A stretch of DNA of 44,209 bases from a virus. The stretch lies in the IMG/VR virus record IMGVR_UViG_3300031565_000089, positions 1-44,209 of that record; one strand, 5' to 3'. Both the position numbers and the translations under genes were made by a program. Shown here piece after piece: positions 1-44,209 of this stretch (within the stretch, counting starts at the first letter, position 1; each line of letters begins with the position of its first letter). Below the pieces are notes generated by a model that was not told where the DNA came from, did not search any database, and saw only the letters and a list, made by a program, of their open reading frames with translations.

Positions 1-1
1 G

Positions 2-15
2 GTCATTTTGCAACT
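2..15 (+). repeat. Terminal direct repeat, left copy
   Basis: GTCATTTTGCAACT, identical to 44196-44209. The repeat begins at base 2, not base 1, so it is not a plain assembly overlap; joined as a circle the two copies would be tandem with one base between them. Confidence 0.6.
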
Positions 16-63
16 GACATTTTTCAAATTCTGAATTATAAATATGAGGGTTTACAATTAAGG

Positions 64-92
64 TTGACAACGATTTATAAAAAAAATATAAT
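64..92 (+). promoter_or_regulatory. Consensus sigma-70-type promoter for the packaging/late operon
   Basis: TTGACA (64-69), a 17-base spacer and TATAAT (87-92) form a perfect consensus promoter. The -10 box ends only 9 bases before the ATG at 102, so transcription would start at about 98-102. The terminase mRNA would then be leaderless or nearly so. No Shine-Dalgarno site lies between -10 and ATG. Confidence 0.85.
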
Positions 93-101
93 TAATCTAT
101 C

Positions 102-887
102 ATGAAAACACTTGTCAACCAGTCCCAAACAGCAAAATTAGTCGGCTGCAGCCGTAACAATCTTAGTAAAATGTGGAGGAAGGAAAAGGCTTCCCCCGGG
201 AGCTATTCTTTCTTTTCTGGAAAAGGCGAAATCAATATTTCAGACGATGATTTTAAAAACCGTTACGGGGATCATGTAAAAGAATGGGAAAAGATACAAA
301 CTGAAAAAAACAAGCTTTTAATTAAGCCGAAACCTATTCATATTGAAGTTGAACCCGAAGAAATTAAAACTCAAAGTGATTTACTATTCGAAGAAGATGA
401 TATTAAACCAATTGAACAGGAAATCGAACCGAAACCGAAAACACCTAAACAGCTTGAACAGGACAAAGTCAAAACAGAACAGGAAAAAGAGGACGAATAC
501 ACATCCGGGGACCCTCAACTTGACGCCCTTCGGAAGAAATCAACAAAAGCAAAATATATAAAACAAATAAATGACGCTGAAAAATCGAAAATAGAGCTTG
601 AAAAAGTTCGTTCGAAGCTTGTAGAAATCGAAACGCTCGGGGATACCTGTATCGGCTACCTTGCGGCCTTTAATCATAATATTATGGACTTCCCGAAATC
701 AATTGTTGACGATTTCGAAGCAGCTATGAAAACAAATAAAACCAGATCCGACAAAATCGATATAATATTAAAACCTATCTGCATTCAAATAAAAGAAACC
801 ATAAGTCAAATAACAACAGAGCTCGACCGGGAAAGAAACAAGGCCTATCGAGAAGAGCATAAAACTAAAAAAGAAATGGTATTATGA
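102..887 (+). CDS. Terminase small subunit, Nu1-like
   Basis: Likely DNA-recognition subunit of the packaging motor, which would bind the cos/pac site in the adjacent gene-free region. The N-terminal 55 residues look like a winged helix-turn-helix (a SQTAKLVGCSRNNLSKMWRK-type helix pair, then a turn rich in Gly and Ser). A long acidic Pro/Glu/Lys linker (about residues 70-130) and a helical C-terminal oligomerisation domain follow. This is the same order as in lambda Nu1, although at 261 residues it is longer than Nu1 (about 180). It lies just before the large subunit. The ATG at 102 is chosen because the HTH begins there; there is no SD and the promoter -10 is 9 bases upstream. The assignment rests on domain layout and position. 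Confidence 0.7.
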   Translation: MKTLVNQSQTAKLVGCSRNNLSKMWRKEKASPGSYSFFSGKGEINISDDDFKNRYGDHVKEWEKIQTEKNKLLIKPKPIHIEVEPEEIKTQSDLLFEEDDIKPIEQEIEPKPKTPKQLEQDKVKTEQEKEDEYTSGDPQLDALRKKSTKAKYIKQINDAEKSKIELEKVRSKLVEIETLGDTCIGYLAAFNHNIMDFPKSIVDDFEAAMKTNKTRSDKIDIILKPICIQIKETISQITTELDRERNKAYREEHKTKKEMVL

Positions 888-897
888 GGGGCAATCG

Positions 898-1095
898 ATG
901 ACAGTTTTTATAGTTGAAAGATTCGGAGTTGATCAACAAGGAATATTCGGAATTTTTTCTACAGAAGAAAAAGCAAATAACGCCTTAAAAATTGCAAAAT
1001 TAGGCGAAACAGATAATTATCATAGTTTCCAGATAGAAGAATTAACGGTCGATAATATACAGGACTATTTTAATAAAGACAGAAAAAAAATATGA
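898..1095 (+). CDS. Small protein between terminase subunits, DUF7336-like
   Basis: 65 residues with good SD (GAGGGG, 7 bases before the ATG). The pattern 'VFIVERFG... GIFSTEEKANNAL... FQIEELTVD' resembles the small phage/plasmid proteins grouped as DUF7336, whose role is unknown. Its TGA overlaps the next ATG as ATGA (1092-1095), so the large terminase is probably translationally coupled to it. Function not known. Confidence 0.6.
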   Translation: MTVFIVERFGVDQQGIFGIFSTEEKANNALKIAKLGETDNYHSFQIEELTVDNIQDYFNKDRKKI

Positions 1096-3059
1096 GTAAA
1101 AACCCTCCCCGCGTAAAAAGTGACTTAGATTATTTATTTCACAAAATTCTTGAACTCCCGAAAGAAAAGATAACCGGAAACATTGTGGAAACTGCGGAAC
1201 GAATCCGCGTATTCCCGCCCGGTTCACCATTCCCGGGAAAACAGAAATATTCAAAAACGCCGTATATGATAGAGCCGGCTATGGAGTTGAGCCCACAAAG
1301 TGACACCGTCGAAGTAGTTATTTGTAAAGCCGGGCAAATGGGCGCCACTGCCGGAACTTCTGAACCTCTGATTTTATTTAAAATAGATCAGGATCCGGGG
1401 CCAGTTCTTGCCATTACTGCAAATGATGAACTTGCGAAGACATGGAACGACGACCGGCTTGACCCTATGCTGAAGTATTCCGGGGTTATATCTAAATTAA
1501 AAAATACTATTGATAAAAATTCGCAGCATGGCGGAAAAGGAAACACCGCTTTAAAAAAGACATGGCACGGCGGGCGCCTTGATATAAAAACTTATGGTAA
1601 AGTTTCACAGATTCGACAGATTAGTTATTCACATGTTATTCTTGAAGAAGAAGAAGAAGCCGAAGCAGCTTTAAAAGCCCGGGGCGCGAAACAGGGAAAA
1701 TTCCGGGATATAGCTTACGCCAGAACCAGAGCATACAGGGGCCGGCGAAAAATATTAAGGATTTCAACTCCTCTTATTAAAGAAACCTCGACAATATGGA
1801 AAGCTTTTCTTGATGGTGATCAAAATTATTATTATATTGCCTGCCCTGATTGCGGCCATATGCAGCGCCTTGAATGGAGATTTTTAAAATATTCTACTAA
1901 TGAACACAAAATAGTTGATATAGAATCAGTTTATTACGAATGTCAGGGCGAAAGCTGCAATTATCATATAGCAAATGAAGAAAAAACCGCGATTCTTGTT
2001 CCCGAATGTCTCGGTGGTTCCGCAAAATGGATTCCGCATAATAAAGAAAAAGCCAGACCGAAAACAAAATCTTATCAATTTTCAGCTCTTTACGCGCCCG
2101 TCGGGATGGATTCATGGGCAGATTTAGCGCAACAATGGGTCGACGCTCAAGGGGACCCGGAAAAATTGCAGGTTTTTATTAATCTGAATCTAGGCGAACC
2201 GTTCGAAGATCAGAGCGACGCTCCCCCGGCCGAAACCCTTCACGTTTTAAAAGGTTCGTATCAGCGCGGGCAGCTTCCGACCCCGGATGAAGGTTTCCCG
2301 CTTTTTACTATGATCGGCGCTGACGTTCAGCATGGTAATAAACGCGGCGGAGAATGGGTCGTCGGAAAAGAGCCCCGGATTGAAGCGTCATTAATAGGCT
2401 TCGGCCTCAATAACAGAACGTGGGTAATTGAACACTATGTTATAAAGGGGGCCGTCACGGACTGGAAATCAGGCGCGTATAAGAAATTTAAAGACATGAT
2501 TGTTAAAAAGAGATTTCCTATTCAACCATTAAAAATATTTATTGACTCTGCGCACCAAACTATTGAAGTAAAAAAATTCTGTAATGGCGGAAATAATATT
2601 TTCCCGATTATGGGTGACGGAAGAATGAAAGAAAAATTCTTTAAAAGAATTGACCTGCAGGATTACCGGTCCGGTGACGGTTCCCCGCTTGCCATGTATG
2701 AATTAAAAACGAATCCGGTTAAACGTCTTATATATAATAGACTCGGTTTAAGATATGACCAGATCGGGAAAGAATACCCTGACGGTTATATGATGTTCCC
2801 TGTTGATATTACGCATCAGTACTTTGAACAGCTAACAGCGGAGCGCCCGGTCCCTATTTTAAAGAACGGAAAAAAGATCGGTTACAATTGGGACGCCGGC
2901 GGGCGAAGCAATGAAGCGCTTGACTGTTTTGTTTATGCAATTATGGCGCTTTATGTTTATATGTTTGAAACAAGCGTCGCCGCCGGCGAAGAATCAACGA
3001 ATGAAAGGGCTTTTTGGATTTATGCCGCGCGGAAGTTTTCGCACCGTTTGGCGGGATAA
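1092..3059 (+). CDS. Terminase large subunit, GpA family
   Basis: ATP-driven DNA translocase and nuclease that fills the prohead. 655 residues. The ATPase domain has a Walker-A-like loop around residues 79-88 (CKAGQMGATAG; a deviant P-loop without GKS, as is common in GpA proteins) and an acidic Walker B strand near 181-187 (HVILEEEE). A zinc ribbon lies at C251/C254 and C284/C289. The nuclease domain starts with the metal-binding Asp of GADVQ (D411) and ends with the family's NEALDC-x-VYA block near residue 630. The length matches lambda gpA (641). It is coupled to the preceding gene by ATGA overlap. Confidence 0.95.
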   Translation: MSKNPPRVKSDLDYLFHKILELPKEKITGNIVETAERIRVFPPGSPFPGKQKYSKTPYMIEPAMELSPQSDTVEVVICKAGQMGATAGTSEPLILFKIDQDPGPVLAITANDELAKTWNDDRLDPMLKYSGVISKLKNTIDKNSQHGGKGNTALKKTWHGGRLDIKTYGKVSQIRQISYSHVILEEEEEAEAALKARGAKQGKFRDIAYARTRAYRGRRKILRISTPLIKETSTIWKAFLDGDQNYYYIACPDCGHMQRLEWRFLKYSTNEHKIVDIESVYYECQGESCNYHIANEEKTAILVPECLGGSAKWIPHNKEKARPKTKSYQFSALYAPVGMDSWADLAQQWVDAQGDPEKLQVFINLNLGEPFEDQSDAPPAETLHVLKGSYQRGQLPTPDEGFPLFTMIGADVQHGNKRGGEWVVGKEPRIEASLIGFGLNNRTWVIEHYVIKGAVTDWKSGAYKKFKDMIVKKRFPIQPLKIFIDSAHQTIEVKKFCNGGNNIFPIMGDGRMKEKFFKRIDLQDYRSGDGSPLAMYELKTNPVKRLIYNRLGLRYDQIGKEYPDGYMMFPVDITHQYFEQLTAERPVPILKNGKKIGYNWDAGGRSNEALDCFVYAIMALYVYMFETSVAAGEESTNERAFWIYAARKFSHRLAG

Positions 3060-3071
3060 CGTTTTAGAAAC

Positions 3072-3100
3072 TTGATAAAAAATAGAAAGGGGTTTACAAT
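3072..3100 (+). promoter_or_regulatory. Probable promoter giving a leaderless gpW-like mRNA
   Basis: TTGATA (3072-3077), 17 bases, then TACAAT (3095-3100), ending 6 bases before the ATG at 3107. The only GGGG stretch (3089-3092) lies 14 bases from the ATG, inside the promoter spacer, so it is badly placed as an SD. The predicted start of transcription coincides with the ATG. Confidence 0.55.
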
Positions 3101-3106
3101 AAAGCC

Positions 3107-3358
3107 ATGAGTTGTACAAGCTTATATACAGACGACGAATTAGTCGACAAAATAAAAGAAATAAATGTTTCTCTCGACGAAGCTATTTCAAAAACAGATT
3201 TAGACACCGGACAGTCAAAACATGAAGTTTCGCAATCTCTCAGGACCTTAAGAGAACAGAGAGAATATTATATAAATCTTTTATATAATCAAAATCCCTC
3301 GCTTGCTGCATGTATTGCCGGGGAACAAGTTATTCAATACCGGGGGCGGCGATGTTAA
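3107..3358 (+). CDS. gpW-like head-tail joining protein
   Basis: 83 residues, mostly two helices (residues 8-25 and 36-62) ending in a basic 'YRGRRC' tail. Size and position (between large terminase and portal) match lambda gpW, which sits in the portal ring and stops DNA leaking out. The shared pattern is a leading helix, a short hairpin and 'SLRTLREQREYYINLL'. It overlaps the portal gene by 7 bases. It lacks a well-placed SD and may be read from its own leaderless transcript as well as from the operon mRNA. Confidence 0.6.
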   Translation: MSCTSLYTDDELVDKIKEINVSLDEAISKTDLDTGQSKHEVSQSLRTLREQREYYINLLYNQNPSLAACIAGEQVIQYRGRRC

Positions 3359-5091
3359 ACGACTACAGGGCCGCGCTTAGATGGTCCCGGGCTCAATCTA
3401 AGGTTAATAACGCCGTCGGCGTTTTATCAAAACACGGTTTAGGTTTTTCAAGAACTGACGGTGTTATAGGCGACCCGGGGAAGGTTTCCCGCCGCGAAAG
3501 CAAGAAAATTTCAGCAGCAACCGACACAATGGACAGATTCAAGGCCGGATTCTTTACAGAAAAGCAGCAGTTTAAACCAGAAAACCCCCTTGCACCTATT
3601 AGATATACACCAATTAAATTTGCAGATTATGCGAATGTACAAAAAAAATCACTTGAACAACTCAGCGAATCAATGCACTTAAGGGCCGGCGTAAAATTCT
3701 TACAGCGGGCCAACTTCGATCCGCGGTTACAGGCTCACCCGAATAGAAGAATTTTAAATATCTCACCTGAAGACGCGCAAAATTGGTCGTCTAATATTGA
3801 AAGTTTATGGAGAGATGATAAAGAATCAAAATCATGGGACGAATCTTTTCAAAATAATTATCCGCAGATTGCGGACATGGCTTTATGGTCATATGTTGGA
3901 ATCGGTGAATTCTTTTGTATACGCCGGGCTTATTTCAATGACGCCGACAGAATAACAAATATATCATTACAAATGATTAGCCCTTTTCAGATTAAATCGC
4001 CTTATTGGTACGGGTCCCATTCAATAAATTGTTATAATTATAATGGTCATTCCCTTGTTGCTATTCCCGCCGGTGATTTCCTCGGGTCAATAGAGGATGG
4101 AAATTATGTTGAATCAGGAATTGAATATAATTCAAAAAATGAAGAAATAGCGATTTATATTGAACCTTCCCGCTTTGGCGAAGACTGGATCCGGATTCCC
4201 TGTAAAACTGAATCAGGCTTTCAACAGGTCTTACACGGTTTTAAACAATCAGACCCGGGTCAGAAAAGAGGAATGGCAGAAAGTGCGACAGCATGGCATG
4301 AATATTGTAATATTCGCGACCTATGTTTATTTGAACTTGAAAGCGCCCGTTTAAATACAGTTGTAGCCGGAACAGTTACGGCAGATTCCAACGCGCAGCC
4401 TAACGGCCGTTCAGGTATGGATAAAATCGGTGAAATAAATTGGGACGCTGTAGACGGTGAAGGGTCAACACTTGCGGCCTATGAAGATCCCGGATATTCT
4501 GTTAGGTCCGTAGAGGGCGGCGGTTTTATTGTTCAGAATTTTACACCCGGTTACAAATATCAAGAATTAAGCACTTCTCGGCCGAATGTTAATATTCCTA
4601 AATATATCGACGAATTACTAAAATATATTTATCCTAGTAATTTCGGATTAGCAATTACAGTCGTTAATCATAAATTTGAAGGATCTTACAATGCTTCAAA
4701 AGGCGCAATTGATCTTTCATGGAAAAACGGCGTTGAATATGAATTAAAACAATTCTCCTCGGATTTCCATAGGCCTAATTATTCCGCATGGTTAGCCGGA
4801 AAGGTAGCCACAGGCGAAACAATCGCGCCCGGGTGGGAAATTCCCCGAAGCCGGAACGCATGGGCCAGTATGTCAATTATAACACCGCCTAGACCTTCCT
4901 TGAACCCATTTCAGGAAGCAAGAGCGGCCGCAATGAAAATAAAAGAGGGCGTTTCTAATCGTGAATATGAATCGCAGCAATTAACAGGAACATCCGCTGA
5001 AGAAAACGCCGAAAGGTTAAGAGGCGAAAACGAAAAACTTTCATTCGCGAATGAACCATTATCAGAAAAGGAGACCTCCGGAAATGCCTAG
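3352..5091 (+). CDS. Portal protein, lambda GpB family
   Basis: Dodecameric ring at the head vertex through which DNA is pumped. 579 residues from the ATG at 3352. An in-frame ATG at 3310 is possible, but it lies deep inside the gpW-like gene and has no SD, while 3352 follows GGGGGCGG. Family features include the N-terminal 'RAALRWSRAQSKVNNAV' helix, the central 'NYPQIADMALWSYVGIGEFFCIRR' block and the late 'FEGSYNASKGAIDLSWKNGVEYE' crown/stem segment followed by a polar, disordered tail. It overlaps the next gene by 8 bases. Confidence 0.93.
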   Translation: MLNDYRAALRWSRAQSKVNNAVGVLSKHGLGFSRTDGVIGDPGKVSRRESKKISAATDTMDRFKAGFFTEKQQFKPENPLAPIRYTPIKFADYANVQKKSLEQLSESMHLRAGVKFLQRANFDPRLQAHPNRRILNISPEDAQNWSSNIESLWRDDKESKSWDESFQNNYPQIADMALWSYVGIGEFFCIRRAYFNDADRITNISLQMISPFQIKSPYWYGSHSINCYNYNGHSLVAIPAGDFLGSIEDGNYVESGIEYNSKNEEIAIYIEPSRFGEDWIRIPCKTESGFQQVLHGFKQSDPGQKRGMAESATAWHEYCNIRDLCLFELESARLNTVVAGTVTADSNAQPNGRSGMDKIGEINWDAVDGEGSTLAAYEDPGYSVRSVEGGGFIVQNFTPGYKYQELSTSRPNVNIPKYIDELLKYIYPSNFGLAITVVNHKFEGSYNASKGAIDLSWKNGVEYELKQFSSDFHRPNYSAWLAGKVATGETIAPGWEIPRSRNAWASMSIITPPRPSLNPFQEARAAAMKIKEGVSNREYESQQLTGTSAEENAERLRGENEKLSFANEPLSEKETSGNA

Positions 5092-6361
5092 ATATATTTA
5101 TTATGCAATGGAAGAAGAAACCTTACAGGGTTATATTGATCATAAAAATTTGATTTCTGAACAGTCTATCAACCTTTCAGCTGAAGAAGTCAGTAGAATA
5201 AAACTAGAACTTGAAGAATTCCGGGTAAATGACCGGGTTTTATTCACCATTGACGGAAACACCGCTTCAATGAATATTTCAGGCGTTCTGGAACCAAAAC
5301 CGGACCCCTGCGCAATAATGTTCGGCTTTGACATGACGACTTATTCCGATATTATAAACGGTATTTCTGAAGCTGAAGCGAACCCGGCAATTGAAAACAT
5401 GAAATTGTTTTTCGATACTCCCGGGGGAAATATCGTCGGGCTTTTTAAGGCCTGCGATTCTGTCCGAAATTCTTCTTTGAATATTACCGGAATAGTTGTC
5501 GGAATGGCTGCAAGTGCGGGATATGCTCTTTTATCACAATGTGATAGAATAGAATTAGAAAATGAATCAAACGAAGTCGGTTCAATCGGCGTCAGAACTG
5601 ACAGAATTGACAGGACAGAACAGGACCGACAAAACGGCGTTGTTCGTCATACGCTTGTTTCAGAAAATGCGCCTAATAAAGTTTCTGATATTTCAACAGA
5701 AAAAGGAAGACTGCAGGTTATTGAAAGAATAACCAAATTTGAAAGTGTATTTATTGATTATGTAGCAATCGGCAGGAATACCACCGCCGAAAACGTAAAA
5801 GAGAATTTCGGAAAAGGGGGAATGCTCATCGCCAGAGAAGCCCTTCAAGCCGGAATGATTGATAACATAATTTCAACCATAAATAAACCCGTCGCTTTAA
5901 GTGACGTTAAATCGCCTGTAAGCATAACCGGCCAGACGGAAACATTAGAACAAGGAGATAACATGGCAGACATTACCATGAGTGAAGAAGATTTTCAGGC
6001 AAAAATCGAAGCCGCCGCAAATGGCGCCGCCGAAAAAACAGCCGAAAAACTGACAGCTACATTTGAAGCTGACAGAAAAGCAGAAGCAGCCGAAGCGGAA
6101 AGAAAATCCGGTTTTAGTGCTCTTCTGGCCGCCTATCCTGAACAGGCCTCAATGATTAACGACGAAATCGCAAAAGAAGACGCACACGCGACCGCAGAAT
6201 TTGCGCTTAAAGTCGGATCCGCTGAAAAGTCAAGGCTTTCAGCAGCTGCAGAACTTGAAGCAGCAGCAAAAGAGAAAACCGGGGAAACTGGAACAAAAAC
6301 AAACGCTTCAGAAAAAAATTCCGGGGACACTTTCATGTCCGAATTTAAAGGAGCTATGTAA
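5084..6361 (+). CDS. Prohead protease fused to scaffold, S49/gpC-like
   Basis: 425 residues. Residues 60-250 form a ClpP-like S49 peptidase: 'DTPGG' at 111-115, the nucleophile Ser144 in MAASAGY, and Lys199 as a candidate dyad partner. From about residue 294 it is a low-complexity Ala/Glu/Lys helical scaffold ending in 'FMSEFKGAM'. In lambda the same arrangement is gpC with nested Nu3: the protease matures the prohead and removes the scaffold. The start at 5084 is chosen over 5051 because AAGGAGA lies 10 bases upstream. It overlaps portal by 8 bases and its stop shares one base with the decoration gene's ATG. Confidence 0.9.
   Translation: MPRYIYYAMEEETLQGYIDHKNLISEQSINLSAEEVSRIKLELEEFRVNDRVLFTIDGNTASMNISGVLEPKPDPCAIMFGFDMTTYSDIINGISEAEANPAIENMKLFFDTPGGNIVGLFKACDSVRNSSLNITGIVVGMAASAGYALLSQCDRIELENESNEVGSIGVRTDRIDRTEQDRQNGVVRHTLVSENAPNKVSDISTEKGRLQVIERITKFESVFIDYVAIGRNTTAENVKENFGKGGMLIAREALQAGMIDNIISTINKPVALSDVKSPVSITGQTETLEQGDNMADITMSEEDFQAKIEAAANGAAEKTAEKLTATFEADRKAEAAEAERKSGFSALLAAYPEQASMINDEIAKEDAHATAEFALKVGSAEKSRLSAAAELEAAAKEKTGETGTKTNASEKNSGDTFMSEFKGAM
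5963..6361 (+). CDS. Nested scaffold protein (Nu3-like internal start)
   Basis: In-frame ATG at 5963 inside the protease gene, preceded by a strong SD (AAGGAGA at 5952-5958, 4 bases before the ATG). The product would be the last 132 residues, almost all charged helix (repeated AAE/EAK), as expected of an assembly scaffold. Same nested design as lambda C/Nu3. The SD is stronger than that of most genes here, consistent with a scaffold being needed in excess over protease. Confidence 0.8.
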   Translation: MADITMSEEDFQAKIEAAANGAAEKTAEKLTATFEADRKAEAAEAERKSGFSALLAAYPEQASMINDEIAKEDAHATAEFALKVGSAEKSRLSAAAELEAAAKEKTGETGTKTNASEKNSGDTFMSEFKGAM

Positions 6362-6744
6362 TGTCACAGACTCAAATAGATCATAATGACCTGTTTTATG
6401 GTGTAAAAGGCGAACCGGCCAGAATCAAAAAACAGACAATTTTGACAACCCAGGGCGTTCTTGCGCCCGGGACTGTTCTTGTTCCCAATGCGGCCGGGAA
6501 ATTGATTGTTCCCGCAGATAAAACAACATTAACAATCGGTTGGTGTATTCTTCTTGAAACTGCAGACACTGGAAGCGGCGACGTAACCGGGGTTAAAACT
6601 GGAATTTCAGGCGGAATCGACGAATCCGACATTCGTCTTGTTGGGGCTCTTGCTGCATATGACGACGGCGTTCGGCAGTTGTTACAGCAGGCCAGTATTT
6701 ATGTTCAGAACAGAACAAATTCAATTAAAGTAGCAGGAGAGTAA
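6361..6744 (+). CDS. Head decoration protein, gpD-like
   Basis: 127-residue beta-rich protein that caps capsid three-fold sites in the lambda family. The recognisable part is 'GVLAPGTVLVPNAAGKLIV... TIGWCILLETADT... GAL' (HDPD family). SD AAAGGAG is 9 bases upstream. Located between scaffold and major capsid gene exactly as D is in lambda. Confidence 0.85.
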   Translation: MSQTQIDHNDLFYGVKGEPARIKKQTILTTQGVLAPGTVLVPNAAGKLIVPADKTTLTIGWCILLETADTGSGDVTGVKTGISGGIDESDIRLVGALAAYDDGVRQLLQQASIYVQNRTNSIKVAGE

Positions 6745-6748
6745 AACC

Positions 6749-7978
6749 ATGAGTAGCATAATTGATGCATATCAGAGGTCTTATGAAGCCATCGCGGCCG
6801 ATCAGGATCTTGCCGTAGCAACGCCGTTTACAGCGATGCACCTTCAGCAGAAACCTATGATCGATTTCGGAACTGATCAGGTCACAATCGAAGTATACAA
6901 GGGAAATAGAAAAGTTGCTCCTTTGGTTTCTCGAAGAACACCCGGTTCAGATATTGACGACACAATTATCCGCCCCGGTGTTTCTGGCGCTAATGATTAT
7001 CTTTTCGCATTAATTCAGCAGGAATTACAGCTGAACGCCGGCGAACTGAATAAGAGAATTCCCGGTGAAACACCTTTCACTACTGGAAACGCTGACGACA
7101 TTAAAATGATGCGTCAAAGATTCTGGATGATGAAAATGGCAATGGATGCCACAAAAAGAATTCTTACAAGAAATGAATTGCTTGCGATTCAGTCTTATTT
7201 CGAGGCTGAACAGAATATCGGTGATACTTTTCAGGGCGCGACAAAACTTGTTTTTCCTCGTTCCTCAACGCTGAAAAATAGAACTGTTTCTGTTTCATGG
7301 GCAGCAGCTGCGACCGCTGCTCCATGGACCGATTACGGAAACGCTCAGAAAGAAATTAAATCAAAAAGCCAGATTGATGGTAAAAACGTTTGGATTTCTT
7401 TCCTTCCTTCCGCTGCAATGGAAAACCTTAAGGCTGTTTACAGAAGTCAGAGAGCCGCGAAAGATACAGGGCCAAACCTTGAATACAACGAATTCAAGTT
7501 CAACCCTGAACAGGAAGTTCCGCAGGGATTCCAGTTCCTTATCGATAATGGTATGGAATATAACGGATGGATTCGGTCTGATTACAGTAATTCAAGAATT
7601 CACCTGTTTACGCTTCCTGAAGGCTATGACTCGACAGCAGACGACAGCGCAGAAACTTACACTGACTTTTTGTCTGGTAATACTGTTTCTCTTTGCCTCT
7701 TCAGTCCTTCATACTTTAAAGCGTATTTCGGACCGGGGAAGAAAAATCCTCCTTCACTCGATCTTTACCAGAGAATTCTCCCCGCAATGGATATTCCTTC
7801 CGTAAGTCCTGCCGGTCTTACTCTCGGAACTTCTTTTGTTCCCGCAAGAACAATGTTATTGAATCTTTTCGAGCTCGGGAAAAATGAAGGTTTCGGCGGC
7901 GTTATTGAACACGCTCCGATTTTCGCAAATATTCGACCTGATGTTGTCGCTACTATCGCAACAACAACAACAGCGTAA
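6749..7978 (+). CDS. Major capsid protein, lambda gpE family
   Basis: 409 residues forming the icosahedral shell. HK97-fold gpE-type features: the early 'IEVYKGNRKVAPLVSRR' strand, the long spine-helix region around residues 125-170, and a C-terminal beta domain with 'PARTMLLNLFELGKNEGFGGVIEHAPI'. SD CAGGAGA. Longer than lambda gpE (341). Codon use here is smoother (few CCCGGG), typical of a highly expressed gene. Confidence 0.9.
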   Translation: MSSIIDAYQRSYEAIAADQDLAVATPFTAMHLQQKPMIDFGTDQVTIEVYKGNRKVAPLVSRRTPGSDIDDTIIRPGVSGANDYLFALIQQELQLNAGELNKRIPGETPFTTGNADDIKMMRQRFWMMKMAMDATKRILTRNELLAIQSYFEAEQNIGDTFQGATKLVFPRSSTLKNRTVSVSWAAAATAAPWTDYGNAQKEIKSKSQIDGKNVWISFLPSAAMENLKAVYRSQRAAKDTGPNLEYNEFKFNPEQEVPQGFQFLIDNGMEYNGWIRSDYSNSRIHLFTLPEGYDSTADDSAETYTDFLSGNTVSLCLFSPSYFKAYFGPGKKNPPSLDLYQRILPAMDIPSVSPAGLTLGTSFVPARTMLLNLFELGKNEGFGGVIEHAPIFANIRPDVVATIATTTTA

Positions 7979-7993
7979 GGGGGTTGATATTAT

Positions 7994-8398
7994 ATGAACG
8001 ATAAAGAAAAATATTACCTTAGAAAGGGAACAAAAATCGGGAACCCTTCCCTCCCGGGCGGGACTCTCGAGGCTAAAACCGATTTTCTTCTTGTCGAAAA
8101 GAAATATTATCCCATAATCGGGGCTAGTATGGATTATCTAGTTTCTGCCGGAAAAGCTGTTACGGCAGCCGGACGGGTTGAAATAGAAGATAAAGAAAGA
8201 AAAGAGGCTGCAGCTGAAGAGCAAAAAAAAGAAGATGAAGCAGCAAAAAAGAAGCTAAGAGCCGAAAGGCTTGACGCTCTTAAGGTTCAGGCTTCCGAAT
8301 TGAAGATTGAATTTGAAAAAGGTACTTCATACAAGGACCTTGAAGAACTCATTGCAGACAAAATCGCCGCCGATAAAAAAGCCGGAGAAAATAAATAA
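7994..8398 (+). CDS. Small head protein with charged helix and HeH/LEM-like end (FI-like position)
   Basis: 134 residues: an N-terminal 50-residue beta-type domain, a Lys/Glu/Ala-rich helix (about 70-100), then 'RLDALKVQASELKIEFEKGTSYKDLEELIADK', which resembles the HeH/LEM helix-extended-helix motif common at the end of phage head proteins. Its place after the capsid gene is that of lambda FI, which assists packaging. It overlaps the next ATG by one base. Specific role inferred from position only. Confidence 0.5.
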   Translation: MNDKEKYYLRKGTKIGNPSLPGGTLEAKTDFLLVEKKYYPIIGASMDYLVSAGKAVTAAGRVEIEDKERKEAAAEEQKKEDEAAKKKLRAERLDALKVQASELKIEFEKGTSYKDLEELIADKIAADKKAGENK

Positions 8399-8787
8399 TG
8401 AGTTTGCTCGACTTTCACGCTAAGACGCTGAAAAAATCAGTAAAATGGCACGGCCGGCCCGTTACATTAACGGACCTGAATGACGTTGTTTATGTTGGTT
8501 TAATCGCGCTTTGGAATGACGTCGAGCATGTATTAAAAGTTGAAAACTTGAACGGTGATCCAATGGGCAACCGTTCAAGTTTATATATTGACAGGGATAG
8601 TTTACAACTTGAATCAGGAGAAATAAAACCCGTCGCCGGTTGGATAGCTTTTGGAAGTCCGAATTCTTACGATGCAGAAAAAGAATATTTAATCGAAATT
8701 CCGAAACAAGATTTTCAACTACCCGGGCTTTTAATGTTTCTTTCTGATATTAACCCGGGCGCTACAAAATGGGATAAACCATCATGA
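8398..8787 (+). CDS. Probable head-completion / stopper protein
   Basis: 129 residues, beta-barrel-like (alternating hydrophobic strands, 'SSLYIDRDSLQLESGEIKPVAGW'). It sits between the capsid genes and the tail sheath in the slot of lambda FII-type connectors, which close the portal and receive the tail. Starts at TAATG and ends in an ATGA overlap with the next gene. Family not recognised; the call is from gene order. Confidence 0.45.
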   Translation: MSLLDFHAKTLKKSVKWHGRPVTLTDLNDVVYVGLIALWNDVEHVLKVENLNGDPMGNRSSLYIDRDSLQLESGEIKPVAGWIAFGSPNSYDAEKEYLIEIPKQDFQLPGLLMFLSDINPGATKWDKPS

Positions 8788-9383
8788 ATGCTTTTAAACT
8801 TGAAAATCCAATTCTTGAAAAAATTAAATCAGTCGTCGAAACTTTTTTAACTGATAAGGGCATAATTGCAAATATCGTTTATTTTGATTTCGAACCTTCT
8901 GAAATGATGATTGACGGAATGGACAAAGACGGCGCAATTGCTGTTTATGCGAAAGAAATTTCATTTAAGCCGGGCGAAGGTTCAACAACAGGAACGCAAG
9001 ATAGCACAAATTTAATTGCTATTGATTCTTACGGATTCGGGGACCCTTTAAAAGATATTTCTGATAATTGGGAACCTACAATAAAAGAGGCGCAGAATAG
9101 AGGCGAAATTTTAACAACCTTGTCTTATAAGGCTGTTATGGATCGAACTGAATATGATAACGCTTTCGGAACTGATATTGATCTTTCAGATAAATTCCCG
9201 CAGTCAATTATCAAATATAGCCCTCAAGGTGTATCAGAACACAAAAGAGGCGCTTGTATTTATCGGTCGGTCTATTCTTTAAGAATTGAAGAAGATCCTC
9301 CACAAGAGCCATTAGGACCGAATCTTTCCGGTTCCGATTGGACTTCACCAACATATAACCCCGGCGAAGAGCCGGAAGCATAG
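8784..9383 (+). CDS. Probable tail terminator / neck protein
   Basis: 199 residues, coupled to the previous gene by ATGA. Mixed alpha/beta; an N-terminal helix ('EKIKSVVETFLTDKG') followed by strands is typical of tail-terminator folds. The C-terminal 30 residues are Pro/Gly-rich and probably disordered. Located directly before the sheath gene, where myoviruses of Mu type place the tail completion protein. No family signature seen. Confidence 0.4.
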   Translation: MNAFKLENPILEKIKSVVETFLTDKGIIANIVYFDFEPSEMMIDGMDKDGAIAVYAKEISFKPGEGSTTGTQDSTNLIAIDSYGFGDPLKDISDNWEPTIKEAQNRGEILTTLSYKAVMDRTEYDNAFGTDIDLSDKFPQSIIKYSPQGVSEHKRGACIYRSVYSLRIEEDPPQEPLGPNLSGSDWTSPTYNPGEEPEA

Positions 9384-9393
9384 GGAGTAAAAT

Positions 9394-10971
9394 ATGCCTA
9401 TATTAACCACAGACATTGCAAGTATAAAAGGGGTTTCAACAGTTGAAAAACTTTTTGCAATACTTGTAACTCTTTTAATGTCTCGCCAAATTCTGGCCGG
9501 AGGATATGACCCCGCGAAAACTGGAATTTCGGCAGATACACCATACACCATTTTAAACGCACCGGCTGCCGCAGAACTTTTCGGGTTCGGGTCACAGCTG
9601 CATAGAATGGCAACTTATTTTTTTAAGTCTGCCGGATCTTCCGTTCCCTGTACTGCTTTTCCTTTAGCAGCAGCAGCAGGCGGCGCAGCAGCGACAAAAA
9701 CAATAACATTCGCCACAAATGCAACCGGATCCGGAACGTATATTTTCCGCCTCGGTTCATATCTGAATGAAGATATTTTAACTTTATCAGTATCTTCAGG
9801 TTCTACACCTGACGCAGTAGCCGCCGCACTTGCAGCGCTAGTCGCAACAAAACCGAATTTGCCATTTACTGCCGGCGTAGCTTTGGGCGTTGTTACTCTT
9901 ACAGCGAAAACCCTTGATTTGACTTCCGAAAGCCTTCAGGTAACAATTAACCAGAAAACAGAAGAAGGGGCCTTACAGCCTGCAGGAATGACCGCAGCTG
10001 TCGCCGACGATGTAACCGGGATCGGTTCTTCAGATTTAAGTAATTTATGGGCTTATATTGCCAGTGAACAAACACCATGGAATACAAACATTGTTCATCC
10101 ATATATTACAGCGACAGAACTTGACGGCGGACGCGATGCAATCGGGAACCCTAATCAGTTAACAGGCCTTTATGATTCAAAAGATTATAGACCGGCCCAT
10201 ATTTTTACTGTAGATACTGCCGGCGGCGAAGCAGGTTTAACAGCTGCAATCGTTTTAGGTGAATCAAGAAAAAATACGGACCCCGCAAACTGTAGACTTG
10301 CGGCGCCTGATTATCCAGAATTAAGCCATGAAATAGCGTCTTATGTTTCCGGGTTTATTGCTTTAAATGCAATGGTTCGAAGTTCTTCAGGTTATACAAG
10401 GTTGCAAATGCCCGCATTATACGGCCCGCTCGACCCTGCGGAAGACTGGACCACAATTGCACCGGCAGGCCTGAAAGCTTATGACAATAGAAATAAGGCT
10501 GTAAGGGCAGGAATCGCACCGATTATATATAAAGGTGAAATAGCGCAGCCGGGCGACGTCGTCACATTCTGGCACCCTGACGACAACCAGAACGCGCCTT
10601 TTAAATATGTTGTCAATGCTCGTAAAATTTGGAACTGTCAGAACCTTACAGATATTTATCTGAATGGAACCGATTTACTTGATAGGCCTATCGTAAATTC
10701 TGTTGCAGCTGTAAGACAATCTGAACTTGCTATCGATGCCGATACCATTCAGGCAGGACTTGCGCAGATTGCAGGCGTCTTCGAAAATTTCGGTTGGATT
10801 TATGGTGCTGTTTTTACAATCAGAAATACAACAGTAACCGAAAATGACACCAACCCGGACCGATTCGACATTGTAATGCCTATCATTACATCCGGAAACA
10901 ACAGAGTTAATTCCGGCGAAATTCAGGTAGATAGAAACTTGCAGGCTTTTGACCTGACATTAAGCGTATAG
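9394..10971 (+). CDS. Contractile tail sheath protein, Mu gpL-like
   Basis: 525 residues; forms the outer sheath that contracts to drive the tube into the cell. Sheath-type features: the variable beta domain about 85-200 with Ala/Gly/Thr repeats, the conserved 'ILGESRKNTDPANCRLAAPDYPELSHEIAS' region, and the C-terminal 'NSGEIQVDRNLQAFDLTLSV' strand used for inter-subunit hooking. SD GGGAG. It is followed 10 bases later by the tube gene. Confidence 0.88.
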   Translation: MPILTTDIASIKGVSTVEKLFAILVTLLMSRQILAGGYDPAKTGISADTPYTILNAPAAAELFGFGSQLHRMATYFFKSAGSSVPCTAFPLAAAAGGAAATKTITFATNATGSGTYIFRLGSYLNEDILTLSVSSGSTPDAVAAALAALVATKPNLPFTAGVALGVVTLTAKTLDLTSESLQVTINQKTEEGALQPAGMTAAVADDVTGIGSSDLSNLWAYIASEQTPWNTNIVHPYITATELDGGRDAIGNPNQLTGLYDSKDYRPAHIFTVDTAGGEAGLTAAIVLGESRKNTDPANCRLAAPDYPELSHEIASYVSGFIALNAMVRSSSGYTRLQMPALYGPLDPAEDWTTIAPAGLKAYDNRNKAVRAGIAPIIYKGEIAQPGDVVTFWHPDDNQNAPFKYVVNARKIWNCQNLTDIYLNGTDLLDRPIVNSVAAVRQSELAIDADTIQAGLAQIAGVFENFGWIYGAVFTIRNTTVTENDTNPDRFDIVMPIITSGNNRVNSGEIQVDRNLQAFDLTLSV

Positions 10972-10981
10972 GGGGGCTACC

Positions 10982-11392
10982 ATGGGAAAAGGTGGAGCTA
11001 CAAGAAAATTAATTTTGGGCGGCCTTGAATGGGAACTGTCGTCTGATAATGATAAAAACTTCACTATTGGTGGAGTTTACATGACGGAATATCAGGAAAC
11101 AACCGGGAAACCGTTTTTCTTGATTGATAAAATTTCCGGGAACCTGAAAGGGGTTGAAGGTCGATTGAGTCATCAAGACGGAACATTACAGAATTTTAAT
11201 GATCTTCTTGAACAGTGCGCAAACGGGGAACCTGTTTCGGCAATGTGGATTCCCGCAGATAATGCGAAATACACCGCAGCAGGCGGAGCGAATCTGATTG
11301 TATCGGGCGCCGGTGACGGAATGTTGACAACCAGAGAAGGAAAAGTGACTTTTGATGTAATTCCTGTTGATGGGAAATGGATCAAAGCTTAG
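10982..11392 (+). CDS. Tail tube protein, Mu gpM-like
   Basis: 136 residues; the inner tube of the contractile tail. Beta-rich, with 'KLILGGLEWELSSDNDKNFTIGGVYMTEYQET' and the late 'AGDGMLTTREGKVTFDVIPVDGKW' strand pair typical of the family. SD GGGGGG at 10971-10976. A terminator-like hairpin follows, so sheath and tube could be made in excess over downstream tail genes. Confidence 0.85.
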   Translation: MGKGGATRKLILGGLEWELSSDNDKNFTIGGVYMTEYQETTGKPFFLIDKISGNLKGVEGRLSHQDGTLQNFNDLLEQCANGEPVSAMWIPADNAKYTAAGGANLIVSGAGDGMLTTREGKVTFDVIPVDGKWIKA

Positions 11393-11407
11393 TATTAGAT
11401 TAACCGA

Positions 11408-11436
11408 GCCGGGCGGATTTATTCCCGGCATTTTTT
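11408..11436 (+). terminator. Intrinsic terminator/attenuator after the tube gene
   Basis: GCCGGG (11408-11413) pairs with CCCGGC (11424-11429) across a 10-base loop and is followed by ATTTTTT. Genes continue on the same strand, so this is probably a partial terminator that lowers expression of chaperone, tape measure and baseplate. Confidence 0.65.
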
Positions 11437-11449
11437 AAAGGAAAAAACT

Positions 11450-11956
11450 ATGTCAATTATGAAAAAAGAAGAAAGGAAATTCGCGCTTTCAAAAGAAAAC
11501 GCGACAAAAGAATTTGATAGTATCGTTTCAGCTTTCGGTTTTAATATTTCAACCGATGCAAAAGAGCGAATTGTCAAGATGACAATTAATTCAATCGATA
11601 TGGAAACATCGCAGGAACTTTCCGACGCCGACGCCATGATTCAGAAAATTATGGAAGGTAGAATAAAATTCGATGAAGAAAAAACAGAAATTGTTTACAA
11701 TTTGAAAAAACCTGTTTCAACCGGCGAAAATGGCGAAGTCTCAACAAATGAAATCAGATTTGGGGAATTCACAAGGGCAAAACAGAAAGGATCCGGGGTC
11801 CCTCTTAATGAATGTAATTTCGGAACCCTTCCAGACGAAAAAATGGAAGTCCTTTTAATGGCCCTTACTGGAATTTCCGACCCTTCATTATTTAATAAAT
11901 TGAATGTAACATCATTCAACGACTTAAGAATGATAGGCGGCTATTTTTTTCTTTAA
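11450..11956 (+). CDS. Tail assembly chaperone, short (0-frame) product
   Basis: 168 residues. Lies between tube and tape measure, the place of lambda G and Mu 41. The N-terminal half is charged helix, the second half carries 'EIRFGEFTRAKQKGSGVPLNECNFGTLPDEK', and the end is an aromatic 'MIGGYFFL'. The last sense codons are in a T-run (11944-11950), and the stop follows immediately. This is a -1 frameshift site that makes a longer partner (separate entry). SD AAAGGA. Confidence 0.8.
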   Translation: MSIMKKEERKFALSKENATKEFDSIVSAFGFNISTDAKERIVKMTINSIDMETSQELSDADAMIQKIMEGRIKFDEEKTEIVYNLKKPVSTGENGEVSTNEIRFGEFTRAKQKGSGVPLNECNFGTLPDEKMEVLLMALTGISDPSLFNKLNVTSFNDLRMIGGYFFL

Positions 11957-12129
11957 CACTGCAGCGGGTTGCCACGGTCTGCGCCCGCTTCGGAATGTAT
12001 CCTAGTGACTATTATAAAAGTCATGATTGGAATGATTTGTCACTTGATTATGAATCAGCGACAGTTTTAAATGAAATAGACCAGAAAAAAGAAGAAGCGA
12101 AAATGAACGCCATGTTTGGCAATAAATAG
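11450..12129 (+). CDS. Tail assembly chaperone, -1 frameshift fusion product (G-T type)
   Basis: Reading 11450-11950 in frame 0 and slipping back one base on T_TTT_TTT (11944-11950) opens a second frame from 11950 to the TAG at 12127-12129. This adds about 59 residues beginning S-L-T-L-Q-R-V-A-T-V-C and ending M-F-G-N-K, for a total of about 226. The 0-frame stop is one codon past the slip site, the usual design. The long form would bind the tape measure and recruit tube subunits, as lambda gpGT does; it is not present in the virion. The 173 bases after the 0-frame stop make sense only as this extension. Confidence 0.85.
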
Positions 12130-12143
12130 ATTTTGGGGGATGA

Positions 12144-14153
12144 ATGGCACGCCGTTTTTTAGTACAAACTGATTTTACAGCAAAAAATAATATGTCACCT
12201 ACTATAAAACGGATAAATAAAGACTATGGAAGATTTGCGGCAAATATTACCGATAAAAATTCCATGGTTGGCCGCTCTTTTGGCGGGGTTAATAAAGTAA
12301 TAAACCGGGTTGCAATGGTCGGAATGGTTGCTTTGATAGCCGGCGCCGGAATAGCAGCCCGCGAATTCGTAAAACTAGACCATTTTATAACATCCGCAGG
12401 CGCAAAATTTAAAGATATTGATTCAACCTCGATTACATTTCAAGATAATCTTGATAAACTTTCAGAAGCTGCCCGGGCCGTAGGGGCCGACACCGAATTT
12501 GCAGCCACTGACGCGGCCGGCGCCTTGGACAAATTCGCAATGTCAGGCCTCCGATCGGATCAAGCTATGGCATTGCTTCGCGGGACCACAGACCTTGCGA
12601 CAGCCGCAGGAACAGACCTGACTACCGCCGTTGATATTGCAACCGATTCGCTCGGCGCTTTTAATTTAGAAATAGACACCACGGAACAGGCGCAAATGTC
12701 TCTTGCCCGCGTTTCCGATGTAATGGCAAAAACTACAACAACAGCAAATACAAGCCTTCAAGATATGTTCGAAGCTATAAAGGCCGGCGCGCCGGCTTTT
12801 ACTTCAGCAGGTCAAGAGCTTGAAACATTCGCCGCATTTACGGGCGTTTTAGCAAATGCCGGAATAAAGGGCGCACAGTCTGGAACTTCCCTGCGAAATG
12901 TAATGTTACGACTCGCGAAACCTACCGGCGAAGCGGCCGACGTTCTGGAAAAATTAGGGGTTACAACTGCCGACGCTGACGGGAATTTCAGGGATGCTAT
13001 AGACATTCTCGGCGACATGGAAAAAGGCCTTCAGGGAATGGGAACCCAACAGAGAACCGCAGCGCTTGCAACCGTCTTCGGCGCAAAAACAGTAACAGGA
13101 ATAAATATATTACTTGCTGAAGGTTCCGACGCTTTAAGAACTTACAGGGGCGATTTAATTAATTCAACCGGTGCCGCTTCAAATATGGCCAAAGCAATGA
13201 GAACCTCCCTTTCTTCTCAGATCGCTATATTAAAATCCGGTTTAATAGAAATAGGTTTAAGATTTGTTGAAGCTTTTGAATCTGACGGCCGCGGGGCTCT
13301 TCAGGGGCTTATCGAAGCCGTTCAAGCTTTAGACATAACACCATTGATTAAATTTGCAAAATTGATTGTCGGAATAATAACTTTTATCGGGAAACATTGG
13401 AAAATATTAATTTCCCTTGCAGTCGGAATAAAAGCAGTTGCTGCCGCAATGGTTATAATGAATATCATTACAGCTGTATTCGGAAAAACTCTTGAAGCAA
13501 CACCAATCGGAAAAATAATTGTAATATTGTTTCTACTTGCTGCCGCAATTACATTCGTCGTTCTTAATTGGGATAAAATAACCGCTGCCGTAAAATGGTT
13601 TTGGGGCGTAATTGTAAAAGCTGCAATCGCCGTCAATAATTTTGCAATATTTCTCGCTCAGAAACTTGTTCAAGGTTTAAAAGCCGCGTGGAATTGGATT
13701 GCAAATGTCGGACAGAAATTTACTTTTATATTGGGACCTATTGGAATGTTAATTACTTCTTTAATAGAAATAATAAAACAATGGGATAATATAAAATCAG
13801 CTTTTCAGGACGGCGGCTTTTTATCTGGAATAATGGCAATCGGCGACGCCATACTTGCCGGACTTCTCGCGCCTCTTCAAGGTGTTTTAGAACTTGCGTC
13901 AAAAGTGCCGGGACTCGGAAGACTGGCCGAAGGCGGGGCGCAGAAAATAGCCGAAATCCGGGCAGGCCTTGGCGGTTCTGGAAATACAATCGGAACCCCG
14001 GGAACACCAACGCCATTTACAGGAACTCCGGGTAGCTTAAATTCAACTATAGATGTAAACTTTAATAATAAGCCTGAAAATGTCGATATAGTCGGCGGAA
14101 GAAAAGCGGCAACCGGCGTAAATGTTAATATAGCGCCGGCGTTCAGTCCATAG
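12144..14153 (+). CDS. Tail tape measure protein (TP901 family core)
   Basis: 669 residues; sets tail length and occupies the tube lumen. The conserved TP901-type block runs from about 90 to 330 ('LSEAARAVGADTEFAATDAAGALDKF', 'GTSLRNVMLRLAKPTGEA', 'QRTAALATVFGAKTV'). Strongly hydrophobic helices follow at about 400-480, then a Gly/Thr/Pro-rich tail. The N-terminus lacks a long coiled coil, so this is a fairly short tape measure. SD GGGGGA just upstream. Confidence 0.9.
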   Translation: MARRFLVQTDFTAKNNMSPTIKRINKDYGRFAANITDKNSMVGRSFGGVNKVINRVAMVGMVALIAGAGIAAREFVKLDHFITSAGAKFKDIDSTSITFQDNLDKLSEAARAVGADTEFAATDAAGALDKFAMSGLRSDQAMALLRGTTDLATAAGTDLTTAVDIATDSLGAFNLEIDTTEQAQMSLARVSDVMAKTTTTANTSLQDMFEAIKAGAPAFTSAGQELETFAAFTGVLANAGIKGAQSGTSLRNVMLRLAKPTGEAADVLEKLGVTTADADGNFRDAIDILGDMEKGLQGMGTQQRTAALATVFGAKTVTGINILLAEGSDALRTYRGDLINSTGAASNMAKAMRTSLSSQIAILKSGLIEIGLRFVEAFESDGRGALQGLIEAVQALDITPLIKFAKLIVGIITFIGKHWKILISLAVGIKAVAAAMVIMNIITAVFGKTLEATPIGKIIVILFLLAAAITFVVLNWDKITAAVKWFWGVIVKAAIAVNNFAIFLAQKLVQGLKAAWNWIANVGQKFTFILGPIGMLITSLIEIIKQWDNIKSAFQDGGFLSGIMAIGDAILAGLLAPLQGVLELASKVPGLGRLAEGGAQKIAEIRAGLGGSGNTIGTPGTPTPFTGTPGSLNSTIDVNFNNKPENVDIVGGRKAATGVNVNIAPAFSP

Positions 14154-14161
14154 GGGTAATC

Positions 14162-15319
14162 ATGGGTGTAGATGTTAAATCATTAAGAGAAAATGCAGAT
14201 CAAATTTTAATTGATATAGAATCGAAAACTAATCAAAATACGCCGGCCCTTCCTGTTGCCTATAATAGAGCGGTCGCGAATTCTGTTGCTGCAATGGCTT
14301 TAATTTGTCAGCTTCATAATATCGATCAAAGAAAGGAATGTTTCCCGCAAACAGCTTCGGAAGAAATCGGCCTTCCTTTATGGGCGGAATTAACAGACAG
14401 GCCTCGGAATACTGGAAATCAGGCGGAACTACAAGTAACAGCGACCGGAACAAATGGAACCGTAATCGGTACAGGTTCAACGGGTCCGACATGGAAAGCG
14501 TCAACAGGCCTACTTTATACCGTAAAGACTGGCGGAACAATAACCGGCGGCGTAGCTTCTATTTCAATAATAGCGAATCAATCAGGCGAAGAGGGAACAT
14601 TAAATGTAAGTCAGACCGTAAAACTTACAACAACAATTCCCGGAATTGATCCGGAAGCGACAGTAACATTGATAAATGTTCCCGGGACTGAACCGGAATC
14701 AATAGATTCGTGGCGGACCGCTATTGTTCAAATTGCAGCTTTTCCTCCGCAAATTGGGTCAGCTGCATGGTTTTATGAAAAAGCTTTAGAGGTTCCCGGA
14801 ATTACCAGGGCTTATCCTTATTCTGATTTAGATTTTCCCGGGCGTGTTGAAATTTTCGCTGTTGCGGATGATAATGTTGACGGAAACCCGACGCCCTCGC
14901 AACTTTCAGATATTGAAGATATTTTTACAACCGCCGGAAATGATATTTTATGGGCTACCGGAATTCTTCCAAACCTTGAAAAAAGAATTGAAGCTTTCGC
15001 CTCCCCTATCGATGAATATAACGTCGTTATTGTTGAAGGGGCCCCGGCTCTTTCGGCAACTTTAAAAGTATCAATTGAAACGGCTATAAATGATTATTTC
15101 TTAACAAGAAATCCATACATAAAAGGTTTATCTTTAGAAGATCAGGGCGCAATCGAACGGGCCGCAATTATTGCCGTTGCACAAAACACCATAGAGGCGC
15201 AAGTCGGTGACACTGGAAGAATTGCAGACATAGGACTTCAAAAAGTAGCCGAAGCCGCGGCCGATATTTATATATTAGATCCCGGGACCAGAGCAAAAGC
15301 AATAATAAGTTATACTTAA
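14162..15319 (+). CDS. Baseplate J protein, Mu gp47 / T4 gp6-like
   Basis: 385 residues; wedge subunit of the baseplate. Family features: 'RENADQILIDIESKTNQN', the central beta-sandwich with 'TGSTGPTWKASTGLLY', 'GEEGTLNVSQTVKL', and the C-terminal 'VPGITRAYPYSDLDFPGRVEIF' block. In Mu the gpN, gpP, 45 and 46 genes come between the tape measure and this gene; here they are absent from this position and found elsewhere. Confidence 0.88.
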   Translation: MGVDVKSLRENADQILIDIESKTNQNTPALPVAYNRAVANSVAAMALICQLHNIDQRKECFPQTASEEIGLPLWAELTDRPRNTGNQAELQVTATGTNGTVIGTGSTGPTWKASTGLLYTVKTGGTITGGVASISIIANQSGEEGTLNVSQTVKLTTTIPGIDPEATVTLINVPGTEPESIDSWRTAIVQIAAFPPQIGSAAWFYEKALEVPGITRAYPYSDLDFPGRVEIFAVADDNVDGNPTPSQLSDIEDIFTTAGNDILWATGILPNLEKRIEAFASPIDEYNVVIVEGAPALSATLKVSIETAINDYFLTRNPYIKGLSLEDQGAIERAAIIAVAQNTIEAQVGDTGRIADIGLQKVAEAAADIYILDPGTRAKAIISYT

Positions 15320-15331
15320 GGAGAATTTAAA

Positions 15332-16147
15332 TTGAGTACAACCATTTCAGAAAAAGCGATTTCCTCATTATTCCCGAAAGGTGAAATTGCATGGGAAGGA
15401 ATGAGCGGGGGAACTCAAAAAGAAATTTCCGACGGTTTAGCCGTTCAAATGGAGCGCGACAGAATAAACGGGGAAAACATTGTAAAAGATTTTTTTCCAG
15501 AAACTACAACATTTCTGGAAGAATGGGAATTTACTTTCAGGCTTCCAACAGGTGAACTTTTAACAGATGAACAAAGAATAGCGCGACTAAATGCCGCATG
15601 GACAAAAAAAAGCCCCGCTGCATATACTCTTATGAATGAAATATACGCGCTTTCTGGTTTCGACGTAATCGCAAGACCTCTTGACCCTGCAGAGGATCCG
15701 CGCGTAATTGCAAATACTGACGTTGATATAAGAACAAATTTATGTAAATGTGGAGCCGCCCGCTGCGGGCAGCTTTCAGAGTCAAGCCGTTGCGGTTCTT
15801 TTGAAGTCGACAAGGGCACCGAATCCCCTATAATTTTCGGCGACGGCCGCCCCGGTGAAATAGTTTCAAATTATATTACAAAATGCGGCGTTTCTCGCTG
15901 CGGATTATTGCAAACTTCTTCACTTTGCGGAAATTTTCAAGGTTCAAGATTTCTTCCGGCGAATTTTATTATTCCGGATGAAGTTTGGACATGGCCTTTA
16001 ATTTATATTCTTGAAAGATCAGACGGGGAATTCGCGCAAGTGCCTATTGAATTACAAGACGCATACGATTTTTTAACACTGAAAATAAAACCTAATCTTA
16101 TGTGGGCGATTTCCCGGGTTGAATATGTTGACGGAGGTATGTTGTGA
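15332..16147 (+). CDS. Baseplate protein, Mu gp48 / YmfQ (DUF2313)-like with duplicated Cys motif
   Basis: 271 residues from a TTG start (SD AAGGAGA, 8-base spacing). YmfQ-type features: early 'LFPKGEIAW', 'FFPETTTFLEEWEFTFRLP', 'RIARLNAAWTKK' and 'LMNEIYALSGFDV'. About residues 138-205 carry two copies of a C-G-x-x-R-C-G-x-L-x-x-S-S-x-C-G-x-F pattern about 50 residues apart. The three Cys per copy suggest metal binding or disulfides. Family members often have one Cys-Gly motif near here; the duplication is the odd part. Confidence 0.78.
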   Translation: MSTTISEKAISSLFPKGEIAWEGMSGGTQKEISDGLAVQMERDRINGENIVKDFFPETTTFLEEWEFTFRLPTGELLTDEQRIARLNAAWTKKSPAAYTLMNEIYALSGFDVIARPLDPAEDPRVIANTDVDIRTNLCKCGAARCGQLSESSRCGSFEVDKGTESPIIFGDGRPGEIVSNYITKCGVSRCGLLQTSSLCGNFQGSRFLPANFIIPDEVWTWPLIYILERSDGEFAQVPIELQDAYDFLTLKIKPNLMWAISRVEYVDGGML

Positions 16148-16551
16148 TAAATAATTCTCAGTATATCGGTGAACCCGCTATAATTGAAGGTGATTTAATT
16201 AAAAGGGGCGGTGATTATCCGCGCAATTATGGAATAGACAATATGATTTATATTCTTGTTGGTACTAATTCCGGATATTGGGGGAATCTAATTGAACCTA
16301 TAGGCTCACAGATTCCCGGGGGGCTCGAAAAGCTCGAAGGTGAACCCATAACATCAAGTTTCTTGTCGCGTCATTCTGGAGCCGTAGAACTGGCCTTGTC
16401 GCCGCTAATTACGACCGACATTGCGAAGTCAATAAAAATTGAATCTTTTAACCCTTCAGCTGATCGAATTGAATGGACAGGTTTAATTATAATGAAAGAT
16501 GAAAGTAAATATTTCTTCGATTCCGAAAACGGAACCGGCGAATATATATAA
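16144..16551 (+). CDS. Baseplate wedge protein, GP46 family (T4 gp25-like)
   Basis: 135 residues, GTG start overlapping the previous stop (GTGA), SD GGAGG. Pattern 'DLIKRGGDYPRNYGIDNMIYI... GYWGNLIEPIG... FLSRHSGAVELALSPLITTDIA' follows the Mu GP46 family: a strand, W-G-(N/D), then helices and 'EAL-PL'. This protein connects wedge and sheath. In Mu, 46 precedes 47 and 48; here the order is 47-48-46. Confidence 0.7.
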   Translation: MINNSQYIGEPAIIEGDLIKRGGDYPRNYGIDNMIYILVGTNSGYWGNLIEPIGSQIPGGLEKLEGEPITSSFLSRHSGAVELALSPLITTDIAKSIKIESFNPSADRIEWTGLIIMKDESKYFFDSENGTGEYI

Positions 16552-16562
16552 AGGGGTTATTT

Positions 16563-16853
16563 ATGGCATTTCCACTTATTCCGGGATCGAACCCGGAAAC
16601 AGAAACAATTGACGCTGACAGTTGGACGCTTGTTGCGCAGGGTGTAAAAGCTTCAAAAGTTCATAATGACTATCAAGGTTCAGAACGTGCCTATATTACC
16701 TATGTAACAACAGGCGACCCGGCCCCTGTTGGTTTCAATGTTCCAAAATGGAAAATTCCAGAATCTTACGCAGAATTTGAAGATAGTATTACGCCCCGCG
16801 ATATTTATGTTTATCCTCAAAATGTCCCCGCAAAAATAACGGTTGAGGCTTAA
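16563..16853 (+). CDS. Small beta-rich virion-type protein, unknown
   Basis: 96 residues, SD AAAGGGG. Composition (Thr, Pro, Val, aromatic) and 'AQGVKASKVHNDYQGSERAY... GFNVPKW... IYVYPQNVPAKITVEA' suggest a compact beta-sandwich. It ends 2 bases before the fibre gene, so it may be a fibre adaptor or cap. No family recognised. Confidence 0.55.
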   Translation: MAFPLIPGSNPETETIDADSWTLVAQGVKASKVHNDYQGSERAYITYVTTGDPAPVGFNVPKWKIPESYAEFEDSITPRDIYVYPQNVPAKITVEA

Positions 16854-16855
16854 AA

Positions 16856-18538
16856 ATGAATGATATAATAAAATTCGGTCCGGGGATAGGAGCTGCAGGA
16901 AGCATAATTTCAGGATCAGTTTCAACCTTTCCCGCGCTTCCAGACCCGTCATTACACATTAAAGAATTATGGTATGTTTCCACAGCTACAGGCGGCGTTT
17001 TATCAATAATTAATGTTTACAAATACCCGAAAGGCCTATACTCTCCGAATCCTGCGGGAACATTATGGGAATTAGTCCCGATAAATGTAAAAGTTTCTGA
17101 AGATTCAACAACCCTTGTAAATTTGACAAACTGGACTGAATTTTATGGATTTGCTTTTGATATATCCGCCGGCGATACTCTTATATATAATGGTCAAAAA
17201 TTCGTAAATAAAACCGGCGCAATGTCAACAACTGCCCCGAATCTTGATGAAACAAATTGGGGCAGCTATTTAGACCTAGCGCCGAATTTAAATACTCCAT
17301 ATCGCGCCGGGCGAATTTGGTTCGATTCGGAAAATAAATCGCATATGATGGCGACAGGATATAATGACGTTTCTGTAGATGTTGGAAGAGAAAACCATAC
17401 TGAAGTTTTTAATAATACAATAACCACAATAAAAAACGGCGACCCCGTATCATTAGCCGGAACTTTTACCGGAATTCTTCCAGACGTAATACCAACGGAT
17501 TCAAGCTTTGTTTTTAGCGCTTTAGCTTTTGCAGGCGTCGCAACAATGGAAATTCTCCCGGGTGAAAGCGGACTTGTTACAGAATTCGGCCTTGTAAAAG
17601 GCGTGAACACTCAGGCACTATTACAAGGTTTTATTTATGCTGATTCTTTCGGGTGGTATACTCAGGACCGTCCACTATATCCGAAAAGAAGATTATTTGT
17701 CGGCGGTGTCGTAAAAACCGGCGTAACAGACGGAATTATATCTGTAGGCGCCAGAAATTTGAGTAGATCAGATTTAGGTAAATCATACGGTTTCACTTCT
17801 CAGGGCCTTGGGGCCGGGACATACAACAAGGGAGGGTTTTACGAATGGTCGACCACGGATATACTATTAAGTCAAGCGAATTTAACACAAACTTACGGAA
17901 CTGTCGGGAGGGCCTATGCTGCCCATGTTGGAATTGTACCATCCGGCCCCGGTGTAGTTGATACCGGTCAAATAGGTTTAAGAGTTACAGGAATCGAAGA
18001 TAGCGAAACAGGAATTCAACTTGCCGGACAAATTGGAATAATAACAGATGATATAACAACCCTTACGGCCGACGTAATGGCCGAAACATCGGAAAAGTTT
18101 TCAGGTCAAGTAACTTTTGAATTATATGTCGTATCAGGCGCCCCGGCTGCTTATAGTCTATCATTCAATTATGGATATTCTAAATATGACGATTTAGGGA
18201 ATAAGAATTTTACATTAACCGGAATAGAATGTATTTGGAAAGGGAACGCCCTTGATCTTAATTTCGATATTGCTTTAAAACATCATAGGCCGACTGGATG
18301 GACCTATGCGGCGGCGGGCTTTCTTCCCGGAAACGGTGACATTGCAAGAAAAAGCGTCGATCAAATACTTGCCGGCAATGTTGTCAATAATCTTGATGGA
18401 GCATGGAAAAGGGTTGAATTAAATGTTTTCATAAATGGTAATGGTTCAGAGGGAATTTTATGGGAAATAATAACAACTGCAAATAATACAATTCAAACAA
18501 TGGATTTGCATATTAGCGCGGCTAGTGAGGAATTATAA
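16856..18538 (+). CDS. Tail fibre / receptor-contact protein
   Basis: 560 residues, beta-strand-rich throughout, with many Gly/Thr/Asn and 'FVSALAFAGVA'-type repeats. Residues 100-150 contain carbohydrate-module-like aromatic spacing ('TNWTEFYGF', 'NWGSYLDLAPNL'). Position after the baseplate wedge and before lysis genes fits a fibre or tailspike shaft. The C-terminal 150 residues read as a separate globular domain. No catalytic motif was recognised. Confidence 0.6.
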   Translation: MNDIIKFGPGIGAAGSIISGSVSTFPALPDPSLHIKELWYVSTATGGVLSIINVYKYPKGLYSPNPAGTLWELVPINVKVSEDSTTLVNLTNWTEFYGFAFDISAGDTLIYNGQKFVNKTGAMSTTAPNLDETNWGSYLDLAPNLNTPYRAGRIWFDSENKSHMMATGYNDVSVDVGRENHTEVFNNTITTIKNGDPVSLAGTFTGILPDVIPTDSSFVFSALAFAGVATMEILPGESGLVTEFGLVKGVNTQALLQGFIYADSFGWYTQDRPLYPKRRLFVGGVVKTGVTDGIISVGARNLSRSDLGKSYGFTSQGLGAGTYNKGGFYEWSTTDILLSQANLTQTYGTVGRAYAAHVGIVPSGPGVVDTGQIGLRVTGIEDSETGIQLAGQIGIITDDITTLTADVMAETSEKFSGQVTFELYVVSGAPAAYSLSFNYGYSKYDDLGNKNFTLTGIECIWKGNALDLNFDIALKHHRPTGWTYAAAGFLPGNGDIARKSVDQILAGNVVNNLDGAWKRVELNVFINGNGSEGILWEIITTANNTIQTMDLHISAASEEL

Positions 18539-18570
18539 ATATGATATATTTACAAAAGAAAAATAATTAA

Positions 18571-19203
18571 ATGGATTCTATCTTTAACTTTATTGCAACA
18601 CTTTTTATTCAGGCCTTCACCGTTCATCCTTGGCAAACTGGATTTTTTACTGTTATAATTTTACTTGTTTCATACCTCTTATTTGGGAACAGGTTCATAA
18701 AAAAAATGCAGATTACATCTATTGATTATCACATCGTAAAAGAGCAAATGAAATTTTCAGAAGAAAAAGCGGATTTGATTGAAGATTCATTAACAAGGCT
18801 TTATTTAAAAATGAGAAAAGACGCCCGGGGAACAAAAATCGGATTAATGAAAGACGATGAAGTTCAACACTTTCAATTAATGCTTAAATACCTGAAGAAG
18901 AAATCTTTAAAATATTTACGGCATTCTTTCCGGGAGAATCATCTTGCAGAACGCGAAAATTATGAACAATGGATCGATCAAAGATCAGAAGAAATTTTAA
19001 GAAATTTAAGGGAATTATTAAACGCGTGGTTTCCTTCAAAATCCGACCCGGGCCTCGAACATTTTTACGATAGATATGTTGTAGAGAAACGGCCAGAAGT
19101 AAAAGACGCTTTAAAATCAAGTCTTCGGGAAGCAAGAGAAATAACTCTTCGATTTAAAAAAAGAAAATATGTCAAGAATTATATTAAAATGATAAGCGGT
19201 TAA
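18571..19203 (+). CDS. Membrane-anchored charged helical protein, unknown
   Basis: 210 residues: one N-terminal transmembrane helix (about 22-42), then about 165 highly charged, mostly helical residues expected in the cytoplasm. It is immediately upstream of the endolysin, so it could belong to the lysis or superinfection-exclusion functions. The SD is poor. No family recognised. Confidence 0.6.
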   Translation: MDSIFNFIATLFIQAFTVHPWQTGFFTVIILLVSYLLFGNRFIKKMQITSIDYHIVKEQMKFSEEKADLIEDSLTRLYLKMRKDARGTKIGLMKDDEVQHFQLMLKYLKKKSLKYLRHSFRENHLAERENYEQWIDQRSEEILRNLRELLNAWFPSKSDPGLEHFYDRYVVEKRPEVKDALKSSLREAREITLRFKKRKYVKNYIKMISG

Positions 19204-19214
19204 AGGGGTTTATT

Positions 19215-19673
19215 GTGGAAAAAATAGAATTGATCAATTACGCTGATTTAATAGAAAAATGCGGGGATTCAGGAAAAAAATCAAACATGGTTTATGAAAA
19301 ATTTCCTTTTCCTTTAAAATTAAACGGCGACAGTTCTTTAATGTGTTATACTTTTTGCGGTCATAAAAGAATTGCTGCAGCTGTAATCGATGCACTTAAA
19401 GAAATTCTTGATATTTACGGAATCGATTTTATACAAAAACATAATCTTGATTGGTACGGAGGCTGTTTTGAAGATAGGAAAGCCCGGGGATCTTCTCGCA
19501 TTTCAGTTCATGCGTGGGGAATGGCCGTTGATTATTTGCCGCAGCTCGGGCGCCTTGGCGAACCTTCCCGAATTCCTTATCATATTGTCAGCGCATTTAA
19601 AAACCGCGGATTCGAATGGGGCGGAGACTGGAACAGAACTGACGGAATGCATTTTACGGGGGTAATGGAATGA
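19215..19673 (+). CDS. Endolysin, M15-type L-Ala-D-Glu / D-Ala-D-Ala peptidase
   Basis: 152 residues from a GTG start (SD AAAGGGG). Zinc peptidase motifs of the M15 family: H99 in SVHAWGMAVDY, D106, and the late DGMH (D143, H146). A single catalytic domain without a wall-binding module, of the size typical for lysins of diderm hosts. It would cut peptidoglycan cross-linking peptides at lysis. No signal peptide, so it depends on the following holin-like gene for release. Overlaps that gene by 4 bases. Confidence 0.88.
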   Translation: MEKIELINYADLIEKCGDSGKKSNMVYEKFPFPLKLNGDSSLMCYTFCGHKRIAAAVIDALKEILDIYGIDFIQKHNLDWYGGCFEDRKARGSSRISVHAWGMAVDYLPQLGRLGEPSRIPYHIVSAFKNRGFEWGGDWNRTDGMHFTGVME

Positions 19674-19930
19674 AATTTTTACTATGGTTATTAAGTCTTC
19701 CGGGGAAACTTTGGAAATCTCTTGAAGAAAAAGGAAAGTATACAACTTTCGTCGGCTTATGTATGATAATATCGGCAGTTGTTAAACCGATGATTCAGCA
19801 CAATAAAGGCGTTGTTTTTGAAGATGGTTATATGTGGCAAATTATTTATTTCGTTTTAGGCGGAATCCTTTTAATAATATTGCCGTCATATATGAAAATT
19901 TCAAAAGATGGTTTTGAGGTAAAAGATTAA
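19670..19930 (+). CDS. Holin-like protein with two membrane helices
   Basis: 86 residues with hydrophobic helices at about 27-42 and 58-74 and charged ends. It lies between endolysin and spanin pair, coupled to both by overlaps (ATGA and TAATG). Size and topology fit a class II holin that opens the inner membrane for the endolysin. No sequence family recognised, so the call is from topology and context. Confidence 0.65.
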   Translation: MKFLLWLLSLPGKLWKSLEEKGKYTTFVGLCMIISAVVKPMIQHNKGVVFEDGYMWQIIYFVLGGILLIILPSYMKISKDGFEVKD

Positions 19931-20280
19931 TGAATACTTTTTTATTAATAATTAAAATTCTTCCATGGGTCCTTTCTTTAATCGGAATCGGAAACGGTGT
20001 TTTTGCTAAATTCAGATTAAAAAAGAAATCTGAAAAAATTGAAAAACTTGAAAAAGAAAATAAAGAAACCCATGAAAATTTGACTGAAGAAATAAAACGG
20101 TCAAATGAAATAAAAAAACAAGTCAATGATTTGTTAGAATTTCAATCAAATGATTCTGAAATCGAATCAAAAATGAATGAACATGTAAAAATCTTAAAAA
20201 AGGCGGGAAGCGATGACAGCATTAAAACAGCACTTAAAGAAATTAGTTCTGATATTCGCAGTATCTATAATAACAATTAG
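19930..20280 (+). CDS. Inner-membrane spanin, Rz-like
   Basis: 116 residues: N-terminal membrane helix (residues 4-24) followed by a long Lys/Glu coiled coil (about 33-95). This is the architecture of i-spanins, which join an outer-membrane lipoprotein across the periplasm and fuse the two membranes in the last step of lysis. The next gene starts inside this one in another frame, as in Rz/Rz1. Confidence 0.75.
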   Translation: MNTFLLIIKILPWVLSLIGIGNGVFAKFRLKKKSEKIEKLEKENKETHENLTEEIKRSNEIKKQVNDLLEFQSNDSEIESKMNEHVKILKKAGSDDSIKTALKEISSDIRSIYNNN

Positions 20281-20551
20281 TTGCGTAACTACCGAAAAAA
20301 TAGTTTACCGGGATAAAGAAATCATTATTCCCGGAATGATTGATAACGCGAATCTTGACGATTCCTATTCAATCACAGTGAATGAATATAAATTGATTAT
20401 TCAAGAATTCCGATGGAAAATTCTTTATTATGAAATAAAGAAAAACGCCGGACAAATAACACCCGATCAATACAATAGCTTTAAAGACAAATATAATGCT
20501 ATAGTTGAAGAGATAAACGACAAAATAAAACAATTAGAATTATTGGAGTGA
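20213..20551 (+). CDS. Outer-membrane spanin lipoprotein, Rz1-like
   Basis: 112 residues in the +1 frame, overlapping the Rz-like gene by 68 bases. Residues 1-24 form a lipoprotein signal (basic 'LKQHLKKL', hydrophobic core, then SIITISC with the lipidated Cys24). The lipobox is relaxed at -3. The mature part is charged and helical instead of Pro-rich as in lambda Rz1. Overlap, lipidation and place all support an o-spanin and hence a host with an outer membrane. Confidence 0.75.
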   Translation: MTALKQHLKKLVLIFAVSIITISCVTTEKIVYRDKEIIIPGMIDNANLDDSYSITVNEYKLIIQEFRWKILYYEIKKNAGQITPDQYNSFKDKYNAIVEEINDKIKQLELLE

Positions 20552-20558
20552 GGAAAAA

Positions 20559-21365
20559 ATGTCAAGAGCCCTTAATTTAACGGCCCCGGATATAGGGGCG
20601 CCAGACGCTAACAGGCCAGAAGGTTTTTATTTAGATGAATCCGTATCGGATCCCGGGACCCCGATTCTTGCAGACAATAAGAATGATATTTATACATTCT
20701 TTTCAAGAATGATGGAATATACAGGGATAACGTTTAATAACGTTGTCGATCAAAACGACACTTCGCAATTCTTTGAAGCTTTAAGGCGTATTGCCGCAAT
20801 ACCCGAAAAGCAAACCGTTTCAGTATCTTCGACTTTAGCATTAGGCCCCTATGATTGGGAGGTTGAAGTCGATTTATCAATTGGTAATATTTCTATAAAT
20901 CAATTACCAGTTCCTAATTTTATCGGACAGAAAATACATATATATGGGGTTGGTTCTGGAATTGGATACATTGCCGGTGGAACAGGATTGTATGCAAACG
21001 GTGTATATTTTACAGAGAATACTGGAGGCGTTTTTCTTACGGCTGTGTCTATGACTGAATACAAACTATACCCAGGAGTTACTGCCAAGTATGTTATTGT
21101 TGGTCAAACAATAAAACAGTATGCCGACGGTAGCATGGAAAACAGCAGCAGTGTAACTGTTGCAACGTTTTTAAATTACGTGTATTCAATAGCGTTTATC
21201 TCTGTTATAGATATATCATTTAAAATTACAAACGGCGCGTCAGGTCTCGGATATTTTGCAATAGTATCTTCCGTTAGTAATACTACTGCCGGTTTGAATA
21301 CCCTGACAGCTGTAGGCGGCCCATCAACTAGAGTCTGTTTTGTAACGACAAAAGGGGAATATTAA
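20559..21365 (+). CDS. Second tail fibre protein
   Basis: 268 residues. The N-terminal 85 resemble baseplate-attached fibre starts ('GFYLDESVSDPGTPILADNKNDIYTFFSRMMEYTGI... NDTSQFFEALRRI'). The C-terminal half is Gly/Thr/Val/aromatic beta structure, likely the host-contact part. Base use changes near 20900: CCGG words almost vanish and the text is plainer AT-rich, as expected if the tip domain was exchanged. SD is weak (GGAAAAA). Confidence 0.6.
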   Translation: MSRALNLTAPDIGAPDANRPEGFYLDESVSDPGTPILADNKNDIYTFFSRMMEYTGITFNNVVDQNDTSQFFEALRRIAAIPEKQTVSVSSTLALGPYDWEVEVDLSIGNISINQLPVPNFIGQKIHIYGVGSGIGYIAGGTGLYANGVYFTENTGGVFLTAVSMTEYKLYPGVTAKYVIVGQTIKQYADGSMENSSSVTVATFLNYVYSIAFISVIDISFKITNGASGLGYFAIVSSVSNTTAGLNTLTAVGGPSTRVCFVTTKGEY

Positions 21366-21366
21366 G

Positions 21367-21789
21367 ATGAAAATACAAGCAATAAAATCTCAGACAAACA
21401 AATCTGATATTCTGGAATTAAAAGGAACAGAATTGACAATAAATGGCACTATTTACGATCTTAATAATTTACAGCCATACCCGACAGAAGAAAACGCAGA
21501 TATACCGGGTTTTATTGAAACAGAAAGATGTTATACCGACGCCAACGGAATCGATCAGATAAACATAAAAGTCTCTCAGGAACACTCTTTCTTATTCGTA
21601 AACAGCAATTATCTGCTTTTTCACGACAAAGATTTAAACGGCGAATTAGATCTTAATGAGTTGAAAGGATTAATTGATTGCTATAATTTATCAGAACAAG
21701 ATAGACGAAAAGAACATCTTGAATATAAGGCGACTTTTTCAGATAAAGAATGGTCAACCCGGCGGGCAAATGTTTTAAAAATTAAATAA
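21367..21789 (+). CDS. Fibre-associated protein with an EF-hand-like loop
   Basis: 140 residues, starting just after the fibre stop (possible fibre chaperone or cap, like Tfa genes). Residues 87-98 (D-K-D-L-N-G-E-L-D-L-N-E) meet the canonical calcium EF-hand loop with Asp/Asn at 1, 3, 5, Gly at 6, Asp at 9 and Glu at 12, flanked by helices. The N-terminal part is beta. No named family recognised. A terminator follows. Confidence 0.55.
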   Translation: MKIQAIKSQTNKSDILELKGTELTINGTIYDLNNLQPYPTEENADIPGFIETERCYTDANGIDQINIKVSQEHSFLFVNSNYLLFHDKDLNGELDLNELKGLIDCYNLSEQDRRKEHLEYKATFSDKEWSTRRANVLKIK

Positions 21790-21792
21790 TAA

Positions 21793-21857
21793 AGGGGATT
21801 CCCCTGTTCCGGTGACTTTGTTTTATAGTTTTTTCACATTGTCACCGGGTTTTTTAT
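21793..21857 (+). terminator. Intrinsic terminator after the fibre genes
   Basis: CCGGTGAC (21809-21816) pairs with GTCACCGG (21841-21848), 24-base loop, followed by GTTTTTTATTT. A small GGGGATTCCCC hairpin (21794-21804) lies just before. The spike gene starts 23 bases after the stem, so it is expressed by read-through or from an unseen start. Confidence 0.7.
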
Positions 21858-21870
21858 TTCAGGAGTCATT

Positions 21871-22281
21871 ATGTTTTTATCAAAAGTTACAGGATATATA
21901 AAAGATAAGTATAGAGGCGGCGCGAAAACTGTTTCTATATCGAAAATTCAAGCCAGATCAAACGATTACACTTCACAGAATATGTTTGCGCCCGGAATAG
22001 AAATTAACCCCGCGGACGGCGAACAATTAGTAATTGCAAAGATTGACGGTTCAAGCTCTTACATGGTATCAATTGCGGGAACTAATCAAGAAATTGAACC
22101 AGATACGGACCGCGGGGAACGCCGTTTTTATTCTTCAACTCCAGATGGAAAAACAATCAAAGCAATTATTAAATTAAAAAATGACGGTGAAATAGAAATT
22201 ATTAGCGGCAACGGTTCAATTAAAATGAATGGTTCAACAGGTCAAGTCAGCATAAATGACAATTTCACAGTAGATGTATAA
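21871..22281 (+). CDS. Baseplate spike, Mu gp45-like
   Basis: 136 residues; central spike that punctures the outer membrane. The OB-fold part (about 18-75, with 'GEQLVIAKIDGSSSYMVSIAG') is followed by 'TDRGERRFYSSTPDGKTIKAIIKLKNDGEIEI' and a short beta-helix stem ending 'SGNGSIKMNGSTGQVSINDNFTVDV'. Mu places 45 upstream of 46; here it is after the second fibre. SD AGGAG. Its stop shares a base with the next ATG. Confidence 0.78.
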   Translation: MFLSKVTGYIKDKYRGGAKTVSISKIQARSNDYTSQNMFAPGIEINPADGEQLVIAKIDGSSSYMVSIAGTNQEIEPDTDRGERRFYSSTPDGKTIKAIIKLKNDGEIEIISGNGSIKMNGSTGQVSINDNFTVDV

Positions 22282-22664
22282 TGAAAAATATAGCAGTCGA
22301 AGGAATGACATTAATATTTTCTGACCCGTTAGTAAATGGAACGATTGCCATTGTTGGCGCTGCTTCATCAAAAGTAAAAGCAACAACAGGAGTTTATAAA
22401 GATGGACTTGAAATTTCTGTTTCTGCAATTACCTATCCTTCCGCCGGAGCAACGATTCCGGATCCCGGACCTTATTCATCGAATATAAATAGTTCAGCTG
22501 TAAAAGTAAAAGCCGAAACTATTCTTGTATTACTTGAAGGCGACGAATCAGACACCATAAACGCAACCCCGAAAATTCCAAATTCACCGAGCCCGATTGA
22601 TTTTCCAATTTCATTTAAAGTAAAAATACAGGCTGCAGGACAGATAAAAGCAAAAGCAAATTAA
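22281..22664 (+). CDS. Spike-tip protein, PAAR-like
   Basis: 127 residues. The repeated pattern 'ASSKVKATTGVYKDGLEISVSAITYP' and 'SSAVKVKAETILVLLEGDESD', plus the end 'FKVKIQAAGQIKAKAN', is that of small phage spike-tip (PAAR-like) proteins that cap the spike. The coupling by TAATG to the spike gene supports a spike-tip pair. No His/Cys metal set was seen, so classical PAAR metal binding is uncertain. Confidence 0.55.
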   Translation: MKNIAVEGMTLIFSDPLVNGTIAIVGAASSKVKATTGVYKDGLEISVSAITYPSAGATIPDPGPYSSNINSSAVKVKAETILVLLEGDESDTINATPKIPNSPSPIDFPISFKVKIQAAGQIKAKAN

Positions 22665-22764
22665 TCATAATGTATAAATATTCTTTAAAGCTGCTCAGTA
22701 CTGGGCATAAATATTCATCTTTCCAGATAACTTTTTGAATAATTATACAATCCGAAGATAAAAA

Positions 22765-22794
22765 AACCGCCCGGGCCGAAACACCGTAGCGGTT
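22765..22794 (-). terminator. Terminator of the leftward hub operon
   Basis: AACCGC (22765-22770) and GCGGTT (22789-22794) form the stem. Read on the minus strand it is followed by a T-run (TTTTTTTATC). It sits between the convergent ends of the plus-strand spike-tip gene and the minus-strand gpN gene. Confidence 0.65.
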
Positions 22795-22830
22795 AAAATA
22801 GAATATCAGTAATAAATTAATTATATAACA

Positions 22831-24165
22831 TCAAGCATAATAAACAAGCTCTTTTCCTTTCGGAATCAAATATGTTTCTTTCCCGTGCAACTTATTTGAT
22901 TCTATAAAGAATTTCACAGTATTTAATTTTACGGAATTATAAAGCCGCCCGCATATCGGGATTAAATTTTCTTCTTTTCCAGTTGTTATAATTCTTTCCT
23001 GATTCGCTCTAAATACGCGCGCGTTTAAATTCCTTACTGTAGCCGTTATTAAATTTTTATTTAAAATAGAATAATCGAAATACTGACTGAAAAATATTGT
23101 TGCTCCGAAACCTTCCGCATAACCTGACAATAATTCAGTTGTTGCCCGGGCGGAATCTTCAACGGCCCCGATTGTATCGATTATCTGAATTCTTGAAAGA
23201 TAGCCGTTTTGTGTTAATGGGTCCCCTGTAATAATTTGGTCAAGAGTAACTGACTTACCGGAAACAGCGGAGTAATTTATGGCCGAAATTCCCGCAAGCG
23301 CCGCAAGTCCTTTCGTTGCTAAAATATTTGTTCCCGCCGGGCTGCCGTTTGTTATTTCCATTATTTCAGTCTCTGATAAATTTAAAACGTCCTCGACATA
23401 TTTACTGTATGCCGCTATTCTATCGCGGACAGAATCAACGGCAAGCATTGGAAGTTGTACAAGGTTCTGAATTTGGCGGGCAAGGGTGAATGGAGCCCGG
23501 GCCAGTTCGTCGGCAGTTGAAATAATTTCCGCGTAAGCATTCGTAAACCGGGTGTTTATTTCGTCAACTTGCGCAGCTATTGCCCCCAGTTGGGCTTTTG
23601 CTTTATTTGCCGTGTCAATTGCCGATTCCACGAAAGCGGCGAAGCCTCGGCCCGTGGTTACGTTCACAGCCTCTTCAAGGTCTGTCGCCTGATCGGAATT
23701 TAAATCTGCAATTGCTGCCGCTGTACTAGAAGCCGAAGCCGGGTTATCCGCTTCGGAAGGATTCCCGCCGATAAGATTCGGAATTTGACGGAAAAATGAA
23801 ACTTCAATTCTTATTATTCCAATTCCTTTTACTGAATTTTGAGAAACTTTATATCCACCAACGACAACAGGAAAGGTTCCTATTGTCGGGTCAGGGTGCT
23901 CAAGCTGCCCGGGGTTGTCAAGTGTTACTTTTTCATTCAATAAGGCCCGCACCTCTCTTAAAACATCCTGATCGCTCAATATTATTGAAAAAGGATAAGT
24001 TCCGGTTGTTATAGAACGGTCCTGATAATATTTCCCGTCAACATTCGAGAATTGAAATTCTCCTAAATTATGATTTAATTCGTCCGTAATGTCTCCGGAA
24101 TAAACAAATTCGAGCCGCGTTCCGCTTGGCGCCGTATATGCTAAATTCCTGTATTGAATAGCCAT
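22831..24165 (-). CDS. Mu gpN-like baseplate/DNA-circularisation family protein
   Basis: 444 residues. The N-terminal 130 match the 'DNA circularisation' N domain: 'GTRLEFVYSGDITDELNHNLGEF... YPFSIIL... REVRALLNEK... LEHPDPTIGTFPVVVGGYKVSQN... IRIEVSF'. The rest is Ala-rich helix. In Mu gpN helps link tape measure to the baseplate hub. In this phage the gene is on the minus strand together with the hub gene, away from the tape measure. SD AGGGGGA. Confidence 0.75.
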   Translation of the reverse strand: MAIQYRNLAYTAPSGTRLEFVYSGDITDELNHNLGEFQFSNVDGKYYQDRSITTGTYPFSIILSDQDVLREVRALLNEKVTLDNPGQLEHPDPTIGTFPVVVGGYKVSQNSVKGIGIIRIEVSFFRQIPNLIGGNPSEADNPASASSTAAAIADLNSDQATDLEEAVNVTTGRGFAAFVESAIDTANKAKAQLGAIAAQVDEINTRFTNAYAEIISTADELARAPFTLARQIQNLVQLPMLAVDSVRDRIAAYSKYVEDVLNLSETEIMEITNGSPAGTNILATKGLAALAGISAINYSAVSGKSVTLDQIITGDPLTQNGYLSRIQIIDTIGAVEDSARATTELLSGYAEGFGATIFFSQYFDYSILNKNLITATVRNLNARVFRANQERIITTGKEENLIPICGRLYNSVKLNTVKFFIESNKLHGKETYLIPKGKELVYYA

Positions 24166-24167
24166 GG

Positions 24168-24434
24168 TTAATTATTCCCCCTCATATTATCAATTATCAT
24201 TAAATTAAGATTAATCATATCAAAACTTTCTGTTTCAACTTCTGCAGGTAAATTCCAGTCATAAACAGCGCTTTCAAGTTCAGCATTTTCAACATTCACC
24301 ATTTTTTGAATTTTTTGAATTGTCAAATTTTGCCAATGTTCCTTTTTTTCATTTTTCGGGTTGTTCATTTTATCTATTGAATCGTCAAGAATTATATGAA
24401 ATCTCTTTCTTTCCTCTTCTGTTACTTGCGGCAT
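24168..24434 (-). CDS. Small MazG-like helical protein in the baseplate operon
   Basis: 88 residues, all helix. E-N-A-E, 16 residues, then E-S-F-D fits the E-x-x-E(12-28)E-x-x-D metal-binding pattern of MazG/all-alpha NTP pyrophosphatases, with 'MINLNLMIIDNM' as the following helix. Such enzymes clean or drain nucleotide pools, including alarmones. It is coupled to the hub gene (TAATG) and lies 2 bases before gpN, an odd place for a metabolic gene. Alternatively it is a structural helical adaptor that fits the pattern by chance. Confidence 0.5.
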   Translation of the reverse strand: MPQVTEEERKRFHIILDDSIDKMNNPKNEKKEHWQNLTIQKIQKMVNVENAELESAVYDWNLPAEVETESFDMINLNLMIIDNMRGNN

Positions 24435-25729
24435 TATAGATAAACCTCCCCCGGCAAAATATTTAAAACTGCTTTTCTGACGTCGCCTGAAGAAATTGTA
24501 AAATCAATCTGACGAATCATTAATTCTTTCGGGTCAGGGATTCCCGCTTCAGAACTTACTATAGTTATAAAGTCGCCAGTTTTCCAACGTTTCCCGGTGT
24601 TCGGATTCAACCATGAAGGATAAGGAATTGAATTTTTATAAAATTCCCTGACTGTTTTCTGTTCTTCCCATTCCGTCATACTTGAAAGGGTTTTGTCGTC
24701 CGCGTCCTGATATGAAATTATTTTGACTGATTGCTGTTTTAAAAGCCTGCTTTGTACAGTCTCGATTAAATTCTGATCGTCTGGCGTTTGGGTTTTCCCG
24801 ATATAGTCCCCGAAAATTGAAGTTGTATCGAAAACAAATTCAAGAGATTCAACACCGAGAAATTCAAGAAAATTATTATCTATTTTGAAAAACGCCACAG
24901 AATCGGTTTTTTCTGCTTTTCGAATAAGACATTTTCCGGCGCCAGTATTAGAAACAACGGCGGACCGTTCCCGGGCCAGTCTGGAAATAAAAGTAAAAGG
25001 CTTTTCATTATCTTCGGCAGTAGCTTTCGGGAAATTTTCCCCTATTTCTACATTATCGGAAATTTCAAGCCCTAACGAAAAAGAACGGGTTACAACTTCC
25101 GAAACCTGTTCAAGGTCCTGATCCAGAAATTCCCGGGGAATGGTTGGTAAAAAATCAGATTTTTCGAGTAGAAAAGTTTTTGACCTTCCGGCCAGAGTCT
25201 GCGAACTGGAAGAAGATGTAATTTTATTTCCGGGAATTTCAATCGAACCGGTTAAAACTGGATCCTCCCCGATATATATAACAATATCGGGTAAACCTTT
25301 TTCGGCAAATTCCGCCGGGTCAATTCTATATACAGGGTCTTTTATTCCCGGGTCATTAGGATAGACCATTGAAAAAGAATCTGAACAAGTATCAAAATAT
25401 TCTGAAAATTTAAATTCATGCGGGAAAGGACATTTTTTCCCGTTTATTTTAATCGTTAAATCGTCTTCATTATCAACTTTTATTGTCTGATCTTCTGAAA
25501 GTTCGTCGATTATTCCGGTTGGAATATTTAACGTTTCATTCGGATAAATAAGCATTTCACCCGGAAACAATGTTTCATCGGCAATTAATTGATTTGTCCG
25601 GGCGATTCTGTCGGGTGTAAATATTGTTGGATTCGCGTTTACTATTTCTTGAACTGTTACATTGAACCATGTTGAAATGTAAGTTATTCTATCGCCTGAT
25701 TTTACAGTATATGTTCCTTTTATTCCCAT
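24434..25729 (-). CDS. Baseplate hub, Mu gpP-like, with N-terminal LysM
   Basis: 431 residues. Residues 5-65 are a LysM module ('TYTVKSGDRITYISTWF... VQEIVNANPTI... LIYPNE'), which binds peptidoglycan or acts as a tube/tape-measure adaptor. From about 85 the gpP/gp27-like hub follows ('LTIKINGKKCPFPHEFKFSEYFD'; 'GDWITIVSSE'-type loop; final 'QIDFTISSGDVRKAVLNILPGE'). In many contractile systems LysM and hub are separate proteins. SD GAGGT. Coupled to the MazG-like gene. Confidence 0.8.
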   Translation of the reverse strand: MGIKGTYTVKSGDRITYISTWFNVTVQEIVNANPTIFTPDRIARTNQLIADETLFPGEMLIYPNETLNIPTGIIDELSEDQTIKVDNEDDLTIKINGKKCPFPHEFKFSEYFDTCSDSFSMVYPNDPGIKDPVYRIDPAEFAEKGLPDIVIYIGEDPVLTGSIEIPGNKITSSSSSQTLAGRSKTFLLEKSDFLPTIPREFLDQDLEQVSEVVTRSFSLGLEISDNVEIGENFPKATAEDNEKPFTFISRLARERSAVVSNTGAGKCLIRKAEKTDSVAFFKIDNNFLEFLGVESLEFVFDTTSIFGDYIGKTQTPDDQNLIETVQSRLLKQQSVKIISYQDADDKTLSSMTEWEEQKTVREFYKNSIPYPSWLNPNTGKRWKTGDFITIVSSEAGIPDPKELMIRQIDFTISSGDVRKAVLNILPGEVYL

Positions 25730-25756
25730 TTTTTAAAATACCTCTTCTTTATTATA

Positions 25757-26020
25757 TCAGATTTTCAATTTAAGAGCATATTTTATTATAGGTGTCAATG
25801 TCTTTTTAGTCCCGGGAATTCCCGGATTGTCTGCCCATACTGTAGAATTTAAGTTTTCATAGCCCTGATTCAATGCAACACCATTCAGCGCGAATTCTTC
25901 TTTATCAAATTTTATTGTAAAACATAATGATTTATCAGCGTAAAATTCCGCAGTTTCTGGAATAAAGGGCCATTTTTCGCCGAAGTCTGATTTTTTTATT
26001 TTGGTTTTTTGTGGGGACAT
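25757..26020 (-). CDS. DUF2511-like small protein
   Basis: 87 residues from the ATG at 26020. 'KIKKSDFGEKWPFI... LCFTIKFDKEEFALNGVALNQG... VWADNPG... KTLTPIIKYALKL' matches the layout of DUF2511 (YebY-type) proteins, whose function is unknown. There is no signal peptide here although many relatives have one. An upstream in-frame TTG at 26056 exists. The SD AAGGAGG (26047-26053) is separated from the ATG by a 19-base hairpin that may bring it close. Confidence 0.55.
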   Translation of the reverse strand: MSPQKTKIKKSDFGEKWPFIPETAEFYADKSLCFTIKFDKEEFALNGVALNQGYENLNSTVWADNPGIPGTKKTLTPIIKYALKLKI

Positions 26021-26053
26021 AATAAAACCGGGGCTGTTGACCCCGGCCTCCTT
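26021..26053 (-). promoter_or_regulatory. SD bridged to its start codon by a hairpin (or terminator)
   Basis: On the minus strand AAGGAGG (26053-26047) is followed directly by CCGGGG, a 7-base loop, CCCCGG (26033-26028), TTTTATT and the ATG at 26020. If the stem forms, SD-ATG spacing becomes 7 bases. The same hairpin plus TTTTATT could instead act as a terminator after the DUF2303 gene. Confidence 0.55.
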
Positions 26054-26056
26054 CAA

Positions 26057-26791
26057 TTAACAGATAATTGGTGATTCTACCTTATCAGATAGATAAGCTT
26101 TTATTTTGGCTTTCGCGTCAAGTTTCCACGCCCCGCCGTCGGCTTCAAAAAGAGCAATGACAGGACTTCCGCCCTCCTGCTTATATCTGAAGATAAAAGC
26201 GGATTCAGGTTGTTCGACTTCCCGGAATGTTCTATAAGGCTTAAGCTTTACGACAGTTTGCGGCATGTCATCATCCGCAATGCCGGGACATAATACTTCA
26301 TTTGAAGCCATACGGCTTGTTGTCGCGCCGTTATCGTCGCCGGCGGTCTGGTTTATACACTGCATTCGTGAAGCTGCAGAAATAATTTTTGATTTATCAT
26401 CATTCCCACAAAACAGCGCCGAAAATTTTATTATAAAATCTTCCTGCGCGATAAATCTTCCGAATGGGAATTTATCAACTTCAGTTAAATTTGATTCAAG
26501 AATTTGGTGTCTGTCGTTTCTTTCGCCTTCAACAGGTGAATAAATAGAAATGCAATCGTAAGAATCAATTACAATTATTGAATTATTTGAATCGACACCG
26601 TCAAGATTTTCTTTTATATAATCGGCTATACCGTCGAGAGTTGAAACTTTAAGCATTGACGGCCGCGGGTCCGAATAAACTTTTTTAAGCCCGTAATCAC
26701 TATAAGTTTTTCCGTCGATTATTACGGTTTTTTCCTGACCTTCAACAAGTTTTTGAATTTTATCAATTGCCTCTTTTCCGAAACCTTCCAT
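26057..26791 (-). CDS. DUF2303 family phage protein
   Basis: 244 residues. Matches the DUF2303 pattern seen in many phages: 'TLDGIADYIKEN', 'IVIDSYDCISIYSP', 'FGRFIAQEDFIIKFSALF', 'VVKLKPYRTFREVEQPESAFIFRYK' and 'ALFEADGGAWKLDA'. Function unknown. It typically neighbours the small protein that also precedes it here. SD TAGGAGA; ATG shares a base with the previous stop. Confidence 0.85.
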   Translation of the reverse strand: MEGFGKEAIDKIQKLVEGQEKTVIIDGKTYSDYGLKKVYSDPRPSMLKVSTLDGIADYIKENLDGVDSNNSIIVIDSYDCISIYSPVEGERNDRHQILESNLTEVDKFPFGRFIAQEDFIIKFSALFCGNDDKSKIISAASRMQCINQTAGDDNGATTSRMASNEVLCPGIADDDMPQTVVKLKPYRTFREVEQPESAFIFRYKQEGGSPVIALFEADGGAWKLDAKAKIKAYLSDKVESPIIC

Positions 26792-27132
26792 TATTTATTT
26801 TCTCCTACGGCCGCCAGTTGGTCGGCAAGTTCCATTTGTTTTGGATCGTTAACAGTCATTCGCGGATCCCCGTTTTCATCTTTTGACAAGTAAGTAACCG
26901 CTTTTTTGCTTCCAACCTGTGCAAGCCCTGTTTTCATCGATACGTCAATTGTCGTTTGCGTTCTGGTTTCGTCTGGTTTAATTGTCCATGTTATTTGAAC
27001 AGTTCGCGCCTTTCCCGCGGAAGTATTTTCATCCGCGATATTTTCAAGAACACGATCCATTCCTAAATGAAACAATCTTTCAGCAAGGCCGCCGCCTATA
27101 TTGCTTAATGTGGCGTGTTGAGCTTTACCCAT
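26791..27132 (-). CDS. Phage protein often named 'replication terminator protein'
   Basis: 113 residues: 'LSNIGGGLAERLFHLGMDRVLENIADENTSAGKARTVQITWTIKPDETRTQTTIDVSMKTGLA' follows the well-known phage family annotated as replication terminator protein, a name without direct functional support that I know of for phages. It commonly pairs with DUF2303, as here. SD AGGGGGA. Confidence 0.7.
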   Translation of the reverse strand: MGKAQHATLSNIGGGLAERLFHLGMDRVLENIADENTSAGKARTVQITWTIKPDETRTQTTIDVSMKTGLAQVGSKKAVTYLSKDENGDPRMTVNDPKQMELADQLAAVGENK

Positions 27133-27146
27133 AAGTAAAATCCCCC

Positions 27147-27494
27147 TTAATATAATTTTAAATCGTCTTCCGAATTTTCGGTTTCTTGATTTAATTCTGT
27201 TTTTTCTTCAGAAACTTTTTCCGGGACCGGTTCAGGGTTAATTTCTGATTTATTTTCCGGTCCTGAAAATAAAGAATCATAAATTTCTTTTTCTTCTGAT
27301 TTTTCATTATCGAATGGAACCCCCAATTTAACAGAGGTAAATTGTTTAAAAGCTTTTTTTTGTCGATTATGCAGCCGCATTTTAAAAATTCTTGTTCTTG
27401 AAGATTGAACAATCCATCGCCCTAATTCAAAGAACATTCCAAACGAAAGCGCAAAAATAATAAATATTGCGATTTGCAGAAATGAAAGAATCAT
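27147..27494 (-). CDS. Single-pass membrane protein with acidic tail
   Basis: 115 residues from the ATG at 27494 (SD AAAGGA, 5 bases away); an upstream in-frame start at 27593 has no SD and overlaps the preceding gene. Residues 2-27 are a membrane helix, then a basic patch, then a long acidic Glu/Pro-rich disordered tail. Its start overlaps the preceding gene by 4 bases. Function unknown. Confidence 0.55.
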   Translation of the reverse strand: MILSFLQIAIFIIFALSFGMFFELGRWIVQSSRTRIFKMRLHNRQKKAFKQFTSVKLGVPFDNEKSEEKEIYDSLFSGPENKSEINPEPVPEKVSEEKTELNQETENSEDDLKLY

Positions 27495-27700
27495 AAAAAT
27501 TCCTTTAATTCTTTTTTTAATTCGCCCACCATACAGCCTTGAGTCGATTTTATTTCCCGGGATGGACAGTCTTTTTTTACGCACTCTTCGCAATAAGTGA
27601 AAACATTCCCGTTTATATCTGTAAAAGAATTCATATGCTGCGCGGTTTCCTGACGCTTTTTAAGGTATGCGGCTTTTTTCGGCGTATTCCGATTATTCAT
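27491..27700 (-). CDS. Small Cys-rich protein
   Basis: 69 residues. 'YCEECVKKDCPSREIKSTQGCM' contains four Cys that could hold a zinc, flanked by basic N-terminal and charged C-terminal helices. Overlaps both neighbours by 4 bases. Unknown function; small phage zinc proteins are often host takeover factors, which is only a general expectation. Confidence 0.55.
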   Translation of the reverse strand: MNNRNTPKKAAYLKKRQETAQHMNSFTDINGNVFTYCEECVKKDCPSREIKSTQGCMVGELKKELKEFL

Positions 27701-27927
27701 TTTTTTTCTTTCTCCTCAATTAAAACTAATTTACCTTCAGAAATTTTTAATTCCCCGGTTGTTCCGTCTGGAAGATCAATTGTAAATAAATTAATTTTTC
27801 CCTGAAATAGGGAATTCAATTTTATATAACCCAGGGGGCTTTTATAATAAACGGTCCCGGTTGCTGAAACGTTCAAAGCAAAACCATTTATTGTTAAATG
27901 TTGACCGGGAAAATATTTAAAACTCAT
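27697..27927 (-). CDS. Small beta-rich protein
   Basis: 76 residues from the ATG at 27927 ('MSFKYFPGQHLTINGFALN'). An in-frame ATG 60 bases upstream (27987) would overlap the 38-residue frame before it. The pattern of short strands and Gly turns ('GTVYYKSPLGYIKL') suggests an SH3-like barrel. The TAA of the preceding small frame lies one base before this ATG. Function unknown. Confidence 0.5.
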   Translation of the reverse strand: MSFKYFPGQHLTINGFALNVSATGTVYYKSPLGYIKLNSLFQGKINLFTIDLPDGTTGELKISEGKLVLIEEKEKK

Positions 27928-27928
27928 A

Positions 27929-28045
27929 TTAGCCCCGGACCTTATACGCGATTCCAACCAGAACGGGCATTTTATGCGATTCTGCAAAATCTTTCAGAAA
28001 AGTTCCAATTCTCCAACGTAAAACGCCTTTAATTAATTTTTTCAT
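27929..28045 (-). CDS. 38-residue basic small protein
   Basis: ATG at 28045 to TAA at 27929, overlapping the RHH-like gene before it by 17 bases and ending one base before the next ATG. Composition is basic then amphipathic ('MKKLIKGVLRWRIGTFLKDF'). Its fit between two genes with no gap argues that it is real, but it is very short and no family is recognised. Confidence 0.4.
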   Translation of the reverse strand: MKKLIKGVLRWRIGTFLKDFAESHKMPVLVGIAYKVRG

Positions 28046-28199
28046 TACTTGCCGCCTTTTCTCTGTTTTCAAGAGCTTCTTTTATTAAAATTGCGCCTTG
28101 CTGTTCTGCGGGAATTCTATAATCTTTATCTTTTGATAAATTAATTACTTTTTCCCATAGCTTAGAATCAATTTTTACAAATTTTCTTACTAATGGCAA
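28029..28199 (-). CDS. Ribbon-helix-helix-like small protein
   Basis: 56 residues from a TTG start with a strong SD (AAGGAGG, 6-base spacing). 'VRKFVKIDSKLWEKVINLSKD... PAEQQGAILIKEALENRE' has one N-terminal strand and two helices like Arc/MetJ-type repressors. It is the first gene of the leftward operon, directly after the tRNA-like element, and could autoregulate the promoter at 28494-28522. Confidence 0.5.
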   Translation of the reverse strand: MPLVRKFVKIDSKLWEKVINLSKDKDYRIPAEQQGAILIKEALENREKAASNEKIN

Positions 28200-28222
28200 A
28201 ATATGCCTCCTTATTTAATATA

Positions 28223-28294
28223 TTGAACCGGCCGGGCTTGAACCGACGACCTCCGGAAAAATTCCGGTGCGCCTTCCAACTGCGCCACGTTTCA
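28223..28294 (-). ncRNA. tRNA-like element with a five-base anticodon loop
   Basis: Minus strand folds as a tRNA cloverleaf: acceptor TGAAACG/CGGTTCA (6 of 7 pairs), D stem GCGC/GCGC, anticodon-position stem CCGGA/TCCGG, variable AGGTC, T stem GTCGG/CCGGC with T-loop TTCAAGC. The anticodon loop is only ATTTT, two bases short of the normal seven, so no anticodon can be assigned. CCA is not encoded. Either a decayed tRNA or a tRNA mimic. It lies in the 5' leader of the leftward operon, 11 bases before the SD of the first gene. Confidence 0.6.
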
Positions 28295-28301
28295 AAATCT
28301 G

Positions 28302-28322
28302 CCCCGGCAACCACAACCGGGG
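28302..28322 (-). other. GC-rich hairpin upstream of the tRNA-like element
   Basis: CCCCGG (28302-28307) and CCGGGG (28317-28322) form a 6-bp stem with a 9-base loop in an AT-rich setting. In the minus-strand leader it precedes the tRNA-like element by about 7 bases and could serve as a processing or attenuation structure. Confidence 0.45.
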
Positions 28323-28449
28323 ACTTTAAAAAATAAATACTATTTATGATTGTAAAATAATAGGGCTTTTTACCGTGCTACCCTCAGTTTAAAACTGATA
28401 TTCGGATGTCATCCCGACTTACCCGGACACGCCCGCATATATTCCCCCC

Positions 28450-28494
28450 TTTCAATAACAGTTTATTACTATAAACTACTTACCGTTATTGAAA
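28450..28494. repeat. Inverted repeat at the leftward transcription start
   Basis: TTCAATAAC on the left and GTTATTGAA on the right enclose a second pair, GTTTAT/ATAAAC. The right arm abuts the -10 box of the minus promoter (28494-28499). It could be an operator or a 5' hairpin of the transcript. Confidence 0.5.
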
Positions 28495-28522
28495 TAATAG
28501 TTCCGTTTAAATCATTTGTCAA
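28494..28522 (-). promoter_or_regulatory. Consensus promoter of the leftward hub operon
   Basis: Minus strand TTGACA (28522-28517), 17 bases, TATTAT (28499-28494). It drives a leader of roughly 290 bases before the first gene at 28199. Divergent from the plus promoter at 28571. Confidence 0.8.
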
Positions 28523-28570
28523 TGGTTTTTAAAAATAATGTAAAAAAGATAAATAAATAATTTAAAAGGG

Positions 28571-28599
28571 TTGACGCCCCGCTTAATAAAGGGTATTAT
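28571..28599 (+). promoter_or_regulatory. Rightward early promoter
   Basis: TTGACG (28571-28576), 17 bases, TATTAT (28594-28599). GGG directly precedes the -35 and CTTAATAAAGGG directly precedes the -10, both shared with other early promoters of this genome. Confidence 0.75.
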
Positions 28600-28629
28600 G
28601 AATTAAGAGTTAAGCAAAAGGGGTTTAAA

Positions 28630-28863
28630 ATGGAATTACAGATAATCAAACAGTCAGAAGAAGCAGTAACAATTTTAGTCGGAACAAAAGAATTTTTCAT
28701 CATGAAAACAGATTCTTATATAAATGTACTTTGTAAAAACGCGGCTCATTCAGCTTATAGAGGAATGGGAAACTTTTTCGATACATGGGAACAGGCTTTA
28801 AATAAATATAAAAGCGCTGCCGCAAAAGAAGCAATTAAAACAGCAATTGATTTATTAAAATAA
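28630..28863 (+). CDS. Small early protein, unknown
   Basis: 77 residues, SD AAAAGGGG. Two or three strands then helices ('WEQALNKYKSAAAKEAIKTAIDLLK'). First gene after a strong promoter, so probably made early. A perfect 14-bp GC palindrome (GGCCCCGCGGGGCC) follows the stop within 10 bases. No family recognised. Confidence 0.6.
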   Translation: MELQIIKQSEEAVTILVGTKEFFIMKTDSYINVLCKNAAHSAYRGMGNFFDTWEQALNKYKSAAAKEAIKTAIDLLK

Positions 28864-28901
28864 AATATAGGCCCCGCGGGGCCCGGGGAAGGATAGAAAA
28901 T

Positions 28902-29123
28902 ATGAAAGATATTATTGAAGGGTTTGAAGTTATAAAATGTGAACACTGCGGCTATTATTATGATAATTTTACTTCTATGAATTTTGAAATAGGAAAAGAT
29001 CATGTTTCTTTTTTAGTTGGCCGGGAAAAAGCAAGCGAAATGATGCATAAAACAAAGTTTATATATTATAATGATTCGAATGTAATCTGCCCAATTTGTA
29101 GCGAATTAGTAACCAGAACATAA
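28902..29123 (+). CDS. Small Zn-ribbon-type early protein
   Basis: 73 residues with CEHC near the start and CPIC near the end, about 47 residues apart, a possible single zinc site holding a small beta domain. SD AAGGA. Same early plus-strand unit as the preceding gene. Function unknown. Confidence 0.6.
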   Translation: MKDIIEGFEVIKCEHCGYYYDNFTSMNFEIGKDHVSFLVGREKASEMMHKTKFIYYNDSNVICPICSELVTRT

Positions 29124-29136
29124 AGCATAAAAAAGA

Positions 29137-29168
29137 TTTAATAAGGGGTTGACCTACCCCTTATTAAA
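29137..29168. repeat. Perfect 12-bp inverted repeat over the -35 box (operator candidate)
   Basis: TTTAATAAGGGG (29137-29148) and its exact complement CCCCTTATTAAA (29157-29168) flank 8 bases that contain the -35 hexamer of the next promoter. A dimeric regulator bound here would block or recruit polymerase. Confidence 0.7.
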
Positions 29169-29177
29169 TGGTAATAT
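29149..29177 (+). promoter_or_regulatory. Rightward early promoter with embedded operator
   Basis: TTGACC (29149-29154), 17 bases, TAATAT (29172-29177). The -35 box lies in the centre of the 12-bp inverted repeat described at 29137-29168. Confidence 0.7.
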
Positions 29178-29206
29178 AAATTAACGTTAAGGAAAAGGGG
29201 TATTAT

Positions 29207-29437
29207 ATGAAATCATTTGAAGCAGGGAAAAATTATCAGACACGGTCAATATGTGATCATAATTGTATATTTACAGCGAAGGTTCTGAAGAGAACAGCAA
29301 AAACAGTAACCGTCATTACTGATCAAGGCGAAGCCCGCTGCAAGATTCATACAGACGACGAAGGCGAAGAATTCTTTTTCCCTTACGGTCGCTATAGCAT
29401 GGCGCCAGTTATAAAGGCTTCAAGGCTTACAGCTTAA
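29207..29437 (+). CDS. Conserved small phage/plasmid protein ('RSICDHNCIF' type)
   Basis: 76 residues. 'FEAGKNYQTRSICDHNCIFTAKVLKRTAKTVTV... GRYSMAPVIKASRL' is a pattern I recognise from many small phage and plasmid proteins of unknown function; the S-I-C-D-H-N-C core is nearly invariant. It has its own regulated promoter and terminator, so it is a one-gene unit. SD AAAAGGGG. Confidence 0.65.
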   Translation: MKSFEAGKNYQTRSICDHNCIFTAKVLKRTAKTVTVITDQGEARCKIHTDDEGEEFFFPYGRYSMAPVIKASRLTA

Positions 29438-29443
29438 TAAAAA

Positions 29444-29468
29444 ACCCGGTTTAATCGCCGGGTTTTTT
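29444..29468. terminator. Bidirectional terminator between convergent genes
   Basis: ACCCGG (29444-29449) and CCGGGT (29458-29463) with an 8-base loop; a T-run follows on the plus strand and an A-run precedes, so it works for both the plus gene at 29207 and the minus gene ending at 29471. Confidence 0.8.
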
Positions 29469-29470
29469 GT

Positions 29471-30256
29471 TTACCATCTTCTTGTTATGCCGCGCGTAAA
29501 AGCTTTTGCGGCTTCATCTTTATAGAATTTTTCAATATCTGATTGAGTAATTTTATTTTTTGAATTTTCCATCCAATGAGTAGCGGAACGCCTTTCATTT
29601 TTCCCGTCATAATATATTTGTTTCCATTTAGGAAAAGTATTCCCTGATTTCGGAGAAGAGCTTACAAACTGGAACCAACCTGAAGTCATCCCGGTCGGTA
29701 ATTCTGATTTTCTCATATAGAAAAATTGATTTGACCCGGGCAGCCCGTAACCGTCTTTGTATGCATTCCTTAACATGGCCCATGTCTGCGCAAGCGGATC
29801 GTTTGCTTTTACGGTCCCGACGTCTGACGGCCGCCTTAATGCCATTTGTCGGAATAGAAACGCCGTTCTTACTTTCTTTCTTTGATTTTTGGCTGTTCTT
29901 GCCCGTTCCGTCGGAACCGGCCCAGAATGTTTAAAACCGTCTTCCTGTTCTTCTAAAAATTCATAGTCCCTCCGGCCTTGCTTAGAAGGCGAACCCCAAG
30001 AAGATTCAATTTTATCAATATCATGGTGCGGAATCGCCCGGTTAAATTTTAAAGCCCCGCCGCCGGGCTTCGAAGAAACAACATATTTATTTCTTAATGT
30101 AAAATCACGCCGCATTTCTGTTTCTGATTTTTCCATTCCAAGGAAAGCAACCCGGGAGGCCGTGTTTGCAATAGCGAACCGAGCGAAGTTCGGAAAGTCT
30201 CTTGAAAGTGTTTGTCTTATCTCTGAATCGTTTTTTATTGTAGCTTTAAATTCCAT
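29471..30256 (-). CDS. Probable minor virion protein of the 'phage tail/neck' type
   Basis: 261 residues. N-terminus 'MEFKATIKNDSEIRQTLSRDFPNFARFAIANTASRVAF... MRRDFTLRNKYVVSS' resembles minor tail or neck proteins that precede tail genes in many phages; the rest is basic and aromatic. It lies alone on the minus strand between two terminators. No SD: TATAAT (30268-30263) ends 6 bases before the ATG but no good -35 is seen, so a leaderless start is possible but weak. Confidence 0.5.
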   Translation of the reverse strand: MEFKATIKNDSEIRQTLSRDFPNFARFAIANTASRVAFLGMEKSETEMRRDFTLRNKYVVSSKPGGGALKFNRAIPHHDIDKIESSWGSPSKQGRRDYEFLEEQEDGFKHSGPVPTERARTAKNQRKKVRTAFLFRQMALRRPSDVGTVKANDPLAQTWAMLRNAYKDGYGLPGSNQFFYMRKSELPTGMTSGWFQFVSSSPKSGNTFPKWKQIYYDGKNERRSATHWMENSKNKITQSDIEKFYKDEAAKAFTRGITRRW

Positions 30257-30280
30257 GTCTTAATTATAGACCTGAATTAT

Positions 30281-30312
30281 AAATAAAAAAAGGCGTCTTT
30301 TTAAGACGCCTT
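30281..30312 (-). terminator. Terminator of the HTH/methyltransferase operon
   Basis: AAGGCGTCTT (30290-30299) and AAGACGCCTT (30303-30312) form a perfect 10-bp stem with a TTT loop. On the minus strand it is followed by TTTTTATTT. Confidence 0.85.
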
Positions 30313-30361
30313 CCGGATGAATATGGGCAAATAAAATCCTTATGGTAAATAAAGTATAGAA

Positions 30362-30739
30362 TCAATCAATAAATATTTCAATAGCCAATTTTAAAAGCGG
30401 TTTCCATGGCATATCTTCTTTTTTCCCTGCAGCTGAATAAATAACTTTAAGCCCGCAGATTTTAGCGACAATATATTCAATTATAGCGCCCCGGGAATTA
30501 TACCATTTATCCAACATATAAATATGAGTACAACCAAGAAGCGCCAACAGGTCGGCCCGCATATATGTAGCGTATTTATCAGATTCTGAAAAAGTACGAG
30601 GAAAATGCAGCCTATCGCCTATTGTTACGGGATTCTCGACCGTATAGCCTTTTAAATCAAGAATCTTTTCAGCATTTTCGAAATTCTTTCTATATTTTTT
30701 TACGCCAGTAATCGGGCCGCTTATATATATTTTTCTCAT
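30362..30739 (-). CDS. DUF4406 protein (nucleoside deoxyribosyltransferase-like fold)
   Basis: 125 residues: 'KIYISGPITGVKKYRKNFENAEKILDLKGYTVENP... YMRADLLALLGCTHIYMLDKWYNSRGAIIEYIVAKICGLKVIY' is the DUF4406 pattern, a small Rossmann-like fold related to nucleoside 2-deoxyribosyltransferases. The M-R-A-D-L and S-R-G-A-x-x-E blocks are the usual substrate-pocket segments. Probably acts on nucleotides; the actual reaction is not established. Overlaps the methyltransferase gene by 4 bases. Confidence 0.8.
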   Translation of the reverse strand: MRKIYISGPITGVKKYRKNFENAEKILDLKGYTVENPVTIGDRLHFPRTFSESDKYATYMRADLLALLGCTHIYMLDKWYNSRGAIIEYIVAKICGLKVIYSAAGKKEDMPWKPLLKLAIEIFID

Positions 30740-31326
30740 TTCGGGTCATCCTTATTTGCAACAAATTTTTGATTATCAATCCATTTAATAACCGGGTCCC
30801 CTTCGAAACCAATTTCAAAAACAAGCCATGAATAAACTATTCCGGCCGTTTTATATTTTCCGTCTTCTCTTATCGGCTGCCCTAAATCCGGCATTCTTGT
30901 AAATACATAAACCGTTTTAAGATTTTTATATACTCCAGATTCAAAACGGGCTTGACCTGATAAATAATTAGTTCGCAGCAGGAACGCGAATTTTACTTTC
31001 GCAACTTCCCGGGCTTTTAAAACAAATTTATCGGCTTCTTTCCCGAATGGCGGATTTGTTATTACATAATCAAATTTCCGGGTTTCGTTGTAAAAATCTT
31101 TCCCGGCCGAAATATCGTAAGATGTAATATTTTTAAATTTCTTATCCAGAACCCGGACCATATGACCCATTCCGCAGGCAGGCTCCAGAACTGAACCCGT
31201 ATAATCAAAAATTTCATTTTCTAAAAACTGTTCTGTCATGCTGTAAGGCGTCGGAAAAATATTGTGACCCGCTGAACGATTCATGAAAGCTTTCCCTGTT
31301 TCTTTTTCTATAATTTCTATATCCAT
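30736..31326 (-). CDS. Adenine-type DNA methyltransferase
   Basis: 196 residues. SAM-binding motif I VLEPACGMGH (46-55) and catalytic motif IV NPPF (91-94) place it among N6-adenine class methyltransferases. It has no recognisable target-recognition domain and no endonuclease partner nearby, so it is likely a solitary, phage-protective or regulatory enzyme. Overlaps both neighbours. Confidence 0.8.
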   Translation of the reverse strand: MDIEIIEKETGKAFMNRSAGHNIFPTPYSMTEQFLENEIFDYTGSVLEPACGMGHMVRVLDKKFKNITSYDISAGKDFYNETRKFDYVITNPPFGKEADKFVLKAREVAKVKFAFLLRTNYLSGQARFESGVYKNLKTVYVFTRMPDLGQPIREDGKYKTAGIVYSWLVFEIGFEGDPVIKWIDNQKFVANKDDPK

Positions 31327-31520
31327 TATTTAACGCGCCCCCACAGAATCAAAGAAGAAATAATAATTCTTTTATACCATGGCTCTTTTTTCATAGTTAT
31401 TACCATTTCCCGGATGAATTCCTTTTTTCCATCTTGAAGCTGATTCATTGTTTTTTTCCGTTGTTCGGCTTCCCGTTTTTTTATCGCTTTATTATAGCGT
31501 TTTATTTGTTTATTGCTCAT
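31326..31520 (-). CDS. Small basic protein with C-terminal hydrophobic segment
   Basis: 64 residues, very Lys/Arg/Glu-rich helix followed by 'WYKRIIISSLILWGRVK', a short hydrophobic stretch. Could be membrane-associated. Overlaps the preceding membrane peptide gene by 11 bases. Unknown. Confidence 0.5.
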   Translation of the reverse strand: MSNKQIKRYNKAIKKREAEQRKKTMNQLQDGKKEFIREMVITMKKEPWYKRIIISSLILWGRVK

Positions 31521-31629
31521 AATTTACCCTTTTCGGAGGATTTAATAAAATAATAATTGCTAAAATTGCCCATAGCGGAGAAGTTAAAATTCCGAATATA
31601 AAGATTAAAAATTCAATTATATTTTTCAT
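31510..31629 (-). CDS. 39-residue membrane peptide
   Basis: ATG at 31629, SD GGGGCGG. Nearly all hydrophobic ('MKNIIEFLIFIFGILTSPLW') then 'NPPKRVNYEQ'. Its ATG overlaps the stop of the preceding membrane peptide gene (ATGA at 31629-31626). Likely a small inner-membrane protein; role unknown. Confidence 0.5.
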   Translation of the reverse strand: MKNIIEFLIFIFGILTSPLWAILAIIILLNPPKRVNYEQ

Positions 31630-31754
31630 ATCAAAACCGCCCCAATAATTCCGACAGAGATTAGAGATATAAAAAAAATAAGAAACAACCGCCAACCCTG
31701 ATCCCATTTACTTTCACGGGTAAATTCTTTAATTAATATTTTTAATATTTTCAT
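31626..31754 (-). CDS. 42-residue membrane peptide
   Basis: Runs from the ATG at 31754 to the TGA at 31626. Basic N-terminal 20 residues, then one transmembrane helix ('LFLIFFISLISVGIIGAVLI'). Coupled by ATGA-type overlaps at both ends (31754-31751 and 31629-31626). The strict overlap chain is the evidence that it is real. Unknown role. Confidence 0.5.
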   Translation of the reverse strand: MKILKILIKEFTRESKWDQGWRLFLIFFISLISVGIIGAVLI

Positions 31755-31903
31755 TCTTCATTCCCCCGCAGTAAATCGTCAATTTCTTTTTCGGTTATCG
31801 GCTGCCCGGTTTCCGGGTTATCAATATTTTCGGATTCTTCCAATAATGGGCAACCTTTGCAATTTAATTCCAAACAGTCGCCGCATTCTTCAAAATCATT
31901 CAT
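31751..31903 (-). CDS. 50-residue acidic Cys-motif protein
   Basis: Starts at 31903, sharing a base with the stop of the HTH gene, and ends in an ATGA overlap at 31751. C-x-x-C, 5 residues, C-x-x-C (residues 7-18) could bind zinc; the rest is acidic ('SENIDNPETGQPITEKEIDD'). Function unknown. Confidence 0.5.
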   Translation of the reverse strand: MNDFEECGDCLELNCKGCPLLEESENIDNPETGQPITEKEIDDLLRGNEE

Positions 31904-32121
31904 TATTCGATCCCTTCCAGATAATTAATAATTGTTTTCTGGTTCCATGGCGGCGGGGTAGCTTTCCCGGATCCCCACTGTTCCAATGTTTTTAATGGGA
32001 TTTCCGATCTTTTCGAAAGTTCAACCCATGTCCACCCTTTTTTATTTCTGAAATCTTTTACTACTTCAGAAAATGACTTTTCCGGGTCATTCCCCGGAAT
32101 TTCTGTTTTTTCTATTTCCAT
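31903..32121 (-). CDS. Helix-turn-helix transcription regulator
   Basis: 72 residues from the ATG at 32121. An XRE-like HTH ('FRNKKGWTWVELSKRSEIPLKTLEQWGSGKATPP', about 22-55) is the whole protein. It lies at a divergent promoter pair, the usual place of a phage switch regulator. No SD precedes the ATG and the -10 box ends 6 bases upstream, so the message is predicted leaderless, like lambda cI from PRM. Too small to have a separate dimerisation or cleavage domain. Confidence 0.7.
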   Translation of the reverse strand: MEIEKTEIPGNDPEKSFSEVVKDFRNKKGWTWVELSKRSEIPLKTLEQWGSGKATPPPWNQKTIINYLEGIE

Positions 32122-32127
32122 AAAGAC

Positions 32128-32156
32128 AGCATAAAACATAAAATACACTTTGTAAA
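32128..32156 (-). promoter_or_regulatory. Leftward promoter of the HTH regulator (leaderless)
   Basis: Minus strand TTTACA (32156-32151), 17 bases, TATGCT (32133-32128). The ATG at 32121 is 6 bases past the -10 box, at the expected transcription start. Confidence 0.55.
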
Positions 32157-32202
32157 GGGGTAAATAATATTTATTAAAATGTAAAAATATTTAAATAAAG
32201 GG

Positions 32203-32231
32203 TTGCATTGCTACTTAACAAGGGGTATACT
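32203..32231 (+). promoter_or_regulatory. Rightward promoter of the deformylase/tRNA operon
   Basis: TTGCAT (32203-32208), 17 bases, TATACT (32226-32231). AAAGGG precedes -35 and CTTAACAAGGGG precedes -10, as at 28571. The leader (32238-32300) has an inverted repeat (GTTTTTAT...ATAAAAAC) and two copies of TATGTGCAATT. Confidence 0.7.
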
Positions 32232-32300
32232 GAATCAAGTTTTTATGTGCAATTGTTGCATATAAAAACAAGTTATGTGCAATTTTTTGAGGAGGATTTT

Positions 32301-32453
32301 ATGAAAATGGATTTAACAAAGCAACCGAAGTGGGTACAAAAATATATTGAGGGGTTATTGGCAAGATTAGACCTAAGCGTTGAATGTATTGATCTTCTAA
32401 GCAATCAAGTTGCCATCTTAGAGGCTCAAAAAACAGCACATAACAGCGATTAG
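32301..32453 (+). CDS. 50-residue helical protein
   Basis: ATG at 32301 after a strong SD (GAGGAGG). 'KWVQKYIEGLLARLDLSVECIDLLSNQVAILEAQ' is a helix hairpin. First gene of the operon with deformylase and tRNA. Unknown function. Confidence 0.55.
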   Translation: MKMDLTKQPKWVQKYIEGLLARLDLSVECIDLLSNQVAILEAQKTAHNSD

Positions 32454-32476
32454 GCGAAATTATTTTGGAGGTTATT

Positions 32477-32719
32477 ATGATACATATAGATGGGTATTCT
32501 AAAAAAGGGGCAGGCTGTAAATATTATCGCGAAGCTAGTTGTCACCCGGCAAATATAGGAGCTGGACATATCTATGTTTGTTTATTGCATACGCTTCAAT
32601 CTAATAAAAACGGCGATTTTCCACCAGTTGTTAACTGTAATGCTCTATCTGTAAAATGCGAGTCCAAAATAAAAACGCCTAACAAGAATTATATGTCATT
32701 GGGTACAACGACCACATAA
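32477..32719 (+). CDS. 80-residue Cys-rich protein
   Basis: ATG at 32477 after GGAGG. Cys at residues 14, 22, 35, 54 and 61 with 'YREASCHP' suggest a zinc-stabilised fold. No family recognised. Same operon as the deformylase. Confidence 0.5.
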   Translation: MIHIDGYSKKGAGCKYYREASCHPANIGAGHIYVCLLHTLQSNKNGDFPPVVNCNALSVKCESKIKTPNKNYMSLGTTTT

Positions 32720-32756
32720 TTCTGAAACGTTAAATGAAATAATTTTAGATGGTATT

Positions 32757-32888
32757 ATGAAAATATTTTGTTATCATTGCAGATTAAAAAAAGTAATGAC
32801 TGAGCTCTTAAACACCCCGAAAGGGTTTTATTGTCCTGCATGTAATAAGGAAAAAGAAATAATAGGCAAAAAGGCGGTTAAAAAATGA
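32757..32888 (+). CDS. 43-residue zinc-ribbon peptide
   Basis: ATG 32757 to TGA 32888. C-Y-H-C (5-8) and C-P-A-C (26-29) form a rubredoxin/zinc-ribbon knuckle pair spaced by 17 residues. Its stop overlaps the deformylase ATG (ATGA at 32885-32888), so translation of the two is coupled. Confidence 0.6.
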   Translation: MKIFCYHCRLKKVMTELLNTPKGFYCPACNKEKEIIGKKAVKK

Positions 32889-33331
32889 ATTTAGTTTCGA
32901 AACAATTTGTTGAAAATTGTTCTTGCAAGAAAATTCCTATTTCTGAAATATTCAGTTATGAGAATCAAACCATTCCAGAAATGAAAAAAATCATGACTTT
33001 CAATTTAGGTTTAGCCGGTCCGCAGGTCGGAATTAATCGAACCTTTTTCATCTTCCGTTATGGGAATGAAATTCTTTCGGTATATAATCCGGAATGGGAA
33101 CCGGAAACAGAAAAGCGGGCAGCGTCAAAAGAAAGCTGCTTAACATATGGCACCCGGCGAACTACTTGCGTAATGAGATATAAAACAATCATTGCAGAAT
33201 TCACAAATGGCGAAGGGGTCCCGGTTCGAATGAAGCTGCGCGGACGCGACGCGATTGTTTTTCAGCATGAATCAGACCATTTAAAAGGAAAGACAATTTT
33301 CTTCGATCCAGAAAAAGGCGGAAAGAAATGA
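32885..33331 (+). CDS. def: Peptide deformylase
   Basis: 148 residues. Removes the formyl group from the N-terminal Met of new proteins. All three PDF motifs are visible: motif I as G-L-A-G-P-Q (42-47; usual GxGLAAxQ), motif II as E-S-C-L-T (83-87; usual EGCLS) with metal ligand Cys85, and motif III H-E-S-D-H (128-132) giving two metal His and the catalytic Glu. The C-terminal helix of cellular PDFs is missing, as in the short PDFs known from marine phages. Active-site ligands are intact, so it is likely functional. It is in one operon with an initiator-type tRNA. Confidence 0.92.
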   Translation: MNLVSKQFVENCSCKKIPISEIFSYENQTIPEMKKIMTFNLGLAGPQVGINRTFFIFRYGNEILSVYNPEWEPETEKRAASKESCLTYGTRRTTCVMRYKTIIAEFTNGEGVPVRMKLRGRDAIVFQHESDHLKGKTIFFDPEKGGKK

Positions 33332-33621
33332 AACCAACAAACTATTTTAGAGTAATGGATAAAAATTTATCAGGGTATAAACTGGCCGGAAATGATATAA
33401 ATCACTTAAAACAATATTGTTACGGGGATGACGTTATCGTTTCACTTGAAGCCGTAATTATTGGTTTTAAAATAAGATTTTTAATCATGCCTTTTGAAAA
33501 AATAATAAAAAAACACTATGGAATAAATATGATAAATATTTTATGGCTTCATATAGGCTACGATTTTGAAAAACATGACAAAACAGATAAAATCGTTTGG
33601 CGGAAAAATGAAAAAGATTGA
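33328..33621 (+). CDS. Unknown protein following deformylase
   Basis: 97 residues, coupled to the deformylase by ATGA overlap. Mixed alpha/beta with a hydrophobic centre ('VSLEAVIIGFKIRFLIMPFEKII') and aromatic, His-rich second half. No family recognised; place in the operon suggests a related early role. Confidence 0.5.
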   Translation: MKPTNYFRVMDKNLSGYKLAGNDINHLKQYCYGDDVIVSLEAVIIGFKIRFLIMPFEKIIKKHYGINMINILWLHIGYDFEKHDKTDKIVWRKNEKD

Positions 33622-33937
33622 TTTCAAATTCATAGATAGATTATCTAAAGCAGCTGCGGCAGGATCCGCGGCCGGGCGAAGTTTAAGAAAATGCGTTGAA
33701 CAGTCCTTGAAGCATAGAAAAACATATCAAATAAAAGCGGTTTTTAAACTCCGGAGAATGCCGAAACAATATTTAAATGAACTTTCAAGATATTATGATT
33801 CTTTGGCGTTTTTGTCATATTGCGGAATAAGCCCGACCGAAGAAGTAATAAAAGAAATTAAAGAAGTTTCAGAATCAACCCAGATGAATTTTAATCAGGC
33901 TTGTCATTATTATGTTAATAAAAAATCGATTGAATAA
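33608..33937 (+). CDS. Basic helical protein before the tRNA gene
   Basis: 109 residues from the ATG at 33608 (an earlier in-frame start at 33566 lacks an SD). Rich in Ala, Arg, Lys and Ser helices ('AAAAGSAAGRSLRKCVEQSLKHRK') and strongly basic, so nucleic-acid binding is plausible. It ends 25 bases before the tRNA. Unknown family. Confidence 0.5.
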   Translation: MKKIDFKFIDRLSKAAAAGSAAGRSLRKCVEQSLKHRKTYQIKAVFKLRRMPKQYLNELSRYYDSLAFLSYCGISPTEEVIKEIKEVSESTQMNFNQACHYYVNKKSIE

Positions 33938-33962
33938 TATCGATTCAGAACTATATTTAATA

Positions 33963-34035
33963 TGCGCATTGGAGCAGTTGGCAGCTCGTTGGGCTCATAT
34001 CCCGAAGGTCATCGGTTCAAGTCCGATATGCGCAA
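33963..34035 (+). tRNA. Initiator-type tRNA-Met (CAU)
   Basis: Complete cloverleaf: acceptor TGCGCAT/ATGCGCA (7 of 7), D stem GAGC/GCTC, anticodon stem TTGGG/CCCGA with loop CTCATAT (anticodon CAT at 34-36), variable AGGTC, T stem ATCGG/CCGAT with loop TTCAAGT. It has two bacterial initiator hallmarks: three consecutive G:C pairs at the bottom of the anticodon stem (29-31 with 39-41) and A11:U24 in the D stem. The body (8-63) differs from E. coli tRNA-fMet at only a handful of positions. The 1:72 position is a weak U:A pair, not the usual C·A mismatch. CCA is not encoded. Last element of the deformylase operon. Confidence 0.92.
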
Positions 34036-34072
34036 TCCGAAATTTCGTATTCTCGGACCTTAACTTAATTTT

Positions 34073-34101
34073 CCCCCGGGCCCTGACTTCCCGGGGGTTT
34101 T
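34073..34101 (+). terminator. Terminator after the tRNA
   Basis: CCCCCGGG (34073-34080) pairs with CCCGGGGG (34090-34097), 9-base loop, then TTTTC. It ends the deformylase/tRNA operon 5 bases before the convergent SSB gene end. Confidence 0.8.
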
Positions 34102-34105
34102 CTAT

Positions 34106-34507
34106 TTAAAACGGGATGTCATCTTCAAAACTTCCGCCGCCGTCGTTTATTCCGGTTTCTTGCGGCGCGTAACCCTCTTTTTTTCCGCCAGTCAAAACAA
34201 CATTATCAACAATAAGCGAATGTTTTGAACGCTTTATTCCGTCCTTTTCCCATGTCTCGAAATCAAGTTCGCCATTAATCGCGACTTGCTGCCCTTTATT
34301 TAAATATTGGTTTAACGCTTCGCCCCGTTTCCCCCACAAAACGCAATTAATATAACAACTCTTATCTTGCCATTGATCATTTTTTTTTATATTTCTGGTA
34401 TACGCAAGGGAAAATTTACAAATTGCCGCACCTGTGTTTGTGTATGTTAATTCTGAATCCCGCGTCAATCTTCCAGTGCATGAAAAAATATTCATATCTT
34501 TACTCAT
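34106..34507 (-). CDS. ssb: Single-stranded DNA-binding protein
   Basis: 133 residues. OB-fold of the SSB family ('NIFSCTGRLTRDSELTYTNTGAAICKFSLAYTR', 'INCVLWGKRGEALNQYLNKGQQVAINGEL', 'LIVDNVVLTG') and the acidic tail ending D-D-I-P-F, which recruits replication and repair partners. Protects single strands during phage replication; last gene of the leftward replication operon. SD AAGGAG. Confidence 0.93.
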   Translation of the reverse strand: MSKDMNIFSCTGRLTRDSELTYTNTGAAICKFSLAYTRNIKKNDQWQDKSCYINCVLWGKRGEALNQYLNKGQQVAINGELDFETWEKDGIKRSKHSLIVDNVVLTGGKKEGYAPQETGINDGGGSFEDDIPF

Positions 34508-34508
34508 T

Positions 34509-34685
34509 TTAAAATTCTCCTTTTTTATATCCGTAAGTATCGGCCATGGCCCGGAATAACATTCCGGTGTAACCTTGCCCGGAAAGCTTTAACATCTTTG
34601 AAATTTTAAGATACAATAGCCCTCTGTCGTTCGTATCAGTCTTTTTTACTAATTCTGTTATCTGTTCCGCTGTTTCGTCAATCAT
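34509..34685 (-). CDS. 58-residue helical protein upstream of SSB
   Basis: ATG at 34685 (8-base overlap with the preceding gene), TAA at 34509, one base before the SSB ATG. Helical, 'EQITELVKKTDTNDRGLLYLKISKMLKLSGQGYTGMLFRAMADTYG'. The AAGGAG within its end is the SSB ribosome site. Unknown function. Confidence 0.6.
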   Translation of the reverse strand: MIDETAEQITELVKKTDTNDRGLLYLKISKMLKLSGQGYTGMLFRAMADTYGYKKGEF

Positions 34686-34983
34686 CGTCTGTTACCCCTT
34701 CAGGGTTCCAATAGGAACCATCTTCCAACATTTTAAATTCTGGTAAATCTATAGTTTTATTTTTTAAATCATGGCTGCAGTCTGATAAATATTGAATTTG
34801 ACCATTTTTAATAAATGAATGACAACGCGGATCCGATTTATTCGGGACAGTAACCAGAACCGAAGGCGAAACGGTTAAATTCTCAATATCAACTTTCCAT
34901 GAATCATTGAATTGATGAATCCCGCCGCAACCGAGACAAAAAAACGAATAAACATTTTTCCTTTTATGAATTTTCTTTATCAT
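34678..34983 (-). CDS. Conserved phage protein, DUF6527-like
   Basis: 101 residues: 'SFFCLGCGGIHQF', 'LTVSPSVLVTV', 'CHSFIKNGQIQYLSDCSHDLKNKTIDLPEF'. This C-x-x-C-G-x-x-H plus C-H-S-F-I pattern is common in phage genomes (DUF6527 group). Probably a zinc-bound beta domain. Function not established. Confidence 0.7.
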   Translation of the reverse strand: MIKKIHKRKNVYSFFCLGCGGIHQFNDSWKVDIENLTVSPSVLVTVPNKSDPRCHSFIKNGQIQYLSDCSHDLKNKTIDLPEFKMLEDGSYWNPEGVTDDD

Positions 34984-35170
34984 TTTTCAATATTCTCCTG
35001 ATAAACTGGATTATTTTCTTGTCTTTTTTTCGGGGAACCATCTTTTTTTAATTCCGTACCGTAATAAATACATTTTGGAAGAGAAGAAAAGCACCCGCAA
35101 GGGTTCTTTCTTTCCGGTCTGATTCTTCTTTAATCTTTTTTAATTTTTTCTGATATTCTGTTTTTTCCAT
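34980..35170 (-). pseudogene. Split small gene: two frames joined only by a frameshift
   Basis: The ATG at 35170 (SD AAGGAG) opens a helical frame, 'MEKTEYQKKLKKIKEESDRKER', that would stop at 35048. The -1 frame takes over near 35110 and reads 'KNPCGCFSSLPKCIYYGTELKK' down to a TGA at 34980 that overlaps the next ATG. That second frame has no start codon of its own after its upstream stop. Either a programmed -1 shift in the GAAAGAAAG tract, a real one-base mutation, or a sequence error. Confidence 0.4.
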
Positions 35171-35184
35171 AAAAATATTACTCC

Positions 35185-35556
35185 TTAAAATAAATCAATT
35201 TGATATTCTTCTTTTACCTGTTCAGGCCTTTCGAATGCCTGAAGAATTTCGGGGGCCTTTTCTTCCGTTGGCTCTTCTTCTGGTCCCGGCTCAATTTCAC
35301 CGGTTTTACACCTGCAGTCATAATCTATCAATTCACCGTCAAATATTTTCTTTACGGAGTGAATCGATTTATCTATTTCACCAAAATTCATATTTATTAA
35401 ATTAATTTCTTCCCGGGAATATTCGACATAAGCCTTTTTTTTATATATCAAGTCTTTAACTGTCACCGTCCCGGTTTTTTTATTTAACTTAAGAGCCTTT
35501 CCGAGAATTTCAGAATAAATTCTTTTAATATGATCAGGGTCTTTTTTTGTTTCCAT
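35185..35556 (-). CDS. Acidic-tailed protein, unknown
   Basis: 123 residues from the ATG at 35556 (GGCGG upstream); another in-frame ATG lies 27 bases earlier. Mixed N-terminal domain with 'VTVKDLIYKKKAYVEYSREEINLI', a C-x-C, then an acidic Pro/Glu tail ending 'EEYQIDLF', which resembles the partner-recruiting tips of replication proteins. Its start lies inside the previous gene. Confidence 0.5.
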   Translation of the reverse strand: METKKDPDHIKRIYSEILGKALKLNKKTGTVTVKDLIYKKKAYVEYSREEINLINMNFGEIDKSIHSVKKIFDGELIDYDCRCKTGEIEPGPEEEPTEEKAPEILQAFERPEQVKEEYQIDLF

Positions 35557-35749
35557 TTTTTCCGCCTTTTCCGGGCCGAACATACATTATTTGACCGGTT
35601 ACTTTCATCCATTTTATTATCATGTCTGCGATTTTGTTTAAATTAATCGCATTAATTGCGACCGGCTGCCCTATTTGCCACCGCAGCTCCCTGCAGACCT
35701 TTTCGGCCCGCTTATATGATTCTAATTTTCTTTTACTGATAGTCGGCAA
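35534..35749 (-). CDS. Small basic protein, unknown
   Basis: 71 residues from a TTG start with SD AAGGGGG. Helical and basic ('SKRKLESYKRAEKVCRELRWQIG... NLNKIADMIIKWMK'), ending in a Gly/Lys/Asn tail. Overlaps the following gene by 23 bases. Unknown. Confidence 0.5.
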   Translation of the reverse strand: MPTISKRKLESYKRAEKVCRELRWQIGQPVAINAINLNKIADMIIKWMKVTGQIMYVRPGKGGKNGNKKRP

Positions 35750-35760
35750 TTCGTCCCCCT

Positions 35761-36204
35761 TTAAAAAAAATCTTCCGGATCATAATATGTTATTTTATCT
35801 TCTGAAACTTGCCATACTTCAATATGTAAATGCGGGTCGTCACTGTAGCCGGTTGAACCTATAATCATTAAAGGCGTATCGGTTGTAATTTTCCCGGACG
35901 CTGAATTATAAATTAATTTTCCATGGGCATATAATGAAAAATAACTATCTGCATGTTTTACGATTACATACTTTCCGTAAATATCATTAATACCTATCTC
36001 TATGGCTTCACCATCCATTATTGACGTAATAACGGGGTAATATGTGACTGAATAGCAATCGGTCCCCTTATGGACGTTTGCGCGCCTCATTCCGCCGTAA
36101 CCAGTCATTGAAAGAAACGGGGAAGTAATAACCAATTCAGTATGAAAAGGCGATTCGGCGAATAAAGGGAATGAAAGGAAAAAGAGAAGTAAGATTTTTT
36201 TCAT
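35761..36204 (-). CDS. Secreted M23-family peptidase
   Basis: 147 residues with a signal peptide (MKKILLLFFLSFPLFA, cut after about residue 16). Metallopeptidase motifs of LytM/M23: H45-x-x-x-D49, H94 in Y-A-H-G, and H125-x-H127 in P-H-L-H-I-E-V. It would act on peptidoglycan in the periplasm. It is separate from the lysis cassette and in the early operon, overlapping the Dam gene by one base. Confidence 0.85.
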   Translation of the reverse strand: MKKILLLFFLSFPLFAESPFHTELVITSPFLSMTGYGGMRRANVHKGTDCYSVTYYPVITSIMDGEAIEIGINDIYGKYVIVKHADSYFSLYAHGKLIYNSASGKITTDTPLMIIGSTGYSDDPHLHIEVWQVSEDKITYYDPEDFF

Positions 36205-36965
36205 TAAAATAGCTCCATTTGTTGAATAGTATAATTTGTAATTAAAATTTCAGTTCTTCGATTCTTCAAATTCTGACGTTCGCCTATTATGTGAAGATTT
36301 AATTTTCTATCTTCAATTTGATCTAAAATAAATTCATTATCAAATTCTGACATTGCCCATTTTATCCCGGCTTCCGTCACCGTATCGAGTAAATCAATTG
36401 AATCTTGTTCAGTAAAAGAATGCTGATAATTGTTCCCGGTTCCAACATAAGGAGGATCAAGGTATGCAAAAGAATTTATTTCTTCACCATCCATATAATT
36501 TATTCCTTTGAATAATGCGCGAAAATCACAATTATTAAATTGAACGTCTTTCAGCATTTCAAAAGTTCTTTCAATATTATTATATAAAGTGTTTTTATCA
36601 TTCCGGGCGCCATATCTCAAAGTGTCATGTTTCCCTAGATAGGTTAAATTACTTAAAAACAGAAACCGCAGCGCTTTTTTTACTGGATCCACTTCAAAAT
36701 TCTTTTTCCAGTATTCAAGTAAATCTTTATGAATGGGCATAATTTTAAAAGCTGCTTCAAGTTCTTCTTTTTGATTCATTACGACTTGAAATAAATTAAA
36801 AACGTCTGAATCCAGATCATTTAAAATATTGTATTTGGCTTTCGGCTTATTGAAGTACATTCCCCCGCTGCCGAAAAAAGGTTCAATATAAATTTTATGG
36901 GCCGGGAAATATTGTTTTATTTCATGGGCTATTTTCTTTTTATTTCCAAGTCGTCGCAAAATCAT
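36204..36965 (-). CDS. dam: Dam-type (D12 class) adenine methyltransferase
   Basis: 253 residues. SAM motif E-P-F-F-G-S-G-G (28-35), catalytic D-P-P-Y (170-173), N-terminal 'RRLGNKKKIAHEIKQYFP' and 'FLFLSNLTYLG' as in D12 enzymes that methylate adenine in GATC. GATC sites are common in this genome, so it could protect phage DNA or time replication and packaging. Overlaps both neighbours. Confidence 0.9.
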   Translation of the reverse strand: MILRRLGNKKKIAHEIKQYFPAHKIYIEPFFGSGGMYFNKPKAKYNILNDLDSDVFNLFQVVMNQKEELEAAFKIMPIHKDLLEYWKKNFEVDPVKKALRFLFLSNLTYLGKHDTLRYGARNDKNTLYNNIERTFEMLKDVQFNNCDFRALFKGINYMDGEEINSFAYLDPPYVGTGNNYQHSFTEQDSIDLLDTVTEAGIKWAMSEFDNEFILDQIEDRKLNLHIIGERQNLKNRRTEILITNYTIQQMELF

Positions 36966-37159
36966 TGTAAATCAACCTCTTTGAATAGAAAGAATTTATC
37001 ATTCCCGCAGCCCGGGCAAGGATTATTTAATTTTTTTATGTCGCAAAATTCTTCTTCATTAAAAATATTTTCGCATGTTGAACACTGGCCCTGAAGTGCC
37101 GGACTTAATGAATTAAAATAATCGACTGTTTCGGCTGTAAGATAGATTTTATTTTTCAA
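36962..37159 (-). CDS. Small zinc-ribbon protein
   Basis: 65 residues with 'CSTCENIFNEEEFCDIKKLNNPCPGCGN': C-x-x-C and C-x-G-C-type knuckles. Overlaps Dam by 4 bases. Likely a zinc-bound ribbon; role unknown. Confidence 0.55.
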   Translation of the reverse strand: MKNKIYLTAETVDYFNSLSPALQGQCSTCENIFNEEEFCDIKKLNNPCPGCGNDKFFLFKEVDLQ

Positions 37160-37724
37160 TGACTGGCCGCCAATTTTCTAAAAATCCGGCTTTTTCAGAT
37201 TGACAGCGATTATGTTTTTCAGTTCCGCAATCTTCATAATTCCCGCAATTCATGCAATTTTTTTTCTTTTCATTTTCAATTAATAATTTATCATATTTAT
37301 TTTTCAATTCAGTATAAGCCCGGGCTCCGCTTTTTAAATTAAGTTGTAATTCAGCATTAAGAAACAATAATTCAGTATTCGAAGAAACAACAGCTGATAA
37401 TTTTTCTTTTAAACTTTTGATTACATTTGAAATTTCAAGGGCAAAATCCCCCGCAAGTCTATTCTGTATATAATTACAAAAATTCGTATCTTCAAAATCT
37501 GTTTTACTCAATTTATAAATATAGTCCCGGGCTTCATCTATGGGCCATTTTTTAACCGGGTCCGATGTTATCGCCTCAAATTCACCGCAATTATTGTTTT
37601 CGTCACAATTAACCCCTGAATGGTCACATTGCCCGGCGCCTTTACATTTTATTTCTCGCTGTTCAGAATATTTATTTTCCCTTTGCGGGTTTTTTGAATA
37701 TTCATTATTTACACTTTCGCACAT
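37149..37724 (-). CDS. Cys-flanked coiled-coil protein, unknown
   Basis: 191 residues. Cys-rich segment near 27-46, central helices (about 60-155, a coiled coil with 'SSNTELLFLNAELQLNLKSGARAYTEL'), second Cys cluster 'CMNCGNYEDCGTEKHNRCQ' near the end. Unknown function. Confidence 0.5.
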   Translation of the reverse strand: MCESVNNEYSKNPQRENKYSEQREIKCKGAGQCDHSGVNCDENNNCGEFEAITSDPVKKWPIDEARDYIYKLSKTDFEDTNFCNYIQNRLAGDFALEISNVIKSLKEKLSAVVSSNTELLFLNAELQLNLKSGARAYTELKNKYDKLLIENEKKKNCMNCGNYEDCGTEKHNRCQSEKAGFLENWRPVIEK

Positions 37725-37971
37725 TTAAAGCCTCCAATGATTTTAAAATATAATCTTGACGATTTATTATTATATGATTTTTCATAAACATTCTTTTCAG
37801 CTCTTCAGGACCTATAAACAAATATTTAAAAGCTGTATCAATTAAGCTTTCAGTCGGCCCCGTGGATGGATATTTTATAATTGTAATGGTTTCAAGACTA
37901 TTATCTAAAAGCCTTTTCAAAACATCTTTCATATATGGCTCCGGCATTCCAATAATCCCGATATTTTTCAA
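37705..37971 (-). CDS. 88-residue protein, unknown
   Basis: Starts 'MKNIGIIGMPEPYMKDVLKRLLDN', a strand-turn-helix start with hydrophobic strand, then 'ETITIIKYPSTGPTES'. Resembles the first half of a Rossmann-like fold but has no full nucleotide-binding loop. Overlaps both neighbours. Confidence 0.5.
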   Translation of the reverse strand: MKNIGIIGMPEPYMKDVLKRLLDNSLETITIIKYPSTGPTESLIDTAFKYLFIGPEELKRMFMKNHIIINRQDYILKSLEALNVRKCK

Positions 37972-38162
37972 GATTGAACCTCAAATTCATACATATTAAA
38001 TAATTCAGAAAGCAGAATTTCAGTAGGTTTATATTTTTCAACCTTTACGAAACGCCTTCCGTTTTTACTGAAAACAACGCCTTTCGCGCTTACTATAGGA
38101 ATCCCGAAACAAAAGGTTATTGTATCACCTGTTTTTATTGCGGCTCCGTACATATCTTTCAT
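37968..38162 (-). CDS. Small SH3-like protein, unknown
   Basis: 64 residues, beta-rich ('AAIKTGDTITFCFG... AKGVVFSKNGRRFVKVE'), the pattern of small barrel proteins that are common in phage early operons. ATGA-type overlap with both neighbours. Confidence 0.5.
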   Translation of the reverse strand: MKDMYGAAIKTGDTITFCFGIPIVSAKGVVFSKNGRRFVKVEKYKPTEILLSELFNMYEFEVQS

Positions 38163-38458
38163 TTTTTATTATTAGATTCCATAAGGATCGAAAACCCTTC
38201 AAGCGCGCCATTATAGAACGCGGGCCATTCCCAATTTTTACGGATCAATAATTCATGTTTGATTTTAACTTTTTCAATATATTCATTAAGAGTTATTCCG
38301 CAAAACTTTTCAGATTTTGACATTTTCCCGAGCTGCCCGGATTCTTTCATTTCTTCAGTTACGAGCTCTTCAAGTTCTGTCAAATAATCAAAAACAGAAT
38401 CACCCATTATAGCAGCAGCTTTAGCGCCCTGAATTAAATCTATTAATTTATCATTCAT
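38159..38458 (-). CDS. 99-residue helical protein, unknown
   Basis: All helix, 'NDKLIDLIQGAKAAAIMGDSVFDYLTELEELVTEEMKESG', then 'NWEWPAFYNGALEGFSIL'. Overlaps both neighbours by 4 bases. No family recognised. Confidence 0.5.
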   Translation of the reverse strand: MNDKLIDLIQGAKAAAIMGDSVFDYLTELEELVTEEMKESGQLGKMSKSEKFCGITLNEYIEKVKIKHELLIRKNWEWPAFYNGALEGFSILMESNNKK

Positions 38459-39189
38459 TTTTTCATCACCTTAAATTCACAAACCCATACGAAAGGATTA
38501 TCATTCCAATTTTTATATATGGAATCCCATATTTTATTAAATTGGATAGAAGCTAATTTTTCACCACATGAGCAATTAGGATAAGTTACACAATTAACTG
38601 CTCCTCTTGGATCTCCAAACATGTCTGGCCAATTGGGATCTAAATCAGGGCAGCCATATTTTTCAGGCACTTTCATACCCTCATTTAATGCCTCATACCC
38701 TTTTATATCCTGAACTCTTTCAACTCTAATATCGGTTATTTCAAGCCAGATACGAGCGTATTTTTTCGGCATGTGTATTGATGGTTTCCATTTTACACCG
38801 TCAACTTCTGGGTCGTCTGCCAAATAAATATTAGTATATCCAAATTCATCATGGAGCCTTTGCCATGTCTCCCGAACATAAAGCCTATCACCGATTTCAC
38901 CTAATGGGCACTTGATAAAATTCTGCTCAATTGCCCATTGAATAGCTTTTTCTTTTGATTGTTCAATTGTAGGCATTTTAGAATTCCAACCGCCTGAACC
39001 GTCATTATCCCATGTAAAAAAGTTATGACCTGAAACATCAAAAAATTTGTAAACTGTCGCATTCTTTGATAAAAAACCCTCTTCAGTTTCTTTCCATTTC
39101 GTCTTAATAGGTCTTCTGGTTTGAATCTTTCGGCCTGAAATTATGGCGTTTACCATTTCTGAATTAAATAATATAGGTCTTTCTTTCAT
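38455..39189 (-). CDS. ASCH-like phage protein
   Basis: 244 residues. 'KERPILFNSEMVNAIISGRKIQTRR', 'CPLGEIGDRLYVRETWQ', 'WKPSIHMPKKYARIWLEITDIRVERVQDI', 'FNKIWDSI... NPFVWVCEFKVM' form the pattern of a very widespread phage protein with a PUA/ASCH-like RNA-binding fold. Substrate unknown. A C-x-C-x-C segment (C-V-T-Y-P-N-C-S-C) near residue 205 is an extra. Confidence 0.8.
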   Translation of the reverse strand: MKERPILFNSEMVNAIISGRKIQTRRPIKTKWKETEEGFLSKNATVYKFFDVSGHNFFTWDNDGSGGWNSKMPTIEQSKEKAIQWAIEQNFIKCPLGEIGDRLYVRETWQRLHDEFGYTNIYLADDPEVDGVKWKPSIHMPKKYARIWLEITDIRVERVQDIKGYEALNEGMKVPEKYGCPDLDPNWPDMFGDPRGAVNCVTYPNCSCGEKLASIQFNKIWDSIYKNWNDNPFVWVCEFKVMKK

Positions 39190-39393
39190 CTAATCATCCT
39201 CCAATATTTCCCGAAGTATCGATAATTTAAATTTCTTTGCTATTTTATTGAAAATGCAGAATTTAAAATCTGCTTCAATTCCTTTTTCTTCCGCCATGCT
39301 CGAAATTAATTTCGAAGCGTCGCAGGATATATAATTTTTAATTTCGCAAGCCCTGCAGGCTGCATGAGCGTCAATGTCCATAGTTAAAGCCAA
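39190..39393 (-). CDS. 67-residue Cys protein, unknown
   Basis: 'DIDAHAACRACEIKNYISCDASKLISSMAEEK' has Cys pairs in a helical context; the second half is basic helix. Overlaps the preceding gene by 23 bases and abuts the ASCH-like gene. Unknown. Confidence 0.45.
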   Translation of the reverse strand: MALTMDIDAHAACRACEIKNYISCDASKLISSMAEEKGIEADFKFCIFNKIAKKFKLSILREILEDD

Positions 39394-39658
39394 AAAGTAT
39401 TACAACTCCATTTTTCATATTGATTTCACAATCATAAAAACCACAGCAGCCAGAATTATAATCTTTTTTATAAAGCTTTTCTTGTTTAAGATTCCCCTTA
39501 ATTGCTAATCTGAAATTATCAATACAATAATCATTTACAGAGCGAATATGATTCGACATAGAATTAACGATGTATTGTTTTTCACTGTCAGTGAATCCTT
39601 TAATTTGAGGAATTGAACTTTCTATTTGTCTTATTTTATTTTCAATAAATTCGTTCAT
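39371..39658 (-). CDS. 95-residue protein, unknown
   Basis: Helical N-terminal 60 residues ('ENKIRQIESSIPQIKGFTDSEKQYIVNSMSNHIRSV'), then 'SGCCGFYDCEINMKNGVVILFGFNYGH', a short Cys/Gly beta segment. Lies 11 bases after the primase-helicase. No family recognised. Confidence 0.5.
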   Translation of the reverse strand: MNEFIENKIRQIESSIPQIKGFTDSEKQYIVNSMSNHIRSVNDYCIDNFRLAIKGNLKQEKLYKKDYNSGCCGFYDCEINMKNGVVILFGFNYGH

Positions 39659-39669
39659 AGTTATTTCCT

Positions 39670-42153
39670 TTAAAACGGAATTTCATCTTCTTCGCCTTCC
39701 TTCAGCGTCGGGTCGATAATAAAATGATACAATCCACCCGCCCGAACTTCTTTAACCCGTTCGTCTCTCCGAACCTCTTCGAAAAAATTTTTCTTTCCTA
39801 ATGGTTTTCTTTCTTCAGATTTACACCATTCCTTAAATGAATCATGCAGCATAACCCGGGAAATAGTTTCCTTTTGATTGTAAAGGAAATATGTTTCTTC
39901 CATAAACTTAGAAACAGCGTTACTTTCAACAAGCCATAAATCTTTTTCACGCTGCGCCCATTCCGGGGATTCCATAATATAGTCATTATCACAAAACCGG
40001 GTCCATGCAGACATTGCAAGGGCCAGAATTGCCGGCCTTTCGTCGAAGGTCTGGCCCGCCGCGGATCCAGATTCTTCGCTATGCTCTATTTCGCCTAAAA
40101 TCCTATCCAGTAGCCGCGCGTCATGCTTTTGAATATTGTTCTTATATGGGACCATAACAAGCCGCCGCGCCAGTCCTTCAACACCTTTTACATGAAATTC
40201 ATAGTTCGATATGAAAAACAAAGCTAATGAGGTTTTTATACCATCGACAGCCGGGAGGTTTTTCTCTTCAACTGTTATTGTCTGTTCCCCTGCATAAGCT
40301 TTTATGAAGTCTTCCGGCAGCGGCTGCCGCGTCTTCAGGTCCGGTTCAATGAAAACTTTCTTTCCCCACAATACAGACGACGCGAAACGGTTATCCATAT
40401 CGGAAATTTTTCTTTCAACACAAAATTCAGAACCGACAATAGATTTAATTATTTTCAACAGGAAACTTTTTCCGGTCCTTTGATTCCCGTATATTCCGAA
40501 AAAATATTCATTCGGTTTAATCGGGCTTAATGAATAGGCGATTATCTGAGATAAAAATATTAATGTATCCATGGAGGCCCGCTTTCTGTCGTCCGGGTGT
40601 AATGAATCCATATATTCCCGGGGAACCATTTCTTTCGCGAAGAAGTAAAAAGCCGGGCAATCTTTTTCAGGATCAATATTTTTATAGTTTTTATAGTCAA
40701 ATTCGAAGTCTAAACAGTGAATCGGGTGTAATTTTTTAAAATAATCTTCCCCGTACTTTTCCCGCTCAATCCATTCAATACTTTTTTTCGTTATTTTAAT
40801 TGCACCGTTTTTTAAATGAATATAAGGCGAAACAGCTGAATCCTTGAAATCATCTTTCCCGATATAACCGAGCGAATGCCGTTCAATATATTGTTTCATT
40901 TCATTTATGAATTTCGTTACTTTCTCTTTTTTAGATACGATCCATTGAAGGCCCGTGTCTTCCATCCACCGCTGAAGATTGCAATAAATATCATTTTTTG
41001 TTACTTTCCGCCAGAAATGTTCCTCTTTGAAATACTGCCAAAACCTGCCGCTTGACTGTTCCAGTGAATCGAAATCATAAAAGTTTTCAATAAACTTTCT
41101 ATATACCTGATAGGAATCAATATCGACGGCTACTGAATTATAAGGCGTATAGGTTTCTATGAATTCGACCGGGTCGCCTTTTTCTTCTATAAGGTCGGCA
41201 ACGTCCCACCCCGACGGATTATCTTCAATCGGTTTCGCGCGGTATACTTCCAGAATCTTCGCTTTCGGCAGCTGCGATTTAATATAATGAGCTGCTTTTA
41301 TTCCAGGTTGAGATTCCCGGGGAAGATAAAATTCTTTGTTACGGTCCATTTCTGAATCCGCGTCGGGCCAGATATAACCCTCCCGGCCTTTTAATAGCCC
41401 CCAATTGGTTTTATCAGCGTTCGAAGTTCCGCCGACCCATGAAAGGACATTATAACCGGGTATCTTTTGACGCCCACATTTTTCACCTTCAACAATAATA
41501 TAAGGTAAAGTATTTTCTTTTAATTTTTCTATTCCATACGGGGGAAACGGTTTTAAATCTTCATGCCATTTCGCAATCCAACGGTTATTTTCACCGAGAT
41601 ATAAAAGAATGTCGTTTTTCTGTCGTTTTTTGTCCTTAATTTTCGATTCTTTTGTAAATCTGCAGGTAACAAAAACCCATTCACCATTTTCATTATAATA
41701 GCGGGTTATTGCCTCGGCCTTTCCCCAATTATCAAGACACCATTGTTCTTTTACTCTTTTTTTAAGAGATTTTCGAACCTCTTTATTGTCTGGAATCGGA
41801 ACTTTAGGGGGCGACACTTCTATTTTTTTATCTGACTTTTTGCTTTTTTTCGTGTGATCAGCTTCAATAAATACTCCGCCGGCTTCTTTTATTATATCTT
41901 CAGCGGCTTGTCGTAAATCGACTCCTTTTGCTTTTGATACAAGCTCGATGAAGTCCCCGCCTTCATTTGTCGCATAATCAAACCATAGGCCTGTTGACTC
42001 TTCGATTCTGAATGAACCGACAGTTTTATCCCCGCGTATAGGTGATAAAATATAATAATCCCCGCCTCTTGAGAAAGAACCCTCCGAATTGAAAAAAGAG
42101 CGTATGAGCCCGGGCCCTATCTTATTTCGGGCTTGCTCGAAAATATCTGCCAT
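39670..42153 (-). CDS. Primase-helicase replication protein
   Basis: 827 residues. N-terminal 95 resemble the DNA-binding part of phage primases ('YYILSPIRGDKTVGSFRIEESTGLWFDYATNEGGDFIELV'). A TOPRIM-like domain has V-E-G-E-K (221-225) and W-P-D-A-D (262-266). The C-terminal SF3/DUF5906-type helicase has Walker A G-N-Q-R-T-G-K-S (556-563) and Walker B near 'KKVFIEPD'. Unwinds and primes at the phage origin, probably the iteron region at 43647-43894. The last residues 'EGEEDEIPF' form an acidic tip like that of SSB. Confidence 0.85.
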   Translation of the reverse strand: MADIFEQARNKIGPGLIRSFFNSEGSFSRGGDYYILSPIRGDKTVGSFRIEESTGLWFDYATNEGGDFIELVSKAKGVDLRQAAEDIIKEAGGVFIEADHTKKSKKSDKKIEVSPPKVPIPDNKEVRKSLKKRVKEQWCLDNWGKAEAITRYYNENGEWVFVTCRFTKESKIKDKKRQKNDILLYLGENNRWIAKWHEDLKPFPPYGIEKLKENTLPYIIVEGEKCGRQKIPGYNVLSWVGGTSNADKTNWGLLKGREGYIWPDADSEMDRNKEFYLPRESQPGIKAAHYIKSQLPKAKILEVYRAKPIEDNPSGWDVADLIEEKGDPVEFIETYTPYNSVAVDIDSYQVYRKFIENFYDFDSLEQSSGRFWQYFKEEHFWRKVTKNDIYCNLQRWMEDTGLQWIVSKKEKVTKFINEMKQYIERHSLGYIGKDDFKDSAVSPYIHLKNGAIKITKKSIEWIEREKYGEDYFKKLHPIHCLDFEFDYKNYKNIDPEKDCPAFYFFAKEMVPREYMDSLHPDDRKRASMDTLIFLSQIIAYSLSPIKPNEYFFGIYGNQRTGKSFLLKIIKSIVGSEFCVERKISDMDNRFASSVLWGKKVFIEPDLKTRQPLPEDFIKAYAGEQTITVEEKNLPAVDGIKTSLALFFISNYEFHVKGVEGLARRLVMVPYKNNIQKHDARLLDRILGEIEHSEESGSAAGQTFDERPAILALAMSAWTRFCDNDYIMESPEWAQREKDLWLVESNAVSKFMEETYFLYNQKETISRVMLHDSFKEWCKSEERKPLGKKNFFEEVRRDERVKEVRAGGLYHFIIDPTLKEGEEDEIPF

Positions 42154-42165
42154 AATCTGCCCTAC

Positions 42166-42501
42166 TTAATTAGATTTTTCCTGAATAAGATCATACATAT
42201 ATTTTACAGCTGCTTCTTTTGCCTCAATTCTAGTTTTATAACCTGAAGAACCGACATTGTCCCACTTGTAAGAAAATGTATTACTATCTTTTACTTTCCA
42301 TAAAGAAAAAGGTAAATCTTTTTTATCTTCGATTCCTTCAATAGCGCTTTGCAATAAAAGCGGCCAATGTCCTTTATGTTTTTTGATATTTATAGTTAAA
42401 ATATGGCTTGCATTCGGAGTTCTTACAGAAGAACCGCGGCCGATACACCGGAAACCTTTTGAAAAACTACATAGCCACTGAATATATTGATAATATGCCA
42501 T
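42166..42501 (-). CDS. 111-residue protein, unknown
   Basis: Mixed fold with Trp/Tyr-rich N-terminus and a C-terminal helix ('TRIEAKEAAVKYMYDLIQEK'). The pattern 'SLWKVKDSNTFSYKWDNVG... YKTRIEAKEAA' resembles small phage proteins with AP2-like or SPOR-like beta-beta-alpha units. Not assigned. Confidence 0.5.
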   Translation of the reverse strand: MAYYQYIQWLCSFSKGFRCIGRGSSVRTPNASHILTINIKKHKGHWPLLLQSAIEGIEDKKDLPFSLWKVKDSNTFSYKWDNVGSSGYKTRIEAKEAAVKYMYDLIQEKSN

Positions 42502-42509
42502 TTTTCCAC

Positions 42510-43046
42510 CTAATTAATTTCTAAATCTTCAACGCTTGCGATTCTTGTTCTATTCAAAAAATCAAGAGAAGAACCCGTATCTGTATAAGAAATAACTCTA
42601 GCGCCTTGAACTCCAATAAGTTTTGATTTCAGAACCGCATTTCCCGGATATTGAGTTATTATTACAATCGGCCTTAATTTAGCAATATCATCCGTTATTT
42701 CTACATTCTGAAAATCCCGCCATTGTCTTTGTTTATCTGAACTACCTTCTCCACAGAAAAACAATGGTGACTTATCTTTTCCAATATAAGAAGTCGAAAC
42801 ACCATTAAGAGGAATCCATAAATAATTGATATTTTTAAACACAGAAACCCATGTCCCACCTGATTTTATTATTATAGGAATTTCAGCGGGTGGCTCAAGA
42901 TTACATCCGCAATGATTACATGATATTGATAAACCATAAGCTTTTATCATCGCAGCAAGATCATTTCTGAATTCATAAAACGGAAGGCTTTTTTCAGCTT
43001 TATGACAAAAATATAGTTTCCCATTTCTCCATTCACAAGATTTCAT
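42510..43046 (-). CDS. 178-residue zinc-motif protein, unknown
   Basis: 'CNHCGCNLEPP' near residue 43 and earlier Cys/His suggest a zinc ribbon at the N-terminus; a beta-rich domain follows ('GGTWVSVFKNINYLWIPL'). Early operon gene between the RHH regulator and the primase-helicase. No family recognised. Confidence 0.5.
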   Translation of the reverse strand: MKSCEWRNGKLYFCHKAEKSLPFYEFRNDLAAMIKAYGLSISCNHCGCNLEPPAEIPIIIKSGGTWVSVFKNINYLWIPLNGVSTSYIGKDKSPLFFCGEGSSDKQRQWRDFQNVEITDDIAKLRPIVIITQYPGNAVLKSKLIGVQGARVISYTDTGSSLDFLNRTRIASVEDLEIN

Positions 43047-43059
43047 CCAATCACCTCGT

Positions 43060-43236
43060 CTAATTTATTTCTAATTCAGTTTTATTTTCAGCTTTTTCTT
43101 TAGGCTGTTTATTATATGCAATTAAAGCCTCCGTGACATAATTCTTTAAATCGGTGTCGTTTTCGATAGCCTTTATTTGCGTTTCCATTTTAAGCGACTT
43201 AGGCACTTCAACTGTAATTCTTGCCAGTTCTTCCAT
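43060..43236 (-). CDS. Ribbon-helix-helix protein
   Basis: 58 residues, strong SD AAAAGGAGA. 'ARITVEVPKSLKMETQIKAIENDTDLKNYVTEALIAYNK' is a typical Arc/CopG-type ribbon-helix-helix followed by a Lys/Glu tail. Second gene of the replication operon, a good candidate for the regulator that binds the palindrome or half-sites upstream. Confidence 0.65.
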   Translation of the reverse strand: MEELARITVEVPKSLKMETQIKAIENDTDLKNYVTEALIAYNKQPKEKAENKTELEIN

Positions 43237-43251
43237 TTTTGAAATCTCCTT

Positions 43252-43512
43252 TTATTTGTAATATTCAATCATGCATTTTTTTGAACAAACATATCTATGT
43301 CTATCTAAATGCATAATTGTTATCATTTCTTTTATATTAAATTTTCCGCCACAATTAGCGCACGCCTTTGAAGCTTCATTTTCAATCCTTATATTATCTA
43401 TAAAAAAATTTTTAGCAGCTTCAGAGAGTGAAGATCCTTCGCCAAAATCTTTTTTAAATTCATCATAATCATTTTTCTCATAATTTTTGATTTCACAATC
43501 ATCTTGAATCAT
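43252..43512 (-). CDS. Zinc-finger protein, first gene of the replication operon
   Basis: 86 residues. 'CANCGGKFNIKEMITIMHLDRHRYVCSKKCMIEYY' has C-x-x-C and C-x-x-x-C with His/Arg between, a treble-clef or MYM-like zinc finger. SD GGGGGG. It lies about 60 bases after the main leftward promoter. Confidence 0.6.
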   Translation of the reverse strand: MIQDDCEIKNYEKNDYDEFKKDFGEGSSLSEAAKNFFIDNIRIENEASKACANCGGKFNIKEMITIMHLDRHRYVCSKKCMIEYYK

Positions 43513-43576
43513 TTACAGCCCCCCTTATTAAGCCATTACAGCCTTATGTAAAACCCTTGTTAATATGATAATACAT

Positions 43577-43605
43577 ACAATATGTTAATAATTACATGCT
43601 GTCAA
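43577..43605 (-). promoter_or_regulatory. Main leftward (replication) promoter
   Basis: Minus strand TTGACA (43605-43600), 17 bases, TATTGT (43582-43577). GGGG directly precedes the -35, as in the other early promoters. Downstream half-sites TTAACAAGGG and CTTAATAAGGGG lie in the leader. Confidence 0.7.
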
Positions 43606-43646
43606 CCCCGATTAACAAATAAGCCCCTTATGAAGCGGTTAGAACC

Positions 43647-43894
43647 GATGACAAAACCGATTTTAAGATGACAAAACGGGCCATTTATAAGGCAAAACGG
43701 GACTATATCCCGTAAATGGTAAAATGTTAATAATGTATAAATGTTAATGCCTTTTTATTTATAAGGCAAAACGGGCCTATTTATAAGGTAAAACGGGAAT
43801 TCTTTATTTTATCGCCGGAAATGGTTTAAATCATTGCTATATATAGACTTAAAACAGCGCCCTTTAACAAGCGGTCAAAACCGATGACAAAACC
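43647..43894 (+). repeat. Iteron array
   Basis: GATGACAAAACC/GG at 43647, 43667 and 43883; ATTTATAAGGCAAAACGGG at 43683 and 43757; ATTTATAAGGTAAAACGGG at 43779. Spacing of the shared AAAAC core is 20, 21 and (last pair) 22 bases, about two helical turns, as in initiator-binding iterons. Confidence 0.75.
43697..43713. repeat. Inverted repeat inside the third iteron
   Basis: ACGGGA and TCCCGT enclose 5 bases, and CCATTT (43681-43686) with AAATGG (43714-43719) extends the pairing outside the iteron. It could extrude as a hairpin in single-stranded DNA. Confidence 0.5.
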
Positions 43895-43996
43895 AAAAAT
43901 GACATTCAACGGGTTAAGTCTATGCAGTGAAAGGACTTATTCGGCTGCGGAGGTAAAAAGACAAAATAAAAGCCTATTCCTATGCTAAAACCATTT

Positions 43997-44018
43997 CCCA
44001 TTAACATATGTTAATGGG
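43997..44018. repeat. 22-bp perfect palindrome, operator candidate
   Basis: CCCATTAACAT followed by its exact complement. The half-site ATGTTAAT recurs singly near 43582, 43724 and 43741. Suits a dimeric regulator such as one of the RHH or HTH proteins. Confidence 0.65.
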
Positions 44019-44195
44019 ATTATATTATCTCTATGGAGTTGGCTTTTTTTCTTACATTCTGTCATTCAACCTTTATTAAGATGTTTAATTTTTGATAGGC
44101 CGGGTGATATATTATGACTTTCCACTATCCAGAACAACCACAAAACCGGCGCTTTAAAGAAAAGGTACTGTAGGTAAAAATCAGGATTCAGGTAA

Positions 44196-44209
44196 GTCAT
44201 TTTGCAACT
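44196..44209 (+). repeat. Terminal direct repeat, right copy
   Basis: GTCATTTTGCAACT, identical to 2-15; see the left copy. It lies about 115 bases from the small terminase start if the ends are joined, a lambda-like cos distance. Confidence 0.6.

Follow-up and report, generated by a model that had tools for sequence, protein, structure and literature searches.

An initiator-type tRNA encoded near a peptide deformylase gene in a tailed phage belongs to a widespread class of solitary viral initiator tRNAs

We analyzed a virus record of 44,209 bases (IMG/VR record IMGVR_UViG_3300031565_000089), which as a whole is referred to here as the window. It encodes an initiator-type tRNA-Met(CAU) located 0.63 kb from a peptide deformylase (PDF) gene, on the same strand and in the same compact row. 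Solitary initiator tRNAs are widespread in phages, and this one is a member of that class, which keeps the minor formylation determinants but differs from bacterial initiators at the 1:72 pair and, in a minority, at position 38. Across viral contigs, PDF genes and initiator tRNAs are not associated.

Results

Layout and control signals of the gene row

The window comes from a tailed phage and encodes a terminase, a portal protein, a tail tape-measure protein and further tailed-phage genes. The row is located on the plus strand and is flanked at both ends by minus-strand genes. It consists of ORFs of 50, 80 and 43 aa, the PDF gene, ORFs of 97 and 109 aa, the tRNA(CAU), and a GC hairpin with a T tail (Table 1). 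The row as described in the initial annotation is real, and its spacing is as stated there, with a gap of 37 nt, overlaps of 4, 4 and 14 nt, and 25 nt before the tRNA. Searches with the terminase and with ORF 33608 found no close relatives of the phage; because the terminase retrieved none, the row could not be followed in related phages. No integrase was recognised among the window ORFs scanned, and PADLOC assigned none of the operon proteins to a defence family.

Table 1. Features of the gene row and its upstream region (positions in the window)
Feature	Position	Strand	Evidence
Small HTH protein, divergently encoded; candidate regulator of the row	31906..32121	-	phrog_3 repressor, E 1.2e-4
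Weak sigma70-like promoter, putative (TTGCAT-17-TATACT)	32203..32231	+	read from the sequence
Near-perfect dyad TTTTTATGTGCAA-TTG-TTGCATATAAAAA, candidate operator or 5' leader hairpin	32240..32268		fold z -3.4
ORF, 50 aa, no family	32301..32453	+	Pfam and PHROG profile searches
ORF, 80 aa, no family	32477..32719	+	Pfam and PHROG profile searches
ORF, 43 aa, two CxxC pairs, family below significance	32757..32888	+	best Pfam E 0.025
Peptide deformylase (148 aa) with intact motifs I-III	32885..33331	+	PF01327, E 8.2e-23
ORF, 97 aa, homologue not found	33328..33621	+	AlphaFold pLDDT 49
ORF, 109 aa, helical, homologue not found	33608..33937	+	AlphaFold pLDDT 68
Initiator-type tRNA-Met(CAU)	33963..34035	+	ARAGORN; Rfam RF00005
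Intrinsic terminator, 8-bp GC stem then TTTT	34073..34101	+	fold

The promoter proposed previously for this row is present as a sequence, but its -35 element fits the consensus at only 3 of 6 positions, and the promoter did not reach the cut-off of the scan, which overall performed near its shuffle background (32 promoters found versus 25 +/- 4.4 expected). Just downstream of the proposed start we noted a 29-nt dyad that had not been listed before. Its 13-bp arms form a near-perfect inverted repeat, another half-site, TATGTGCAA, lies close to it, and it is situated between the divergent HTH gene on one side and the PDF row on the other. From its sequence the dyad is a candidate operator. The HTH protein matched HTH_3 with an E-value of 0.0014, below the cut-off. 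Together, the dyad and the divergent HTH gene suggest that transcription of the row may be regulated. At the other end, folding confirmed the GC stem and T tail of the annotated terminator (-17 kcal/mol, z -1.8).

The deformylase and the small ORFs

The presence of a PDF with a full set of metal ligands was borne out by motifs and alignment. In addition to PF01327, the protein matched phrog_2890 (E 3.8e-20) and PDB relatives (E 1.6e-14), and the alignment showed all three catalytic motifs (GLAGPQVG, ESCLT and QHESDH), with C85, H128 and H132 as metal ligands and E129 as the catalytic residue. Its nearest relative, at 48% identity, is the PDF of locus L132, which is flanked by large genes whose sequences suggest a terminase and a portal protein and has no tRNA within 20 kb. 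No row of PDF and tRNA was present in the three known phage-PDF regions that were read.

The initial annotation had proposed that the products of ORFs 32757, 33328 and 33608 might share in a common function, and had raised the question whether homologues of 33328 and 33608 travel with the PDF-tRNA pair. Homologue searches found no relatives of either of these two ORFs, so nothing shows that they do. The predicted structure of 33608 gave no PDB match at E<=0.001, and the AlphaFold models of both proteins are too weak for conclusions.

The tRNA is assigned to the initiator class

The tRNA scored 61.4 bits (E 5e-11) against the Rfam model. Every stem is fully paired, and the informative positions are U1:A72, G2:C71, C3:G70, G4:C69, A11:U24, G29-31:C39-41 and A73. 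The anticodon loop reads CUCAUAU, which places a U at position 38, and CCA is not encoded. The tRNA had previously been described as initiator-like, with no mention of U1:A72, U38 or the missing CCA. This description was strengthened by comparison with a survey of bacterial genomes, in which A11:U24 was found in 4430 initiators and in 0 elongator Met or kIle genes (PMC5143459). In the same survey, U1:A72 occurred in 66 of 4438 initiators and in 3 of 5179 elongators; 98.6% of the initiators had a mismatch at 1:72, and the remaining 1.4% had U1:A72 as the sole paired state (PMC5143459). The window tRNA has A11:U24 and the three G-C pairs 29-31:39-41 of initiators, and at 1:72 it agrees with them by way of the minority U1:A72 state. 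Because of these survey statistics we class it, on sequence grounds, as an initiator with the minority state at 1:72. The same A11:U24 and U1:A72 statistics rule out a reading as elongator Met or Ile2 tRNA, the class assignment that the initial annotation had named as one that would refute its proposal. With regard to formylation, the C1-A72 mismatch is the major identity element, and A73, G2-C71, C3-G70 and G4-C69 are minor ones (PMC9976931). All four minor elements are present in the window tRNA, but the unpaired C1-A72 is replaced by a weak U1:A72 pair.

A second tRNA-like element is located at 28222-28295 on the minus strand of the window (ARAGORN Lys(TTT); 43.7 bits for the Rfam tRNA model in a local search). 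Its anticodon stem CCGGA/UCCGG apparently closes a 5-nt loop, AUUUU, and its acceptor stem contains an A-G mismatch. It may be a pseudogene, or else a tRNA whose anticodon loop has been shortened.

Solitary initiator tRNAs in viral contigs

A pattern search for initiator-type tRNAs in viral contigs, which may include host flanks, yielded at least 120 loci from the first part of the scan, which is not a designed random sample. Variants that depart from the tRNA patterns at positions 32-36 or in the fixed portion of the D-arm were missed. Among the viral loci fetched, the tRNA was the sole tRNA in 112 of 155 initiator loci compared to 16 of 106 tRNA-Asn loci, the loci being fragments that average 9.0 kb and 8.5 kb, respectively. 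According to a family scan, the adjoining genes are a mixture of phage genes, including those for terminase, head, portal and methyltransferase proteins; none of them is a constant partner, and integrase families match few of the neighbours. Matches to the initiator tRNA were also observed on plasmid records of Clostridioides difficile, Lactococcus and Cetobacterium (H85-H104), with no annotated feature beneath the match.

ARAGORN framing alters the 1:72 assignment of a few tRNAs, so the count was restricted to the well-framed ones, 75 unique viral initiators from the first sample. G2:C71 was found in 71 of these, C3:G70 in 68 and A73 in 69. At the first pair, C1xA72 was present in only 13 and U1:A72 in as many; for U1:A72, this corresponds to an odds ratio of about 14 in viral initiators relative to the bacterial survey.

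A pattern for the U38 subtype matched 46 viral contigs, which carried 36 unique tRNAs; 37 of the contigs were new relative to the sample of at least 120 loci. Within the sample, U38 was present in 8 of the 87 loci that fit AGCTCGTYGGGCTCATNNCCC (about 9%). The AGCTCGTYGGGCTCATNNCCC pattern with U38 occurred in 31 viral contigs in all, whereas only 6 loci were found in 84,980 species genomes. Three of these six (L212, L215 and L217) are of the prophage type: by sequence reading, portal-like genes lie next to both L215 and L217, accompanied by phage lysis genes at L215 and by terminase genes at L217, and the tRNA of L212 is identical to that of L215. The other initiator copies found in these three genomes have A38. 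Likewise, among the matches listed for 150 Pseudomonadota genomes, all have A38 except the L215-type prophage copy. U38 was not significantly related to loss of C1xA72 (1/27 versus 11/63, p 0.10). Tandem initiator-like tRNAs, some with U38 and a neighbour with A38, were observed in an Ignavibacteria MAG and a Bacteroidetes MAG (L213 and L214).

PDF genes and initiator tRNAs do not travel together

The initial annotation regarded the row as a translation-initiation cassette and proposed a search for co-occurrence of PDF genes and CAU tRNAs in other phages. We searched PF01327 across whole viral records and used as a control records picked by a tRNA-Asn pattern. The family was present in 0/50, 2/50 and 0/37 initiator-tRNA records (2/137 in total) and in 1/50 control records, which amounts to no enrichment (p = 1). 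The two positive initiator-tRNA records are very large, at 204 kb and 619 kb, and no CAU tRNA is present in the fetched stretches that surround their PDF genes. In a reverse scan of 87 PDF-bearing viral loci, of which a few overlap, an A11:U24 CAU tRNA was located within 10 kb of the PDF gene only in L162-L164, at about 3.4 kb. These three loci represent one near-identical lineage. Their CAU tRNA is unusual: its anticodon stem contains no more than two G-C pairs, and its first pair appears to be G1:C72. Thus, recurrent proximity of the two genes in other phages was looked for and not found; other phages hold them apart, so that the pairing does not pass the second check set out in the initial annotation. 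Given this background-level co-occurrence and the absence of a tRNA from the L132 locus, the pairing is not a conserved module. The phage setting and the gene row of the cassette proposal are therefore real, while the functional pairing is unsupported and is rejected on the co-occurrence counts.

Discussion

The row probably represents a set of phage accessory genes that includes two independent translation-related genes, the tRNA serving as an initiator in infection and the PDF acting separately. The tRNA would be transcribed with the row and processed, and CCA would be added by a host enzyme. It could then be charged by the host MetRS, formylated, and used as an initiator during infection, so that it tops up or replaces the host tRNA-fMet. 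The PDF, for its part, may help to deformylate the burst of phage proteins. We infer use as initiators because the formylation and MetRS elements have been retained; U1:A72 counts against a formylated initiator, as it pairs the bases whose mismatch is the major determinant.

Three other explanations have to be weighed against this one. Lone tRNAs are common in prophages, and viral copies vary at 1:72 and 37/38, so the tRNA might be a passenger, namely a host initiator gene captured as an att-site or transduction remnant and now drifting, in which changes at 1:72 and 38 reflect relaxed constraint. We regard this as unlikely in view of the intact acceptor determinants 2:71, 3:70 and A73 across viral copies, the fully paired stems of the window tRNA, the small number of integrase-family matches beside viral initiator tRNAs, and the lack of a recognised integrase among the scanned ORFs of the window. 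A dedicated cassette, in which the phage would boost its supply of fMet-tRNA and link it to a deformylase of its own, aided by the small ORFs, would fit the closeness on one strand of two genes that serve the same cycle, and the L162-L164 lineage, despite its two-GC anticodon stem, offers a second case of proximity. It is nevertheless improbable, as PDF genes are no commoner in initiator-tRNA contigs than in tRNA-Asn contigs, the closest PDF relative lacks a nearby tRNA, and the small ORFs are without homologues. Since the deformylase pairing does not recur, it matters little.

Finally, the tRNA might act outside initiation, for example by serving as a decoy substrate, by marking the row for RNA processing or 3'-end formation, or by regulating translation. 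Its position as the final element ahead of the terminator would suit such a role, and elongator use is conceivable with a U1:A72 pair, yet none of these roles would need the joint retention of A11:U24, three G-C pairs, G2:C71, C3:G70 and A73, and we consider them very improbable.

Returning to the use of the tRNA as an initiator, its position 38 deserves separate consideration. The site at which VapC toxins cleave tRNA-fMet is the A38-C39 junction (PMC4105405), and U38 of the window tRNA falls there. Because of this cut site, a supply of nuclease-resistant initiator is a speculative reading of U38, which might shield the phage tRNA from nucleases such as VapC that cut the host tRNA-fMet. No test of an A38U substrate was found in the literature consulted. 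PIN-domain proteins are encoded in each of the genomes G101, G104, G105 and G106, but such domains are common and the observation is weak. U38 could also be drift, which is the main rival of nuclease evasion. We therefore propose only tentatively, and with doubt, that many phage lineages carry solitary formylation-competent initiators, remodelled at 1:72 and in some cases at 38, to start translation after VapC-type destruction of the host tRNA-fMet, and that the window tRNA may be one of them. If phages commonly bring an altered initiator tRNA, lone tRNAs would protect initiation rather than codon supply. It would then be possible to test directly what makes some phages carry just a single tRNA, and whether VapC-type toxins act as phage defence.

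Comparison with known systems

The window tRNA shares A11:U24, the GGG/CCC anticodon stem, G2:C71, C3:G70, G4:C69 and A73 with tRNA-fMet of the E. coli type, but differs from bacterial tRNA-fMet in having U1:A72 for C1xA72, U38 for A38, and no encoded CCA. The PDF matches those of Vibrio phage VP16T (orf60T, PDB 5mtc) and Synechococcus phage S-SSM7 and the phage PDF 3uwa. Like these it is short, has the three motifs and lacks a C-terminal extension, but identity is only about 28-36% and theirs are located in other gene neighbourhoods. Met(CAU) tRNAs similar to that of the window are described for the genomes of LoVEphage, cr60_1 and Lak phages, and prophages of the Sinorhizobium phiLM21 type often have a single tRNA, Met or fMet (PMC12429752); the consulted parts of these sources report no PDF and no state of 1:72 or position 38. 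Changes in the anticodon loop have been put forward as a way for phage tRNAs to escape tRNA nucleases (van den Berg et al. 2023, PMC10264068), and U38 of the window tRNA would likewise be a loop change where a nuclease cuts. For Shigella VapC, that study reports that phages generally avoid encoding tRNA-fMet, whereas here initiators with a changed site were found in many phage contigs.
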